Assembly: GCF_027595165.1 (NCBI RefSeq)
Contig: NZ_CP097291.1
Coordinates: 434,001 to 498,000, forward strand
Source: Providencia sp. PROV188
Lineage (GTDB): Bacteria > Pseudomonadota > Gammaproteobacteria > Enterobacterales > Enterobacteriaceae
Length of the DNA: 64,000 bases
Direction: 5' to 3'
A program made the position numbers and the translations under genes. Positions 1-64,000 of this stretch are shown piece after piece (the first letter of the stretch is position 1; every line of letters begins with the position of its first letter). The notes under the pieces are model-generated. The model was not told where the DNA came from and did not search any database. It was given only the letters and a program-made list of their open reading frames with translations.

Positions 1-930
1 AACACATTCCGTCGTGCGGATCAAATTCAGTGGGCGAATGGCATTGGTCCCGATAATAAAGAATATATTGATTTCTTTTTACCTATCGTCGCGGATGCAG
101 AGGCTGGCTTTGGTGGGGTTCTGAATGCGTTTGAATTGATGAAGCATATGATTGAAGCGGGCGCAGCGGCGGTGCACTTTGAGGATCAATTGGCGGCAGT
201 GAAAAAATGTGGCCATATGGGCGGGAAAGTCTTAGTTCCAACCCAAGAAGCAATTCAAAAATTAGTTGCAGCACGCTTAGCGGCGGATGTTTCAGGTGTT
301 CCTACTATCTTGGTTGCTAGAACGGATGCGGACGCTGCTGATTTACTAACATCAGATTGTGACCCTTATGATGAGCCATTTATCACTGGTGAGCGTACGA
401 CCGAAGGCTTCTTCCGTACCACGGCAGGGATAGAGCAAGCGATTAGCCGAGGCTTAGCTTATGCCCCTTATGCTGATTTAGTTTGGTGTGAAACCTCCAA
501 GCCAGATCTGGAAGCTGCGCGCCAATTTGCTGAGGCAATTCACGCTAAATTTCCAGGAAAATTACTGGCTTATAATTGTTCACCTTCATTTAATTGGAAG
601 AAAAATTTGGACGACAGCACCATTGCTCGTTTCCAACAAGAGTTGTCAGATATGGGCTATCGCTTCCAGTTTATTACCTTGGCGGGGATTCACAGCATGT
701 GGTTCAACATGTTTGACCTTGCCCACGCCTATGCGCAAGGCGAGGGAATGAAACACTATGTTGATAAAGTACAGGAATGTGAATTCGCCGCTATCAATAA
801 AGGCTATACCTTCTCTTCTCATCAGCAAGAAGTGGGAACTGGCTATTTTGATAAGGTGACAACGGTGATTCAAGGGGGGAGCTCTTCAGTCACGGCATTA
901 ACAGGTTCGACTGAAGAAGAGCAATTCTAA
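1..930 (+). CDS. aceA: Isocitrate lyase, 5'-truncated by window edge
   Basis: The frame is open from base 1 to the TAA at 928-930, so this is the C-terminal 309 residues of a protein usually about 434 aa long. It cleaves isocitrate to glyoxylate and succinate in the glyoxylate shunt, in the cytoplasm. The active-site loop [10 protein letters not shown] is seen near nt 202-231, followed by the conserved ARTDAD and WCETSKPD segments and [11 protein letters not shown]. It is followed by aceK, as in the aceBAK operon; aceB would lie upstream of the window. The repressor gene iclR is nearby at 8330-9160. An internal ATG at 136 is not the start, because conserved isocitrate-lyase sequence continues upstream of it. 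Confidence 0.97.
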
Positions 931-999
931 TCGGGGAGAAATATACGGTTCCTATTGCTCGGTGTATGTGTGTTGACATAAGTGTATCTTTTGAGTTTT

Positions 1000-1024
1000 C
1001 AGGCACGCAAGTGCCTGTTTTTTA
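1000..1024 (+). terminator. Hairpin with T-run between aceA and aceK (attenuator-like)
   Basis: CAGGCAC (1000-1006) pairs with GTGCCTG (1011-1017) across a GCAA tetraloop and is followed by six T. This is a compact Rho-independent terminator form placed 15 nt before the aceK start. It probably lowers aceK expression relative to aceA while some transcripts read through. Confidence 0.75.
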
Positions 1025-1038
1025 TTGGGAGAGTGAAG

Positions 1039-2781
1039 ATGACCCTCGAAACTGAACAGATCATCGCTCAAACCATTTTGCAGGGCTTTGATGCGCAATA
1101 TGGGCGATTTCTTGAAATCACATCGGGTGCTCAAGAACGCTTTGAACGCGGGGATTGGCATGCCGTTCAACACGCGATGAAACAAAGGATAAAGCTGTAT
1201 GACCATCATGTGGGGCTTGTCGTTGCTCAGCTGCAATGTATGGGGCTAGTGCAATCGCTCAGTCCCTACAATTTGGCGAGGATCAAACAGGTCTATGCGA
1301 CATTGCTACCGGATTACCCACGTTTTGAAATTGCTGAAAGTTTTTTTAATTCAGTGTATTGCCGACTGTTTCAACATCGAGAGTTAACCCAAGAAAATCT
1401 GTTTATCTTTACTTCACAACCTGCTCGGCGCTTTTGCACCTTACCGAGGCCATTAGCTCGCGAATATAAGCTTAATGGGAACATGGAAACGGTATTTAAT
1501 GGGATCTTAAGCGGGTTGCCGATTCGCTTGGTGTGGCGAGATTTAGCCTTTGATATTGAATGTATTGTGGAAACACTAAGGCAGCGCTTCCCTGAGATTG
1601 TAGAGCAAAGTGCCCAATTACATGTGGCGAATGAGTTGTTTTACCGAAATAAAGCTGCATGGTTAGTTGGGAAGCTATATATCAATCATCAAGTTTACCC
1701 ATTCTTATTGCCTATTCACCATAATGAAGACGGCAAAATGTATGTAGATGCGTGTTTAACTGGCTTTGATGACGCAAGTATCGTGTTTGGCTTCGCTCGT
1801 TCCTACTTTATGGTGTACGCCCCGTTTCCCGCAGGGTTAGTTTTCTGGTTACGTGAAATTTTACCCAGTAAATCAATCGCTGAATTGTATATGGCGATTG
1901 GTTGTCAAAAGCATGGTAAAACAGAATATTACCGAGAATATTTGGCGTATTTAAACTTTTCACGAGAACAATTTACCCTTGCCCCCGGTGTGAAAGGGAT
2001 GGTGATGTTGGTGTTTACGGCGCCATCATTTGATCGAGTATTTAAGATTATTAAAGATAAATTTGCGCCACAAAAAGAGGTGACTAAAGCTCGAGTGCTT
2101 GAGTGTTATCAAATGGTCAAAGAGCACGACCGAGTGGGGCGCATGGCAGATACTCAAGAGTTTGAAAACTTTATTATTGAAAAGCGTTTTGTCAGTGATG
2201 AGCTAATGACCGAGTTACTGGCGGAGGCGCCGTCTCAGGTTGAAGATTTGGGGGATAAAATATTAATTCGTCATCTCTATATGGAACGTAAGATGATCCC
2301 GCTGAATATTTTCATGGATGAAGCATCGGATGAGCAGCTTTATCACGCGATAGAAGAATATGGTTGCGCCATCAAGCAGCTGGCTGCCGCCAATATTTTC
2401 CCGGGGGATATGCTATTTAAAAACTTTGGGGTAACACGCCATGGTCGGGTGGTATTTTATGATTATGATGAAATTTGCTATATGACCGAGGTGAATTTCC
2501 GCCATATCCCTGAGCCGCTCTACCCTGAACAAGAGCTCTCAGGCGAACCTTGGTACAGTGTGCGAGAGCAAGATGTTTTCCCCGAAGAGTTTGCGCAATT
2601 CTTATGCCAAGATCCGAAAGTCAGGGACTATTTGCAGATGCATCATCAAGATTTATTTAGCGCGGATTATTGGCAAAAACTGCAAAAACGCATTTTGGAT
2701 GGGTATGTCGAAGATGTGTTTGCTTACTCGGAAGATCAGCGCTTTTGTCGTCGATTTTTTCGCACTATCTCTACGGTTTAG
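1039..2781 (+). CDS. aceK: Isocitrate dehydrogenase kinase/phosphatase
   Basis: AceK phosphorylates and dephosphorylates isocitrate dehydrogenase, setting the split between the TCA cycle and the glyoxylate shunt. The protein is 580 aa, matching the usual family length of about 578. The ATG at 1039 (MTLETEQI) is chosen over the in-frame start at 982 because a GGGAGAG ribosome site sits just before it and the longer form would add 19 residues lying across the upstream hairpin. The ATP-binding kinase-like region and the conserved [20 protein letters not shown] and [11 protein letters not shown] segments are visible in the C-terminal third. It is third in the aceBAK order and is separated from aceA by a strong hairpin. 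Confidence 0.97.
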
Positions 2782-2789
2782 TTGATTAA

Positions 2790-2810
2790 AAGTGGGTCAA
2801 TGACCCACTT
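2790..2810. terminator. Terminator hairpin between convergent aceK and eda
   Basis: AAGTGGGTCA (2790-2799) pairs with TGACCCACTT (2801-2810). Read on the minus strand the stem is followed by TTTTAA, so it fits best as the eda transcript terminator; it may also stop aceK. Confidence 0.6.
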
Positions 2811-2823
2811 CATGACTTAACAA

Positions 2824-3462
2824 TTACAGAGCACCTTGCACTGCTTGTTGTGCTAATTCGGTGATTTTATCGTAGTTGCCATTTTCCAGAGCATCTTCAG
2901 GTACCAACCATGAGCCGCCAATACATAACACGCTGTCTAGCGCGAGATAATCACGGTAATTGGCGAGGGAGATCCCGCCAGTTGGGCAGAAGCGAACTTG
3001 AGAGAAAGGTCCTGCAATTGCTTTGAGCGCTTTCACGCCACCATTGGCTTCGGCTGGGAAGAATTTGAATTCTTTAAGCCCATAGTTCATGCCCGCCATT
3101 AATTCAGATACAGTGGAAATCCCAGGAATTAATGGAATACTGCCTTGATTTGCAGCCGCTAATAACTCGTCCGTTAAACCGGGACTGATAGCAAATTGCG
3201 CACCCGCTTGTGTCACTTCTGCTAGCTGTTTTGCATTGATGACAGTACCAGCGCCGACAATCGCTTCAGGGACTTCTTCAGCAATCAGTCGGATAGCTTC
3301 GATAGCGCATTCTGTTCTCAACGTGACTTCCAATACTTTGATACCGCCTTTGAGTAAGGCTTTTGCTAAAGGAACGGCTTGCTCGAGTTTTTTGATCACA
3401 ATGACAGGAACAACAGGACCTTGTTTTAGAACATCTTCAGCGGTCATTTTCCAATTATTCAT
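2824..3462 (-). CDS. eda: KDPG/KHG aldolase (Entner-Doudoroff)
   Basis: Cleaves 2-keto-3-deoxy-6-phosphogluconate to pyruvate and glyceraldehyde-3-phosphate, the second step of the Entner-Doudoroff pathway. The protein is 212 aa (E. coli form 213). The Schiff-base lysine motif FKFFPAE is present, as are the catalytic-glutamate segment EVTLRT and the phosphate-binding FCPTGGI. The ATG at 3462 ([10 protein letters not shown]) is preferred over an upstream in-frame start at 3510: AGGA lies just before it and the longer form would overlap edd. It lies 25 nt downstream of edd and is surely cotranscribed with it from the promoter beyond 5338. Confidence 0.96.
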
Positions 3463-3487
3463 AATAAATCCTATTAAGCGGTATAAA

Positions 3488-5338
3488 TTAAAAATTAATG
3501 CTGCAAGCACCTTCTTCGGCGCCAGATAAATGTTGTCTTAATGCACCAAACAGCTCTCGACCACAACCCACTCGTTCTGCACTCAGGTCAGCTTGATAAG
3601 GTTGACGAGCAGATAAAATTTGTTCGTCCACGAGAAGCTCAATCTCTCCCGTTAATGCATTAACGCGAATTAAATCACCATCTTGGACTTTTGCAAGTAA
3701 GCCGCCATTGTAAGCTTCTGGCGTGACATGAATAGCGGAAGGCACTTTACCCGATGCTCCCGACAACCGTCCGTCAGTGACTAACGCTACTTTATAGCCT
3801 TTGTCCAATAATACCCCGAGTGGTGGCATTAATTTATGTAATTCAGGCATGCCATTCGCAGATGGTCCTTGGAAACGAACCACAATGACGCAGTCTCTGT
3901 CTAATTCACCAGCTTCAAAACGTGGTGCAATATCATTTTGATTATTGAACACGATGGCTGGGGCTTCAATCACTTGGTTTTCAACGGGTACGGCTGAGGT
4001 TTTCATCACAGCGCGACCGAGATTTCCAGACAGTAGTTTAGTCCCACCATGATGGGAGAAAGGATGATCAATATCAGCAATCACTTCAAGATCATAAGAA
4101 TTTTTTGCCCCTTCACGCCAAGATAATTGACCGTTGTCCAACCAAGGTTCGAGGGTATAGCGTGATAGCCCAAATCCGGCAACGGTGTGAACGTCATCAT
4201 GGAGTAAACCTTTAGCAAGGAGCTGGCGGATCAACAATTGAACGCCACCGGCCGCTTGGAATTGGTTAATATCGGCTTGGCCATTTGGATAAATACGGCA
4301 AATCAGCGGAACGACAGCAGAAAGATCAGAGAAATCATCCCAATTGATAATGATGCCAGCAGCACGTGCAATCGCCACCAGATGCATGGTGAGGTTGGTG
4401 GATCCCCCTGTTGCCAGAAGCGCTACAATACCATTCACAATGACTTTTTCATCAACCAGTTTACCAATCGGTAAATAATTTCCTGATTGCTCAGTAAGAC
4501 GTGTAATTTGGCGAGCTGCAGCATGAGTAAGTTCATCACGTAATGGGGAATCAGGCGGAACAAAGGAAGAGCCAGGTAAATGTAGTCCCATCACTTCCAT
4601 CACCATTTGGTTAGAGTTTGCAGTGCCGTAAAATGTGCAGGTACCAATGCTGTGATAGGACGCGGCTTCAGCATCAAGTAATGCATTACGATCCACTTTT
4701 CCTTCAACATATAGCTGACGAATTCTCACTTTTTCTTTGTTGGGCAAGCCTGTGCTCATAGGACCTGCGGGGACAAAAACGGCGGGTAGATGCCCAAAAG
4801 AGAGCGCGCCCATCATCAGCCCTGGAACAATTTTGTCGCAGATCCCTAAATAGAGCGCACCATCGAACATATTGTGGGAAAGGCCGATGGCAGTGGACAT
4901 CGCGATAACATCACGGCTCAGTAATGAGAGCTCCATACCATCTTGTCCTTGGGTAACGCCATCACACATGGCAGGAACACCAGCGGCTACTTGCCCAATG
5001 GCGCCATTTTCAAGTAATGCTTGTTTCAGCTGGTCAGGGTAGCGGTCATAGGGGCGATGGGCGGAAAGCATGTCGTTATAGGAGTTAATGATAGCGATAT
5101 CGGAACGGGTCATGCTTTTGAGTATGCTTTTTTCTTCGCTTTGGCAGGCGGCAAAACCATGAGCCAGATTCCCACACGCTAATTCAGCGCGATGCACAGT
5201 ACTGCTACGAGCCTGTTCAATTTTTTCGAGATAGGCTTTTCGAGTCTCTTTAGAACGCTCGATGATACGTTGGGTGATCTGTAAAATGTGGTCATTGACC
5301 TTCGTTGAAGGCGTGACGTCAGAAATATTTTTGCTCAT
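3488..5338 (-). CDS. edd: Phosphogluconate dehydratase
   Basis: Converts 6-phosphogluconate to KDPG, the first dedicated Entner-Doudoroff step, using an iron-sulfur cluster of the IlvD/Edd family. The protein is 616 aa, slightly longer than the E. coli 603. Visible family motifs include [36 protein letters not shown] and GGSTNLTMH. The start at 5338 (MSKNIS) follows a GGAG site; an in-frame start seven codons upstream lacks one. A perfect ATGTTACCGGTAACAT palindrome 34 nt upstream of the start suggests GntR control. A weak CRP-like TGTGA-N6-TCAAG also occurs at 5442-5457. E. coli edd-eda lies beside zwf, so this placement inside the ace-iclR-metH region is unlike E. coli. Confidence 0.96.
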
Positions 5339-5371
5339 GATAATGGCTCCATTATACAAACAGTATTCTTT

Positions 5372-5387
5372 ATGTTACCGGTAACAT
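5372..5387. promoter_or_regulatory. GntR-type operator of edd-eda
   Basis: A perfect 16-bp palindrome, ATGTTACCGGTAACAT, lies between edd and its divergent neighbour. It matches the GntR (LacI-family) operator form ATGTTA-N4-TAACAT. The same 14-bp core recurs upstream of gntK at 43176-43189, and gntR itself is at 42065-43060. Confidence 0.8.
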
Positions 5388-5572
5388 TGTTCAATGAAAA
5401 AACAATTGTTGCAATGATAAAAATGAAGATTTCGACATATATGTGATCTGAATCAAGAGGAGGATCGGAGAGAAATTGGGAGTAATCGTGACCATTTCAG
5501 CCTAACAGAATGATAAATAATAACTATAATGAGTTAGTCGATGGCATTGAGATAAAAATCAAGTAGGGAAAT

Positions 5573-6367
5573 ATGGCTGGGTTGAAAAAACGTAATCCGC
5601 TTGGGTGGCTGTTAGGTATTTTTTGGTTGTGCTCAAGCAGCGTTCAAGCGACAGAAGTGCCTGAAGTGGTCTTAACCACTGGATCTTACGGCGTTTTAGA
5701 GAAGGTGATTTCAGCCAGCCAAGGTAGTTCTGCGGAGCAAAAAATGGCGAATGCCACTGCTATTTTGTTGGGCACCCCGTACAACAATCGCACTTTAAAT
5801 ATGGATGCATTCTCTGCTGAACGGTTAATCATTGATTTAAAAGCCGTTGATTGCATGACATTTATTGAGTATAGCGAAGCCTTTAAACATGCGGATGATG
5901 CTGAACAATTTGCCTCATATTTAGAAAAAGTACGTTATGTCGATGCAAAAGTCGCATTTAATCAACGTCGTCATTTCTTTTCTGATTGGGCGGAAGGGGA
6001 GCATAAAGTTGTCTCTGATATAACGGCTCAATTAAGCCCCCATACGGTTTTTGTTAATAAACAACTTAATAAAAAAAGTAACGGTGACCCTATTATTGCT
6101 ACGGTTAAAATAACACCAAGAGTGATTAGTTATGTCCCAACTCGATTTATTGATAGAGCACTACTGAAGCAGTTAAAAACAGGGGATTACATTGGTATTT
6201 ATTCCTCAGCATCAGGATTGGATGTTACCCATGTGGGGGTTGTGATTCGAGAAGGGGAAAAGGTGCTATTTCGCCATGCTTCTTCACAACGAAAAAATTT
6301 ACGGGTAATGGATGTCGAGCTATTTTCGTATCTTCAAGGAAAAAGTGGAATTATGGTATTTAGATAA
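5573..6367 (+). CDS. Exported DUF1460-family (NlpC/P60-like amidase) protein
   Basis: A 264-aa protein with an N-terminal signal peptide (hydrophobic residues about 11-24, likely cleavage after VQA at 26), so periplasmic or secreted. The body resembles DUF1460 proteins, which have an NlpC/P60-like fold and are thought to act as cysteine amidases on muropeptides. The candidate catalytic Cys94 lies in VDCMTFIEY, with His220 in DVTHVGVV and a following HASSQ. A GTAGGGAA site precedes the ATG. It stands alone: edd is divergent, and an XRE regulator and amidase gene follow after AT-rich gaps. Substrate and role are inferred from the family only. Confidence 0.75.
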   Translation: MAGLKKRNPLGWLLGIFWLCSSSVQATEVPEVVLTTGSYGVLEKVISASQGSSAEQKMANATAILLGTPYNNRTLNMDAFSAERLIIDLKAVDCMTFIEYSEAFKHADDAEQFASYLEKVRYVDAKVAFNQRRHFFSDWAEGEHKVVSDITAQLSPHTVFVNKQLNKKSNGDPIIATVKITPRVISYVPTRFIDRALLKQLKTGDYIGIYSSASGLDVTHVGVVIREGEKVLFRHASSQRKNLRVMDVELFSYLQGKSGIMVFR

Positions 6368-6778
6368 AGTCGGTTTTAAAGTTAAGCTATCTAATTACCT
6401 ATTTTTTAATGTTAATTACGCCCGTCTTATTTTAAATAAATTTTAATTTTTAAAATAAACTTAAATCGTAAGTACAAGTGATTTTTAGTTACTAATCATT
6501 GCCATAACCGTGTAAATTGTAAGACATTATTAAATTAGAGATGTTTTAATAATAGTTTCACATGGTTAAAACAACTACTGATATTAAAAAAATATTTTAT
6601 AAAGCAATGAATTACAACCCAGAGTAGTAAAGATTAAAAATTAAAATCATAATGACACCTTAAATTCCTATCAATAATAGTTAATTCGATTGTTTTTATC
6701 TATTTTAAAAAAAATAGATTGTTTTTATAATGCCCATTAATGTTTGATTAGATTCTTTATATTGAGGTGAGCGTGTAC
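6368..6778. other. AT-rich intergenic stretch
   Basis: No coding potential was seen. The only structured points are an AT-only 9-bp inverted repeat (6526-6534 with 6545-6553) and the promoter-proximal 12-bp direct repeats at 6688-6728, listed separately. The base composition fits accessory or H-NS-bound DNA. Confidence 0.5.
6688..6728 (+). repeat. Pair of 12-bp direct repeats in XRE-gene promoter
   Basis: GATTGTTTTTAT occurs at 6688-6699 and again at 6717-6728, 29 bp apart start to start. The second copy runs into a TATAAT -10-like hexamer (6726-6731). Two direct sites nearly three helical turns apart just before a small regulator gene suggest autoregulation. Confidence 0.55.
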
Positions 6779-7057
6779 ATGTCAGAAAAACAAAATATTT
6801 ATGCTTTGCTTGGCAATCATCTTCGTAAAGCTAGGGTACGTAAAGGGTTATCAGGACAGGAGTTGGCGGCTATTATTCAGCTTAGCCAGCAGCAGGTATC
6901 TCGATATGAATTGGGTGTTAACAAGCTAAGTTTAGATAAATTAATCGAGATTGCTATTTTACTTGAAATTGATATTCATGAAATTACCACTATGATTGCA
7001 CGTCAGTTTGAGAAAGAGAGGATTAATTCAAGTGAGCTAGCGTTAGCGAGTTTTTAA
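6779..7057 (+). CDS. XRE-family HTH regulator, MrpJ-like
   Basis: A 92-aa DNA-binding protein that is almost entirely a helix-turn-helix domain: NHLRKARVRKGLSGQELA, then SQQQVSRYELGVN as turn and recognition helix, then a C-terminal tail. The SQQQ-x-SRYE stretch is typical of MrpJ-type regulators, which in Proteus mirabilis are encoded at the end of fimbrial operons and reduce motility. The ATG at 6779 is preferred to the GTG at 6767, because GAGGTGA (6764-6770) lies 8 nt before the ATG. Here it is an orphan, about 20 kb from the fimbrial operon at 26781. The regulated targets are unknown. Confidence 0.8.
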   Translation: MSEKQNIYALLGNHLRKARVRKGLSGQELAAIIQLSQQQVSRYELGVNKLSLDKLIEIAILLEIDIHEITTMIARQFEKERINSSELALASF

Positions 7058-7385
7058 TTTATTTTATCTTATCTTGAAATCTTATAGATTAATAAAACTA
7101 CAATGATTAAATGATTTTAATTATTAATGCTATCTTTAACGTATTAATTAAATTTCATAAATCTGATGATTCTGCTTTTAAATGATAAAAGCAGATAACG
7201 ATTAAATTCAATTAGATTATTTTTATAAAAGTATTCATATTTTGTTTTTTTGATTCATTTAATTTACGCTTTTTTTAATGTTTGTTCATATTTAAGACGA
7301 TTCTTTGGACAAAGTTCTCATGGTTTTATCGAGGTCGGTGTGCTTAAATGTGCGACAATTCAACATGGAAAAAGGGCAGTTTTAA
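7058..7385. other. AT-rich intergenic stretch
   Basis: This stretch of 328 bases between the XRE gene and the amidase gene has no convincing gene, RNA or hairpin. A promoter for the downstream lipoprotein gene must lie here, but no strong match was picked out. Confidence 0.4.
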
Positions 7386-8273
7386 ATGGCTAGGGCAATA
7401 TGGATATTTGTCATATTCCTACTTGTCGGTTGTTCAACGACACCTTCAAAAACGGGTTACTATCTCGATCAGAGTTACCCGTCACAGAATACCAGCGAGC
7501 GTATTCAATTTATTGTTCTGCATTACACTGTTTCTGATGATGCCCACTCAATTAAAATATTAACGAAAGGAAAGGTGAGTTCCCATTACCTCATTCCTAG
7601 TCAACCTGCACAAAAAAATGGTCAGCCTGTCATTTTACAACTTGTTCCTGAGCGCTTGAAAGCGTGGCATGCAGGGGATAGCCGTTGGCAATATCATCAC
7701 GGGCTTAATGATAGCTCGATTGGTATTGAAATCGTTAATGAAGGTTTGGTGAGAAAAAATGGTCAAGATATCTGGCCGCCTTTTAATGACTCGCAGATAG
7801 ATGCGTTGATCCCGCTATTGAAAGACATTATGCAACGTTATGACATTCCTCCAGAAAATGTCATTGGCCATAGTGATATCGCCCCGCTGCGTAAACAAGA
7901 TCCGGGTCGTGCATTCCCGTGGCAATCATTAGCGCTGCATGGGATTGGCGCTTGGCCAGACCCTCAAACCGTTAATAAGTATTTAGCAGGGCGGCAGATT
8001 AATGCATCTGTCAGTGTGTTAAACCTACAAAAAGCATTGAAATTTTATGGCTATGCAGGGATCCCACTGACAGGAAAATTAGATAAAGAAACGAAACAGA
8101 CGTTACGTGCATTCCAAATGCATTATCGTCCACGGGATATTGATGGGCGGGCAGATGCAGAAACGGAAGCTATCGCTTTAGCCTTGATTGAAAAATATCG
8201 CAATATGCCGAAGTTCAAACAATCTTTGAAATCGAATAAATCGGAAAGTGCGTCCAATCAACAGGGTGATTAG
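7386..8273 (+). CDS. amiD: N-acetylmuramoyl-L-alanine amidase lipoprotein, AmiD-like
   Basis: A 295-aa outer-membrane lipoprotein that would cut the amide bond between N-acetylmuramic acid and L-alanine in murein or anhydro-muropeptides. The lipobox LVGC ends at Cys16. The Amidase_2 domain (about 38-180) shows the first zinc ligand in VLHYT (His46), the SIGIEIVNEG strand, and GHSDIAPLRKQDPG carrying the second His and the Asp ligand. A C-terminal PG_binding_1-type domain (about 208-270) contains LQKALKFYGY and AFQMHYRP. The ATG follows AAAGGGCAG. It stands as a single gene before a convergent iclR. Confidence 0.9.
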   Translation: MARAIWIFVIFLLVGCSTTPSKTGYYLDQSYPSQNTSERIQFIVLHYTVSDDAHSIKILTKGKVSSHYLIPSQPAQKNGQPVILQLVPERLKAWHAGDSRWQYHHGLNDSSIGIEIVNEGLVRKNGQDIWPPFNDSQIDALIPLLKDIMQRYDIPPENVIGHSDIAPLRKQDPGRAFPWQSLALHGIGAWPDPQTVNKYLAGRQINASVSVLNLQKALKFYGYAGIPLTGKLDKETKQTLRAFQMHYRPRDIDGRADAETEAIALALIEKYRNMPKFKQSLKSNKSESASNQQGD

Positions 8274-8329
8274 CCCGCCAGTAACATGATTAATTGAAGA
8301 AGTGCGGGGAGATCCCGCACTTTTGCTTG

Positions 8330-9160
8330 CTAGCGATTAGCGCCATATTCATGGCTGATTTCTTTAGCGGCTTTGATCACCATCGCTCCCAGCTCTGTTA
8401 CCCGATCATCGGTGATCCGCGAAAGTGGTCCAGAAATTGAGATCGCGGCAAATGCCTCTTTATGCTCATCATAAATACAGGCACCAATACATCTTAACCC
8501 CAGCGCATGCTCTTCATCATCATAAGAAAATCCTTGTTTTTTAGCTTGTTGCAGATTTTCTTTCAATGCTGATGGATTAGTTAATGTATGCGGTGTATAG
8601 GCATGTAAGCCTTTTTTGCCCAGTAATGGAATTAGCTGCTCTTCAGGCAAATTGGCAATAAACGCTTTTCCTGCACCCGATGCATGTAATGGCAGCTTTC
8701 CGCCAATTGGGGCAGACATGCGCATTAACGCATTACATTGCACCTGGTCAACAATCACAGCGTCATATTCTGTGTGATCCAAAATCGCTAAATTGACGGT
8801 TTCGCCAGATTCTTCCATCAAACGGCGTAATATTGGATGGACAAGGGCTAATAAATTACGACTTTCAAGGAAGCTACTGCCGATGATAAAGGCATGAGAA
8901 GCGATGACCCACAACCCAAGATCCCCTGTCTGGCGCACAAAACCGTGCTGTTCGAGGGTCATTAATAAGCGGTGAGTCGTGGAATTAGGTAAACCAGCTT
9001 GAAGGGCTAAATCGGTGAGGGCGATCCCCCCAGTTGATTCAGAAATGTATTCCAAAAGCGTCAGTCCACGGCTTAAGGATTGAACTTGTCCGGCAGCCGT
9101 AGCGCCACTCGCAGGTCCTTTTGCCTTCTTTATTTTTTTAGTAATGGGTGTAGCCGCCAT
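8330..9160 (-). CDS. iclR: Transcriptional repressor of the glyoxylate shunt
   Basis: A 276-aa IclR-family regulator (E. coli form 274 aa) that represses aceBAK. The N-terminal winged helix includes LSRGLTLLEYI and GLPNSTTHRLLMTLEQHGF. The C-terminal effector domain keeps GGKLPLHASGAGKAF, DDEEHALGLRC and the near-invariant AAISISGP-x-SRITDDRV. The ATG at 9160 is chosen over the TTG one codon upstream because CAGGAGACA lies 7-8 nt before it. It is divergent from metH. Inverted repeats in the shared upstream region (9181-9225) could be its autoregulatory operator. Confidence 0.96.
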   Translation of the reverse strand: MAATPITKKIKKAKGPASGATAAGQVQSLSRGLTLLEYISESTGGIALTDLALQAGLPNSTTHRLLMTLEQHGFVRQTGDLGLWVIASHAFIIGSSFLESRNLLALVHPILRRLMEESGETVNLAILDHTEYDAVIVDQVQCNALMRMSAPIGGKLPLHASGAGKAFIANLPEEQLIPLLGKKGLHAYTPHTLTNPSALKENLQQAKKQGFSYDDEEHALGLRCIGACIYDEHKEAFAAISISGPLSRITDDRVTELGAMVIKAAKEISHEYGANR

Positions 9161-9180
9161 CAAGTGTCTCCTGACAGGAA

Positions 9181-9225
9181 TGAGTATTCGTTTCTATTAT
9201 GAATGATTTCATTCAAAAATACTCA
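9181..9225. promoter_or_regulatory. Inverted repeats in iclR-metH intergenic region
   Basis: TGAGTATT (9181-9188) is repeated inverted as AATACTCA (9218-9225). Inside lies GAATGA-TT-TCATTC (9201-9214). The inner element resembles an IclR site (GAAAT-N-ATTTC core) and also contains MetR-like TGAA/TTCA half-sites, though with non-standard spacing. It is a plausible operator for iclR, metH or both. Confidence 0.45.
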
Positions 9226-9421
9226 TCGGATCAGCAAAAAGTCGATCTTTGGCAACCTGAAAAACTCTCATCATAACGACGAATTTTCTCTTCTGAAGTT
9301 ATGGTAGGATGTGATTCATACAAATTTAGTTTAGTTTCAATTCATTGACGATTTAGCTGTGCGAAGTCACAGCATGGGGCAGATTAAGCCGAGGGATTAT
9401 CATTTTCAGGAGGACAGTGCA

Positions 9422-12400
9422 GTGTCCAGCAAGAAAAACCAATTAGAACAACAATTAAAAAATAGAATTCTCGTCCTAGATGGTGCGATGGGAACGATGA
9501 TCCAACGCCATAAACTCTCTGAAGAGCAGTTTCGCGGCGAGCGTTTTGCAGATTGGCCAAGCGACTTGAAAGGCAACAATGACTTACTTGTGCTAACTCA
9601 ACCTGAGATTATTCGCGATATCCATAGCCAATATTTTGCGGCAGGGGCGGATATTGTTGAAACCAATACGTTTAACTCCACCACCATTGCGATGGCGGAT
9701 TATAAAATGGAAGCACTTTCTGCGGAAATAAATGAAACCGCAGCTCGCCTTGCTCGTGAATGTGCCGATGAGTGGACATGTAAAACCCCAGAAAAACCGC
9801 GTTATGTGGCTGGGGTTCTGGGACCAACAAACCGTACAGCATCGATCTCCCCTGATGTGAATGATCCGGCCTATCGCAACGTGACGTTTGATCTGCTGGT
9901 GGACGCGTATCGTGAATCCACACGATCGCTGATTAAGGGTGGTGTCGATCTGATCATGATCGAAACTATCTTTGACACATTAAATGCAAAAGCGGCGATT
10001 TTTGCCGTAGAAACTGAATTTGAATCCCTTGGGATCCACTTGCCTGTGATGATTTCAGGGACTATCACTGATGCTTCGGGGCGAACTTTATCGGGGCAAA
10101 CCACGGAAGCATTTTACAACTCATTGCGCCACTCTCAGCCGTTATCATTTGGGCTTAATTGCGCATTGGGACCTGATGAACTGCGTCAATATATCGCTGA
10201 ATTATCTCGTATTTCAGAGTGCTATGTTAGCGCTCACCCCAATGCAGGGTTACCGAATGCATTCGGTGAATACGATCTTGATGCCCAAAATATGGCGCAG
10301 CAGATCCGCGAATGGGCGGAGGCTGGCTTTTTAAATATCGTCGGTGGATGCTGTGGTACCACGCCACTTCACATCCAAAAAATGGCACAAGCCGTTGAGG
10401 GACTAAAACCTCGCCAGTTACCAAAATTACCTGTGGAATGTCGGTTATCCGGTTTAGAACCGCTGAATATTGGTGCGCAATCTCTATTTGTGAACGTTGG
10501 TGAGCGCACTAACGTCACAGGCTCTGCAAAATTTAAGCGTTTAATTAAAGAAGAAAATTACCAAGAAGCCCTTGATATCGCTCGCCAACAAGTGGAAAAC
10601 GGCGCGCAGATCATCGACATCAATATGGATGAGGGCATGTTAGATTCCCACGCGGCGATGGTGCGTTTTCTGAATTTGATCGCGGGAGAACCTGATATTG
10701 CACGAGTGCCTATTATGATCGACTCCTCGAAATGGGACGTGATCGAAAAAGGGCTGAAGTGCATCCAAGGCAAAGGGATCGTGAACTCCATCTCCATGAA
10801 AGAGGGGGTTGATGCCTTTATTGAACACGCCAAATTAGTCCGTAAATATGGTGCGGCAATGGTGGTCATGGCGTTCGATGAAGTGGGGCAAGCTGATACC
10901 CGCGAGCGTAAAATCGAAATTTGCCGCCGCGCATACCAAATATTAACGGAAACGGTCGGTTTTCCACCTGAAGATATTATTTTTGACCCGAATATTTTTG
11001 CAGTTGCTACGGGGATTGAAGAGCATAATAACTATGCTGTTGATTTTATTGAAGTCTGTAAAGATATCAAAGATCAACTGCCCCATGCGTTGATCTCAGG
11101 TGGGGTGTCTAACGTCTCTTTCTCATTCCGAGGCAATGATCCGGTGCGTGAGGCAATTCACGCTGTTTTCCTGTATCACGCGATCCGCAATGGGATGGAT
11201 ATGGGGATCGTCAATGCGGGGCAACTGGCCATTTATGACGATCTTCCCGCCGAGCTCAAAAACGCGGTAGAAGATGTGATCCTCAATCGCCGAGAAGACG
11301 GCACTGAAAAGCTACTGGAACTGGCTGAAAAATACCGTGGAACAGGAGGACAGGAGCAGCAAGTTCAACAAGCGGAATGGCGCAGCTGGGAAGTGGAAAA
11401 ACGGCTTGAATACTCGCTAGTGAAAGGGATTACGGAATTTATTATCCAAGATACGGAAGAGACTCGCCAACGTGCGTCAAGCCCGATCGAAGTGATTGAA
11501 GGCCCGCTAATGAACGGCATGAACGTGGTGGGTGACTTATTTGGTGAAGGAAAAATGTTCCTGCCCCAAGTGGTGAAATCCGCCCGCGTGATGAAGCAAG
11601 CCGTGGCGTACTTAGAGCCGTATATTCAGGAGCTAAAACAGTCGGGAAGCAGTGCAGGTAAAGTATTACTAGCGACGGTGAAAGGGGACGTACACGACAT
11701 TGGCAAAAATATTGTGGGTGTCGTTTTACAGTGTAATAACTATGAAATCATTGATTTAGGCGTCATGGTGCCGTGTGAAACGATCCTAAAAACCGCCCGG
11801 GAACAAAACGTCGATATTATCGGTTTATCGGGTCTGATTACGCCGTCATTGGATGAGATGGTGCATGTGGCAAAGGAGATGGAGCGACAAGGGTTTACCT
11901 TACCACTATTGATTGGAGGCGCAACGACCTCGAAAGCTCATACTGCGGTGAAAATCGAGCAAAACTATTCAGGACCTACGGTCTATGTGCAGAACGCATC
12001 CCGTACGGTGGGGGTCGTCGCTGCATTACTTTCAGCAACCCAAAAAGCCGAGTTTGTTGCCCGAACGCGTCGTGAGTATGAGACGGTTCGCCTGCAACAT
12101 GGGCGCAAAAAACCAAGAACGCCACCCGTTACATTAGAAGCCGCTCGCGCTAATGGGGTGAATATTGATTGGCAACAGTACCAGCCGCCGGTTCCTAAAT
12201 TCCTAGGCGTTCAAGAAGTGACGGCTTCCATTAAAACATTGCGTGACTATATCGATTGGACACCATTCTTTATGACATGGTCATTGGCTGGTAAATACCC
12301 GCGAATTCTCGAAGATGAAGTGGTCGGGGAAGAGGCGCGCAAATTGTTGTCTGATGCCAATGCGATGCTCGACACGTTGGAAAGCCAAAACTTACTGACG

Positions 12401-13105
12401 CCAAAAGGGATTTTTGGAATTTTCCCAGCAAACCGCGTGGTGGATGATGTGGAAATCTATCGTTCCGATGCTCGGGATGAAGTCCAAGTGGTGGCACTTA
12501 ATTTACGCCAACAAACGTTGAAAACCGATTTTCCGAACTACTGTTTATCCGATTTTGTGGCACCTAAAGAGAGCGGTAAAGCGGATTATATTGGTGCATT
12601 TGCCGTGACTGGCGGGTTAGAAGAGGATGAGCTGGCTGAGCAGTATGAAAATACCCACGATGATTATAATAAAATCATGGTGAAAGCCTTGTCTGATCGC
12701 TTAGCAGAAGCTTTTGCGGAATATCTGCATCAACAAGTTAGAACCCAGTATTGGGGCTATGCGTCAGAGGAAGCACTGAGCAACGAAGAGTTGATCCGTG
12801 AAAATTATCAAGGCATTCGCCCTGCACCGGGTTATGCCGCTTGCCCTGAACACACAGAAAAGGAAAAAATCTGGCAACTTCTGAATGTGGAAGACAAAAT
12901 TGGTATGAAACTGACTAGCTCTTACGCAATGTGGCCGGGAGCCTCGGTGTCGGGTTGGTACTTTAGTCACCCTGATAGTAAATACTTTGCGGTGGCACAA
13001 GTGCAAAAAGATCAAATTGAAGATTATGCCAAACGCAAAGGAATGACGGTCGCAGAATTAGAACGCTGGTTAGCGCCAAACTTAGGCTATGACCCAGAAG
13101 ATTGA
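9422..13105 (+). CDS. metH: Cobalamin-dependent methionine synthase
   Basis: Transfers a methyl group from 5-methyltetrahydrofolate to homocysteine by way of cobalamin. The GTG at 9422 is chosen because AGGAGG (9408-9413) lies 8 nt before it and the resulting 1227 aa equals the E. coli length; the longer frame from 9359 has no such support. Modules appear in order: homocysteine domain with zinc ligands in GLNCALG and GGCCGTT, pterin domain ([22 protein letters not shown]), cobalamin cap and Rossmann domain with the ligand motif DVHDIGKNI, and a SAM-binding reactivation domain with RPAPGY-x-ACPEH. It is divergent from iclR and monocistronic by layout. Confidence 0.98.
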
Positions 13106-13174
13106 TTTGATCCATAAGATTGATTTTTCAGTTATTCGCCTCCATCTTATAGGTAGGAAATCTATTGGGAGCAA

Positions 13175-13765
13175 ATGATGAGCTATGAATTTATAATTGA
13201 AGGAAAACTGCCGTCCTCGGTAGTTTATCCTTATCAGATCCAAAATAGCGCCGCGCCAGAGACATTTATGATGAGCGAAGACGCGGTGAGTGCCATGATG
13301 AGTATTTTGCAAATCATGGACAAATTGGATACTGAAGATTCATTGACGGAACATTGCTTTAACCAAATTTGGTTAAGAAGCGAGTTAACGCCAGCAAGAG
13401 CAGAAGAAATTTATCTGTTCTTGGAAAACCAAGAGCGGGTTGAGCCGATCCCTTCACAAGAGGAAATCGACGCGTTTTATCAAGCGCAACAAGCGGAAGA
13501 TAAGTTACTCTCTAAAGAAAGTACCAAAGAAGGTATGGTTCCGGTTCATAAATTTGCGACCAATGATGGCTGGTTAATTACAGCGAAAGAGAGTGGATTA
13601 ATTGCCGAGGTATTTTCAGAAGAATTAGTGGGTGAAAACCATTTTGTGGTTTCCCAAATATCGACGCTATGCAAAATTAGCCATCAAAAATTGGAATTGA
13701 TTTTAATTGAGTGGGGTAAGTTTAATTTATTTGCCAGTAAGCATGGTGGATATCGCGTTAATTAA
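13175..13765 (+). CDS. Hypothetical protein, 196 aa
   Basis: Not recognised. The protein is soluble, acidic in the middle (a Glu/Gln-rich linker about 98-125) and has no signal peptide or membrane segment. Its C-terminal 65 residues could form a small winged-helix-like unit (QISTLCKISHQKLELILIEWG), but this is only an impression. Two ATGs are possible: 13175 and 13178. GGGAG (13167-13171) is better spaced for the second. It lies between metH and a Sel1-repeat gene in the same direction, about 70 nt after metH, so cotranscription with metH is possible. Confidence 0.7.
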   Translation: MMSYEFIIEGKLPSSVVYPYQIQNSAAPETFMMSEDAVSAMMSILQIMDKLDTEDSLTEHCFNQIWLRSELTPARAEEIYLFLENQERVEPIPSQEEIDAFYQAQQAEDKLLSKESTKEGMVPVHKFATNDGWLITAKESGLIAEVFSEELVGENHFVVSQISTLCKISHQKLELILIEWGKFNLFASKHGGYRVN

Positions 13766-13800
13766 TTTTGGGCATTAAGACAATTTAATTATTAATTAGA

Positions 13801-13841
13801 GGGTGATTAGCTCGTTTTATAACCAATTACGATAATCACCC
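13801..13841 (+). terminator. Inverted repeat after hypothetical gene, possible terminator
   Basis: GGGTGATTA (13801-13809) pairs with TAATCACCC (13833-13841) across a 23-nt loop, followed by AAATTATTTT. The long loop and interrupted T tract make it a weak terminator candidate. Confidence 0.35.
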
Positions 13842-13960
13842 AAATTATTTTCTTAAAAATTCACATCATTTGGTTATTTTCTGCTTATAGTCCTTATGAT
13901 TTTTGTATGGGAATGATATCTTATATAGCAGTGGTCAATGCCAAGCTGTGAGTAAATGTC

Positions 13961-15517
13961 ATGAAATTACCCTCTCTCTTATTTAGTTTCTGCATTATCT
14001 GTGCCCCTTATGTGCAAGCAGAGCCAATAGAGTCGGGTTCGTTTCATAACCAGCCAACCAAAGCGGCTGCTAACCAATCTTCCAACCCAATTATCACCCC
14101 TGTGGTTTTGACGCCTCAGGCGGACTCCGCTTTAGTTGAACCTTTACCTAAAGCCCTTGAAGTGACTGAGCCAAGCAACCTTCCAACCGATTTTCAAAGC
14201 AGTATTAAAGAGGCCAATGCGGGTAAAGTTGATGCCATGATTGACGTGGGTGTCGCTTATTTGGATGGCACAGACTTTCTCGATTCCGATGAAAATAAAG
14301 CCTATTACTGGTTTAAGAAAGCTTCTGATTTAAATAGCAATGATGGTGATTACTACATCGGGATGCTGGCACAGCGCAAAAAGGATTATGAGCAAGCGGG
14401 TAATTGGTATCGTAAATGCGCCGAAAAAGGCGATGCATACTGCCAATATGCGATGGGCTATTTATTTGAGCGTGGTTTAGGTGTCGAAAAAGACTATAAA
14501 CAAGCTCGCGCTTGGTATTATGAGGCCGCAGAACAAGAGCAAGAGTATGCACAGTTTGCCATTGGGTTGTTCTACCATGATGGGCTTGGTGGTGATATTG
14601 ACTACAATAAAGCTTTTACATGGTATGAGCGCAGTGCACGTAATGGCGTAGCCTCTGCCGTGAACAACTTAGCCGTGATGTATGAAAATGGCGAAGGCAT
14701 GGAAAAAGATGAGGATACGGCGATTTACCTGTATCGCCAAGCCGCGAACATGGGCTCCCCAGTTGCACAAAAAAATATGGGAGACTTTTACAGCAAAGGT
14801 CATCCGCTCGTTGAGCAAAATAACTACCAAGCCGTTTACTGGTATAAGCGCGCGGCAAACCAAGGTGAATTTTCGGCTCAATATGCGTTAGCGCAAGCGT
14901 ATGAGACAGGCGATGGCGTTGGGCAAGACCTGAGCGAAGCCTTCAAATGGTACCAAATGGCGGCAGATAATGAATCTGCTGAAGCCGCTATGAAAGTGGC
15001 TGAGTATTATGAAAAAGGCCTTGGCGGCGTTAAACCGGATATGGCGAAAGCCACCCAGTGGTATATCGAATTAGCGGATTCAGATATTGTCGACGCACAA
15101 TTAAAGTTAGCGAACTTATATCTGGCGGGTCAGTTGAAAGATGTTGAGATCCAGCAGATTGTGAAGTGGCTGGAAGTCACTAAAGAAGACAATATGGAAG
15201 CAAAAAACCAGTTAGCGATTTTTTATCTGACTGGAACTGGGGTTCAGCAAGATAGCCAAAAAGCACGGGAGCTTTTGGAGTCTGCGGCATTCAAAGAAAA
15301 CAGTGATGCGCAAAATAACCTCGGCGTAATGTATGCCCGAGGAGAAGGTGGCAGTAAAAATATTTTCCGCGCTATTATGTGGTTTGAGCGTGCGGATAAA
15401 CTGGGTAATGTGACCGCAAAAAATAACTTAGCATTATTGCAAAAAGACCATAATGCAAAAGCGAATATGCTGCAATATACAGAAAGTGTAAAAAATTCAT
15501 TGCCTTCTAAAAAATGA
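13961..15517 (+). CDS. Exported Sel1-repeat (TPR-like) protein
   Basis: A 518-aa protein with a signal peptide (hydrophobic core in MKLPSLLFSFCIICAPYVQA), so periplasmic. After a Pro/Ser/Thr-rich stretch (about 22-75) almost the whole protein is a solenoid of Sel1-like repeats of about 36 residues. Recurring signatures include A-x-WY-x-x-AA, YENGEGMEKD, YETGDGVGQD and YARGEGGSKN. About ten repeats can be counted. Such proteins act as scaffolds or regulators in envelope processes; no specific partner is visible here. It is followed by a terminator-like hairpin. Confidence 0.85.
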   Translation: MKLPSLLFSFCIICAPYVQAEPIESGSFHNQPTKAAANQSSNPIITPVVLTPQADSALVEPLPKALEVTEPSNLPTDFQSSIKEANAGKVDAMIDVGVAYLDGTDFLDSDENKAYYWFKKASDLNSNDGDYYIGMLAQRKKDYEQAGNWYRKCAEKGDAYCQYAMGYLFERGLGVEKDYKQARAWYYEAAEQEQEYAQFAIGLFYHDGLGGDIDYNKAFTWYERSARNGVASAVNNLAVMYENGEGMEKDEDTAIYLYRQAANMGSPVAQKNMGDFYSKGHPLVEQNNYQAVYWYKRAANQGEFSAQYALAQAYETGDGVGQDLSEAFKWYQMAADNESAEAAMKVAEYYEKGLGGVKPDMAKATQWYIELADSDIVDAQLKLANLYLAGQLKDVEIQQIVKWLEVTKEDNMEAKNQLAIFYLTGTGVQQDSQKARELLESAAFKENSDAQNNLGVMYARGEGGSKNIFRAIMWFERADKLGNVTAKNNLALLQKDHNAKANMLQYTESVKNSLPSKK

Positions 15518-15856
15518 ATCACTGAAAGAATCCATTCCATTTCATTTAAAAGCCAATAACCTTATTAATACTGTTGGCTTTTAATCATCTCTATCTATTT
15601 TGCTGTTTTCATCGTAATGACAAATATCATTTTGATATTCTTAAAAATTACTTTCTTACTCTTTCTTTTAAGATAATTACGTATTTCTACACCATAAAAT
15701 TTATCAATCTTTGTGAATTAGGAAGCTATTTTTATTTAGCTAAATAATGAAGTATAGTTTTATTAACTGGTTCTTTGTTGAGTCTTTGTTGTAAATCTCT
15801 CCATTAGATTAGAACGAGTTTAGTTGTTTTTTGAGCATGAAAAAATGAGGTGTTAA
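15518..15856. other. Intergenic stretch with one terminator
   Basis: Apart from the hairpin at 15548-15582, this AT-rich stretch shows no gene, tRNA or clear repeat. Confidence 0.4.
15548..15582 (+). terminator. Terminator of the Sel1-repeat gene
   Basis: AAAAGCCAA (15548-15556) pairs with TTGGCTTTT (15574-15582). The 9-bp stem ends in a T-rich right arm, a usual Rho-independent form with a 17-nt loop. Confidence 0.5.
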
Positions 15857-16102
15857 ATGAGCACTTATTGTTTTTTTATTAAATCTGACGAAGTTGTTGC
15901 GTTAGAGATGACTGAAACCCAAAATGCTACCGAGTTAGTGAATATGGGTTACCAAAAGCAGTTTGAAGAGATTGAGGCGAATAGCAAAGAATTAGCGTTA
16001 GCGCGCTTTGCAGATATTCGCGGAGAAGAGCTAAAAAGCACTTATGCTTTTGCAGGTGAGTCGACGTTTAGTGGGCTGATTACCTCTTTCCTAAGTCGTT
16101 AA
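15857..16102 (+). CDS. Small hypothetical protein, 81 aa
   Basis: Not recognised. The ATG has a good GAGGTG site 8 nt upstream and the frame ends just before a strong hairpin, which supports a real gene. The protein is acidic, with an amphipathic Glu/Ala/Leu-rich helix in the middle (about 33-58) and no signal peptide or membrane span. It is flanked by the Sel1-repeat gene and the convergent lysC. Confidence 0.6.
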   Translation: MSTYCFFIKSDEVVALEMTETQNATELVNMGYQKQFEEIEANSKELALARFADIRGEELKSTYAFAGESTFSGLITSFLSR

Positions 16103-16124
16103 ATTTATTTTTATTAGCAAGTCA

Positions 16125-16150
16125 AACGGGCAATCAAAAGATTGCCCGTT
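16125..16150. terminator. Strong hairpin between convergent genes before lysC end
   Basis: AACGGGCAATC (16125-16135) pairs perfectly with GATTGCCCGTT (16140-16150) around an AAAA loop. The 11-bp stem lies between the 81-aa gene and lysC. T tracts on either side are short. Confidence 0.6.
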
Positions 16151-16192
16151 ATCGTTTATGGATTGCTATTATTTATGGTTAGCTATCCGCTA

Positions 16193-17560
16193 TCACTCAA
16201 AAAGATTATTGTGCAGTGTGCGAACAATCTCTTCCGCGTCGTTACCTGGCACAAGCAGACAAATATTATGGCTGCTAGCACCGTAGCTGATCATACGGAT
16301 ATTAAAGGATTCCAACGCGCCGAAAATCTGTTTGCCGAGCCCGTTCACTTGTGAAAGTTGGTTACCAATAATCGCCACCAGAGCCAGGTTTTCTTCCACT
16401 TCTACACGGCACAGCGCGGATAATTCGGTCATTAAGGCATTAGTCAGCAAGCTACCATTAGTGCCTGTTGAGCCCGTTGTATCTAATGTCAGTGCGACAC
16501 TCACTTCCGACGTGGTGATCAAATCCACGGAAATATTATGGCGCAGCAAGATAGTAAAAATCTCTGCCAGGAAACCACGTGCATGCAGCATTTTCAAACT
16601 GTGCAAGGTCAGTAACGTTTGTTTGCGGCGTAATGCGAGCGCTCTAAATTGCGGAGGGTTTTCCGTTTGGTCGCTGACAATCGTCCCGCCTGCTTCTGGG
16701 GCTTTACTCGAGCCGACGAATACAGGGATCCCCGCACGCACTGCGGGTAATAACGTGGCTGGATGCAGAATTTTTGCTCCGAAAGTTGCCATTTCAGCGG
16801 CTTCATCAAAGGCGATTTCATCGATTTTTTGGGCATTCGGCACCACACGAGGGTCGGTGGTGTAAATGCCGGGTACATCCGTCCAAATATCTACGCGGGA
16901 TAGGTTCAATACTTCAGCCAGTAAGGCAGCGGTATAGTCACTTCCTCCGCGCCCTAGTGTGGTAGTGCGCCCTTTGGCATCACGCCCAATAAACCCTTGA
17001 GTGATAACAATCGATTCGGCTAAGCGTGGAAGTAATTGCTGCTGTGCGAGCACTTGTAGCTGTTCAAGATCCGGCTCAGCACGACCAAAGCTTTCATTGG
17101 TTCTCATCACTTTACGGACATCAAACCATTGTGAGGATGCCCCGCGCTGGCGCAATACTTCCACAAACAGTAATGTGGACATAATCTCACCGTGGCTGAC
17201 CATTTCGTCCGTTAAGGCATCAGAAGTGGCAAGAGAGGCGGAATCAGCTAAATGAGCGATGTTCTCAAGTAGACGGTCGATTTCTTCGCGAATAACGTTC
17301 GCAGTTTGCAGGTGTTCGATAATGTCATACTGAGTCTGTTTGACTCTTTGCAGTAGCTCATTGCGTTTATCAGTGTCGCAGCCTTCAGCGAGTTCAATGA
17401 GTAAGTTGGTGATCCCTGCACTTGCAGAAAGCACAACCACACGAACTTGATCATTTGCCAGTACGATATCCGCACTTTTATTCATGGCGTCGAAGTTAGC
17501 GACGCTTGTGCCGCCGAATTTTGCGATAACAAACTGATTACTGCCAGCTACTGTATTCAT
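16193..17560 (-). CDS. lysC: Lysine-sensitive aspartokinase III
   Basis: Phosphorylates L-aspartate, the first step of the lysine/methionine/threonine pathway; this isoform is normally inhibited by lysine. The 455-aa protein starts with the kinase motif KFGGTSVA and has GRGGSDYTAALLA in the catalytic domain, followed by two ACT domains (about 310-455) that bind lysine. The ATG at 17560 has AGGG 8-9 nt upstream. It is monofunctional, with no homoserine dehydrogenase part. In E. coli the lysC leader carries a lysine riboswitch; none was recognised here, and the leader instead holds other repeats and hairpins. Confidence 0.96.
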   Translation of the reverse strand: MNTVAGSNQFVIAKFGGTSVANFDAMNKSADIVLANDQVRVVVLSASAGITNLLIELAEGCDTDKRNELLQRVKQTQYDIIEHLQTANVIREEIDRLLENIAHLADSASLATSDALTDEMVSHGEIMSTLLFVEVLRQRGASSQWFDVRKVMRTNESFGRAEPDLEQLQVLAQQQLLPRLAESIVITQGFIGRDAKGRTTTLGRGGSDYTAALLAEVLNLSRVDIWTDVPGIYTTDPRVVPNAQKIDEIAFDEAAEMATFGAKILHPATLLPAVRAGIPVFVGSSKAPEAGGTIVSDQTENPPQFRALALRRKQTLLTLHSLKMLHARGFLAEIFTILLRHNISVDLITTSEVSVALTLDTTGSTGTNGSLLTNALMTELSALCRVEVEENLALVAIIGNQLSQVNGLGKQIFGALESFNIRMISYGASSHNICLLVPGNDAEEIVRTLHNNLFE

Positions 17561-17629
17561 TTTCCAATCCCTTTAATTAAACCGCCTATCTTTAAATAAT
17601 GCATGAACCCAAAATAATTCCTGCGGCGC

Positions 17630-17700
17630 AGGCCGAATACGGCACGACATCAACAGCTTGAAATACGTTGGAGTAATAGATTTATCGACTTTGGCACGTA
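17630..17700 (-). repeat. ERIC/IRU-end-like sequence in lysC leader
   Basis: Read on the minus strand, the stretch with CGTATTTCAAGCTG followed by GTGCCGTATTCGGC resembles the left end of enterobacterial IRU/ERIC elements (TACTTCAAGTTGCATG-type). Its translation gives the kind of short spurious ORF such repeats often yield. No matching right end was found, so it may be a solo or decayed copy. Confidence 0.35.
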
Positions 17701-17751
17701 TCGTCAATAATGAATCGAGGTAAATCAGTAATTCTAATGATGGGCAAATGA

Positions 17752-19566
<1,815 letters not shown>

Positions 19567-19871
19567 TGGCGTTTTTTTAAGCGACTAATAGCCTGTAATT
19601 GGCAGGCTATTAGTATCCTAATAAAATACGATTTTTAAGCTAACTCATTATAAATCAAATATTTTTCACAAAATTTTTACAATTTGTGTTGAATTAGCGA
19701 CTTTTTATATAAATTGTTATCTATCTTTAACCTTGCACAATAACAACGTGCTATTCTATCGCCCAATAATTTAGATGAACGATGCTGGTTGTGGCTTTAA
19801 TACGCTAGACGTTAACAAGCTTGAGTAGCAATCAGGGGATAACCATAATTACTATGGTGGAATTTGATTGA
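19567..19871. other. pgi-ubiC intergenic stretch
   Basis: This holds the pgi 3' hairpin (19584-19614) and then AT-rich DNA with no visible gene. The ubiC promoter should lie here, but no clear hexamer pair was chosen. Confidence 0.4.
19584..19614 (+). terminator. Hairpin downstream of pgi
   Basis: ACTAATAGCCTG (19584-19595) pairs perfectly with CAGGCTATTAGT (19603-19614), a 12-bp stem with a 7-nt loop. No T run follows directly, so it may act as a 3' stabilising hairpin rather than a terminator. Confidence 0.5.
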
Positions 19872-20375
19872 ATGCCTGAAACGATTTTTACCTCTCACCC
19901 GATAAACTGGTTAGAAGAGGGCGACGAGAGTGTTCCTGAAAGTGTATTAGATTGGTTGCAAGAGCAAGGGTCGATGACCAAGCGGTTTGAGCAGCATAGT
20001 CAGAAAGTGACGGTAATACCTTATTTAGAACGCTATATCTCACTGGATATGCTCACCGCCGACGAACAAAAATGCTTACCAATTAGTGAGCGTTATTGGC
20101 TACGGGAAGTGATTATGTATGGGGATAATATCCCTTGGTTGATTGGCAGAACGCTGATCCCAGAAGAGACGCTCACTGATAATGACAAAAAATTAGTGGA
20201 TATTGGGCGTGTCCCATTAGGGCGCTACCTCTTTAGTCATGAAAACCTAACCCGAGATTATATTGAAATGGGATCCAGCGCTGACCGCTGGGTACGCCGC
20301 TCCCTACTTAGATTGTCCCAAAAACCATTATTATTAACCGAAATATTTTTACCTGAATCACCTGCATATAGATAA
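19872..20375 (+). CDS. ubiC: Chorismate pyruvate-lyase
   Basis: Makes 4-hydroxybenzoate and pyruvate from chorismate, the first step of ubiquinone synthesis. The protein is 167 aa (E. coli 165). Recognisable elements are the N-terminal INWLEEGD, YWLREVIMYGDNIPWLIGRTLIP in the centre and PLGRYLFS followed by RRSLLRL near the C-terminus. The ribosome site is weak. It lies 62 nt upstream of ubiA, which uses its product, and the two form an operon. Confidence 0.95.
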   Translation: MPETIFTSHPINWLEEGDESVPESVLDWLQEQGSMTKRFEQHSQKVTVIPYLERYISLDMLTADEQKCLPISERYWLREVIMYGDNIPWLIGRTLIPEETLTDNDKKLVDIGRVPLGRYLFSHENLTRDYIEMGSSADRWVRRSLLRLSQKPLLLTEIFLPESPAYR

Positions 20376-20437
20376 CTATCTAACATAATTCAAATAACGT
20401 TTATGGGTAAAATAGAAGCATAAAGGAGCACGATAAC

Positions 20438-21304
20438 GTGGAGGGAAGTATGGCGCTAAGTAAATGGCATGCATACAGCCGTTTAATGCGTATTGATAGA
20501 CCTATTGGCTCACTGTTATTACTGTGGCCAACCTATTGGGCGCTGTGGATTGCCGCCCAAGGCACGCCAAGTTTGCATATTCTGATTGTCTTTACGGCCG
20601 GTGTATTTTTAATGCGTGCCGCAGGCTGTGTTATCAATGACTTTGCTGATCGTAATTTCGATGGGCATGTAGAAAGAACTAAACACCGACCACTGCCTAG
20701 CGGTGATGTTACGGAAAAAGAAGCAAAAATTCTATTTGCTGCGTTGGTAGGGCTCTCTTTCTTATTGGTATTGAGTCTGAATACCATGACCATCTGGTTA
20801 TCGGTCGCAGGCTTAGCGCTAGCGTGGATCTACCCGTTTGTGAAACGTGTGAGCCATTTGCCTCAAGTAGTCTTGGGCGCTGCATTTGGCTGGTCAATCC
20901 CGATGGGATTCTCAGCAGTTAGTGAGTCCTTACCACTAGTTTGTTGGTTACTGTTTTTAGTGAATATCATCTGGTCAGTGATTTATGACACGCAGTATGC
21001 CATGGTCGATCGTAACGATGATTTAAAAATTGGCGTGAAATCAACGGCGATTCTGTTCGGTCAATATGACAAGCTGATTATTGGTTTGCTGCAAATTGTG
21101 ATGGTTGGCTTGCTGGTGGTGATTGGCTCATTGGCTAACTTAGGCATGGTTTATTATGGTTCGTTAGTGCTAGCCGCTGCGCTGTTTGTTTATCAACAGC
21201 AATTGATGGTGAACCGAGAACGAGCGCCGTGTTTCAAAGCGTTTATGAATAATAACTATGTTGGCTTTATTCTGTTTATCGGTATGGTGATTAGTTATTT
21301 TTAA
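20438..21304 (+). CDS. ubiA: 4-hydroxybenzoate octaprenyltransferase
   Basis: Membrane enzyme that attaches the polyprenyl tail to 4-hydroxybenzoate in ubiquinone synthesis. It has 288 aa and about eight or nine membrane helices. Both prenyl-diphosphate/Mg motifs are present: [23 protein letters not shown] and [12 protein letters not shown]. The GTG at 20438 is chosen because AAAGGAG lies 9 nt upstream and the product MEGSMALSK lines up with the E. coli N-terminus; the ATG at 20450 is a possible alternative with GGAGGGA only 3 nt away. Confidence 0.96.
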
Positions 21305-21322
21305 CCGCTAAAACGGGATAAG

Positions 21323-21357
21323 AAAAAGGGTAATGCAGATGCATTACCCTTTTTTAT
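21323..21357. terminator. Bidirectional terminator between ubiA and plsB
   Basis: AAGGGTAATGC pairs with GCATTACCCTT around an AGAT loop. The stem is preceded by an A run and followed by a T run, so it can terminate both convergent transcripts. Confidence 0.9.
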
Positions 21358-21382
21358 TGCTGAATATCATTGAGTTGCGATA

Positions 21383-23887
21383 TTACTCTTGCGAGGTTTC
21401 TGAGTCTTCATCAGCACTTTCCGGCGTATTTTTCGGCGCTGGTTTTGGTGCAGAAAGTTCTTCAGTTTGGCTAACGCTCTCAATGGTCAGACGGATTTCC
21501 GGTGACATCAAGCGTGCAAGCACGGCGTACAAGTTCTTCGCATTCGTCGAGAAAATATCATTCTCGTTATTGTCGATATAGCCTTCTTCTTTGAGGGTAT
21601 CGACCAGTGTTGAGAACACGGCTTTATCAAAGAATTCAGGGGCGTTAATACCGTGCAGAACGGACAGACGCTGCGCGAGCATACGACTCTCTTTCTCTAA
21701 CGTATTGCGGCTGACTTCTGGGCTTGCATTGAGCAATGACAGTGTAATGGCGTAGCGTTGCAGTGTTTCACGAACACCAGCTGCCAGTAGCTGTAACGGA
21801 CGGATACGGCGAGGATTTAACACCACCATATTCTCATCTTTCAAGCAGATCAGTTGTTGGTTATTCAGCTCATCAATCAATGTATCCACTGTTTCCGTAA
21901 GCGCGTTTGCGTCATAACGCATAAACAGCTCAGCTTTCAGGAATGGATAAATCAGCGCAACTTGCTGGTGGATTGCATCACGGCTAATGCGCTCATGGTG
22001 CAGCACAATGCTGGCGATAAGCGAAGGCAGAACCAGTAAGTGATGAATATTGTTACGGTAATAGGTCATTAAGACGGCATTTTCGCGTGGCAGAATAATA
22101 ATATCCCCCATGCTGTCTTTTTCGACTTCAAACTTGTTCATCTGCAAAGCGTGTTCAAGCAGCTCTTCAGCCGTTTTGTTCGGCGTAGTTGCATCGGCAG
22201 TGTAAGGCACATTGCGCAGTAGCTGTAGATAGCACTCGATTTGTTCAAGCAGTTGTTCACGGGTGAGCGAGCGCTGACGTGAAGCCAACAATGCCGTTGA
22301 ACATAGGTTAATCGCGTTGGCAGCTGCCGCATTATTGATATTCACCATAATGTTATCGGCTAAGCTGCTGACGGTTGGGTTTAACCAGCTCGGGCGCTGT
22401 GGTTCAATCGGGTCGATAGATTCACGCCAATTTGGTACGCGGTTATTTAAGTACTGGGTCAGTGAAATTGGTTGCCCAAAGTTCACATAACCTTGACCCA
22501 AATTACGTAGTTTACGCAGACCACGTACCATGGAGAAGAAGCCTTCTTTCTCTTTCTCAGCGCCACGCAGCTCTTTTGCGTAAGTTCCTACTTCCATCAC
22601 ATGCTCGTAACCAATATAGATAGGAACGATGGTGATAGGGCGGGAGTCTCCGCGTAGCATCGCTTGTAGGGTCATCGACAAGGTACCAGTTTTCGGTTCC
22701 AGTAAGCGACCTGTACGTGAACGACCGCCTTCCACAAAGTATTCAATCGAATAGCCGCGAGCAAATAGCTCACTGAGGTATTCGCGGAATACGGTGGAAT
22801 AGAGTTTATTGCCTTTGAACGTACGGCGAATAAAGAATGCACCTAAACGGCGGAAAATAGGACCGGCTGGCCAAAAGTTAAGGTTAATACCCGCCGCAAT
22901 GTGTGGTGGCACCAAGCCTTGGTGATAAAGCACATAAGAAAGCAGCAGGTAGTCCATATGGCTACGGTGAGAGGGCACATACACAATTTCGTGACCATCT
23001 TGCGCCAGCTGGCGAACGCGCTCAGCATGTTGAACATTGATCCCTTGGTATAAGCGGTTCCATGTCCAACCGAGTACACGGTCAGTCAGTCGCACTGCTT
23101 CATAAGAGAAGTTAGCTGCAATCTCTTCCATCATCGCCACGGCATTTTGCTGGGCTTTTTGTAATGGGATTTTTTTACTGCGCGCTTCGTCTTCAACGGC
23201 TTTTTCAATCGCTTTAGAGGATAGCAGCTTATTAAATAGCTCATAACGGGCAGGCAGTTTTGGCCCGACCGCAGCTAAACGCTGACGAGAGTAGTGAATA
23301 CGTGCTACGCGAGCAAGTTTATTGGCAATGATGGTGTCGGTGCCATGTTCTTGCGCCATCTGGCCAAGAGAAATACTCGGAGAGAAACGTACAAAGCTAT
23401 CGCGCCCTAACCACAGGACTGCAAAGAATTTTTGCACACCGTTTAAGAGTTTTAGCGGGGCAGGCTTATGCCCTTCGCGACCCGGCGCACGTCCAAACAT
23501 GACGGATGCAGGTAGCATTTGAATATCAAGATTTGGATTGTTTTTATGCAAATCCAGATACGCATGGAATATTTTTACTGACTCTTTACGTGGATCTGGG
23601 GAGTAGTAACGGAACACGCGCGGACCATCATCAATAAACACATAGGCTGGAAGCTTGGTGCCATTGATGTCGTTATCCACTAGCGGATCAGGTAAACCAA
23701 TCGCTAAGCATTGTTGGCGAAGCGTGAGCAGGTCGGACTTTGAGTGATATGGCAAGACGTACAGCGTTGGCTTGCTTGGGTCAAGCTGTAACTCTGTTAT
23801 CGGATCCGTTGGGATTAGTTTACTTTTTACCAATAATTTCAGTGGTAAATTCAACGTGTTGTAATATATTTTACGCCATAGTGACAT
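21383..23887 (-). CDS. plsB: Glycerol-3-phosphate acyltransferase
   Basis: Acylates sn-glycerol-3-phosphate at position 1, starting phospholipid synthesis at the inner membrane. The protein has 834 aa, about 27 more than E. coli, with the extra length mostly in an acidic Pro/Ala/Glu-rich C-terminal tail. The acyltransferase HX4D motif is in [15 protein letters not shown], followed by the substrate-binding [20 protein letters not shown] and [11 protein letters not shown] segments. It is divergent from dgkA, as in E. coli. Confidence 0.97.
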
Positions 23888-24011
23888 AAATGATTATAGC
23901 CTCTTGTTAGTAATGCTGCGCAATCATAGCAGAAAGCAACGTTTAGATCTGTTATCGATAATTCACTTTGACTGCAAAAGTTGATTATTGTTTAAAAATT
24001 AAGGAAAAAAT

Positions 24012-24386
24012 ATGGCAAGTCAAACTAAGGGACTCACTCGAGTCATCAAAGCGGCTGGATACTCCCTTAAAGGTTTAAAAGCAGCATGGGTAAATGAAGC
24101 TGCATTTCGTCAAGAAGCGATTGCTGCTATCATTGCGATAATTATAGCTTTTTACTTGGATATTAGCCAAATTGACAGAGTTTTGTTGATTGGTTCAGTT
24201 GTATTAGTCGCAATCGTTGAGTTAATTAACAGTGCAATTGAGGCGGTTGTTGATCGTATTGGCAGTGAATACCATGAATTATCTGGGCGAGCGAAAGATA
24301 TCGGCTCCGCAGCCGTGTTCGTCACGATAGGATTAGCTCTGTTTATCTGGGGAACCGTATTATGGGCACGTTATTTTACGGCTTAG
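24012..24386 (+). CDS. dgkA: Diacylglycerol kinase
   Basis: A small integral membrane kinase that recycles diacylglycerol to phosphatidic acid. The protein has 124 aa (E. coli 122) and three membrane helices. The family core NEAAFRQE at the N-terminal surface helix and the catalytic VELINSAIEAVVDRIGSEYHELSGRAKDIGSAAV are intact. AAGGAAA precedes the ATG. It lies between divergent plsB and codirectional lexA. Confidence 0.97.
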   Translation: MASQTKGLTRVIKAAGYSLKGLKAAWVNEAAFRQEAIAAIIAIIIAFYLDISQIDRVLLIGSVVLVAIVELINSAIEAVVDRIGSEYHELSGRAKDIGSAAVFVTIGLALFIWGTVLWARYFTA

Positions 24387-24477
24387 TGGGCTAAAAACAG
24401 TAAAAGAGATAAAAAGCCAGAAATTCATCAACAAAAGCAGGTTTTGGCTAATTTAACAGTTCCCAATACCCATTTAC

Positions 24478-24493
24478 CTGTATATACTCACAG
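24478..24493. promoter_or_regulatory. SOS box 1 of lexA
   Basis: CTGT-ATATACTC-ACAG matches the LexA consensus CTGT-N8-ACAG exactly in both half-sites. It lies 46 to 31 nt upstream of the lexA start codon, so LexA represses its own gene. Confidence 0.93.
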
Positions 24494-24498
24494 TCTGA

Positions 24499-24514
24499 CT
24501 GTATAAACAAACAG
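24499..24514. promoter_or_regulatory. SOS box 2 of lexA
   Basis: CTGT-ATAAACAA-ACAG is a second full LexA site, 21 bp from the first, start to start. Tandem sites are the known arrangement for lexA in enterobacteria. Confidence 0.93.
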
Positions 24515-24523
24515 GGGAACGGG

Positions 24524-25141
24524 ATGAAAGCACTGACAGCTCGACAACAGCAAGTTTACGATCTGGTGCGTGACCACATTTCGCAAACGGGCATGCCACC
24601 AACACGCGCTGAGATAGCAGCAAGTTTGGGTTTTCGTTCGCCTAATGCGGCAGAAGAACATTTAAAAGCCTTAGCTCGTAAAGGGGTAATTGAGATTGTT
24701 TCTGGAGCTTCCAGAGGCATTCGTCTGTTGTTAGAAGAAGAATCCGAAGATTTAGGACTTCCTCTGATTGGACGTGTTGCTGCTGGCGAACCATTGCTTG
24801 CACAAGAACATATTGAAAGCCATTACCAAGTCGACCCAGAATTATTTAAACCACACGCAGACTTTTTATTACGCGTAAATGGTATGTCGATGAAAGATAT
24901 CGGTATCATGGATGGTGATTTACTTGCGGTACATAAAACACAGAATGTCCATAATGGGCAAATTGTTGTGGCACGTATCGAAGATGAAGTTACTGTTAAA
25001 CGCTTTAAGCAACAAGGCAATCGCGTTGAGCTTATTGCTGAAAACTCTGATTTTGCACCAATTGTGGTTGATTTACGCGAACAGAATTTTACTATCGAAG
25101 GTCTAGCTGTTGGGGTTATCCGTAACAGTGACTGGCATTGA
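24524..25141 (+). CDS. lexA: SOS repressor LexA
   Basis: Represses the SOS regulon and self-cleaves when stimulated by RecA filaments. The protein has 205 aa, three more than E. coli. The N-terminal winged helix (1-70) includes [23 protein letters not shown]. The cleavage bond is Ala87-Gly88 in RVAAGEP, and the catalytic dyad is Ser122 (NGMSMKD) and Lys159 (VTVKRFK), each shifted by three relative to E. coli. AGGGGAACGGG precedes the ATG and two SOS boxes control it. The dinF gene that often follows is missing here. Confidence 0.98.
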
Positions 25142-25150
25142 TGATGAGTG

Positions 25151-25187
25151 ATTGAGTCTGGCAGCAGACTCAATATCTCTATTTTTT
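25151..25187 (+). terminator. lexA terminator
   Basis: ATTGAGTCTG (25151-25160) pairs with CAGACTCAAT (25165-25174) across a GCAG loop, followed shortly by a run of six T. Confidence 0.8.
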
Positions 25188-25195
25188 GAATAGCC

Positions 25196-25241
25196 TTTCT
25201 TTATATAGCTATTTTCATACTGTTTTTCTTTATATAGCCAT
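25196..25241 (+). repeat. Short direct repeats between lexA and zur
   Basis: TTTCTTTATATAGCTAT (25196-25212) recurs with one change at 25225-25241, and a related CTATATAG lies at 25253-25260. The role is unknown; this is the spot where dinF would be expected. Confidence 0.5.
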
Positions 25242-25299
25242 CTTCCATGTTGCTATATAGCTTCCTTTATTTTACTTCCTGTAGACCACTTATTCTATA

Positions 25300-25815
25300 T
25301 CACTTCTTTTTTGAACTGACCGTGGCGTGATGGTTATGCTCACAGTGTTCATGATCTTGGCAATTGGAAATCTCAAAACATTTTTGACATAAACCATGGT
25401 TTTCTACCACCGTATGCCTGAGATGAAAATGATTTTCTTCCGCTAGTGTGCTAATCGCTTGTTCGATAGTCGTGCAGTCACTTTCGGTCACATTGCCACA
25501 ATTATCGCAAATCAACATCACTGAAATATGGCTTGGATTATCCACATGGTGACAAACCACATAGCTGTTTGTGGATTCAATTTTATGAATAAATCCTTGT
25601 TCCATGAGGAACTCTAAACCGCGATAAACGGTAGGGGGTTTAGCCTGAGGCTCTATTTCACGCAGTAAATCTAGTAGATCATAAGCACTGATCGCACCGT
25701 GTTGCTGCGCAATTAATCGCAGAACAGTCTCTCTTTGTGGGGTCAAACGCACGCCTCGAGACTGACAAATACGTTCGGCCGTCGTAAGCAGCATGTCTTC
25801 ACTGATTGTTTTCAT
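25300..25815 (-). CDS. zur: Zinc uptake regulator
   Basis: Fur-family repressor of zinc import genes. With the ATG at 25815 the protein is 171 aa, the E. coli length; an in-frame GTG five codons upstream has no ribosome site. The DNA-binding part shows VRLTPQRETVLRLI, AISAYDLLDLLREIEPQAKPPTVYRGLEFL. Zinc-site residues are seen in ICDNCGNVTESDC, CQKCFE and the His-rich CQDHEHCEHNHHA tail. It is convergent with lexA. Confidence 0.95.
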   Translation of the reverse strand: MKTISEDMLLTTAERICQSRGVRLTPQRETVLRLIAQQHGAISAYDLLDLLREIEPQAKPPTVYRGLEFLMEQGFIHKIESTNSYVVCHHVDNPSHISVMLICDNCGNVTESDCTTIEQAISTLAEENHFHLRHTVVENHGLCQKCFEISNCQDHEHCEHNHHATVSSKKK

Positions 25816-26780
25816 CTTGTTTGGCCCCACCTAGATAGCTTCAAGTTTTTATTACTGTTTAGTTTACCATAACTTCCATTTCTGTTGTGTTTGAAATGGT
25901 GGTGATGAAATAAACAATTTTTTACTAAATTGAATACGCAATTTTAACTTTAATAAAGGCAACATTAATAAAAAATGAACTCCTTATTTAAGAGATGGTT
26001 TTTTCTATTTTAAATAAATCATTAATTGCTACATTTTAGTTAATAATTGGGTGTTAAATTTAACCAAATAAAAACAATTATTGAAATTCATTGTTACTAT
26101 TTAGCGTTGATTTTAATTAAGACTTATCTTACCCCTTGTTTCTTATGTAGCGATTACTGACGCGAAAAAGACACTTGATAGATGTTAAATCTAATAAATT
26201 TACATCTGTTCGGTTTATTAAGTTGTATTTAAATATAAATATAGATTTTTATATTTATAGGTTTTTTGCAATATTTAGACATTTTTATAAATGCAAAATG
26301 AAGTCTTCATATAAATCTTTCTAAGTAATTCATCATTTCTTTAGATTTAAGTACTCATTCAGTGGGTAAAAGTTGTCTTTGCTCATTTTTCCGATATAAA
26401 AAACCAAGTCAACGCTTTATTTGGGTGGTTTTTGACAACATATGTCACGTATGTAGAATTGACATCAGAAAATATCACAAGGTAGTTATCAGAATTCATT
26501 TAGTGTTCTATATCAATTTTAATTAATTACTGAATGACTCAGTAATTAATTTAGAAGTGAGAATGTTGGCTTAATGATTTCTGTTTTTTAAATCACATAA
26601 ATGAGATGGAGCTCGTTTATATAAAAAAATCTCTAACCTGAATGAAATTCATCAAGTAGGAAAGCTAGAGGAATTTTCAAGGGTGCACTGATTAAGTAAA
26701 TGGACTTAATTTTGCATCAGTGGAAACAGGAAAGAGAAAAAGAGAAATAGCAGTTCCTACTCATTTAAAGGAAAACTTTT
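25816..26780. other. 965-bp AT-rich leader before the fimbrial operon
   Basis: No gene was recognised on either strand. It must hold the zur promoter and the fimbrial promoter; a TTGACA at 26459-26464 is one possible -35 box, without a good -10 partner. AAAAACCA (26398-26405) and TGGTTTTT (26426-26433) form a weak inverted repeat. No long inverted repeat pair or recombinase gene typical of phase-switching fimbrial promoters was found by eye. The strong AT bias fits horizontally acquired, H-NS-bound DNA. Confidence 0.5.
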
Positions 26781-27359
26781 ATGAAACTGAATAAATTAGC
26801 ATTAACTCTAGCTTTAGGTTTAGGTGTTGGCGTTTCAGGTGTTGCTTTAGCTGCTGATCCAGTAGAAAGCTCACAAGGTGAAATCCGTTTTACTGGTTTC
26901 ATTAACGACGTTCCATGTTCAATCGATGCTGACAACCTGAAGCAATTAGTTGAATTCGGCGAAATCGCGTTACACGAACTGACTTCTAACCAATTCCGTT
27001 CAGACAGCAAAGCGTTCGATATCGTTCTGAAAAACTGCTCTACTGAAACTTACAAAAACGCAAAAATCACATTTACTGGTTCTACAGTAAACGGTTTCCA
27101 AGGCTTCACTGGTGACTTACTGGGCTTAGGCGGTAAAGTTAAAAACGCTGGTATCGTAATCACTAACGGCGCTGACAAAATCGTTGAATTCGGTAAAGCA
27201 TTCCCAGGTACTGGTGACGGCTACGCGTTAAACAATGGTGACGGTTCACAAACTACTCTGCACTTCGCAGCGTACGTTAAAGGTAACGAAGATCCAACTC
27301 AAAAAGCTACTACAGGTCGTTTTGACACTGTAGCTAACTTCAAAATTGTTTACCAATAA
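26781..27359 (+). CDS. Major fimbrial subunit (chaperone-usher pilin)
   Basis: A 192-aa pilin with a clear signal peptide (cleavage after VALA at 24). Features of type-1/MR-P-like pilins are a Cys pair forming the usual disulfide (VPCSID and LKNCSTE), an Ig-like beta-strand pattern and the penultimate Tyr of the C-terminal chaperone-binding strand (FKIVYQ). AAAGGAAAA precedes the ATG. It is the first gene of the operon, where the major pilin is normally found, and is followed by a hairpin that probably keeps its mRNA more abundant than that of the distal genes. Confidence 0.93.
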   Translation: MKLNKLALTLALGLGVGVSGVALAADPVESSQGEIRFTGFINDVPCSIDADNLKQLVEFGEIALHELTSNQFRSDSKAFDIVLKNCSTETYKNAKITFTGSTVNGFQGFTGDLLGLGGKVKNAGIVITNGADKIVEFGKAFPGTGDGYALNNGDGSQTTLHFAAYVKGNEDPTQKATTGRFDTVANFKIVYQ

Positions 27360-27380
27360 TAGTCAGTTCCTATAGAGAAC

Positions 27381-27406
27381 AATATGGCGTAGTCATACGC
27401 CATATT
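27381..27406 (+). terminator. Hairpin between major pilin and usher genes
   Basis: AATATGGCGTA (27381-27391) pairs with TACGCCATATT (27396-27406) around GTCA. Such an intercistronic stem-loop usually gives partial termination or 3' protection, so that pilin mRNA exceeds usher mRNA. Confidence 0.7.
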
Positions 27407-27451
27407 TCTTATATCGTCTTCACTGTATTTGTTTGTATAGGCGCATAGTTA

Positions 27452-29941
27452 ATGAAAAGCATGAAGCTAAATCTAATTACAAAATTAATGCTTTTAATGT
27501 TAACGCCAATGGTTGCATTCTCTGAAGAGGCCGTTGATTTTAACACCGACTTCATTGATTCTGAAGGTAAAGAAAACGTCGACTTCAGTAAGTTCTCTCA
27601 TGCCAACTATGTCCCTCCTGGGGATTACTCTTTAGCGATTGAAGTTAACCGCGCTAAAGTTTCTATGGAACAACCTATCACCTTTTTTAATCCTAATTAC
27701 GACGACAAAGTTTCGTTGGCATGTATCACGCCTGAAATTTATGCATTATTGGGATTAAAAAAGGAGTGGAATAGCCAAGTCAAATGGCTAGATGATGGAA
27801 AATGTTTGGATATTCGCTCAGTTCCGGATATGACCATTCAAGGGGATTTGGCAAAGAACGTTGTACAGTTCAATATTCCTCAGGCCTACATGGAGTACTC
27901 AGACCCTGATTGGGACCCACCATCTCGTTGGGATGACGGGATTATGGGTGCATTTATTGACTATAACGCGACAGGACGCGTTGTTAATAGACAAACCGGC
28001 GATAAAGGAACGAAATCAGGTCTGACGGCCACAGGGACAATGGGTGCAAACTTCGGTGCATGGCGTTTGCGTGCCGATTGGCAAACTCAAAACGGTGAGC
28101 TGAATAAAGGTAGTAAATCATGGTCTTGGAACCAATTATACGCCTATAGAGCGATTCGTTCACTGAGTGCGCGTTTGACGATCGGGGAGCAATATTTAGC
28201 GTCAAACCTGTTTGACAGTATTCGTTATCTTGGTGCGAGTTTAGAAACCAACGAATCCATGCTGCCACCTCGCTTACAAGGCTATGCGCCTGAAATTGCG
28301 GGTGTTGCAAAAACGAATGCGACAGTCATGGTAAAACAAGATGGTCGTATTATTTATCAAACAGAAGTTAGCCCTGGTCCATTCCGTATTCAGGATGTGA
28401 ACTCATTCGGTGGCGGTACGCTGGATGTAGTGATTCAAGAGCAAGATGGCACAACAAGCAGCTATCGAGTGGAAACCTCTCGACTGGGTACGTTGACACG
28501 CCCTGGTCAGCTGATTTATCAATTTGTGATGGGTAAACCGACAAAAGATGACCATGATACTCAAGGCCCTGCATTTAGCATGGGATCGCTCTCTTGGGGG
28601 GCGACAAACAATATCACGGTTTATGGTGGTTTACAGGCATCATCTGAATATCAAAACGTTGCATTTGGTTTAGGTCGTGACTTTGCGCCATTTGGTGTTT
28701 TATCGGGAAACATCAACATTTCTCGCGCGCAAATGGGGCGACTGGATGACAATGAAACGTTAACCGGTAACTCTTATAACCTGACGTATTCTAAGCAGTT
28801 TGATGAAATTAACAGCCAGATTACGTTTGCGGGTTATCGATTCTCTGAACGAAATTATATGTCAATGAGTCAGTTTATTGACCGTCGCTATAAAGGCGAT
28901 AAGGTCGATAGCGGTAAAGAACTTTATACCATTATTTTTGGTACGGCGTTCCCGGATTATAACGCCAATATGTATTTGAACTATTCGCACCAAACCTATT
29001 GGAATAGAGCATCAACCAACCAGTATAACTTTACGCTTTCAAACTATTTTGATATTGGCAAAGTAAAAAATATCAGCCTGAGTTTAACAGCTTATAAAAC
29101 GAAATCACGTGACCGTGATGATGATGGCGTTTATTTAAACCTCATGATCCCATTAAATAAAAATGAGTCGAGCATAAGTTATTCCAGTTCCTTTTCTGGG
29201 GGGAATAACTCTAATAACGTTAACTATTATAGCCGAATTGATAATCGCTCTTCTTACTCTGTATCTGCAGGTAACTGGGATAAAGATAAAGTCACGACCG
29301 CGGGTACATATAGTTACGATGGCGATAGAAGCCAGCTGAATTTGAGTGGTACCTATATTCAGGATAACCAAACCGCCGTTTCTATGCAGTTAAAAGGCGG
29401 TATGACGATGACACCTGAAGGTGGCGCGATACACCGTAATAACTCAGTTCGTGGCGGATCCAGAATATTAGTCGATACTAATGGTGTCGCAGATGTACCC
29501 ATCTTAAATGGAGTAACACCAATAAAAACTAACCGTTACGGTAAAGCGGTGGTCACCAGTGTGATGGACTATAACCGTAATAACTTAAATATTGATCTGA
29601 AAAATGTGCCGGATAATGCAGAAGCGCTGCAATCCACACAGTATGCAACTCTGACAGAAGGTGCCATTGGTTACCGTAAATTCAATGTCATCACGGGTGA
29701 AAAATTAATGGGAATTATCAGCTTAGCTGATGGAAGCTATCCACCATTTGGGGCTTCAGTGAAAAATGCGAAAAAAATAGAAGTCGGAATTATTTCAGAT
29801 AAAGGTTTTGTTTACTTAGCGGGTGTTAACCCATCAGAGTCGCTTGATGTGACATGGGGTGATGATACTTCATGCCATATTCAACTGCCTGAAAAATTAG
29901 ATAGCAACATGGAGCATGATGTTTTACTGCCATGTAAATAA
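27452..29941 (+). CDS. Fimbrial outer-membrane usher
   Basis: An 829-aa PapC/FimD-family usher: the outer-membrane pore that receives chaperone-pilin complexes and assembles the fimbria. A signal peptide (hydrophobic residues about 8-23) precedes the N-terminal chaperone-binding domain (VDFNTDFID). A 24-strand barrel with a plug domain follows, including the conserved RLQGYAPEIAGVAKTNA and VSPGPFRIQDVN. At the C-terminus the Cys pair in TSCHIQLPEK and LLPCK marks the C-terminal domains. The start could be Met1 (27452) or Met4 (27461). It is second in the operon, like mrpC. Confidence 0.95.
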   Translation: MKSMKLNLITKLMLLMLTPMVAFSEEAVDFNTDFIDSEGKENVDFSKFSHANYVPPGDYSLAIEVNRAKVSMEQPITFFNPNYDDKVSLACITPEIYALLGLKKEWNSQVKWLDDGKCLDIRSVPDMTIQGDLAKNVVQFNIPQAYMEYSDPDWDPPSRWDDGIMGAFIDYNATGRVVNRQTGDKGTKSGLTATGTMGANFGAWRLRADWQTQNGELNKGSKSWSWNQLYAYRAIRSLSARLTIGEQYLASNLFDSIRYLGASLETNESMLPPRLQGYAPEIAGVAKTNATVMVKQDGRIIYQTEVSPGPFRIQDVNSFGGGTLDVVIQEQDGTTSSYRVETSRLGTLTRPGQLIYQFVMGKPTKDDHDTQGPAFSMGSLSWGATNNITVYGGLQASSEYQNVAFGLGRDFAPFGVLSGNINISRAQMGRLDDNETLTGNSYNLTYSKQFDEINSQITFAGYRFSERNYMSMSQFIDRRYKGDKVDSGKELYTIIFGTAFPDYNANMYLNYSHQTYWNRASTNQYNFTLSNYFDIGKVKNISLSLTAYKTKSRDRDDDGVYLNLMIPLNKNESSISYSSSFSGGNNSNNVNYYSRIDNRSSYSVSAGNWDKDKVTTAGTYSYDGDRSQLNLSGTYIQDNQTAVSMQLKGGMTMTPEGGAIHRNNSVRGGSRILVDTNGVADVPILNGVTPIKTNRYGKAVVTSVMDYNRNNLNIDLKNVPDNAEALQSTQYATLTEGAIGYRKFNVITGEKLMGIISLADGSYPPFGASVKNAKKIEVGIISDKGFVYLAGVNPSESLDVTWGDDTSCHIQLPEKLDSNMEHDVLLPCK

Positions 29942-29975
29942 TTAAAAAAAAATTTTTAACGTCAACGGTGAATAT

Positions 29976-30713
29976 ATGAATTTATTAACTAAACGCAATG
30001 CGGTCGCTATTTTAAGTGCCTCATTATTGGCTCAATCAGCTTATGCAGCCATTGCTATTGATAGAACTCGTGTGATTTACAACGAGGGCGATAAATCAGT
30101 GAGCGTAGGTTTAAGTAATGAACACAAAACCAGCCCTTATTTGGCGCAAGCATGGATAGAAAATGATAAAGATGAAAAAGTAAATTCACCTTTTATTGTG
30201 ACTCCGCCAGTACACCGACTTGAGGCGGATTCAAAAAGCCAAATTAAAATTCAGTCTGTACCTGCTATCGCTAAATTACCGAAAGATCAGGAAAGCGTTT
30301 ATTACCTAAACGTGCGAGAAATACCACCGCGCAGTGAGAAAGCCAATGTATTACAAATTGCGTTACAAACAAAAATTAAACTGTTCTATCGTCCCGCTGC
30401 GATTGCAACGAAAGATAGAATGGAAACTATTCCTCAAGAAAACGATATTAAACTGGTGAAACAGGGTAGTGGATATGTCGTTAAAAACCCAACCCCTTAC
30501 TTCCTATCAGTCACTAAACTCAGCAAAGGTAAGACAGAAGTTGCCGATTTTGAACCTATTATGGTTCCACCACGTGGTGAAACTAGCTTAGGAAAAAATA
30601 CAGGGGATATCGGGGCATCACCAACCTTAGTATATCTCAACGATTTTGGCGGTACGATTGACTTGAAATTTAACTGCAGCGCGGTTGAGTGTTCTGTCGT
30701 ACCTAGAAAATAA
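29976..30713 (+). CDS. Periplasmic fimbrial chaperone
   Basis: A 245-aa PapD-family chaperone with a signal peptide ending in AYA (residue 24). The two Ig-like domains show the typical first strand AIAIDRTRVIYNEG, the pilin-anchoring Arg/Lys positions, the signature YYLNVREIPP and PTPYFLSV in the second domain. It caps pilin subunits by donor-strand complementation and delivers them to the usher encoded 34 nt upstream. Confidence 0.95.
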   Translation: MNLLTKRNAVAILSASLLAQSAYAAIAIDRTRVIYNEGDKSVSVGLSNEHKTSPYLAQAWIENDKDEKVNSPFIVTPPVHRLEADSKSQIKIQSVPAIAKLPKDQESVYYLNVREIPPRSEKANVLQIALQTKIKLFYRPAAIATKDRMETIPQENDIKLVKQGSGYVVKNPTPYFLSVTKLSKGKTEVADFEPIMVPPRGETSLGKNTGDIGASPTLVYLNDFGGTIDLKFNCSAVECSVVPRK

Positions 30714-30724
30714 GGTCTACCGCT

Positions 30725-31216
30725 ATGATGTCTATTAAAAATTTAGCCAAGGTATTATTGATATCATCGACTCTTTTTACGTCAGGTGCCCTTGGATTTT
30801 CAGGCTACCTGTATGTAGAAATTAAAGGTGTCGTCTTATCCAAACCCTGCCAGATTAATAATGGACAAGCCATAGAAGTCGATTTTGGCGATGTCATGAC
30901 AACGCGTATTGAAGGTGAAGTGTATAAACAGCCAATGGACTACACCATTACCTGTAAAGACGGCGTTCAGCCAAAATTGAATATGTATATTGACGGCACG
31001 CCCGCTGCATTTGACCAGCGGGTGCTTAAAACGAGTGTCGATAATCTCGGTGTCCTTTTTAAGGCGGATACCAGCGATTTCCCATTAAAAACTAGGCGTG
31101 CCTTTAACTTTGCATCACCGACTAAATTATTTGCGGTGTTGGTGAAGAAAAGCGGTACTGATTTGCCAGCGAAAGCCTTCACGGCTAATGCGACACTCAA
31201 AGTTGAGTATCAATAA
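30725..31216 (+). CDS. Minor fimbrial subunit 1
   Basis: A 163-aa exported pilin-like protein: signal peptide, VEIKGVVLSKPCQINNGQAIEVDFGDV with the first Cys, TITCKDGV with the second, and the terminal LKVEYQ strand. It sits 11 nt after the chaperone gene. Position matches mrpE of the Proteus mrp operon. ATG at 30725 or 30728 are both possible. It is probably an adaptor or terminator subunit. Confidence 0.88.
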   Translation: MMSIKNLAKVLLISSTLFTSGALGFSGYLYVEIKGVVLSKPCQINNGQAIEVDFGDVMTTRIEGEVYKQPMDYTITCKDGVQPKLNMYIDGTPAAFDQRVLKTSVDNLGVLFKADTSDFPLKTRRAFNFASPTKLFAVLVKKSGTDLPAKAFTANATLKVEYQ

Positions 31217-31227
31217 GGGTGATAAAC

Positions 31228-31722
31228 ATGCGGGACATTTATAAGCTTATTGGGGTGTTTTTACTGTTTATCTTATTTCCTTTCTCTTCAACGGCGAGAG
31301 ATAACGAAACAGACATTCTGATTAAAGGTAATTTAATCACGCCGCCACCGTGCCATATTGATAATGGTAAAGATATTGAAGTGGAGTTTGGTAACGTTTC
31401 CATTAAATCCATTCAAGGTAATGCTCAAAAGAGACAAGTGAATTACCAAATCCAGTGTGAAGAAAACAAGAACAATTGGGCCATGTATTTAACATTAAAT
31501 GGCGCAAAAAGTGCATTTGATACTAATGGGTTGAATACAGGAATTACCAATCTTGCGGTTAAATTTCAACTGGGCGATCAAACTTTAGATTTAGGCAAAA
31601 AATATTTAATTAACCCAAGTAACCCTGGGGTACTTTGGGCTGTATTGGTTCGTGATGGTAATAAAGAGCTGAAAACGGGCGACTTTATTGCAAGCGGAAC
31701 CATGCTAGTGGAGTACCAATAA
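31228..31722 (+). CDS. Minor fimbrial subunit 2
   Basis: A 164-aa exported pilin-like protein starting at the ATG at 31228, with AAGGGTGA upstream; a GTG at 31219 lies inside that site and is rejected. It is paralogous to the preceding gene: IKGNLITPPPCHIDNGKDIEVEFGNV, a second Cys in IQCEENK and the C-terminal MLVEYQ. Position matches mrpF. Its stop overlaps the next start codon (TAATG), which implies translational coupling. Confidence 0.88.
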   Translation: MRDIYKLIGVFLLFILFPFSSTARDNETDILIKGNLITPPPCHIDNGKDIEVEFGNVSIKSIQGNAQKRQVNYQIQCEENKNNWAMYLTLNGAKSAFDTNGLNTGITNLAVKFQLGDQTLDLGKKYLINPSNPGVLWAVLVRDGNKELKTGDFIASGTMLVEYQ

Positions 31723-32273
31723 TGAATAAGAAAATACGTTTTGGAATTTTATTTGCATTACTGGGAAACCTCGCTGCGGTAGCAACGATGCCTGCACAAG
31801 CCGCGCAGAATAATATGAAAATCAAAGGGACGCTGGTGAACGCACCTTGTGTGGTGTTACCAGAAAATTCAAAGGTTGAAGTCGATTTTGGTGATATCCG
31901 ACTGTTGGATATCTATGAGCCGGGATTTCAATTTCCGAATGAATCCTTCACGTTAGTGTTGTCAGATTGCGATTTGACCATTGCACAAAAGTTGAAAGTG
32001 AAATTCTCTGGAACTGAAAACTTATTGTTACCGGGTTCCCTTGCGTTGACGGGCAGTGATTTAAACCCTGGATTAGGTATTTTTATTGAGTTAACTGATG
32101 GAACCCCGATGAAAATTAACCAATTTTCATCGCTAATGCCGATCAGTAAAGCGGGTAAGAATGAATTACAGTTTAATTCATTTATCAAAGCGACATCGGA
32201 TGTTGTGAATAATAAACAAGTGAAAGTCGGTAAAATATCAGCCACTGCAACATTTATATTTGAGTACGAGTAA
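31722..32273 (+). CDS. Minor fimbrial subunit 3
   Basis: A 183-aa exported pilin-like protein with a signal peptide (cleavage near AQA at 27), the paired Cys in NAPCVVLPE and LSDCDLT, the VEVDFGDI strand and a C-terminal FIFEYE donor strand. Its start overlaps the upstream stop by one base. Position and size match mrpG-type subunits, the third minor pilin before the tip adhesin gene. Confidence 0.88.
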   Translation: MNKKIRFGILFALLGNLAAVATMPAQAAQNNMKIKGTLVNAPCVVLPENSKVEVDFGDIRLLDIYEPGFQFPNESFTLVLSDCDLTIAQKLKVKFSGTENLLLPGSLALTGSDLNPGLGIFIELTDGTPMKINQFSSLMPISKAGKNELQFNSFIKATSDVVNNKQVKVGKISATATFIFEYE

Positions 32274-32338
32274 TTTTATTATCAAAGTTTATGGCTTTGA
32301 TTTAATTAAGCTTTATTAAGTAAATAAAGAGAACTGAA

Positions 32339-33193
32339 ATGGGAAAACGAATTCAAAGGTTATTTTTAATACCGTTGCTTTTTATAAGCTCTCTTGGTTA
32401 TGGGTCGACATATTTTTCGTATGTTGAAGACATTGTCTCTTCAGGGAGTAGCCATACCTATTATTACCAATTTGACTATTGGAGAGCTAGCTCTCCTACG
32501 GAACCAAACCCATGTGTTTCTGTTCTGGGTTCTGGTGGCGCTAGGAACTGTTATTTTACGATTAACCATTTACATACAGCGCCAAATATTGGGGGAGCAG
32601 GGTCTCGTAAAGACTGGGAGTGTTCCATAAATTTCGCGACTTACCCGACGATGCAATCAATTATTGATGCAGCGCAAAATCAATGCGGTTTAAGTTTTCC
32701 TAAAAGAGGGGATAGTCGTCACTCCGGAGCGATTACAGCAGATGAGTGTGTCGGTATCTTTTTAGACACAAACCGCACTAATAGTTCTGCGAAAATGCTA
32801 CCCGGTGGGATCTGTGGTATTGCGCCACCACCTGCCGGTAAGTGCTATTTCAATTATGTTGCAAATAACCGAATGGAATTAGATCACGGTACATTGAACA
32901 CTGGGGATCTGAATGGAAATACGCAGCGTGGATTCTTCTCGATTGTTTGTAACCAAAACATGCGAGTAAAAGTTTCTTCAAATATGTTGCAAGAGTATGT
33001 GAATTTACGTCCGAATGGTGAATTGATGTCACGAGTGACATTGAACGGTCAACCGGCTTGGTTTGGCACGATCATCAATGCAAGAGCAAATACGAATGAG
33101 CTTGTGACAGTAGAATCTGTATTGAAAACGAATGGTACGGTTGCAGCGGGTAACTTTAGTGGTGTAATTACACTGGTAATGACCATTCCATAA
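32339..33193 (+). CDS. MrpH-like fimbrial tip adhesin
   Basis: A 284-aa exported two-domain adhesin: signal peptide to about residue 22, an N-terminal receptor-binding domain (about 23-155), a PPP hinge, and a C-terminal pilin domain (KCYFNYV to VITLVMTIP). The N-terminal domain has His77 and His79 in INHLHT and His128 in DSRHSG. Their order and spacing match the three zinc-binding histidines of Proteus mirabilis MrpH, and Cys59, Cys71, Cys95 and Cys116 could form two disulfides. It is the last operon gene, as mrpH is before mrpJ; no mrpJ follows here. Ligand unknown. Confidence 0.85.
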   Translation: MGKRIQRLFLIPLLFISSLGYGSTYFSYVEDIVSSGSSHTYYYQFDYWRASSPTEPNPCVSVLGSGGARNCYFTINHLHTAPNIGGAGSRKDWECSINFATYPTMQSIIDAAQNQCGLSFPKRGDSRHSGAITADECVGIFLDTNRTNSSAKMLPGGICGIAPPPAGKCYFNYVANNRMELDHGTLNTGDLNGNTQRGFFSIVCNQNMRVKVSSNMLQEYVNLRPNGELMSRVTLNGQPAWFGTIINARANTNELVTVESVLKTNGTVAAGNFSGVITLVMTIP

Positions 33194-33244
33194 TGTAAAG
33201 CGTTAAGAATTTTGTATTCGTCATTTTCCCATGTTGACGGTTTT

Positions 33245-33280
33245 GCCTACTTAAACGTAAATGTTGGTAGGCTTTTTTTT
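33245..33280 (+). terminator. Terminator of the fimbrial operon
   Basis: GCCTAC (33245-33250) pairs with GTAGGC (33267-33272), followed directly by eight T. Confidence 0.85.
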
Positions 33281-33340
33281 AATCTTTTTTATTTATTCTA
33301 AAATACGCATTTCTAATATAGAACTTATTAAGCTTTATGC

Positions 33341-33817
33341 TTATTCAACATAACAGGTGAAGGCAGAATAGGCCTCATCCTTCAAAATATAAACATTATC
33401 CTCCATTCTAGTCACATTTACATAATATTTTATTTTGTCTTTTTCCAATTGAATGAAATTGGTAAATACGTCATTAGGGGTGCTATCAGAGTTTGTCACT
33501 GATGAGGAATTCATCACGATTAAATAATTACCTTTTTTATCTACCGGTGTATAGGAAAAATAAATAGCACGATCTAATCGATAAATGGTTTCTTGGTTTT
33601 TTATATAACCATAAAAATTCATTCTGCCATTATGATTGTCTGAAACCTGTAATGACATTTTAGATTTAAGGATAATACCATCCGGTGTGCCATTTTCTTT
33701 TATCCAAACAATTTCAGAATGACAAAGTTTTACATCATCTTTATCTTTTGCAAAGGTAACATAAGTAATGGGGATAATAACCGCAGCTAGAGCCGCAGTA
33801 ATAAGATACTTTTTCAT
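33341..33817 (-). CDS. FidL-like inner-membrane/periplasmic protein
   Basis: A 158-aa protein with one N-terminal hydrophobic segment (about 5-22) and a beta-rich periplasmic part with two Cys (KLCHSE and FTCYVE). It resembles the FidL-like proteins encoded beside ToxR/CadC-type regulators, as in Salmonella marT-fidL. Its ATG immediately follows the stop codon of the regulator gene with no gap, so the two are translationally coupled. By analogy it could modulate or protect the membrane-bound regulator; this is inferred, not shown. Confidence 0.75.
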   Translation of the reverse strand: MKKYLITAALAAVIIPITYVTFAKDKDDVKLCHSEIVWIKENGTPDGIILKSKMSLQVSDNHNGRMNFYGYIKNQETIYRLDRAIYFSYTPVDKKGNYLIVMNSSSVTNSDSTPNDVFTNFIQLEKDKIKYYVNVTRMEDNVYILKDEAYSAFTCYVE

Positions 33818-34777
33818 TTAAATTCTCTGATCGTTAATAGAAACACAGTCAAACTTATTATTTTTTTCTTTACAAACGCTAATTGCAGCATTTTTATCGA
33901 ATGAGTAAGAGGCATTGACATCTGAAAGAACAATAATTCGTTTTGGTTCTTCGCAGGCAATATTATATTTATCTAGCTTTTTATTAATAAAATCGAGATT
34001 GGTTTTTTTTGCCTGTTCATTCATTTTGATGGGAGATTGAAATACGCAATTATCTCGGCTTCCAAATGTTGTATAGCTATTCCTTTTATCATTATTTGGT
34101 TTTAGTGTATTGATAAATAAGTAAAATGATCCAATAAAGATGAATGAAATGATAGCGAATAAAAGCATCCTACCTTTTAGATTACTATTTTTAGTGGCAA
34201 TGATTTCTGAAGTTGCAATGGGTTTCGTCTTTGAATTATCGGTGCTATTACTTATTGAAGTATTAAGTTCTAAAATTTCATTTTCACCCTCTGAAATAGC
34301 GACTTTTGTCAGTTCAGTATTTTGGGGTATTAGCAAATTCTTAGATGGGGTGACAAGTGTTTCTGTTATTCCATAATTATCTGAAGTGATAATTTCATTG
34401 GATACAGTTTGCTTGTTGTCATTATCCATTGCAATACTGGATAGATGACTATCAATTCTAAATCCTTTTTTGGGAACCGTAACAATTGTTTTTGGATCAA
34501 TACCAACCAGCTCAAGCTTTTTCCTTATTTCGCTGATATAGGTGTTTAAATTATTATTTGATCCAACCAGACCATATTCTTCCCAAACATTTGTAAGAAG
34601 TTCGTCTCGAGTAGCAATACCTTTCTTTAAATTTAATAAAAGGATTTCACCAAATAATCGAGCGGCAGGTTTAGATAATTCAATATGTTGATCTGGATCA
34701 TCTTTTAGAAAAATACGACTTGTCCTGTGCTCAAAAATAAACTTGTTATCGATTGTATAATCATGTTTTTCAATCAT
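33818..34777 (-). CDS. ToxR/CadC-type membrane-bound regulator (MarT-like)
   Basis: A 319-aa protein with an N-terminal OmpR-type winged helix (about 10-105: LSKPAARLFGEILLLN, NNLNTYISEIRKKLE, TVPKKGFRI), a Ser/Thr/Asn-rich cytoplasmic linker (about 110-200), a single membrane span (about 204-224, MLLFAIISFIFIGSFYLFI) and a periplasmic domain of about 90 residues with three Cys. The ATG at 34777 is preferred over a TTG at 34813. It has no phosphorylation domain, as in ToxR and CadC. It faces the fimbrial operon convergently and is a likely regulator of it, though no binding site is visible. Confidence 0.85.
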   Translation of the reverse strand: MIEKHDYTIDNKFIFEHRTSRIFLKDDPDQHIELSKPAARLFGEILLLNLKKGIATRDELLTNVWEEYGLVGSNNNLNTYISEIRKKLELVGIDPKTIVTVPKKGFRIDSHLSSIAMDNDNKQTVSNEIITSDNYGITETLVTPSKNLLIPQNTELTKVAISEGENEILELNTSISNSTDNSKTKPIATSEIIATKNSNLKGRMLLFAIISFIFIGSFYLFINTLKPNNDKRNSYTTFGSRDNCVFQSPIKMNEQAKKTNLDFINKKLDKYNIACEEPKRIIVLSDVNASYSFDKNAAISVCKEKNNKFDCVSINDQRI

Positions 34778-35229
34778 AGTTATCTTCTGCTCTCTGAAAT
34801 TCAAATAATTCAATAGCTAAGCCACTATTAATTAGTGGCTTAATGTAATTTAAGTTAAATTTATTCTAGGGATTTATATATTTTTATTAATTTAATTATA
34901 GGTATAGTCTAAATAGGGATTGGAATAACTTCAAGTATTCGGAGATGAGCTTTTTTGCTGTAAATTAGCAAAAATATTGATTTGAATATCATATTGGAGT
35001 AATAAACTAAATAAAATATTATTGCTAGTTTATTATTATAAATATATTCGTTTTCGTTGTTATATCGGTAGATAAAACTAAATTTCTAGCGCGATAAGTA
35101 GAGTTATTTATAAGAATTATCCTAAGGGATTTCGCTTAATTCTATTTATAGGTGAAATTAACTGATAAGACAATTTATTTCTCAATTTATAAGGCAAGAA
35201 AGTAATATCTTGCCTTATAAAATTAAGTA
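34778..35229. other. AT-rich intergenic stretch
   Basis: Between the MarT-like gene and the TonB-receptor gene no coding sequence was seen. It contains the receptor terminator at 35188-35219 and should contain the promoter of the regulator pair. Confidence 0.4.
35188..35219 (-). terminator. Terminator of the TonB-dependent receptor gene
   Basis: TATAAGGCAAGA (35188-35199) pairs with TCTTGCCTTATA (35208-35219), 12 bp with an 8-nt loop, just 10 nt past the receptor stop codon. The following minus-strand tract is T/A-rich. Confidence 0.7.
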
Positions 35230-37260
35230 TTAGTATTTATATTCAATTCCTAGCCAATAGTTGCGACCTTCTTCTATATAGCCATCAGTATATTCATAAG
35301 ACTTGTCGAACAGGTTGTTGACTGAGCTGTTCACAGATAGCCCATGCCCTAAGTCATAATCCACGCGGAGGTCAGTTTTGGCGAAGCCGCGTACCTTATC
35401 TTCACTGTCCACATAGTTAAATGCCCAGCTTCTGGCTTCTTCTGTAATCGTAATGCTCATTGGCTGATATGGGGTAAATTTCACCCAAGCAAACGCTTTG
35501 TGGGTTGGCAGCTCTGCAACATGGCGTACGCTATAGTGTTTCGGATCCGCGTGGATATAGCTGTAGTTCATACCTGCTTCCATCCAATCGGTGATTTGCC
35601 CTGTAGTGCCTAAATCCGCGCCGATATAATCCACTTTGCCGCTATTACGGTTTTGCAGTAATGCGCCACCTTTTTTATTTTCGCCTACATGGTGCGCCAT
35701 AATGGCATCAGAAACGTGGTTATAGTAGGTACTTGCTGTATAGCTCCACACTGGAGTGAAATGCCCTTTATAAGTTAAATCAAAGGTCAGTGCACGCTCA
35801 GCATCTAAATGCGGGTTAATGAGGAATGAATCATCATTCTTCATTTTATTTTCGGTGTAGCGCTCTTTTTGTGTCGGGAAACGTGTTCTTTCGGATACAG
35901 AGAATTGAACGGTATCTTCATTTTCTAAATGGTAACGGGCCATCATCTCCCAGTTGAAGGCATGTTGGTTGTTATTGTCATAATGTTGAACGCCTTCCAT
36001 TGCACCGGTTTTTTTATTGTATATATAGCGTTTTCCATCATCACTATCACGCCAGTCATAGCCAATTCCGCCGATGATATCGAGCTTATCTGTCGCAACC
36101 CATTGGTATTCGGTAGAGACAGACCAGGTTTGATCTTTATAACGGTCAAATGGGTTGGTTTTATTACTGCGAGAGCGGTGAACGTCTTCTTTCCAGTGTG
36201 CGGCAAATGACAGCATATCTAATTCACGCACAGTAAAGTCTGCGCGTAGGTCTGCGCCGTTGCTGTAGTCATCATAGCGGCTGTAGTTATAATTACCTTT
36301 TTGATAATCCTTGACGGATTTGTACTGGTGCAGCGTGTTTTTGAATGAATCGTGATAAACGCGGCTTTGCAGGGCAATACCGTCAGTGACTTGGGTGGTG
36401 CCATTAAAGTAGATGCTTTCTTTATCATAAGCTGGCCACTGCCAGATCTGCTGCTTATCAGAGTTGGCATTCGGCGCACTGTTTTTGTCACCATCTTGCT
36501 TAATATAAGTCACCACATACTCATCGGCTTCTCGTGGCGTCCAGCCCATTTTCAGCATCAAACGCTTATCATCGGTGGCGGAGTTAGTGCGGCGTCCATG
36601 CGTTCCCGCATACGGGTTATTATCATCAGAGCTAGGTAGACCCATAAAGCGCTGCTTATATTGGCTACCACTGACTTGAATAAAACCTAAATCATTGCGA
36701 CCACCAAGGCGGGCGCTAACGTTATGGGCATTATCTGCACCACGCGCAAAGCCTTGGTTCAGGCTGATATTCGCTTCGAACGGTTTTTTTGGGGTCGCGG
36801 TGGTTAAGTTGATGGCGCCGCCCATTAAGTTCGGACCTTGTAACAGGGACGTATACCCCGTAGAAAGCTCAACACTTGCCAGTTCACTGGTCATAAAACG
36901 CCCAAGGTCAAGGGTACCGTCATAAGGAACATAGGTCGGGATACCGTCGAAGAAAACAGGCACTTGGCGGCTATCAAAACCACGTACATTCACTTGAGTC
37001 TCATTACGGTTACCGGATTTTTGGATCGCCACGCCGGGTAGGGTGCTGAGAGCTTGAGCCACGTTGGTTTTATTGAGTTGCTTCATTTGCGACTCAGTGA
37101 TCACGTTAGCATCAGCGGCGAGTGGGGTACTCCAGACTGACATCACATCGCGGCTCGCGTCAGCTTGTGTCTGATTATTCTCTGGAGAGGTCGTTGCTGC
37201 TTGCCCCTGTGTTGCGAATAACGCCATTCCTATCAAATAGGTAATTTGTTTTATTTTCAT
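35230..37260 (-). CDS. TonB-dependent outer-membrane receptor
   Basis: A 676-aa receptor: signal peptide ending at QA-A (about residue 21), a TonB-box-like DVMSVWSTP (about 39-47), a plug domain (about 48-160; NVAQALSTLPGVAIQ, VNVRGFDSRQVPVFFDGIP, GAINLTTATP) and a C-terminal barrel ending in LGIEYKY. It would import a scarce solute across the outer membrane with TonB energy. The substrate is not evident from sequence. A ModE-like box 40 nt upstream and the adjacent ModD/ABC operon point to molybdenum or tungsten species. No Fur-box-like sequence was recognised upstream, which argues against a standard iron siderophore receptor. Confidence 0.93.
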   Translation of the reverse strand: MKIKQITYLIGMALFATQGQAATTSPENNQTQADASRDVMSVWSTPLAADANVITESQMKQLNKTNVAQALSTLPGVAIQKSGNRNETQVNVRGFDSRQVPVFFDGIPTYVPYDGTLDLGRFMTSELASVELSTGYTSLLQGPNLMGGAINLTTATPKKPFEANISLNQGFARGADNAHNVSARLGGRNDLGFIQVSGSQYKQRFMGLPSSDDNNPYAGTHGRRTNSATDDKRLMLKMGWTPREADEYVVTYIKQDGDKNSAPNANSDKQQIWQWPAYDKESIYFNGTTQVTDGIALQSRVYHDSFKNTLHQYKSVKDYQKGNYNYSRYDDYSNGADLRADFTVRELDMLSFAAHWKEDVHRSRSNKTNPFDRYKDQTWSVSTEYQWVATDKLDIIGGIGYDWRDSDDGKRYIYNKKTGAMEGVQHYDNNNQHAFNWEMMARYHLENEDTVQFSVSERTRFPTQKERYTENKMKNDDSFLINPHLDAERALTFDLTYKGHFTPVWSYTASTYYNHVSDAIMAHHVGENKKGGALLQNRNSGKVDYIGADLGTTGQITDWMEAGMNYSYIHADPKHYSVRHVAELPTHKAFAWVKFTPYQPMSITITEEARSWAFNYVDSEDKVRGFAKTDLRVDYDLGHGLSVNSSVNNLFDKSYEYTDGYIEEGRNYWLGIEYKY

Positions 37261-37299
37261 TATTAATAATTTCCAGTTAGTTTTTCCTGCGACTTATAT

Positions 37300-37323
37300 C
37301 GATATATTTATTTTTATATAACG
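37300..37323. promoter_or_regulatory. Candidate ModE box upstream of TonB receptor
   Basis: CGATAT-N12-ATAACG spans 24 bp with AT on both outer sides, and its inner flanks are TATA-rich. E. coli ModE boxes have the same layout (CGTTAT-N12-ATAACG). It lies 40 nt before the receptor start codon. It is one base from the left-arm consensus. Confidence 0.65.
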
Positions 37324-37343
37324 ATGGGCGTCGCTTTTGCCAT

Positions 37344-37380
37344 AAAACACCATCCCGCGGTGAGCCGCAGGATAAGGTTT
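37344..37380 (-). terminator. Terminator of the ModD operon
   Basis: On the minus strand a G+C-rich imperfect stem around a CTCA loop (GCGG-CTCA-CCGC core, extended by CCT and GGG) lies 22 nt past the ModD stop and runs into GTTTTATG. It separates the operon from the receptor promoter. Confidence 0.55.
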
Positions 37381-37401
37381 TAAATCTATGTATTTGGGTC
37401 G

Positions 37402-38247
37402 TTAAGATTTAAATATCTGTACTTTGATGTCTCTCGGGTTTGCGTAATAGGGAGCTGAAGTGATCAACAGAGGAACACCCGCTTGGGCGAAACTTTCGAT
37501 AGTTTGCAAGTTAACGCCACCGGCAATGGATAATCGGCAGCGGGATTTTTTCTCATTCACCAAGCGTTGTAATTGCTGAATCTGCTCCACAGGAAGTTTA
37601 TCCAGCTGGACAATATCGGCGTTGGTATCAATGGCAAGCAGAGCTTGCTGATAATCATCGGCTTCAACGATGATCTGCTTCTCAGGCGCGGCCGCTCGTA
37701 ACGTATCGACATGAGATTGCCAATCATCGGGATTTGTAAGGCAGTTGCGATGATTGGTAAACAGCAAGATAGTTTCTGCGCTGCCAGCACGATGGACAAT
37801 GCCGCCACCAGCGAGGATCGCGGTTAACGCAAGGGGCTTGGTCGCGGGAATGGTTTTCCGTGTGCAAGCGAGCTGCCCATTAGGGTGATATTTTTTTAAT
37901 ATCGTGACCATTTGATGGGTGTAGTGACTGACGCCACCGCACCATTCAAGGACATTCTGGACTGCCTTCCACCCTTGATGCAGTGCTTCAACCGAGCCAG
38001 ACGCGTTAATCAAGCGGCTTTGTGGCTCCACAATATCTCCGTCACGAAATAGGCATTCACTGCGTATGCCCAGCTTTGTGAGCATACGCTGGGCGATATC
38101 CAACCCGCTTACACAGCCGCCAAGTTTCGAGGTAAAGGTCATGGTGCCTTGCTGGGTGTGTAAGCCAAGTGCGCGGCTGGTGAGATCCCCATACTGGATA
38201 TCATCGAGAAGCAGCTGGTCAATTAGGGTGTCAGGCAAGTAAATCAT
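37402..38247 (-). CDS. modD: ModD, NadC-like phosphoribosyltransferase family protein
   Basis: A 281-aa protein of the quinolinate phosphoribosyltransferase (NadC) fold, in the ModD branch associated with molybdenum transport genes. NadC landmarks are present: DLTSRAL, the ACTRKTIPATK phosphoribosyl-binding loop, GGGIVHRAGSAETILLF, the acidic VEADD strand and IAGGVNLQTI. The Lys of the usual NadC KDNH motif is replaced (FTNH), so ordinary quinolinate activity is doubtful. Its start overlaps the methyltransferase stop by 4 nt. It is the last gene of a binding protein-permease-ATPase-methyltransferase operon. The biochemical role of ModD is not established. Confidence 0.85.
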   Translation of the reverse strand: MIYLPDTLIDQLLLDDIQYGDLTSRALGLHTQQGTMTFTSKLGGCVSGLDIAQRMLTKLGIRSECLFRDGDIVEPQSRLINASGSVEALHQGWKAVQNVLEWCGGVSHYTHQMVTILKKYHPNGQLACTRKTIPATKPLALTAILAGGGIVHRAGSAETILLFTNHRNCLTNPDDWQSHVDTLRAAAPEKQIIVEADDYQQALLAIDTNADIVQLDKLPVEQIQQLQRLVNEKKSRCRLSIAGGVNLQTIESFAQAGVPLLITSAPYYANPRDIKVQIFKS

Positions 38248-39062
38248 AATGTCAGTTCCGCTTCATCCACCACATCCCATGAGACCATCGCCCAATCGCG
38301 GGATGGGAACGGCAGGGCTTTACCATCGGCGGTTTGTTTCTCGTAGTAAGCGCGCAGCTTTTCAGTTTCTTCTTCGGTGAGATCTTTGAGCGACCAGTTT
38401 ACGCTGTCGATAAATGCATCCACGTTATCGAATCCACCTCGATTTGGACTTTTAATAAAGTCGACACGGGCATGGATCCCCATTTGATGCAGGACATTCA
38501 CGGCATAGATATAGGTTGGCAGGCTAACCACTTCGCGCCCAATTTCACGGATAATTTTCTCATCAATAAATGTCGGGTTAACGGTGTGAGTGGTATACAC
38601 GCGCAGGTTAGTTTGGCGGTTGAGTTTTAACATCGCAGCTTTTAAGTCATCCACGAGGGTAGAGCGGGAGGCCACCGAAATATCGGCTTTTGGTAAGTCG
38701 TCCCAGCTATCTTCCCACGCAAGGGTTTTAAATTGCGCATTGGTGACATTCATCTCTTTGGCGCGAATATTGGCCATTTCGAGCATACCTGCACTGTAGT
38801 CAATGCCGGTGACAGATTGAAATTGGTTAGCGAGATAAAGGCTAATAGAGCCAGGTCCACATCCCACATCCAGCAAGGTTTTTGCACCCGTAAAATCCAT
38901 TAATTGGCGAAAGCGAATTAAGTATGGGTCGTTCGGATTGGCACAGTTTTGCGCCATTTGGTGGGCTTTTTTATCCCAATGTTCTGGTTCTTTGCGTGTG
39001 CGTTGGGCTTGTTGCATATGCTGCTGATACATCGCGGCAAAATCGAGTTGGTGAATAAGCAT
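38244..39062 (-). CDS. Class I SAM-dependent methyltransferase in transporter operon
   Basis: A 272-aa Rossmann-fold methyltransferase with motif I LLDVGCGPGSISLYLA, the acidic SAM-ribose loop GIDYS and LAWEDSWDDLPKADISVASR further on. The ATG at 39062 has CAGGG just before it; an in-frame TTG at 39080 would overlap the ATPase gene. It lies between the ATPase gene and modD, overlapping modD by 4 nt. The methyl acceptor is unknown. Its tight coupling to an importer and ModD suggests it modifies the imported ligand or a small chelator. Confidence 0.85.
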   Translation of the reverse strand: MLIHQLDFAAMYQQHMQQAQRTRKEPEHWDKKAHQMAQNCANPNDPYLIRFRQLMDFTGAKTLLDVGCGPGSISLYLANQFQSVTGIDYSAGMLEMANIRAKEMNVTNAQFKTLAWEDSWDDLPKADISVASRSTLVDDLKAAMLKLNRQTNLRVYTTHTVNPTFIDEKIIREIGREVVSLPTYIYAVNVLHQMGIHARVDFIKSPNRGGFDNVDAFIDSVNWSLKDLTEEETEKLRAYYEKQTADGKALPFPSRDWAMVSWDVVDEAELTL

Positions 39063-39073
39063 GATCCCTGACC

Positions 39074-39841
39074 TTAACAAGTAAAATTGAGTGGAAGCTG
39101 AAAATGCGCCGTAATACTCGGTGCATCGATATTATAGAGTTCTGCCAAGTTAGTGAGCGTTAACATACTTTGAGTCGAGCCTTGCCGTGCCTGCTGTTGT
39201 TTGTTTAATAAAATCACATGGTCGGCAATGGCAGCGGCATGTTGGGGGTGATGGGTGGACATTAACACCGTGATCCCATGCTGCTTCAGTGTTTCGATAT
39301 GCTGTAACAGCCGAATTTGATTGCCAAAATCGAGGCTGGCTGCGGGTTCATCCATAATCAATAACTTGGGTTTTTGGACTAAGGCTCTGGCAATTAAAAC
39401 CAGCTGCTTTTCTCCCCCGCTGAGGGTGCTATACAAGCGCTCTGCAAGGTGAGCAATGCCAAATTGGGTCAATTGCTCCATGGCACTGACTTTCTCTTTT
39501 TCCCCCGGTACGCTGAACGCTGAGAGATAGGGGGTTAGCCCCATCATCACCATATCGACCACCGAAAACGTAAAGGGCGTATCGTGAGCTTGGGGTACGT
39601 AAGCAATCACTTTCGCGATATCTCGCTGTTTCAGCCGGCTGATGGATTGCCCTTGCAAGCGTATATCCCCATCAATGGCAGGAAGTAACCCTAATAAGGT
39701 TTTCATTAAGGTGGTTTTTCCGCACCCATTCGCGCCCAGCAAGCAGGTCATCTCACCTTCAGGTAAATGCAGGTTAATGCCTTCAATAATGGCTTGGCGG
39801 TGGTAGCCGATCGCCACATTGTCTAGGGTTAAAATACTCAT
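39074..39841 (-). CDS. ABC transporter ATPase (siderophore/B12/MolC type)
   Basis: A 255-aa ATPase with Walker A GANGCGKTT, the Q-loop VPQAHDTPF, signature LSGGEKQLVLIARAL, Walker B LLIMDEPAASLD and the switch His in STHHPQ. It belongs to the FepC/BtuD class that powers FecCD-type permeases. It overlaps the permease gene by 4 nt (ATGA), so the two are translationally coupled. In this family some members (Haemophilus MolC) serve molybdate/tungstate import. Confidence 0.95.
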   Translation of the reverse strand: MSILTLDNVAIGYHRQAIIEGINLHLPEGEMTCLLGANGCGKTTLMKTLLGLLPAIDGDIRLQGQSISRLKQRDIAKVIAYVPQAHDTPFTFSVVDMVMMGLTPYLSAFSVPGEKEKVSAMEQLTQFGIAHLAERLYSTLSGGEKQLVLIARALVQKPKLLIMDEPAASLDFGNQIRLLQHIETLKQHGITVLMSTHHPQHAAAIADHVILLNKQQQARQGSTQSMLTLTNLAELYNIDAPSITAHFQLPLNFTC

Positions 39842-40842
39842 TTAACCCGCCTTGTTTGTAGCAAAATGGCTAAGAAAAAGGGTGCGCCCACGGCGGAGGT
39901 TAAGATCCCGAGCGGTAACTCAATGGCTGCAATGGTGCGAGCTAGCGTATCGGTGATCAGCAGTAAAATAGCGCCGATAGCCATTGCTGCAGGGAGCTGA
40001 TAGCGGAAGTTAGCACCCACTATCATTCGCGTAATATGGGGAACAATCAATCCTACCCAGCCAATAATGCCAGCTATCGACACGGTGCTGGCGGTAATCA
40101 GGGTTGCGCTAACAATCAAAATGGTGCGATTGAGTGTGACATTTACGCCTAAACTTTTGGCTTCTTCATCGGATAAACTTAGCAAATTCATGCGCCAACG
40201 CAGCATCAATAATGGCACGAAACCCACGATCATAATGGGCAACACTGACCATAAATCTTGCTGAGTAATGGAAGATAATCCACCGAGTAGCCAGAACGTA
40301 ATAGAAGGAAGCTGCGTGTAGGGGTCGGCTAAAATTTTCATTAATGAGATGGCGGAGCCGCAAATCGCACTGACGGCAACCCCAACTAGAACAAGGGATA
40401 GAATAGGATCGTGCTGGCGGGCTAGGCGAGCAATCAGATACACCACCGCCACCGTGATAAGCCCACCCACAAAAGCAAACAGTTGGATAGAAACCAGAGA
40501 TTGTCCGAGAAATATCCCTAAAACAGCTCCGACGCCCGCCCCTGCGGAAACGCCTAAAATATCAGGGGAAACGAGAGGGTTACGAAACATACCTTGATAA
40601 GCCGCGCCGGCAATCGCTAGCCCGCCGCCAATCAAGATGGCGGCTAAGACGCGTGGAAAGCGAATTTGCCAAAATACCGTATTGCTACGAGGATCATCGA
40701 CGGGCGCTTGAGTAAACAAGTGATAGAGCTCTTCCAAGGTTAGTGAGTATTTACCACTGGTTAATGCCATCAGAAAACAGAGTAGCAAAATAGCCATCAA
40801 TAATAATGGCTTAGTTTTGGTATTGAGCCAGCTCGCCGTCAT
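39838..40842 (-). CDS. FecCD-family ABC transporter permease
   Basis: A 334-aa inner-membrane permease with about ten helices. Family segments include RFPRVLAAILIGGGLAIAGAAYQGMFRNPLVSPDILGVSAGAG and GIIGWVGLIVPHITRMIVG near the ATPase-coupling loop, and the C-terminal ELPLGILTSAVGAPFFLAILL. It forms a homodimeric channel for the neighbouring ATPase and binding protein. It overlaps both neighbours by 4 nt. The class covers iron-siderophore, cobalamin and MolB-type molybdate permeases. Confidence 0.95.
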   Translation of the reverse strand: MTASWLNTKTKPLLLMAILLLCFLMALTSGKYSLTLEELYHLFTQAPVDDPRSNTVFWQIRFPRVLAAILIGGGLAIAGAAYQGMFRNPLVSPDILGVSAGAGVGAVLGIFLGQSLVSIQLFAFVGGLITVAVVYLIARLARQHDPILSLVLVGVAVSAICGSAISLMKILADPYTQLPSITFWLLGGLSSITQQDLWSVLPIMIVGFVPLLMLRWRMNLLSLSDEEAKSLGVNVTLNRTILIVSATLITASTVSIAGIIGWVGLIVPHITRMIVGANFRYQLPAAMAIGAILLLITDTLARTIAAIELPLGILTSAVGAPFFLAILLQTRRVK

Positions 40843-41879
40843 GACCTTTCCATTAGTAAGTCGACCTGCTCTTGAGTGAGCGATGAATGGTAGAACAGCT
40901 CAAAAAATTGTCTTAGATCGTGAGTCATCGTCTCTTCAACCGCTTTATCAAAGTGACTTTGTAAGCGTCTCATGCCCAGTAAACGGTTGATCCCTGGTGG
41001 ACCATCTAACCAACCGAATGGCATCCCACTGAATACGAACAGGTTATTCGATGAGATGGCTTTGAGTCCTGCCCATAATGGCGAGCGAGTAATTAATTCA
41101 ACAGATTCATCATATTGGGTGATGATAATATCTGGCTCCCACTGGTACAGCTGTTCCATGGAAACATCGGTCAAACCGTGGAATCCATCGATGTCCACCA
41201 CATTACGAAAACCGAGCATTTCGATGGCTTCAGTATGAATAGAACCTTTTGTGCCGGTTTGTAGTCCTTTTGCACCTCTGGCGAGGTAAAAACTGAGGGG
41301 TTTTTGTTGTTGAGTCAGTGCAAATTGCTGCGCATTGCTAAGATAGCGTTCTGCTACCATACTCAGTTTTTCAGCTTGCTGATTAACATTCAATAGACGA
41401 CCAAGTTGACGCAGCTGTTGCGGAGCATCAATCAGCTTACCATCCATCAGCAAATACGGGATCCCCGTTTGTTTGGCGACTTTTTCCGCTTGGGAACGGT
41501 AGGTTTCATCGATATTGCCAGTATCGAGGATCAAATCAGGGTGATAAGCCAATAATTGTTCAAGGGATAACGTGCTACCTCGTCCCGCAAGACGACCATA
41601 AACAGGCAAATTCATCCATTGTGGCGCAAATAGTTCACTATTCCCTTTTTTCAAGTTAATCGAGGCAAAACCCACCATTTTTTCTGGGGTGAGGGCAAAC
41701 ATCAGTAAGTCTGCGGGCGGACCCGCCGTGATCACCTTTTGAATGTTACCATTTGCAGGTAAAGTACCGAATAATGCCTCTGCGACAGGGCTGCGACTAA
41801 ATGCAGGTAAACTGTAGTATGCCGCAAGGACAGCGCAGGATTGGATAAAATGTCTTCTGTTCATTGCCATAATTAACAT
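40839..41879 (-). CDS. Periplasmic binding protein (BtuF/FepB class) with Tat-like signal
   Basis: A 346-aa solute-binding protein of the class with two lobes joined by a long helix. Typical points are KVITAGPPADLLMFALTPEKMVGFAS, SLEQLLAYHPDLILDTG and SMEQLYQWEPDIIITQY. The N-terminus NRRHFIQSCAVLAAYY is a twin-arginine signal candidate. The start is uncertain: ATG at 41879, 41870 or 41864 all lack a good ribosome site, and the candidate ModE box abuts 41879. It is the first gene of the operon, and its divergent neighbour is gntR. Confidence 0.88.
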   Translation of the reverse strand: MLIMAMNRRHFIQSCAVLAAYYSLPAFSRSPVAEALFGTLPANGNIQKVITAGPPADLLMFALTPEKMVGFASINLKKGNSELFAPQWMNLPVYGRLAGRGSTLSLEQLLAYHPDLILDTGNIDETYRSQAEKVAKQTGIPYLLMDGKLIDAPQQLRQLGRLLNVNQQAEKLSMVAERYLSNAQQFALTQQQKPLSFYLARGAKGLQTGTKGSIHTEAIEMLGFRNVVDIDGFHGLTDVSMEQLYQWEPDIIITQYDESVELITRSPLWAGLKAISSNNLFVFSGMPFGWLDGPPGINRLLGMRRLQSHFDKAVEETMTHDLRQFFELFYHSSLTQEQVDLLMERS

Positions 41880-41903
41880 CGTTATACTTATATTTATATA
41901 GCG
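41880..41903. promoter_or_regulatory. Candidate ModE box upstream of the ABC-ModD operon
   Basis: CGTTAT-N12-ATAGCG spans 24 bp, the same size and layout as the box at 37300-37323 and as known ModE operators. Its A/T-rich middle could overlap the -10 region of the operon promoter. One arm has a single G in place of A. Confidence 0.65.
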
Positions 41904-42064
41904 CGAAAATTAGCGAAGTCAGGCAACAGAGTCAACAGTAAAAATGAGATAGCACTGAAAAGTCGATGTTTCTGTGATTTAAAGCAATATCAAGGATTGA
42001 TATCCACTGGCAGATCGCAGAACATAGCGAAATATAACGGCGTATTATAGATAATCTGGGATAT

Positions 42065-43060
42065 ATGAAGAATAAAAGACCTTCTTTGCAAGATGTAGCC
42101 GACCGAGTCGGTATCACAAAAATGACGGTGAGTCGTTTCCTGCGAAATCCTGAGCAAGTTTCAGAATCCTTGCGTGGGAAAATTGCCAGTGCAGTGGAGG
42201 AATTAGGCTATATCCCAAACAAAGCGCCTGATATTTTGTCGAATGCCACAAGCCACGCCATCGGCGTTCTATTGCCATCATTAACTAACCAAGTTTTTGC
42301 CGAAGTGATCCGCGGTATTGAAGCCGTCACCGACAAACATGGTTATCAAACCATGTTGGCGCACTATGGTTATCGTGCAGAAAAAGAGGAAGAGCGCTTA
42401 ACTTCGTTACTTTCTTACAATATTGATGGCGTGATTTTAGCGGAGCGTACCCATACCGAGCGCACCCTGCGCATGTTAAAAACGGCGGGGATCCCTGTCG
42501 TTGAAATTATGGACAGTATTTCGCCTTGTTTTGATGCCGCGGTAGGTATTGATAACTTTGAAGCGTCTCGCCAAATGACGCAGGCGATGATCGACCGTGG
42601 CTGCCGAAAAGTAGTCTATTTAGGGGCGAGGCAGGATGAGCGGACAATCATCCGTTTGGAAGGTTATGAAAAAGCCATGCTCGATGCCAAACTAACTCCG
42701 CGTAATTTAATGACTCAAGAGAGCTCCTCTTATTCTCTTGGCGCACAATTACTTCAAGAATGCCGCGTAAAATACCCCGATACTGATGGGCTATTTTGTA
42801 CCAACGATGACTTAGCCATCGGCGCGATTTTTGAATGCCAGCGTTTAGGGATTAATGTCCCCAATGATTTGGCTATTTCGGGCTTCCATGGACACGATGT
42901 GGGACAGGTGATGACACCGAAATTAGCCAGTATCTTAACCCCTCGTGACCTTATGGGGCGCAAGGCGGCAGAAGTGCTGCTGGCAAGGATGCGCGGTGAA
43001 AAATTAGCACAGAAAAAATTCGATGTTGGTTTTAAGTTACTAACTGGTGAAAGTATCTAG
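42065..43060 (+). CDS. gntR: Gluconate operon repressor
   Basis: A 331-aa LacI-family repressor, the same length as E. coli GntR. The N-terminal HTH (LQDVADRVGITKMTVSRFLRNPEQVS) and hinge helix are followed by a periplasmic-binding-protein-like effector domain (IGVLLPSLTNQVFAEVIRGIE to IAISGFHG). Gluconate releases it from DNA. Two operators it should bind are in the window, upstream of gntK and edd. CTGGGA precedes the ATG. It sits directly upstream of gntKU, as in E. coli. Confidence 0.96.
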   Translation: MKNKRPSLQDVADRVGITKMTVSRFLRNPEQVSESLRGKIASAVEELGYIPNKAPDILSNATSHAIGVLLPSLTNQVFAEVIRGIEAVTDKHGYQTMLAHYGYRAEKEEERLTSLLSYNIDGVILAERTHTERTLRMLKTAGIPVVEIMDSISPCFDAAVGIDNFEASRQMTQAMIDRGCRKVVYLGARQDERTIIRLEGYEKAMLDAKLTPRNLMTQESSSYSLGAQLLQECRVKYPDTDGLFCTNDDLAIGAIFECQRLGINVPNDLAISGFHGHDVGQVMTPKLASILTPRDLMGRKAAEVLLARMRGEKLAQKKFDVGFKLLTGESI

Positions 43061-43090
43061 TAAGGTTGCATCGAGTCAGCAAAACATTAT

Positions 43091-43106
43091 TGCGATTACC
43101 ATCACA
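43091..43106. promoter_or_regulatory. Candidate CRP site upstream of gntK
   Basis: TGCGA-TTACCA-TCACA matches nine of ten consensus positions of TGTGA-N6-TCACA and is symmetrically flanked by ATT and AAT. Catabolite control of gluconate uptake genes is known in E. coli. Confidence 0.55.
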
Positions 43107-43160
43107 ATTCCGCTGTTTTCTTCACCTATCTAATTGCTAAATAAATATCCACTAGCAATA

Positions 43161-43190
43161 ATGTTACCCGCAACCTGTTACCGGTAACAT
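43161..43190. promoter_or_regulatory. GntR operators upstream of gntKU
   Basis: A perfect TGTTACCGGTAACA palindrome (43176-43189), identical to the core of the edd operator, is preceded by a degenerate copy ATGTTACCCGCAAC at 43161. Two adjacent sites would allow cooperative repression. Confidence 0.8.
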
Positions 43191-43275
43191 CCAGCCAGGG
43201 CACCGGAATAACAACCTAAATTAAATTTCAAATCTAGAATTAAATAACCTCTTTTCAACACCCGAGGAGTTTCCT

Positions 43276-43818
43276 ATGAGTGATACCCAAAATCAAAACT
43301 ACACATTTGTCTTAATGGGGGTATCGGGTAGCGGCAAATCCGCAGTGGCGAGTGGCGTTGCTCAGCAGTTACAAGCTGCCTTTTTAGACGGGGACTTTTT
43401 GCACCCGAAATCCAATATTATGAAAATGGCATCTGGACATGCACTGAATGATGATGACCGTCGTCCGTGGTTAGAAGCGCTGAACGGTGCCATTTTTGCA
43501 ATGCAAAGAACCAATCAGGTTTCTCTGGTTGTGTGCTCTGCATTGAAAAAGAGTTATCGCGATATTCTTCGTGAAGATAATAAAAATCTCTATTTTATCT
43601 ATCTGAAAGGCGATGCAGCAGTGATTGAAGAGCGTTTAAGAGCGCGTCGTGGTCATTTCTTTAAACCAGAAATGTTGAAATCACAGTTCGATACACTGCA
43701 AGAACCAGATACCCAAGAAGCCGACGCTTATGCGGTTGATATCCGTCCTGCGCTCAATGAGGTTATCGACAATACCTGTGCAACCATTCGTCAAATCATG
43801 ACGGGAGATAAAGCATGA
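43276..43818 (+). CDS. gntK: Gluconokinase
   Basis: Phosphorylates gluconate to 6-phosphogluconate, the substrate of Edd. The protein has 180 aa, with the P-loop GVSGSGKSAV, FLDGDFLHPKSNIMKMASGHALND-type substrate segment and VVCSALKKSYRD, all typical of bacterial gluconokinases. GAGGAG precedes the ATG. Its TGA overlaps the gntU start (ATGA), so the kinase and permease are coupled. Confidence 0.96.
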   Translation: MSDTQNQNYTFVLMGVSGSGKSAVASGVAQQLQAAFLDGDFLHPKSNIMKMASGHALNDDDRRPWLEALNGAIFAMQRTNQVSLVVCSALKKSYRDILREDNKNLYFIYLKGDAAVIEERLRARRGHFFKPEMLKSQFDTLQEPDTQEADAYAVDIRPALNEVIDNTCATIRQIMTGDKA

Positions 43819-45173
43819 ACGCACCAGTAGAAACATTAAGTACCTTAACATTGGTACTGACCGCCGTTGGCTCGGTGGTATTATTGCTATTTTTAGTGAT
43901 GTACGCGCGTTTACACGCTTTTGTAGCGTTAATGATTGTGTCGATTGGCGCGGGTCTATTTTCTGGTATGCCAGTCCAAGATATCACTGCAACCATGCAA
44001 AAAGGGATGGCGGGAACCCTGGGATTCCTTGCTATCGTCGTCGCCTTAGGTGCCATGTTCGGTAAAATCTTGCATGAAACGGGCGCTTTGGATCAGGTTG
44101 CTCATAAGCTATTAGACCTTTTCGGTGAAAAGCGCGCGCATTATGCGGTGGGGATCGCCGGTTTAATCTGCGCACTGCCATTGTTCTTTGACGTGGCTAT
44201 CGTGCTATTAATCGGCGTGGTATTTGCGGTCGCAAACCGTACTGGCCACAACGTAGTTCGCTTAGCAATTCCTCTGTTTGCTGGTGTGGCAGCAGCGGCA
44301 GCCTTCCTGTTACCGGGGCCAACACCAATGCTGGTGGCGTCGCAAATGGGTGCAGATTATGGCTGGATGATCTTAATTGGTCTGTGTGCGGCTATCCCGA
44401 GCATGATTTTAGCGGGTCCACTGTTTGGTAGCTTTATCAGCAAGTTTGTTAGTATTGAAATTCCTGCTGACTACCAAGCACCACAAAGCACTAACGGCAA
44501 AATGCCAAGCTTTGGCTTCAGCTTAAGCCTCGTGTTGTTCCCATTACTGCTGGTTGGTTTAAAAACCATCGGGACTCACTTTGTGGAAAAAGGCTCGAAT
44601 CTAGAAAACTGGTTAGAGTTTATTGGTCATCCATTTACTGCATTATTACTGGCATGTTTGCTGGCAATCTACGGCTTAGGCTTCCGCTACGGCATGGATA
44701 AAGAGCGCGTGATGGCGGTCTGTTCCGCAGCAATTCAACCTGCGGGTATCATCCTGTTAGTGACTGGTGCGGGTGGTGTATTCAAACAAGTGCTGGTGGA
44801 CTCAGGTGTAGGTCCGGCATTAGGTGATTCGCTGATTGGTGCAGGTTTACCGATTGCTGTCGCGTGTTTCGTCTTAGCGGGTGCGGTGCGTGTTATCCAA
44901 GGTTCTGCGACTGTTGCTTGTCTAACGACTGTTGGTTTAGTCCTGCCTGTTATCGGTGAGCTAGGTTACTCTGGCGCACAACTGGCTGCATTAGCGATTT
45001 GTATCTCTGGTGGTTCATTAATTCTGAGCCATGTGAATGACTCCGGTTTCTGGTTATTCGGTAAATTTACAGGTGCAACTGAAGCTCAAACCTTAAAAAC
45101 GTGGACTATCATGGAAACGATTTTAGGAACGACGGGTGCGATTGTTGGGATGATTTTCTTTACCTTCCTCTAA
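43815..45173 (+). CDS. gntU: Gluconate permease (GntU type)
   Basis: A 452-aa inner-membrane gluconate:H+ symporter of the GntP family with 12-14 helices. It is closer to E. coli GntU (446 aa) than to GntT: TLTLVLTAVGSV, GAGLFSGMP, FGKILHETGA, FAGVAAAAAFL, ATVACLTTVGLVLPVI and SHVNDSGFWLFGKFTG all align. It is the last gene of the gntKU operon and is followed by a strong terminator. Confidence 0.94.
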   Translation: MNAPVETLSTLTLVLTAVGSVVLLLFLVMYARLHAFVALMIVSIGAGLFSGMPVQDITATMQKGMAGTLGFLAIVVALGAMFGKILHETGALDQVAHKLLDLFGEKRAHYAVGIAGLICALPLFFDVAIVLLIGVVFAVANRTGHNVVRLAIPLFAGVAAAAAFLLPGPTPMLVASQMGADYGWMILIGLCAAIPSMILAGPLFGSFISKFVSIEIPADYQAPQSTNGKMPSFGFSLSLVLFPLLLVGLKTIGTHFVEKGSNLENWLEFIGHPFTALLLACLLAIYGLGFRYGMDKERVMAVCSAAIQPAGIILLVTGAGGVFKQVLVDSGVGPALGDSLIGAGLPIAVACFVLAGAVRVIQGSATVACLTTVGLVLPVIGELGYSGAQLAALAICISGGSLILSHVNDSGFWLFGKFTGATEAQTLKTWTIMETILGTTGAIVGMIFFTFL

Positions 45174-45206
45174 AACTGATTTCTCTCTATCTCTTCTGTA
45201 AAAAAC

Positions 45207-45241
45207 AAAAGTCAGCTTACTTAGGTAGGCTGACTTTTTTG
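45207..45241 (+). terminator. Terminator of gntKU
   Basis: AAAAGTCAGC-TTAC pairs with GTAG-GCTGACTTTT around TTAG, with T run. The A run on the left arm makes it usable by the convergent ape1 transcript too. Confidence 0.9.
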
Positions 45242-45264
45242 TATGTGAAGATAACGAAATAGGT

Positions 45265-46491
45265 TTATTTCAACATCTGATTAAACTGGCTATATAAAGC
45301 CTGTGCGCTTTTCTTATAACCATCCGCAGAGAAATGCACATTATCAGGACGGGCTAAACCTTGTGATGCCCATGCGCGGATAGAGCAAGGCCCGCCCATG
45401 TTCGCTTGCCAATCCCAAAACAGCGTATGTTCCTGAGCGGCAATGTTTTTCTGAATACGGATCACATCCATCAAATTCACCGGCATCTGTGCGCTACAAC
45501 CCGCCGCATTACTGAATTTAATTGAGTCGCTAGGCCCCACTAGCATAATCACGGCATTAGGTGATTGCTGGCGGATCTGACGAATTTTATCCCGTAGATT
45601 TTGTTCGTAAGCCACTAAGTTCAGTGTGTCATTAAACGCTTCATTGGTGCCGAAGGCTAAAATCACCATATCTGGCGACATTTGAGCCAGCGTGGCGCTC
45701 CACTGTGGTTGCCACTTATCCAGCATGTTGATGGTCGCACCGTTTAAACCGATAGCAGATAACATCACACCGGGTTTATTCGAACGGACTAACCATCCAC
45801 CCACTTTGAGATTACTTGTTGTTCCAACTGACACAGTTGATGGCAATTGCGTGCTCACTGGCGCAGAGAATTGCCAGCTATTTCCCGTGGCAGGTAAGGC
45901 AACTGTCGAAGATGAGGATGGCGAAACCTGCATCTGGGCACCATTCGAGCTTTGGTACAGTGCTTGTAAGCGATAACTATTTTGGACAGGCTGCAACGGT
46001 TTTAATAACACATTGCTCTTGCTACCTTGTGGCTCCGCTATCAATCCACCTAACGGGTAGTCAAAACGCTCGTCTTTGCGGCTACTGGAAAGTGACCAAT
46101 CTGACTTATCACTGACGCGATTAATGGTGGCGGTGCGTTGACCCGGTACCGAAATTGGCGGTACAAAACCAGGACCTGCATCTCCATAACGTTGTTGGAA
46201 CAATGCTCTTAATTCACCAGTGAAAAAATCTGCGGCCGTGTGTGAATCCCCTATCTGAACGATATGGACTTGTTGACCACCTTGGCGCAGTTTAGACGCC
46301 AATTGACTTAAATTGGGTTCACCGTTATTGACTAACTGCCCTTGCTCTGTAGGCGCTTGCCACTGAGTTTGCGACGTTTTGCCGCGTTTAGTATCAGGGG
46401 TTTGACAAGAGACTAAGCCTAATGACAGCAGGGTAATAACACTAGCTGTGAGTAGCTTGCTCTTGATCTGATTCTGGTTGTTCAGTTTCAT
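45265..46491 (-). CDS. ape1: O-acetylpeptidoglycan esterase lipoprotein, Ape1-like
   Basis: A 408-aa SGNH-hydrolase lipoprotein (lipobox LVSC, Cys29) expected to remove O-acetyl groups from murein MurNAc. The catalytic Ser lies in QIGDSHTAADFF, the oxyanion Asn in AFGTNEA, and the Asp-His pair in DNVHFSADGY. YGDAGPGFVPP is also typical of Ape1 enzymes. The ATG has AAGGA upstream, and the gene overlaps the end of patB by 50 nt. It is the third gene of a patA-patB-ape1 cluster like that of Neisseria. Removing acetyl groups lets lytic enzymes act during growth. Confidence 0.88.
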   Translation of the reverse strand: MKLNNQNQIKSKLLTASVITLLSLGLVSCQTPDTKRGKTSQTQWQAPTEQGQLVNNGEPNLSQLASKLRQGGQQVHIVQIGDSHTAADFFTGELRALFQQRYGDAGPGFVPPISVPGQRTATINRVSDKSDWSLSSSRKDERFDYPLGGLIAEPQGSKSNVLLKPLQPVQNSYRLQALYQSSNGAQMQVSPSSSSTVALPATGNSWQFSAPVSTQLPSTVSVGTTSNLKVGGWLVRSNKPGVMLSAIGLNGATINMLDKWQPQWSATLAQMSPDMVILAFGTNEAFNDTLNLVAYEQNLRDKIRQIRQQSPNAVIMLVGPSDSIKFSNAAGCSAQMPVNLMDVIRIQKNIAAQEHTLFWDWQANMGGPCSIRAWASQGLARPDNVHFSADGYKKSAQALYSQFNQMLK

Positions 46492-47626
46492 GAGGTTCCT
46501 TGTCTTCCTCTTCGAAATGGATCAGTGAAAATACGCTTTCGGCAATCATTTGTTGCCCTTTACCACTGAAATGGATCCCATCACCACTGCGCAATTTTAT
46601 AGCATTGCTACCATCCCCAATATAGTCGGAATAGTCGTCATTTTTATATTTAAAGACGTCATTAGCAGAAATGTACATTTCGCCATACTTCGCAACTTCG
46701 GTTTGGTAGAGACCGCGTAGGAACTTCATTCCATCGGAGAGAGTGTTTTTACGCATATTCGGTGGACCCACCCAAATCACATCGACATGATGTTGGCGTG
46801 CGGTGGAAAGAATTTCACTGATACGCGAACGATAGGTTTGCTCCCACTCTTCACTCTTGAATTTCACATACTTATAGCCCGATTGTGGTGGCATATCCCA
46901 CGGGTCATTAGGACCTAAAAATACCACTAAGACTTTAATTTTCGGGTTATCGTTCAATGCTTTGGCAATGGTATCTGGCCAGTTAAAGAATTTAGGGTAC
47001 GCGAGACCGGTACTCTGCTTACTTAAGTTAATACTCTCAATATTATACTTTTTCAACAGCATGTTTTTAACATGGGGAGCGACGCCCTGCATCATGGAGT
47101 CCCCAGCAAACAAGACTTGATCCCCTGCAGCAATATTGGCTATCTGTTTTTGAACAACAGGTCCTTCAGGCTGCGCAATAGTCACTCCTGCAAAGGTTCG
47201 ACCTGAAATTTTAGCGCGAGCTTGAGGGCGTTTTAATAACTCAGGGAATGTGACCGATAAGCTCTCTGCGGGATGAATATAACCATTAACAAAGTGTAGC
47301 CCGACACGGAAATCTTGTGGGAAAACTAACGTTTCGTGGTTAGCGGCCATTTGGGCGGCAAGTTTATCTTCAGCGGCTTTTTGTCCAGATGCGTGATAGG
47401 CAAAAGTTGCCCCTGCTTCTTGGACACCATCATGTAACGCGCTCCCGTAATCCCAGACAGGGTTTCCACTGATTTTCGCCCATGGGGTATCTTGGTGATA
47501 CTTTTGCTGCCAGAATCGCTCTAAGGAGCTTTGGTTTAACCAAATCAGTAGCAAGCCAGTGATGATGACAATCAGCACCACTTGTCCGGTTTTTTTCAGG
47601 TTATTTTTAAACTCAGAAGTTAGCAT
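46442..47626 (-). CDS. patB: Peptidoglycan O-acetyltransferase PatB-like
   Basis: A 394-aa SGNH-type protein with one N-terminal membrane anchor (about 13-30), so its catalytic part is periplasmic. It would transfer acetyl groups to C6-OH of MurNAc. The Ser is in LFAGDSMMQG, the oxyanion Asn in VFLGPND and the Asp-His pair in SGDGIHFSGKGQ. The extension after the catalytic domain is Glu-rich. It overlaps patA by 14 nt and ape1 by 50 nt, so the three genes are tightly coupled. Confidence 0.87.
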   Translation of the reverse strand: MLTSEFKNNLKKTGQVVLIVIITGLLLIWLNQSSLERFWQQKYHQDTPWAKISGNPVWDYGSALHDGVQEAGATFAYHASGQKAAEDKLAAQMAANHETLVFPQDFRVGLHFVNGYIHPAESLSVTFPELLKRPQARAKISGRTFAGVTIAQPEGPVVQKQIANIAAGDQVLFAGDSMMQGVAPHVKNMLLKKYNIESINLSKQSTGLAYPKFFNWPDTIAKALNDNPKIKVLVVFLGPNDPWDMPPQSGYKYVKFKSEEWEQTYRSRISEILSTARQHHVDVIWVGPPNMRKNTLSDGMKFLRGLYQTEVAKYGEMYISANDVFKYKNDDYSDYIGDGSNAIKLRSGDGIHFSGKGQQMIAESVFSLIHFEEEDKEPHETEQPESDQEQATHS

Positions 47627-49031
47627 AGATAAATCCTGGCATTCCTGAAGGTGAAAGCATAAACATAATCGTCAACACGATGGCTAATGGGATTGGGTAA
47701 TAGTACCAAGCGATATCTTGATATTTCTTGGCAACATACTGGTAGCCTTGAACGAAATAAGGGTAGGCGAAGAACAGTAACCAGAATGCAATCAGCAAGC
47801 CGAGGTTCGCGCTAATTGAGGCGATAAATCCAGGCTCAATAAATTGATTGAGCATCACCAGAGCATCATCAAACGATGGGCTACGGAAAAAAATCCATGC
47901 AAAGCAGACAAAATGGAAAGTCAGAATTCGTGCAAGTAATTTTGAAACATGGGCGTTGGGAATTAAGTGGGTTCTCCCCAGTTTTTTCATTAGCTCAGTT
48001 TTAATATTAAAAATTACCGTCCCTAAGCCATGAATTGCGCCCCAAATAACAAATGTCATTGCAGCACCATGCCACAGACCCGAAATTAACATTGCGGTTA
48101 ATACGTTGATATTTTTGCGTACAAATCCTTTGCGACTACCACCTAATGGAATATAGATATAATCCATGATGAAGGTCGATAAACTGATATGCCAACGTTT
48201 CCAGAAATCTTGCAAGTTAGTGGCTAAATATGGGGCATTAAAGTTAAGTGGCACTCTAAAGCCTAATAGTAACGCAATCCCCGTCACTAAATTGGTATAA
48301 CCGGAGAAGTTAAAATAGATATTCCACGCGTAAGCGTAGGTGGCAATTAATATTTCCCCTGCACTAAAGCCTGCGGGAGCATCAAATACTGGATTAACGT
48401 AGTTTTCAGCGAGGTATGAGCTGAATAGAAACAGTTTTACCAGTGCTAAGCTAATTAACAAAATGGCGCGGCGAGAGTCGAGAATAACGCGGCTTTCAGC
48501 TTGGATTTGCGGTAAAAAGTTTTTTGCACGGTTAATTGGACCCGCAACGATACTTGGGAAAAAAGCCAAATATAATACGACGTCAAAAAAGTCGGCTTTT
48601 TCAATTTCTTTGCGGCATACAGAAACGGTATAGCTGACGGAATGGAAGGCGTAGAAAGAGAGCCCCAATGGTGCCAACAGTTCCAGTACAGGCAGTCCAA
48701 CGCTAAATCCAAACTTATCGAGGGTTTGCTGAATAGTTTCCTGGAAAAAAGAATAATATTTAAACGCAGTAAAGCAGCCAATGATCCCGATAGCTAATAA
48801 CGAATATACCCATCGATTAGATAACCAAACCGTTGCCCAGTTGGTGAGAAAATAGATAAATAACGTGTAGCCAAACAGAATATAGGCAAAGTCAGGGCTA
48901 AACGAGTAGACAAAGAAATAACTTGCTGTGATGAGCAACCCATTCTGCAATTTAGAGCTGGGTTGGCAGCCCCAATAAATAAGAAAAAAAACTAAAAAAG
49001 AGCCAAGAAACTCAAATGAGAAGAAATTCAT
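47613..49031 (-). CDS. patA: MBOAT-family PatA-like acetyl transporter
   Basis: A 472-aa polytopic membrane protein of the MBOAT family (AlgI/PatA/DltB relatives), with about ten helices. Characteristic elements are FPSIVAGPINRA, FWKRWHISLSTFIMDYIYIPLGG and the catalytic-His segment SGLWHGAAMTFVIWGAIHG. It would move acetyl groups from the cytoplasm to PatB. AlgI of alginate synthesis is a related possibility, but the PatB/Ape1-type neighbours and lack of alginate genes favour peptidoglycan. Confidence 0.87.
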   Translation of the reverse strand: MNFFSFEFLGSFLVFFLIYWGCQPSSKLQNGLLITASYFFVYSFSPDFAYILFGYTLFIYFLTNWATVWLSNRWVYSLLAIGIIGCFTAFKYYSFFQETIQQTLDKFGFSVGLPVLELLAPLGLSFYAFHSVSYTVSVCRKEIEKADFFDVVLYLAFFPSIVAGPINRAKNFLPQIQAESRVILDSRRAILLISLALVKLFLFSSYLAENYVNPVFDAPAGFSAGEILIATYAYAWNIYFNFSGYTNLVTGIALLLGFRVPLNFNAPYLATNLQDFWKRWHISLSTFIMDYIYIPLGGSRKGFVRKNINVLTAMLISGLWHGAAMTFVIWGAIHGLGTVIFNIKTELMKKLGRTHLIPNAHVSKLLARILTFHFVCFAWIFFRSPSFDDALVMLNQFIEPGFIASISANLGLLIAFWLLFFAYPYFVQGYQYVAKKYQDIAWYYYPIPLAIVLTIMFMLSPSGMPGFIYANF

Positions 49032-49095
49032 ATTAGACTCAGGTGTTATTTGTTATGGGTGACCATGATATTTATTCTTCCTCGGCTTGCAATCA

Positions 49096-49222
49096 GAATT
49101 TCGTCATATTTCGCGCCGTCGCGGTGTTGTCATCGTATTGCCACCCTAGTCACATACTTGTGTATGCTCCTAGGGATATCAATCCTCGACGCCTAGCGAC
49201 AACACGAACTATTTAGAAATTC
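49096..49222. repeat. ERIC/IRU-type intergenic repeat, 127 bp
   Basis: The element is a long imperfect palindrome. Ends are GAATTTC (49096-49102) and GAAATTC (49216-49222). Inner arms are GTGTTGTC (49124-49131) with GACAACAC (49198-49205). The core is CCCTAG (49144-49149) with CTAGGG (49170-49175), enclosing CATAC-TTGT-GTATG. The core resembles the ERIC consensus CCAGTCACTTACT...CTCCTGGGGAT, and 127 bp is the canonical ERIC length. Confidence 0.82.
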
Positions 49223-49380
49223 AACCGTAGATGAATTTTTCTTACCCAAAAAACCTAATGATTTAGAGTAAATCGGGGATAGGGAAAATAAGTTATACAA
49301 GACTCAAGACTCAAAGTTTAAGAAGTATAGCTGGGGCGGGGTGGGTTGTCATATTTCGAGTGGATGGGAAAACGTGCAAA

Positions 49381-49410
49381 AAAAATCCACTTTCGAAAAA
49401 GTGGATTTTT
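49381..49410. terminator. bax terminator (bidirectional form)
   Basis: AAAAATCCACTTT (49381-49393) pairs with AAAGTGGATTTTT (49398-49410) around CGAA. It has A and T runs on both arms and lies 31 nt past the bax stop. Confidence 0.85.
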
Positions 49411-49441
49411 ATACTGTGTACCTGGTGTGTAGATACTAAAA

Positions 49442-50248
49442 TTAGCTGCGAGTCGCTGCTCTTTGTTGAGCTTGTGTAATCAATTCTTCGTTGCTCGCGT
49501 ACATCTCTTTCAAATAGCGGTTATATGATGAACCTAACTCTGAGTACCCTTTCATATCGTTAATCAGCTTGACGGAGTCTAACTCATCTTGTGATTGACG
49601 CTGTTTAGCACGCGAGTGACGTAAAGACTCATACGCGTTATGGGTATTCATATTCTTCATATAGGCAGTCACTGTTGCTTCAACAGAAGCGTAAGCTGAG
49701 TAGCCTTTGATCTTTCCTTTGCTAACTTGGCAACCGCTACCACAGCGCATACCAAATAAATTTCCGTTTTGTAGAGCAAGCTGAGAAGTACCCCAACCAG
49801 ACTCTGTAGCCGCTTGTGTCGCAACTAAATGCGTTGGCATGATGTCTACACGACTTAACAGCTTATCCCAATTAATACGTTTTGGGTTGCTGCAACTGAT
49901 GCCATAACTATCGCAGATCTGGGTTAGGCGACGTAGCTCTTGGGCGCTCCATTTGGTGTTCGTGCGCACGGAAAGCAGCCAGTTACGCTCTTCCATAATC
50001 TGTTGATTGACTTTTTCAATCACCGGGACAATCGTTTTCAAAAACGCTTTCTTACGTGGAGTACCAGACGGGTATTTACGCATATCAGGCAGTGGTGTTT
50101 CTGCTTGATTTGAGTTTTGTGCCGACTTCAGTGTGAAGTCTTTTTTAAGCATCGTACTGGTACTGGTGGAGCCAAAACTGAGGCCCGAAAACAAAAGTAA
50201 AAATAAGAAAGCGAAGACGGCGTTTGTCCCCATCGTTCGAGAGGGCAT
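49442..50248 (-). CDS. bax: Bax-like glucosaminidase-domain protein
   Basis: A 268-aa exported protein of the Bax family (E. coli Bax 274 aa). The signal or anchor segment (about 9-26) is followed by a linker and a glucosaminidase-type domain (about 125-260). The likely catalytic Glu lies in ATQAATESGWGTSQLA, followed by NLFGMRCGSGC, YSAYASVEATVTAYMKN and LINDMKGYSELGSSYNRYL. It is expected to hydrolyse glycan strands of murein in the periplasm. It stands alone, next to the O-acetylation cluster, whose product would limit such enzymes. Confidence 0.9.
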   Translation of the reverse strand: MPSRTMGTNAVFAFLFLLLFSGLSFGSTSTSTMLKKDFTLKSAQNSNQAETPLPDMRKYPSGTPRKKAFLKTIVPVIEKVNQQIMEERNWLLSVRTNTKWSAQELRRLTQICDSYGISCSNPKRINWDKLLSRVDIMPTHLVATQAATESGWGTSQLALQNGNLFGMRCGSGCQVSKGKIKGYSAYASVEATVTAYMKNMNTHNAYESLRHSRAKQRQSQDELDSVKLINDMKGYSELGSSYNRYLKEMYASNEELITQAQQRAATRS

Positions 50249-50719
50249 TTGCTTCTCCTATGTTTCTCTGAACAAAAATCGAGCGAATGGTAGCAGAATA
50301 ATTTTTCACGAGCTACCTTTATCCGACTCACATTAGGTAAATTTCTGTATTAGTATGTCATTAAGTGTTGATTTATTTTAAATTAATGATTTTATATTAA
50401 AAATAATTGCGTTATTTATATTTTCAATGCTTTATTTATCAATTTTTGTTTTTGATTTCATCTTGCAATCATCTGATTTAAGCTAAATTAGATTGATTTT
50501 CAAACAATTAACAGGTGTATTGTAGGGTTATTATGCTTAAAAAATAACCGATCAGTGGTCTAAATTTTAAACAAAATGGGGTGTTTCGCATTTTATGAGT
50601 GGTATTGGTTGTTAAAAATACAGAATCAAAATCGACTTTCAATGTGTGAAAAGGACAAAAAAAATGCCGTTTTTTGACCTTTTGCCTCAGCCAAATATTA
50701 CTATTAGTCGACGACTTTT
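50249..50719. other. AT-rich intergenic stretch
   Basis: This stretch of 471 bases upstream of bax shows no gene, tRNA or strong hairpin. It should contain the bax promoter and the 3' end of the outer-membrane operon transcript. Confidence 0.4.
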
Positions 50720-51871
50720 TTAGTCGTAGAATGGCACGGTTTGCTGTTTCTGATCTTCAATTTTTGCATTCTCCGCGAGCCGTTTGAAATCATCAACTGT
50801 CCAATATGTCTCTGGGATAGGAAGTTGTGCCATATGATCGGTGGGTACTAAGCGAAACTGTGCGAGAGAGGATAATGCAAATCCTGCATATTCCGACGGC
50901 AAACTGAGTTTCAGCCCCAAAGTCGCTACAGCTTGGGTTGGTAAAAACGGATAGCGGCTATCGGTGGTGTCATAATCGCGTGTGAGCACTAAAAATTTAT
51001 CTGGAACACGCTTCGCACTATTCCACCAAAGCCCATCAATTTTGTTAAATGCATCGCGAGTTAAGGGTTTTTCTTGAGCCCCAAGTTGATGTAGTGCAAT
51101 GGGAAGCAGTGCTTCGAGAGATTGCGAGAATATCGCAAGTGACTCAGCACGACCTTGTAAAATCAGCGAACTTGCTAGTCTTGCTCCCACTAAGTTGGAA
51201 TATAAGTCTTCGGGAGAGAAGGCAGATATCCCCTCCGAAAAGCCAGGAACTGATTGATAGCCATACCATTGTGCAATTTCATGCCAAGCAGCTAACTGAA
51301 ATGCAAGTTTAGCTGCCAGATAAGTACTTAACGTATAGCGCTCTGCGGGGGACGCAGGTGGTGTAAAGGCTGAAAAATGGATTTGTCTGCTCGCGAGTTC
51401 ATCGCTGAGGGTTAGTGTCCACTCTTCACCAAGTTTTGGGTAAATCTGGCTAAAGAGATATAACGTATAGTCGGCGGTATCTCGAACATGTGCAATATCA
51501 ATAAATCCGCCATCTGTGGTATAGATAAGCCCCACTTTTTCGTTACTGATCCCCATTAGACCTGCGGTGGCGCCCAAGTAACTATCATTATAATGGTGCT
51601 CACCAAGATTATCGGCTTCCACTATGTTGTCGATGGTATAGAAAGGTACGGGGATACCTGCCACTTCCGCTTGCAGGTTATAGCCAAAAGCACAGCAGGC
51701 TCGAAGTCCTTGAGGGGCTTTGAGATCTTGTAGAACAGACCACGCTTTAGATGCTTCCTCGTTGGAAATCGTATCTAGATTAAGGTTCGCCGCAGGTAAG
51801 TTCAGCTCCTCGCGAGTTTGGCAGGCGACGAGCATAAGTAAAAAACATGAAGTTATTAGCAGCTTAAACAT
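50720..51871 (-). CDS. DUF4056-like lipoprotein
   Basis: A 383-aa lipoprotein (MFKLLITSCFLLMLVAC, lipobox LVAC, Cys17). It resembles DUF4056 proteins: RACCAFGYNL and GIPVPFY near the N-terminus, and AAWHEIAQWYGY in the middle, where HE-x-x-Q could be a degenerate metal site. No enzyme activity is known to me for this family. Its start overlaps the stop of the upstream Omp85-like gene by one base, so it is cotranslated with two outer-membrane beta-barrel proteins. It is likely at the outer membrane. Confidence 0.75.
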   Translation of the reverse strand: MFKLLITSCFLLMLVACQTREELNLPAANLNLDTISNEEASKAWSVLQDLKAPQGLRACCAFGYNLQAEVAGIPVPFYTIDNIVEADNLGEHHYNDSYLGATAGLMGISNEKVGLIYTTDGGFIDIAHVRDTADYTLYLFSQIYPKLGEEWTLTLSDELASRQIHFSAFTPPASPAERYTLSTYLAAKLAFQLAAWHEIAQWYGYQSVPGFSEGISAFSPEDLYSNLVGARLASSLILQGRAESLAIFSQSLEALLPIALHQLGAQEKPLTRDAFNKIDGLWWNSAKRVPDKFLVLTRDYDTTDSRYPFLPTQAVATLGLKLSLPSEYAGFALSSLAQFRLVPTDHMAQLPIPETYWTVDDFKRLAENAKIEDQKQQTVPFYD

Positions 51872-53016
51872 TAAAAAGACTCACCAACTTGGAAATAGAC
51901 GCCCGTACTGTTGCGACCAACACCAAAATCCAGTCTCACATTCATCCGAGGCTTAAATTCAAAACGATAGCCTACACCGGCACTTGGTAGCCAGTGTCCA
52001 GCACCTAATTCTGAGGGAGAGTCGCTCATGGTCCCCGTGCCTAACCAGCCAACAACCCCGTGCCGCCAGTCTAATTTATGCCGTAACTCGATTTGACTAG
52101 TAAAAATATTGTTGTCCCGATAGCGCCCTTCATAGTAACCCCGCATGCGGTTACTGTTACCTAATAAAGAAAGCTGATTCCACGGCACATCTCCCGTGGT
52201 AAAGCGGGCATAGTTATCAACGGCTACGACGGTTTTTTCTGTGAGCTCATGGTAATAGGCATACTGCAACTGGGTCGCTTGAAAACGGGTATCACTACCG
52301 AGGTTCGGTGAAAAATAAGTATAAATAACCTCAAGTGTTTGCCCATGGTGTGCGTTGGGTAAAAAGTCTCGGGTGTCATAGCTATAGTAGGCGCTGACGC
52401 CTGAACTGATAACCGAACGCCCGCCAACTGATTGCGAAAAGTAAGCTTTTGCGCCTTCATCGGGATCGCTGGCATTGATCGACGAAAAATTCCAACCTAG
52501 TCCCACATAGGTGGCATCGGTTAGCTTATATAAAGCCCTTGGGGTAATTTTGAACTCTTGGGAATGGTATTTTTCTTTATTGCTCTCTTTTTTACCCGCT
52601 GCGTATCCTTTACCCCAATAATAAGTTGGTACATTATTGATGGTGCCAGATACAAACAGTCGCCATTGGTCGCTATCTACAAAGTTGTAGTTAGTGAAGT
52701 TGAGTCCAAAAGCCCCTGTGGATGATGCAAAACCACTTAATCCAATCGAAGAGGGCTGGGTTTTGGTGTCTTGTTTGTCGAGACGATATAAACCCACTAA
52801 AGCGGTTCCGACACCTAACCCCATTTCAGGAGTATAGAAAGGCCCCGGTAAGACGCCCCAGTCGATAGTTTTGGATTCATCAAAGCTGTTTTCGCCCCCA
52901 AGCTCGCTGAGCCAACCATCAATTTGCTCACGTTCAGGAAGGATTTTCGCTTGCGAGGAGAAGGCAATGATAAGGCTGAGCAGTGTCAGCCTACGCAGGT
53001 GTTTCTGTTGTAACAT
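51871..53016 (-). CDS. Omp85-superfamily barrel without POTRA domains
   Basis: A 381-aa outer-membrane protein with a signal peptide (cleavage near SSQA) and a short N-terminal segment in place of POTRA domains. The rest is a barrel resembling the bacterial surface antigen (BamA/TamA C-terminal) domain. MRGYYEGRYRD corresponds to the loop-6 (V)RG(F/Y) signature, and alternating strands end in GVYFQVGESF. It is too short for BamA or TamA. Its function is unknown. It overlaps both neighbours in the operon by one base. Confidence 0.8.
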   Translation of the reverse strand: MLQQKHLRRLTLLSLIIAFSSQAKILPEREQIDGWLSELGGENSFDESKTIDWGVLPGPFYTPEMGLGVGTALVGLYRLDKQDTKTQPSSIGLSGFASSTGAFGLNFTNYNFVDSDQWRLFVSGTINNVPTYYWGKGYAAGKKESNKEKYHSQEFKITPRALYKLTDATYVGLGWNFSSINASDPDEGAKAYFSQSVGGRSVISSGVSAYYSYDTRDFLPNAHHGQTLEVIYTYFSPNLGSDTRFQATQLQYAYYHELTEKTVVAVDNYARFTTGDVPWNQLSLLGNSNRMRGYYEGRYRDNNIFTSQIELRHKLDWRHGVVGWLGTGTMSDSPSELGAGHWLPSAGVGYRFEFKPRMNVRLDFGVGRNSTGVYFQVGESF

Positions 53017-54044
53017 TAAAAACGGAACTCGCCTGAAATAAAGAAGCTGTTACGGTTATTAAAGCCCACTTCGGTCAGAACGTTAAAGTTACGAGTTAAC
53101 TCAACGCGAGCACCGACGGTATTATTCCATTTATGGGCAAGGTGTTGTTCTACATCGAACTTAGTATCAGCGGGCGCTAAAGCCATCCATTTATTTAATT
53201 CGGGTGGTAAATCTAAATTACTAATATTACCTTTAAAGCGCTGAGTAATATCTTGGTACATGGCACCTGTCCAGACTTGGACTTTAGTATTACCTTGACC
53301 AGAAATGAGCGGCTCAAAGACAAACTCATAGCCAATACGAGGAGTAATGACTAAGGCTTTAATATCCCCATCAATAATATCGAGATTGGTTTTTGTATAG
53401 TTGATATCTAAAGTGGAGAAAAATTGGTTATAACCTCCAGCGAAGGTCACTCCTCCCCCATAAGATTTACCATCATAATCTAATTCAAATGGGAGGTTCT
53501 TACCGATAGGGATTGGAACATTTTGGCCAAATATTTTAACATTAGCTTCAACATTTGTTAGGTTAGTTGTTGATGTTCCTTTAGTTTTCCCATAAACACC
53601 ATAGACATTCATAAATGGGAATATCCAAGTATCCAGTTTTAACATTTGAGATTGGTTTTTGCTGCGGGTATGCCCTGTCTCTATTTTTAAATCTTTATTC
53701 ATGTCGAATTTAACAAATGGCATTCCAGGAACTTTGACCTCTGAATTTGTATGAAAGCCAATCTTGTCCACTACAACATCCTGACGCAGATTCATATAGC
53801 CATAACTGACACCAAAAGGTTCTGGTAAGTCATAACCTCGAGCGCGTGCTTCATCTCCCCAAATAGGCAATACACGGGATTCAGTCGTGGATGAACGCGT
53901 GACGCCGCCTTCGCTATTATTTTTAGGGACTCCAGATTCGCTCATGCTTAATGAAAATAGTGGTGTGTCACTATCGGCAAAACTGGCAGGGATAGCCAGA
54001 CAAGAGGAAAGTAGCAGCGCTGCGCTGTATTGAATGCGTGTCAT
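53016..54044 (-). CDS. Outer-membrane beta-barrel protein, unknown function
   Basis: A 342-aa exported protein: signal peptide ending at SFA (residue 23), a Ser/Thr-rich N-terminal segment, then beta-barrel-like alternating strands (VKVPGMPFVKFDMNKDLKIETG, FFSTLDINYTKTNLDI, NVLTEVGFNNRNSFFISGEFRF) with the terminal Phe typical of BAM substrates. I do not recognise the family. It is the first gene of a three-gene operon with an Omp85-like barrel and a DUF4056 lipoprotein. Confidence 0.75.
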   Translation of the reverse strand: MTRIQYSAALLLSSCLAIPASFADSDTPLFSLSMSESGVPKNNSEGGVTRSSTTESRVLPIWGDEARARGYDLPEPFGVSYGYMNLRQDVVVDKIGFHTNSEVKVPGMPFVKFDMNKDLKIETGHTRSKNQSQMLKLDTWIFPFMNVYGVYGKTKGTSTTNLTNVEANVKIFGQNVPIPIGKNLPFELDYDGKSYGGGVTFAGGYNQFFSTLDINYTKTNLDIIDGDIKALVITPRIGYEFVFEPLISGQGNTKVQVWTGAMYQDITQRFKGNISNLDLPPELNKWMALAPADTKFDVEQHLAHKWNNTVGARVELTRNFNVLTEVGFNNRNSFFISGEFRF

Positions 54045-54243
54045 AATGGACTCAATGATTAGTAGAATAGAATGAAGGAAACAATAAATTAATTAACTTA
54101 CAGTTATCCACAAAAGTTTAGCATATATGGCAATTGATAGTATGGCTCATGGTGCTATTTTAATGATATTTCGCTACCTATGAACGCATATTATTATCAA
54201 TATGATGGATGTGATTAAGATATTAAGAAGATGCTATTGAGGT

Positions 54244-54280
54244 ACTAAAAAACGTGCTGAAACTCTGGGTATTTCAGCAC
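54244..54280 (-). terminator. Terminator of the 60-aa gene
   Basis: GTGCTGAAA (54254-54262) pairs with TTTCAGCAC (54272-54280). On the minus strand the stem is followed by GTTTTTTAG, a good T run. Confidence 0.8.
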
Positions 54281-54309
54281 TGAAATGCATTAGAGGAGTA
54301 AGAGCGGTA

Positions 54310-54492
54310 TTATTTGCTGTTTTTCTGATGAAACTGAACACGCTCATGGAAGTAATCTTTTAAATGCGCTTCCATGCTGTGAATTTTTTGTTCCAGCGCA
54401 TTAATTAAGACATCATCATTATTCATATCAAAAACGCGCTTCATTGCGAGGTCATCAATATATTCTTTTTGTTTCTCAGATAAATCAGCCAT
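54310..54492 (-). CDS. Small hypothetical protein, 60 aa
   Basis: Not recognised. It is a charged, fully helical-looking protein (MADLSEKQKEYIDDLAMKR, then LINALEQKIHSMEAHLKDYFHERV), possibly a coiled coil. An AGAGG site about 10 nt before the ATG and a good terminator 30 nt beyond its stop support a real monocistronic gene. Confidence 0.65.
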   Translation of the reverse strand: MADLSEKQKEYIDDLAMKRVFDMNNDDVLINALEQKIHSMEAHLKDYFHERVQFHQKNSK

Positions 54493-54755
54493 GTTGTAAA
54501 GCCTCTATTTTCAAAACCTATATAAGAAAGGATTATTTCACCAACCAAAAGCCTTGGTGATGCTGGTTCTCATTGTGCCCTAGTGAATACGGGATGAAAA
54601 GTGGAATTACGTTGCATCAAATAATGATGATTAATGCTCCTAGTTTAAATATGAGAGATTAAACGCCTATCTGATTGGGTTAAGAATTATCACAATATTC
54701 TTATCGAATATAAGCTGATATCCTCCAGTAAGATAATAAATAACAGGGCAAAATA

Positions 54756-56204
54756 GTGAACAATAAACAACAATACCTTGATATTGCTGCTGGAAACGGG
54801 GAGAAAGAAGCCTCGATGATGGTGGCAATCCCTGCATCAGAGCTGACCTCCCTACAACTTGAACAGCGTCTGGAAGAGCAAACCTACTTTACTGAAGGGG
54901 AAATTGATTACCTGCCTGATGAAGAAGGCGGCGGTTTCTTCTTTAGCTGTAAACGTGGCGAAGAAGAGTTACGTTTTTACGTTTCGCTTGTGGAGAGCGA
55001 CCCGGAATACACCATCAACCCGTATTTCGCGACAGATCCTATTAGCCAAGAACTTTACACGCAGGCAAGCAATGCGCCACAGGCCGTGGTGGTTGAATGC
55101 CTATTCCAAGAAAAGCCTCTAGTGAGCTACTTACAGCAGCTTAAAATTATCCAAATTTTAGTACCTGATTTATTACTGGGCTTGGATATTTCTGCCGCAG
55201 GTAAAGTCTTTACCCGTGAATGGCTTAACTTCCAGCTGATCGACGATTTAATGCCAAGCATTGATTCCCTGTATGTGGTGCATGCCATTTACGATCACGA
55301 TGAAAACTCCGAAGATTCAGCGCCGACCAAATATTGGTTCCATACTCATGGGTTAGCCCGTTGTGGTTTATCGGAAGCGGAAATTATCATTCCACACCCG
55401 ATTGCGTCTTATTATGGGATCCCTGAGTTGTTCTGGAGCTTTGTGAACAACAGCATTACCAACGGAAAAATCGACTTTAATGAGCCGATTTTCATTGGGC
55501 AAACACAAACCGGCTATGAATATTTAGTGGCGGTACCTTTTGAAGAAGGTCTCCTTCATGTAGGAACTTCCACACCGATCGATAACTTAAAACCGCTGGA
55601 AGAGATGAACTTCGAGTTTGGCGATATGAGCTCTGAGCGTTTTATGGGGGATTGGCACGACCGTGACGAATCTCACCAGCATCCATCCGTAATGTTATTC
55701 CGTGTCACGCAAGAAAACCCAACATTGGAAAGCTTCTTTGAAGGGTTTGAAGACCAAAATGCAATGATGTTTATGCGCACTGATGAAGAAACGGCGGATA
55801 TGTCCAGCAAAGCCAGACTACGTTGGGAATACTTCACTCACATGCTCGATAACTATGGTCCAAAGCCAGTCACACCGAAAAAAGGGCTATTTGCGAAGCT
55901 GCTCGGAAAATCGGAAGAAGAGGAAGAATCAGAGTGGCGCTTCTTAATTAAATGCGGCATTAGTTATCAAGATGAAGAGGGTGATGAAGGGCACGAACAT
56001 ATGTGGTTTGAGCCGTTGACATGGAACGGCGACCAGTTTGAAGGCCGTTTAATTAATCACCCATTCTATGTGGAAACCATGGAAGAGGGCGGTGTTTATC
56101 CGCTAACGCGTGACCATATCACGGATTGGACTATTTATTATCAGGACGGTAGCTATACTCCTGATACAATCTATAAACTTCTTAGTGGTGCTCAAGTGCA
56201 TTAA
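54756..56204 (+). CDS. DUF4026/DUF2314-like protein, 482 aa
   Basis: A soluble, very acidic protein with no signal peptide. The N-terminal two thirds resemble DUF4026 proteins. The C-terminal segment (about 385-475: EWRFLIKCGI, MWFEPLTWNGDQFEGRLINHPFYV, ITDWTIYYQDG) has the pattern of a DUF2314 domain. The GTG start at 54756 has AGGG 7 nt upstream; an internal ATG at 54816 is a possible alternative. Function unknown. It is followed by a strong terminator and then a RecX-like gene. Confidence 0.75.
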   Translation: MNNKQQYLDIAAGNGEKEASMMVAIPASELTSLQLEQRLEEQTYFTEGEIDYLPDEEGGGFFFSCKRGEEELRFYVSLVESDPEYTINPYFATDPISQELYTQASNAPQAVVVECLFQEKPLVSYLQQLKIIQILVPDLLLGLDISAAGKVFTREWLNFQLIDDLMPSIDSLYVVHAIYDHDENSEDSAPTKYWFHTHGLARCGLSEAEIIIPHPIASYYGIPELFWSFVNNSITNGKIDFNEPIFIGQTQTGYEYLVAVPFEEGLLHVGTSTPIDNLKPLEEMNFEFGDMSSERFMGDWHDRDESHQHPSVMLFRVTQENPTLESFFEGFEDQNAMMFMRTDEETADMSSKARLRWEYFTHMLDNYGPKPVTPKKGLFAKLLGKSEEEEESEWRFLIKCGISYQDEEGDEGHEHMWFEPLTWNGDQFEGRLINHPFYVETMEEGGVYPLTRDHITDWTIYYQDGSYTPDTIYKLLSGAQVH

Positions 56205-56230
56205 TCTATCTTGATTGACTAATGCGAATA

Positions 56231-56255
56231 GGGCACTGAATTCAGTGCCCTTTTT
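56231..56255 (+). terminator. Terminator after the DUF4026-like gene
   Basis: GGGCACTGAA (56231-56240) and TTCAGTGCCC (56241-56250) form a perfect palindrome followed by five T. It ends only about 12 nt before the next start codon. Confidence 0.85.
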
Positions 56256-56267
56256 AATGAGTTAAAT

Positions 56268-56732
56268 GTGACAATGACCCAACCTGAACTGTACCAATAT
56301 GCCCTATTTTTACTTTCCAGACGCGATTATGGCAAAGCGGAGTTATTTGCCCGTATGAAGCGCCGTATGTATGAAAAAAATGAGGGGATTATCGATGAGC
56401 AGTTGATTGAAGGGGTGTTGGATAAACTGAGTGAGCAGCACTTTTTGGATGATGACCGTGTGGTATCACTGCTATTGCAAGGGTATTCGCGTAAAGGATA
56501 TGGACCTTTACGGATCAAACAAGAAATGCGGCAAAAAGGATTTGCCGAGACATTAGTCGAACACCATTTTGCTGAGCTTGATGTCGACTGGTTTGAAAAG
56601 GCAGCAGAAGTACGCAGTAAAAAATTTGGGGATGAAATCCCAACTGACTTTAAAGAGAAGGGTAAACAAATTCGTTATCTGCAATACCGAGGTTTTTTTG
56701 GTGACATGATATTTGAGTTATTCTCGCGCTAA
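56268..56732 (+). CDS. RecX-like regulatory protein
   Basis: A 154-aa helical protein of the RecX family, which modulates RecA filament growth. Typical repeats are ALFLLSRRDYGKAELFARMKRR, VLDKLSEQHFLDDDRVVSLLLQGYSRKGYGPLRIKQEMRQKG and the C-terminal KQIRYLQYRGF. The start may be GTG at 56268 or ATG at 56274. recA is not adjacent, unlike the common recA-recX order, so this may be a stand-alone or second copy. Assignment rests on pattern, not alignment. Confidence 0.72.
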   Translation: MTMTQPELYQYALFLLSRRDYGKAELFARMKRRMYEKNEGIIDEQLIEGVLDKLSEQHFLDDDRVVSLLLQGYSRKGYGPLRIKQEMRQKGFAETLVEHHFAELDVDWFEKAAEVRSKKFGDEIPTDFKEKGKQIRYLQYRGFFGDMIFELFSR

Positions 56733-56930
56733 TTTTTGCAGTTAATCTTACATTATTTATGATGGTCATTATGTAGATAATCACGCCATTTAATATCGCT
56801 TAAATTACTATTATTTGGCTTTAGTTTAAATGTTTAATGCCCCTGAATTTCATTTCTTTTGCTTAGTCAAAAAATAATATTTTTTTGACTTGTGTTTTTA
56901 TCTATTTCTAGATTAAAAATATTGTCCACT

Positions 56931-56944
56931 ATGATCATTATCAG
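56931..56944. promoter_or_regulatory. Candidate FNR site upstream of dcuC
   Basis: ATGAT-CATT-ATCAG keeps the TGAT-N4-ATCA core of the FNR consensus TTGAT-N4-ATCAA. It lies 69 nt before the dcuC start. Anaerobic activation of dcuC by FNR is known in E. coli. Confidence 0.55.
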
Positions 56945-57012
56945 TGTATTTCGCTTTTTTTTTAGGCAGAGTACCACCAATAATTACAAAATGAGACGGG
57001 CAGGAGAAACAC

Positions 57013-58371
57013 ATGATTGAGCTCTTAATAGGCGTATTGGTCGCCGTTGGAGTTGGGCGCTATATAATAAAGGGTTACTCTGCAACTGGGGTATTAATGA
57101 CGGGGGGTATTTTACTCCTAATTATTACTGCGTTAATGGGTAAAAGCATTTTACCAGAATCAGTGAAAGCAACGGGATGGCGCGTTACTGATATTCTGGA
57201 ATACATCAAGTTCTTATTAATGAGCCGAGGTGGTGACCTCGGTATGATGATCATGGTGCTGTGTGGGTTTGCGTCTTATATGACTCACATCGGTGCGAAT
57301 GACGTGGTGGTGAAAATTGCCTCCAAGCCATTAAAAATGATCAACTCCCCATACTTATTGATGGTTGCGGCGTATATTGTTGCTTGCTTGATGTCACTGG
57401 CAGTTTCATCGGCAACAGGTTTAGGGGTGTTATTGATGGCAACCTTGTTCCCTGTGATGGTTAACGTCGGGATCAGCCGTGGCGCAGCGGCGGCTATCTG
57501 TGCATCACCGGCCGCTATCATTCTGGCACCAACGTCTGGAGACGTTATCTTAGCGGCGAAAGCAGCAGAAATGCCTCTGATTGATTTCGCATTCAAAACC
57601 ACACTGCCTATCTCCATCGCTGCCATTGTTGCGATGTCAGTGGCTCACTTCTTCTGGCAGCGTTTTCTGGATAGAAAAGAGCACGTTAAAACCGAAATGC
57701 TGGATGTGAATGAAATTAAAACCCACGCACCAGGTTTCTACGCGATTCTACCATTTACTCCAATCATCGGCGTATTAGTGTTTGATGGTAAATGGGCGCC
57801 TGAGCTACATATTGTCACCATTATTGTTGGCTGTATTATTATGGCTGCAATCATTGAGTTCATTCGTAGCTTCAGTGCAAAACATGTCTATGGTGGCTTA
57901 GAAGTTTGCTATAGAGGTATGGCTGATGCGTTTGCAACCGTCGTGATGCTGTTAGTGGCAGCTGGCGTATTTGCTCAGGGTCTAAGCACCATCGGCTTTA
58001 TTAAAGGCTTGATCGACTTAGCGCAATCCTTTGGTTCTGGCGCGATTGTGATGATGATTGCGCTGGTGGTGATCACTATGTTAGCGGCGATGACCACTGG
58101 TTCTGGTAACGCGCCATTCTACGCATTCGTTGAATTGATCCCTCACTTAGCGAAGCAAATGGGCGTCAACCCAGCTTACCTTGTCATTCCAATGCTACAG
58201 GCATCTAACTTAGGTCGTACATTATCACCGGTTTCTGGGGTGGTGGTTGCGGTATCGGGGATGGCGAAGATTTCACCATTTGAAGTGGTGAAAAGAACCT
58301 CGGTTCCCGTATTAGTTGGGCTTATCGTTGTTGTGATTGCCACTGAGATTTTAGTGCCAGTCTATTTGTAA
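57013..58371 (+). CDS. dcuC: Anaerobic C4-dicarboxylate transporter DcuC
   Basis: A 452-aa inner-membrane carrier with about 12 helices that exports succinate during fumarate respiration and fermentation. DcuC-family segments are IELLIGVLVAVGVGRYIIKGYSATGVL-like N-terminus, ASYMTHIGANDVVVKIASKPL, AVSSATGLGVLLMATLFP, ASPAAIILAPTSGDVI and TTGSGNAPFYAFVE. GGCAGGAGAA precedes the ATG. It is monocistronic, ending in a strong terminator. Confidence 0.94.
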   Translation: MIELLIGVLVAVGVGRYIIKGYSATGVLMTGGILLLIITALMGKSILPESVKATGWRVTDILEYIKFLLMSRGGDLGMMIMVLCGFASYMTHIGANDVVVKIASKPLKMINSPYLLMVAAYIVACLMSLAVSSATGLGVLLMATLFPVMVNVGISRGAAAAICASPAAIILAPTSGDVILAAKAAEMPLIDFAFKTTLPISIAAIVAMSVAHFFWQRFLDRKEHVKTEMLDVNEIKTHAPGFYAILPFTPIIGVLVFDGKWAPELHIVTIIVGCIIMAAIIEFIRSFSAKHVYGGLEVCYRGMADAFATVVMLLVAAGVFAQGLSTIGFIKGLIDLAQSFGSGAIVMMIALVVITMLAAMTTGSGNAPFYAFVELIPHLAKQMGVNPAYLVIPMLQASNLGRTLSPVSGVVVAVSGMAKISPFEVVKRTSVPVLVGLIVVVIATEILVPVYL

Positions 58372-58392
58372 CAAAATAGGTATTTACCAAAC

Positions 58393-58424
58393 AAAAATGG
58401 CTAGAAATTATTCTAGCCATTTTT
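58393..58424 (+). terminator. dcuC terminator (copy 1 of a duplicated hairpin)
   Basis: AAAAATGGCTAGAA (58393-58406) pairs perfectly with TTCTAGCCATTTTT (58411-58424) around ATTA. It lies 22 nt after the dcuC stop. Confidence 0.9.
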
Positions 58425-58431
58425 GTTGCTG

Positions 58432-58589
58432 ACAAAGAGGGATAAAAGCGTGGTTTTTCCCTCTTTGTGTTATCAGGCGAAAATCAATGAATTGATTTTC
58501 CTTGTTAATTCTACAACCCAAAAGAGCCATTTCCAACCCTGATGGGTTTGGAAATGGTCTGATGGCTAGAAATTATTCTAGCCATTTTT
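58432..58589 (+). ncRNA. Candidate structured small RNA between two terminators
   Basis: After the dcuC terminator come three hairpins: ACAAAGAGGGA (58432-58442) with TCCCTCTTTGT (58458-58468), the palindrome GAAAATCAAT/ATTGATTTTC (58479-58500), and CCATTTCC (58527-58534) with GGAAATGG (58550-58557). A second copy of the dcuC terminator ends the run at 58562-58589. The layout would suit an independently transcribed RNA, but no clear promoter is seen, and repeat decay is an alternative. Confidence 0.35.
58562..58589 (+). terminator. Second copy of the duplicated terminator hairpin
   Basis: The 28 nt from ATGGCTAGAA to CCATTTTT are identical to 58397-58424. Here they are followed by more T, giving a full Rho-independent terminator. 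Confidence 0.85.
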
Positions 58590-58851
58590 TTTATCGATAT
58601 TTATTTCGGTTAAAACTTAGGTTCAAAAGAAAAAAACTCTACGCTTTTTTGACGTGGTGTTTTGGTATTTTCAATCAAATGATAAAAATTTATTTGCGAT
58701 TATTAACAAATTGTCATTTTTTTAAATTCAGATATGAGATCTACACCAAAAAGCCAGAAAGATTAATCAAAATAAGCTAGTTGCTCTAACGCATTTAATG
58801 CAAAATTCGCCGCATCTTTTTTTATCCATTTTAAAACGATGAAGTGACGGT

Positions 58852-60111
58852 ATGAGCACAATAAAAACCGCAGTAAACACGACAGACAAACCTGCCAGTA
58901 AGTGGACTTATAAAGACTTCACTTGGGTATTATCTCTTTTTGGTACCGCCGTTGGTGCGGGTGTTCTTTTTCTGCCAATTAAAGCTGGCGCGGGTGGTTT
59001 CTGGCCATTAGTTGTATTAGCTTTAATTGCAACTCCAATGATTTGGTTAGCTCATAAAGGGTTAGCGCGTTTTGTTTTATCGGCTAAGAAACACGATGCT
59101 GATATTACCGATACTGTGGAAGAACATTTCGGTAAAACAGGTGCGAATATTATCACTTTTGCTTATTTCTTTGCGATTTACCCAATCGTATTAATTTACG
59201 GCGTGGGTATCACTAACACAGTAGACTCATTCTTAGTGAACCAAATTGGTATGGACCCACTGCCACGTTGGTTGCTGTCTGGTGTGTTAATTGCAGCAAT
59301 GACCGCAGGTGTCGTATTCGGTCGTGACTTAATGCTGAAGCTCACTTCTATGATGGTTTATCCATTAGTCTTCATCTTATTAGCGCTGTCTCTGTACCTG
59401 ATCCCTGAGTGGAATACGTCGATGTTAGAAGTCGCACCAGATTGGAGCGCAATGCCGATTGTTGTCTGGATGGCGATTCCTATCATCGTATTCTCTTTTA
59501 ATCACAGCCCAATCATCAGCCAGTTTGCAAAAGACCAACGTCAGCAATTTGGCGACCAAGCTGTGATTAAAACTGACATGATCACTGGCGGCGCAGCATT
59601 TATGCTAACTGGCTTCGTGATGTTTTTCGTATTCTCTGTGGTTCTGTCACTGAGTCCTGCTGAGTTAGAAATCGCGAAGAAAGAAAATATCAGCGTGTTA
59701 TCCCACATTGCGAACATTAACCCATCACCAATCCTGTCTTACTTAGGTCCTATCGTGGCATTCGCAGCTATCGTTTCTAGCTACTTTGGTCACTTCTTAG
59801 GTGCGCACGAAGGTCTGGTTGGATTAGTCAAATCGCGCTCTTCAGTTTCTGTGAAGAAAATTGAGTTAATCTCTTTACTGTTCATTGTAATCACCACTTG
59901 GATCGTCGCGATTATCAACCCAAGTATCTTAGGTATGATTGAAACCATGGGTGCCCCAATGATTGCGGCAATCCTGTTTATCCTGCCAGTTGTGGCGATG
60001 CGTATCGTGCCTGCAATGAAACCGTTTAGTACCTCTAAGCCAGCGCAAATCTTTACGCTGCTATGCGGCTTAGCATCAATTACCTCTGTGATTTATGGCG
60101 CGTTCGCGTAA
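58852..60111 (+). CDS. HAAAP-family serine/threonine permease (SdaC-like)
   Basis: A 419-aa inner-membrane amino acid:H+ symporter with 11 helices. It matches the SdaC/TdcC/YhaO group: FGTAVGAGVLFLPIKAGAGG near the first helix, DITDTVEEHFG, YFFAIYPIVLIYGVGITNTV, IPIIVFSFNHSPIISQFA and TWIVAIINPSILGMIETMG. The overall pattern is nearest SdaC (serine), but the substrate cannot be fixed from sequence alone and no serine deaminase gene is adjacent. It has its own terminator. Confidence 0.88.
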   Translation: MSTIKTAVNTTDKPASKWTYKDFTWVLSLFGTAVGAGVLFLPIKAGAGGFWPLVVLALIATPMIWLAHKGLARFVLSAKKHDADITDTVEEHFGKTGANIITFAYFFAIYPIVLIYGVGITNTVDSFLVNQIGMDPLPRWLLSGVLIAAMTAGVVFGRDLMLKLTSMMVYPLVFILLALSLYLIPEWNTSMLEVAPDWSAMPIVVWMAIPIIVFSFNHSPIISQFAKDQRQQFGDQAVIKTDMITGGAAFMLTGFVMFFVFSVVLSLSPAELEIAKKENISVLSHIANINPSPILSYLGPIVAFAAIVSSYFGHFLGAHEGLVGLVKSRSSVSVKKIELISLLFIVITTWIVAIINPSILGMIETMGAPMIAAILFILPVVAMRIVPAMKPFSTSKPAQIFTLLCGLASITSVIYGAFA

Positions 60112-60129
60112 TTAAATTCAGTTGTACCG

Positions 60130-60164
60130 AAACCCATATTACTTCGGCAATATGGGTTTTTTTG
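60130..60164 (+). terminator. Terminator of the permease gene
   Basis: AAACCCATATT (60130-60140) pairs with AATATGGGTTT (60149-60159), followed by further T. Confidence 0.88.
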
Positions 60165-60204
60165 TTTCTAATGCGGTCTTATTTATTTTATGAATAACTT
60201 TAGA

Positions 60205-60217
60205 TGAAATTATTTCA
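60205..60217. promoter_or_regulatory. MetR-type palindrome upstream of metY-like gene
   Basis: TGAA-ATTAT-TTCA is a perfect match to the MetR consensus TGAA-N5-TTCA with a T at the centre. It lies 129 nt before the start codon of a homocysteine-forming enzyme gene, so activation by MetR is plausible. Confidence 0.6.
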
Positions 60218-60345
60218 AGTCTAGATGGTTGTGCGAGGAATTTACTTGGGGGATATTGGAAAGGACTGCCGTGAAATAATAAGTACCGTGAAATAAAAAC
60301 AAGAACCCATTCAATTGGCAGTGCGGGTATAACAAGGATAACTCA

Positions 60346-61620
60346 ATGAAATTAGAAACATTATCAATCCACGCAGGCTATTCTCCAGACCCTACAACCA
60401 AGTCTGTCGCGGTGCCTATTTATCAAACCACCTCTTATGCATTTGACGATACACAGCATGGCGCGGATCTGTTCGACTTAAAAGTTGCAGGTAATATCTA
60501 TACCCGCATTATGAACCCGACCAACGATGTGCTAGAAAAGCGCGTTGCTGCCCTTGAAGGGGGAATTGCTGGGCTGGCGGTGGCTTCGGGCATGGCAGCT
60601 ATCACCTATGCAATTCAAACTATTGCCCAAGTCGGCGATAACATTGTTTCGGTGGCAAAACTGTATGGCGGTACGTACAACTTACTGGCGCATACTCTAC
60701 CGCGCCTTGGTATCGAAACCCGGTTTGCTGAACACGATGATTTAGCCGCACTAGAAGCCCTAATTGACGAGAAAACAAAAGCCGTTTTCTGCGAATCTAT
60801 CTCTAACCCTGCGGGTTTTATTGTTGACCTTGCCGCGCTGGCGGAGATCGCTCATCGCCATGGCGTACCTCTGATTGTCGATAATACCGTAGCGACTCCA
60901 TATTTATGCCGCCCATTCGAACACGGTGCGGATATCGTGGTGCACTCGTTAACCAAATATATCGGTGGTCATGGCACCTCAATCGGCGGAATGGTGATTG
61001 ATTCAGGTAAATTCCCATGGGCAGAGCACGCAGAGCGTTTTTCTCTGCTGGTTGAGCCGGATATCGCTTATCACGGTGTCAGCTATACAGAGCACTTCGG
61101 TGCGGCGGCGTTTATTGCGCGTTGCCGCGTGGCACCGCTGCGTGGAACGGGAGCAGCATTATCGCCATTTAACGCCTTCTTGATCTTACAAGGTCTGGAA
61201 ACGCTCGCGTTAAGAATGGAGCGCCATACTGAAAATGCAGTGAAAGTGGCACAATTCCTCGAAAACCATCCGCAAGTGGCATGGGTAAAATATGCGGGGC
61301 TACCAAGCAACCCTGAGCACGCACTTGCGCAAAAATATATGCAAGGTAAACCTGCTAGTATTATGTCTTTTGGGATCAAAGGCGGGCAAGAAGCGGGAGC
61401 GCGTTTTATTGATGCACTGAACCTGATTGTTCGCTTGGTCAATATTGGCGATGCAAAATCATTAGCTTGCCACCCAGCATCGACCACCCATCGTCAATTA
61501 AATGATGCAGAGCTAGCTCGTGCAGGAGTATCGCGCGATATGATCCGTTTATCCATTGGTATTGAACATATCGATGACATTCTTGCTGACTTAATCCAAG
61601 CCTTGGATGCAGCCAAGTAA
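60346..61620 (+). CDS. metY: O-acetylhomoserine sulfhydrylase family PLP enzyme
   Basis: A 424-aa Cys/Met-metabolism PLP enzyme of the O-acetylhomoserine aminocarboxypropyltransferase type, which makes homocysteine from O-acetylhomoserine and sulfide. The length (about 425-430 for this branch, against about 390 for MetB/MetC) and [22 protein letters not shown] support this branch. The PLP-binding lysine is in [11 protein letters not shown], and the C-terminus has [23 protein letters not shown] precedes the ATG. Homocysteine would feed MetH, which is also encoded in this window. Methionine gamma-lyase is a less likely alternative. Confidence 0.88.
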
Positions 61621-62054
61621 ATCTTGTTAAGTAGCTACCGATAAATAAAGGCGGTTATTGTGAAGAATATATTGCAATAACTGCCTTTATTGTTACCTGC
61701 GTGATTAACTATTGGGTTTTATTCTTCTTTCTAGAATTAATAACTATTCGCAAGCGGCACCGTTTTTTAATTTATTTTTCATTCTGTTAAAAATAAATGG
61801 AAATCGCTGAACTATTGTTTTTTAATCGAGTCTTAACAAGCAGCTCATCCTGTTATCTTAATGTTGAAATAAAAGATTCATTTATTGATTGTTTATCTCA
61901 TATGGATGTATGAAATACGAAAATGTTTATTGGTTTATACTGGGTTTAGTCGAACTAATGATAATAGAACCCTGATTTTATTAATCAAAAGTGCCTGAAG
62001 CTTCGGCGCAAATAATAATTATTAAATATTTATGACAATAATGGTTGAGATTAA
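61621..62054. other. Intergenic stretch between metY-like gene and arnT
   Basis: The stretch contains the terminator at 61647-61688. The rest is AT-rich, without a recognisable gene. A PmrA-type box (two closely spaced CTTAA half-sites) was looked for upstream of arnT; only single CTTAA motifs, too far apart, were found. Confidence 0.4.
61647..61688 (+). terminator. Hairpin after the metY-like gene
   Basis: AAAGGCGGTTATTG (61647-61660) pairs with CAATAACTGCCTTT (61675-61688), with one G-T pair and a 14-nt loop. The right arm ends in TTT. Confidence 0.6.
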
Positions 62055-63701
62055 ATGATGATGGCAAATAATAAAGTTGCCTACTTTAAGTGGTGCCTAT
62101 TATTCGGTTTTGTACTCATAACCTATTTTCTTCCTCTCAATGGGCGCATGCTATGGCAGCCCGATGAGCTACGCTATGCAGAAATCAGCCGTGAGCTGAT
62201 ATTAAGTAGCCATTGGAGCGTGCCTGAGCTGCTTGGTATCCGCTATTTTGAAAAGCCGATTTTTGGTTATTGGGTCGGTTCTTTCTTCCAAATGTTATTT
62301 GGTGAAAACAATGTCTCGGTTCGGTTAGGTGTGGTGTTTAGCACCCTTATCAGCGGGTTATTTGTTTATCTTAGTGCAAAGATGGCATGGAAAAATAAAG
62401 ATCTCGCGTTTAATGCGGTGCTTATTTATCTTTCCATGTTTATGATTTTGACCATTGGGACTTATAACATCCTTGACCCAATTGTGACCGCCTTTATTAC
62501 GATGATTATCTTCTTTTTCCAATGGGGGATAACCACGACACAACGCGCTCATAAATTGTATGCCTATATTCTGATTGGCGTGGCATGCGGTTTAGGCGTT
62601 ATGACAAAAGGCTTTTTAGTTTTAGTGCTTCCCGTTTTAGTGTGTTCCGTTAGCGCAATTTACTTTAAAAAGTTCAAAGACGTCTGCCTGTACGCATTAA
62701 TTTCGATTCTTGTTGCCGTATTAGTTTGCTTACCGTGGGCGCTTACTATTGCAAGCCTAGAGCCAGATTATTGGAGCTACTTTTTCTGGGTTGAGCATAT
62801 TCAGCGTTTTATGGCGGATAACGCACAAAACAAATCTCCGTTCTGGTTCTATATGCCGATTTTGTTGGCGGCGGTGCTTCCGTGGTTAGGTTACCTCTTC
62901 TCATCCATTGCACACGCAGTTCGCGCGAGAGGCATGAACCTCTATTTCTTATTGTGGGCGGCGCTACCTTTCCTGTTTTTTAGTGTGACAAAAGGGAAGC
63001 TTCTCACCTATATTCTGCCGTGCATCGCACCCATCGCGATTTTGATGGCATCCTATTTGCAGCAGGTTTTAACTCAGAATAAAGTGGCTACTATTCGCCT
63101 GAATGCGCTGATAAACATCACGTTGGGTATCGCGGCGGCAGGGGCATTTATTGCATCACCTTATTTCCCTAAAATGAATTTATATCAAGGGGATGAAAGC
63201 TACAAAATGTGGATTGCCGCAGGGGCATTTCTGTTTTGGGCTGTGATGGGGGTAGTGTCATTTAACCGCAAATTCTGGTCATGGGCAGCCGCCTGTACGT
63301 TAGTACTCAGCCTCAGTATTGGGCATGTGATCCCTAAATATATTGAGAGCAATAACACCCCGCAAGGCGTGTTAACAAAATACCAAGATCAGCTACAAAA
63401 CCGCGCGGTACTTTTAACCAACAATGTGGGATTAGGCACTGCGTTGGCTTGGGTACTCAAACGCGATGACATTACCATGCTGTATCAAACGGGTGAGCTA
63501 GGCTACGGGCTGAATTACCCAGATGCGGAAAATCGTTTTTACCGTTTAGAGCAGCTACCAAGCTTGTTGGCGAGCCAAAATAACCGCAACGTTGCGGTGG
63601 TGGTTGATGCTTCGCAAAATGAAGTCATTGATGCTTTACCGGGTACGCCAATCATTATTAAAGAAGGTAAGTTAGTGATGGCTTTCTATGAAGGTCAGTA
63701 A
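62055..63701 (+). CDS. arnT: Lipid A 4-amino-4-deoxy-L-arabinose transferase
   Basis: A 548-aa GT-C glycosyltransferase (E. coli ArnT 550 aa) that moves L-Ara4N from undecaprenyl phosphate to lipid A at the periplasmic face, giving polymyxin resistance. It has about 12-13 membrane helices and a periplasmic C-terminal domain. The catalytic-loop segment WQPDELRYAEISRE with the acidic pair, GIRYFEKPIFGYW, and FFWVEHIQRFMADNAQNKSPFWFY are intact. Three consecutive ATGs (62055, 62058, 62061) are possible. The other arn genes are not adjacent, so this is an orphan copy. Confidence 0.94.
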   Translation: MMMANNKVAYFKWCLLFGFVLITYFLPLNGRMLWQPDELRYAEISRELILSSHWSVPELLGIRYFEKPIFGYWVGSFFQMLFGENNVSVRLGVVFSTLISGLFVYLSAKMAWKNKDLAFNAVLIYLSMFMILTIGTYNILDPIVTAFITMIIFFFQWGITTTQRAHKLYAYILIGVACGLGVMTKGFLVLVLPVLVCSVSAIYFKKFKDVCLYALISILVAVLVCLPWALTIASLEPDYWSYFFWVEHIQRFMADNAQNKSPFWFYMPILLAAVLPWLGYLFSSIAHAVRARGMNLYFLLWAALPFLFFSVTKGKLLTYILPCIAPIAILMASYLQQVLTQNKVATIRLNALINITLGIAAAGAFIASPYFPKMNLYQGDESYKMWIAAGAFLFWAVMGVVSFNRKFWSWAAACTLVLSLSIGHVIPKYIESNNTPQGVLTKYQDQLQNRAVLLTNNVGLGTALAWVLKRDDITMLYQTGELGYGLNYPDAENRFYRLEQLPSLLASQNNRNVAVVVDASQNEVIDALPGTPIIIKEGKLVMAFYEGQ

Positions 63702-63728
63702 ATTAACAGCCTGATAATAGCTTGAAGA

Positions 63729-63763
63729 AGAGCCGCACTACGAAAGTATGCGGCTCTTTTTTC
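63729..63763 (+). terminator. arnT terminator
   Basis: AGAGCCGCA (63729-63737) pairs with TGCGGCTCT (63749-63757), followed by a run of T. Confidence 0.9.
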
Positions 63764-63801
63764 TGTTGATTAGAGTATTAATTCAAACATCGCTGAGAAC
63801 A

Positions 63802-64000
63802 CTATTTACGCCATCGGTTAGTTGCGTCGGAGCGCGTTTTCCATACCGGATAAGGATGATAAATCATCATCATTGCCACACTGTTGCTCATAGGATTAGC
63901 CACTGAACCTGCTGATTTGCTGTCATGAACTGACCGTTTCTCATGAACGCTTCGCTTTTCCTTGCGAGCGGGAACAAGTGAAAGATGGTTTAACGATGAT
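63802..64000 (-). CDS. 3' end of an unrecognised gene, truncated by window edge
   Basis: On the minus strand one frame is open from the window end to a TAG at 63802-63804, giving 65 residues. The sequence is basic and contains a near-tandem KRSVHE / KRSVHD, then PMSNSVAMMMIYHPYPVWKTRSDATNRWRK at the end, which is described here only by its ends: it starts PMSNSV and closes NRWRK. The composition looks like a genuine protein tail and the stop lies just beyond the arnT terminator, consistent with a convergent gene. No family recognised. Confidence 0.5.
   Translation of the reverse strand, partial: SSLNHLSLVPARKEKRSVHEKRSVHDSKSAGSVANPMSNSVAMMMIYHPYPVWKTRSDATNRWRK

Follow-up and report, generated by a model that had tools for sequence, protein, structure and literature searches.

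It is proposed that six genes in the window, the whole 64,000-nucleotide stretch of Providencia sp. PROV188 DNA analysed here, encode a second and costly route of molybdenum (possibly also tungsten) acquisition, which would operate beside the modA-led importer and be switched on under molybdenum shortage; on sequence grounds we regard this as probable. All six genes lie on the minus strand, and a 24-bp palindrome of the ModE type precedes each of the two transcription units. An earlier note on this DNA had described both the gene set, including a tightly overlapping five-gene operon, and the two palindromes, and these features were confirmed here.

The operon starts with a gene at 40839..41879 encoding a substrate-binding protein (SBP) of the FecB/BtuF/MolA class, which has an RR pair near its N-terminus (MNRRHF) and a Peripla_BP_2 domain over the Pfam cut-off. 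It is followed by genes for a FecCD-type permease (39838..40842; PF01032, 310.8 bits) and an ABC ATPase (39074..39841; PF00005, ABC_tran, 113.9 bits; family search covering the best 25 of 190 matches), both over their Pfam cut-offs; no ModA or ModB model is among the matches of the SBP and permease, which hit Peripla_BP_2 and FecCD instead. The next gene encodes a class I SAM-dependent methyltransferase (38244..39080; Methyltransf_25 over the Pfam cut-off), whose D-x-G-C-G-x-G motif is conserved without change in all 20 aligned relatives, and the last encodes ModD (37402..38247). From SBP to ModD, adjacent genes overlap by 4-7 bp. The second unit consists of the gene for a TonB-dependent outer-membrane receptor (35230..37260) related to PrrA of E. 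coli, identified by plug and barrel domains over the Pfam cut-offs (PF07715, 71.9 bits; PF00593, 87.8 bits). This architecture is common to the solved structures of Cir, PhuR, BtuB, OprC and ZnuD; the nearest solved receptor profile is that of Cir, at only 103 bits and with a best stretch covering part of the chain. A terminator-like hairpin on the minus strand between ModD and the receptor (37350..37375) is in keeping with two transcription units, and counts as weak evidence because 9 such sites were observed against 6.7 in shuffled sequence.

ModD is a paralogue of quinolinate phosphoribosyltransferase. It scores 353.8 bits with TIGR01334 (cut-off 178.85) and falls under the NadC cut-off (TIGR00078, 142.9 of 198.4); in an alignment with the NadC of the same genome, LIKENH of NadC corresponds to LLFTNH in ModD, and the TRK and HR motifs are retained. 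The protein has been termed a "possible quinolinate phosphoribosyltransferase" (PMC2700814). Beyond the methyltransferase and ModD, the operon contains no recognisable chelator biosynthesis genes.

The ModE-type box was defined as CGNTATAT-N8-ATATANCG (24 bp, 14 fixed bases). The copy heading the receptor unit (37300..37323) matches all 14 fixed bases, and the copy heading the SBP operon (41880..41903) has one mismatch. When the leader at 37261-37401 was shuffled 5000 times, no perfect box and two boxes with at most one mismatch arose; as many shuffles of the leader at 41880-42064 gave no box with at most one mismatch. Genome-wide, boxes with 0-1 mismatch occur at six places, namely both cluster leaders, modA, moaA, a dmsA-type (DMSO-reductase-type) gene and one orphan, and in E. 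coli K-12 the same 24-mer, with one mismatch, is found 19 bp upstream of modA. Looser searches gave no clear enrichment at up to three mismatches in the whole window (6 against 3.26 expected, with 6 or more in 11 of 100 shuffles), and none at up to two mismatches in the whole genome (26 places, compared with 22 when the pattern was reversed); the weight of the box evidence appears to lie in the near-perfect copies and their positions. Among the 11 plug-domain receptors of this genome, the one described here is alone in having a box. The genome also encodes ModE itself (TIGR00637, 125.2 bits; cut-off 98.5). With the regulator present and with leader palindromes that are conserved and beyond chance, control of both units by ModE is strongly supported by the sequence.

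Conservation was assessed in the best 80 of 291 relatives, using loci from named genomes and accepting boxes with two mismatches or fewer. A box lies within 400 bp upstream of the receptor in 48 of these best 80 loci and leads 47 of the 51 SBP-led operons among them. One or other of these leaders carries a box in 70 of the 80, a number that rises to 71 (29 of 36 genus labels) when the methyltransferase leader is counted too, and the background for the search is 11 boxes in 1,486,818 bp. The nine loci of the 80 without a box by the same criterion include Azotobacter vinelandii and one Citrobacter. ModD, whose co-occurrence with the receptor and with ModE boxes the earlier note had proposed to search for, is found by BLAST (at least 30% identity) in 45 of the best 80 loci; at the same threshold 16 of them contain a modA-, modB- or modE-like gene, where at least one modE-like match (in L122) is a protein with a Mop domain only.

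Beyond Enterobacterales, modE or modABC often adjoins the receptor. In locus L069 the receptor lies beside mod genes and has a box with one mismatch; modA, modB, modC and moaA there exceed their cut-offs, and the ModE-type gene has a Mop domain over the cut-off with the ModE models under theirs. Locus L135, also with a box, brings together modABC, receptor, SBP, permease and ATPase, a receptor with a box also stands beside mod genes in L128, L130, L131, L144 and L149, and in L155 and L161 it adjoins ModE and has a perfect box. These neighbours in other lineages, together with the conservation of the box, support the earlier reading of ModE control and a molybdenum-related role. In a class-wide sample, a ModE-type domain was detected in 5 of 6 other receptor genomes against 63 of the remaining 362 (p 0.001, uncorrected for kinship); at the curated ModE cut-off, 3 of 7 receptor genomes (our own included) are positive, out of 20 positives in all 369. 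Two of the six distant receptors in this sample have a box at up to two mismatches, a third shows two sites at three mismatches and the remaining three have none, so the tie between receptor and ModE is not universal.

We propose that molybdate-loaded ModE would occupy both palindromes and repress both units, and that a drop in cytoplasmic molybdate would lift this repression. At the cell surface a molybdenum species would then be taken up by the TonB-driven receptor, ferried through the periplasm by the MolA-like binding protein and imported into the cytoplasm by the FecCD permease and its ATPase; the methyltransferase and ModD may modify, release or recycle a ligand. The cargo is more likely to be ligand-bound molybdenum than free molybdate, because porins are thought to pass free molybdate and because the operon contains two enzymes for small organic molecules. 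More tentatively, PrrA may represent a TonB receptor family dedicated to a molybdenum complex in enterobacteria and many other Gram-negatives, with ModD and the methyltransferase making, unloading or recycling the ligand.

One rival reading is an iron (siderophore or haem) or cobalamin uptake system, in line with published descriptions of the E. coli copy: the prrA-modD-yc73-fepC cluster of E. coli was "proposed to be involved in iron uptake" (PMC1890555), and in O157 Sakai it is listed as one of seven iron uptake clusters (PMC2323221). Iron, haem and B12 transporters likewise make up most of the top-scoring named families for the transporter parts. However, the receptor stays below the curated NCBIfam cut-offs (TIGR01783, 102.1 of 223.5; TIGR01785, 105.1 of 316.85; TIGR01779, 84.8 of 599.7), and receptor and binding protein alike fall under the cut-off of every haem, cobalamin and iron-siderophore family matched, these being the specificities that the earlier note had named as counting against its proposal. 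The best Fur-like sites near the promoters reach 10 of 19 and 11 of 19 positions, which is ordinary for the window; the conserved element is the ModE box, and the neighbours are modE, modABC and ModD. We consider iron or cobalamin uptake highly improbable.

A rival in which receptor and binding protein directly capture free oxyanion, either molybdate or tungstate, would be in line with the place of H. influenzae MolA, a "molybdate binding protein" by its PDB title, among the nearest solved binding proteins, where it ranks fourth in a large set of relatives and binders of iron, haem and B12 come close behind. This reading is nevertheless unlikely: a review presumes porin diffusion as the outer-membrane entry of molybdate at the start of molybdenum uptake (PMC8264917), ModD and the methyltransferase are left unexplained, and conserved positive charge is not over-represented in the receptor (outside the plug, seven receptors share 10 invariant basic and 11 invariant acidic residues). 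The two enzymes would also be in keeping with a non-metal organic cargo, such as a cofactor or its breakdown product, which they would salvage and which would serve in molybdenum shortage or molybdenum cofactor chemistry. A box precedes a stand-alone methyltransferase, without a transporter, in 5 of 8 loci, and organic cofactors are known cargoes of some TonB receptors, with a PQQ transporter among the distant profile matches. Against such a cargo, the receptor accompanies modABC without methyltransferase or ModD in L069 and L128, and we judge it improbable.

The E. coli cluster (CFT073 prrA-modD-yc73-fepC, placed by its published description; Sakai ECs1693-ECs1699) has the gene order of the window, with SBP, permease, ATPase, methyltransferase, ModD and receptor. 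The proteins of one such cluster (L026) are 46-63% identical to those of the window, and a perfect ModE box lies upstream of the SBP gene in L026, L151 and L166; L026 and L166 have this single box at up to two mismatches and none upstream of the receptor, whereas the window has two. Were the proposed TonB-driven uptake of molybdenum correct, the role of ModD would become directly testable, the excerpt of PMC2700814 giving no demonstrated ModD reaction, and ModD would gain a function. A cluster now labelled as iron transport, whose receptor gene is carried by 2102 of 5426 complete E. coli genomes and at full length by the laboratory standard strain ATCC 25922, would be a molybdenum system, and molybdenum would join the metals actively fetched across the outer membrane. 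It would follow that some environmental molybdenum is in a form beyond porins or ModA and may be kept from the bacteria by hosts or competitors.

MolBCA of H. influenzae (HI1470-HI1472), a low-affinity molybdate and tungstate importer, shares with the window the FecCD-type permease class and a MolA-related binding protein; the window SBP is about 20% identical to MolA, which places their kinship at superfamily level only. A gene called modD adjoins molABC in that species, and the cluster as listed in the part of PMC3928620 consulted has no receptor and no methyltransferase, unlike the window. ModABC with its ModE operator has operator type and regulator in common with the cluster and belongs to another importer class than the FecCD system; our genome encodes modA (over the cut-off) and, after it, a modB-like ORF recognised by eye, at a place other than the cluster. 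The earlier note had called an outer-membrane step for molybdenum non-standard in enterobacteria, which agrees with the porin review (PMC8264917), but such a step has been reported in Pseudomonas aeruginosa, in which molybdate is delivered at the outer membrane by secreted ModA and the protein IcmP (cited in PMC11734730), the carrier being secreted ModA rather than a cluster of the present type.

The six genes of the cluster (window 35230-41879, C1:434001-498000 of a 4.02-Mb genome) all lie on the minus strand, and the protein-family matches agree with the names given in the earlier note: a binding protein (SBP, 40839-41879), a permease (39838-40842), an ATPase (39074-39841), a methyltransferase (38244-39080), ModD (37402-38247) and a TonB-dependent receptor (35230-37260), the last 99% identical to its counterpart in Providencia rettgeri. 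The first five genes overlap successively by 4-7 bp, so they most likely constitute a single operon. The 141-bp gap between ModD and the receptor gene contains the receptor's own palindrome and a terminator-like hairpin, a structure whose count in the window barely exceeds that in shuffled sequence. Since a palindrome abuts the first ATG of the SBP gene, its true start may be the ATG of MNRRHF. Adjoining the receptor gene is a winged-helix (Trans_reg_C) regulator with what appears by eye to be a membrane-like segment (33818-34813), and an MrpH-type fimbrial adhesin is encoded at 32339-33193.

It is proposed that the system is almost certainly under the control of ModE, which is encoded in the same genome. 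The 24-bp palindrome CGNTATAT-N8-ATATANCG, claimed ahead of each transcription unit, is indeed present in both leaders, with no mismatch before the receptor (37300-37323) and one before SBP (41880-41903); E. coli K-12 modA carries the same element with one mismatch. Loose matching is uninformative, giving six boxes in the window versus 3.26 expected at up to three mismatches, and 26 places in the whole genome versus 22 for the reversed pattern at up to two. Near-perfect boxes, unlike these, are informative: the 4.02-Mb genome has only six with at most one mismatch, namely the two of the cluster, those at modA (TIGR01256, 255.6 bits, cut-off 62.5), moaA (TIGR02666, 350.4 bits, cut-off 284.05) and a DMSO/selenate-reductase-type gene (ORF cut by the stretch end, 639.3 bits), and a perfect palindrome in a gap (L012:1501-1524, C1:2091708-2091731) beside which no gene start is obvious; this last one could lead a small RNA or small gene. 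Among the places with two mismatches, two likewise stand ahead of molybdenum-related genes: L018 has a gene of dmsA type there, and L025 an ORF with an XdhC-family gene behind it. Among the 11 plug-domain receptors of the genome, the box precedes that of the cluster only.

Named genomes were scanned with a receptor alignment, and the best 80 of 291 loci were kept. Within 400 bp before the receptor, 48 of these 80 have a box with at most two mismatches (36 with at most one); shuffled sequence would give 0.05, and the rate in the remainder of the loci is 0.0031 per 420 bp. A leader box is found in 47 of the 51 SBP-led operons among them. With boxes before the receptor and in the SBP or methyltransferase leader all counted, 71 of the 80 loci have one, as do 29 of the 36 genus labels represented; the genus count carries more weight because many of the loci are close kin. 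Nine loci lack a box by this criterion. Two are from Herminiimonas (L120, L121), and both carry a modE-like gene at another place in the locus. In Aggregatibacter L137 two boxes sit farther upstream, in the interval that separates the SBP gene from a small gene preceding the receptor. The other six come from Citrobacter (L092), Pasteurella (L118), Lonepinella (L119), an Ignavibacteriaceae MAG (L136), Pedobacter (L138) and Azotobacter vinelandii (L147). The A. vinelandii family member (L147:9845-11851) has no box at up to three mismatches; this organism is known for molybdenum chelators.

The gene order of the window recurs in loci of Providencia, Proteus, Morganella, Pectobacterium, Serratia, Citrobacter, Klebsiella, Raoultella, Enterobacter and Escherichia, some cluster genes being broken or missed by ORF calling (e.g. 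L075, L078, L091, L096, L108, L113, L117); ModD is absent from all three Shewanella loci. Elsewhere receptors of this family stand beside standard molybdate genes in varied arrangements. Locus L069 pairs a box and the receptor with modA, modB, modC and a ModE-type gene, along with a small Oxidored_molyb-domain protein and, farther off, moaA; Lampropedia L135 combines modABC, receptor, SBP, permease and ATPase with a modE-like gene; Corticibacter L128 has modA-, modC- and modE-like genes; and a modE-like gene directly precedes the receptor in two Alcanivorax-type (L130, L131) and two Dyadobacter loci (L144, L149). This variety argues that the receptor itself, beyond the operon, is tied to molybdenum. 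Near distant receptors we noted an SBP_bac_6 protein (L120, L145), a di-haem DHOR protein (L145, L147), and a CCP_MauG di-haem protein with an Oxidored_molyb domain protein (L149); L125 and L132 resemble these loci by eye. A redox step in metal handling is possible for such companions. In Proteus mirabilis (L029:11067-19512) the receptor gene is followed, judging by eye from the ORF list, by a type III secretion-like gene cluster.

In a class-wide sample of 369 genomes, seven carry the receptor family (hits up to E 1e-55, with three candidates scored per genome, so that some may have been missed), 69 carry a ModE-type domain (up to E 1e-8), and six of the seven have both. With the own genome excluded, the domain is found in 5/6 receptor genomes versus 63/362 others (p 0.001, kinship uncorrected); at the curated ModE cut-off, 3/7 receptor genomes are positive versus 20/369 overall. 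The six distant receptors include only two with a box of at most two mismatches (L155, perfect and beside ModE, and L159), one with two 3-mismatch sites and three without any box. The receptor-box tie is tight in near relatives and looser at distance. The system is rare within the order, the receptor being found in four of 295 genomes sampled (E up to 1e-80), the methyltransferase in 12 (1e-40) and ModD in seven (1e-35).

The SAM motif of the methyltransferase is conserved in 20/20 aligned relatives, and the enzyme's fold model is that of a generic small-molecule methyltransferase. It occurs without the transporter in eight loci, five of which have a box (at most two mismatches, within 400 bp upstream) and three of which (L053, L057, L061) have none by that measure. 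Boxes before lone methyltransferases suggest that the enzyme is part of the molybdenum response independently of the transporter; in L056, L058, L059, L060 and L063 the box starts within 150 bp upstream. ModD shares the TRK and HR residues of the genome's own NadC and has LLFTNH in place of LIKENH. Given the role of these residues, the replacement suggests phosphoribosyl transfer to an acceptor other than quinolinate.

The observation in the earlier note was confirmed and its interpretation is supported in the main line: the system probably imports molybdenum or tungsten. Jointly, the methyltransferase and ModD point to a small organic substrate, which may be the ligand of the metal; a ligand-bound cargo is our first choice, with about an even chance. 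A free oxyanion comes second and is rather unlikely. For Pseudomonas aeruginosa, delivery of molybdate at the outer membrane by secreted ModA and IcmP is cited in a passage of PMC11734730. Among the papers listed in searches of open-licence literature, none came up that assigns a TonB receptor to molybdenum or to ModE, and passages of PMC1890555 and PMC2323221 describe the E. coli cluster as iron uptake. Of 5426 complete E. coli genomes, 2102 have a match to the receptor gene of this cluster, over no less than 80% of its length in 2094 of them; 2098 of the 2106 places are chromosomal. In the two chromosomes examined (L151 and O157 Sakai L166), the cluster occupies the treA-ymgE interval, which in K-12 contains ycgY, and the SBP gene has a mismatch-free box ahead of it; RefSeq labels the SBP of L151 an iron ABC transporter protein. 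Both copies (L151:4545-10971, L166:33011-39437) are annotated as iron or enterobactin/citrate transport despite the perfect ModE box and ModD.
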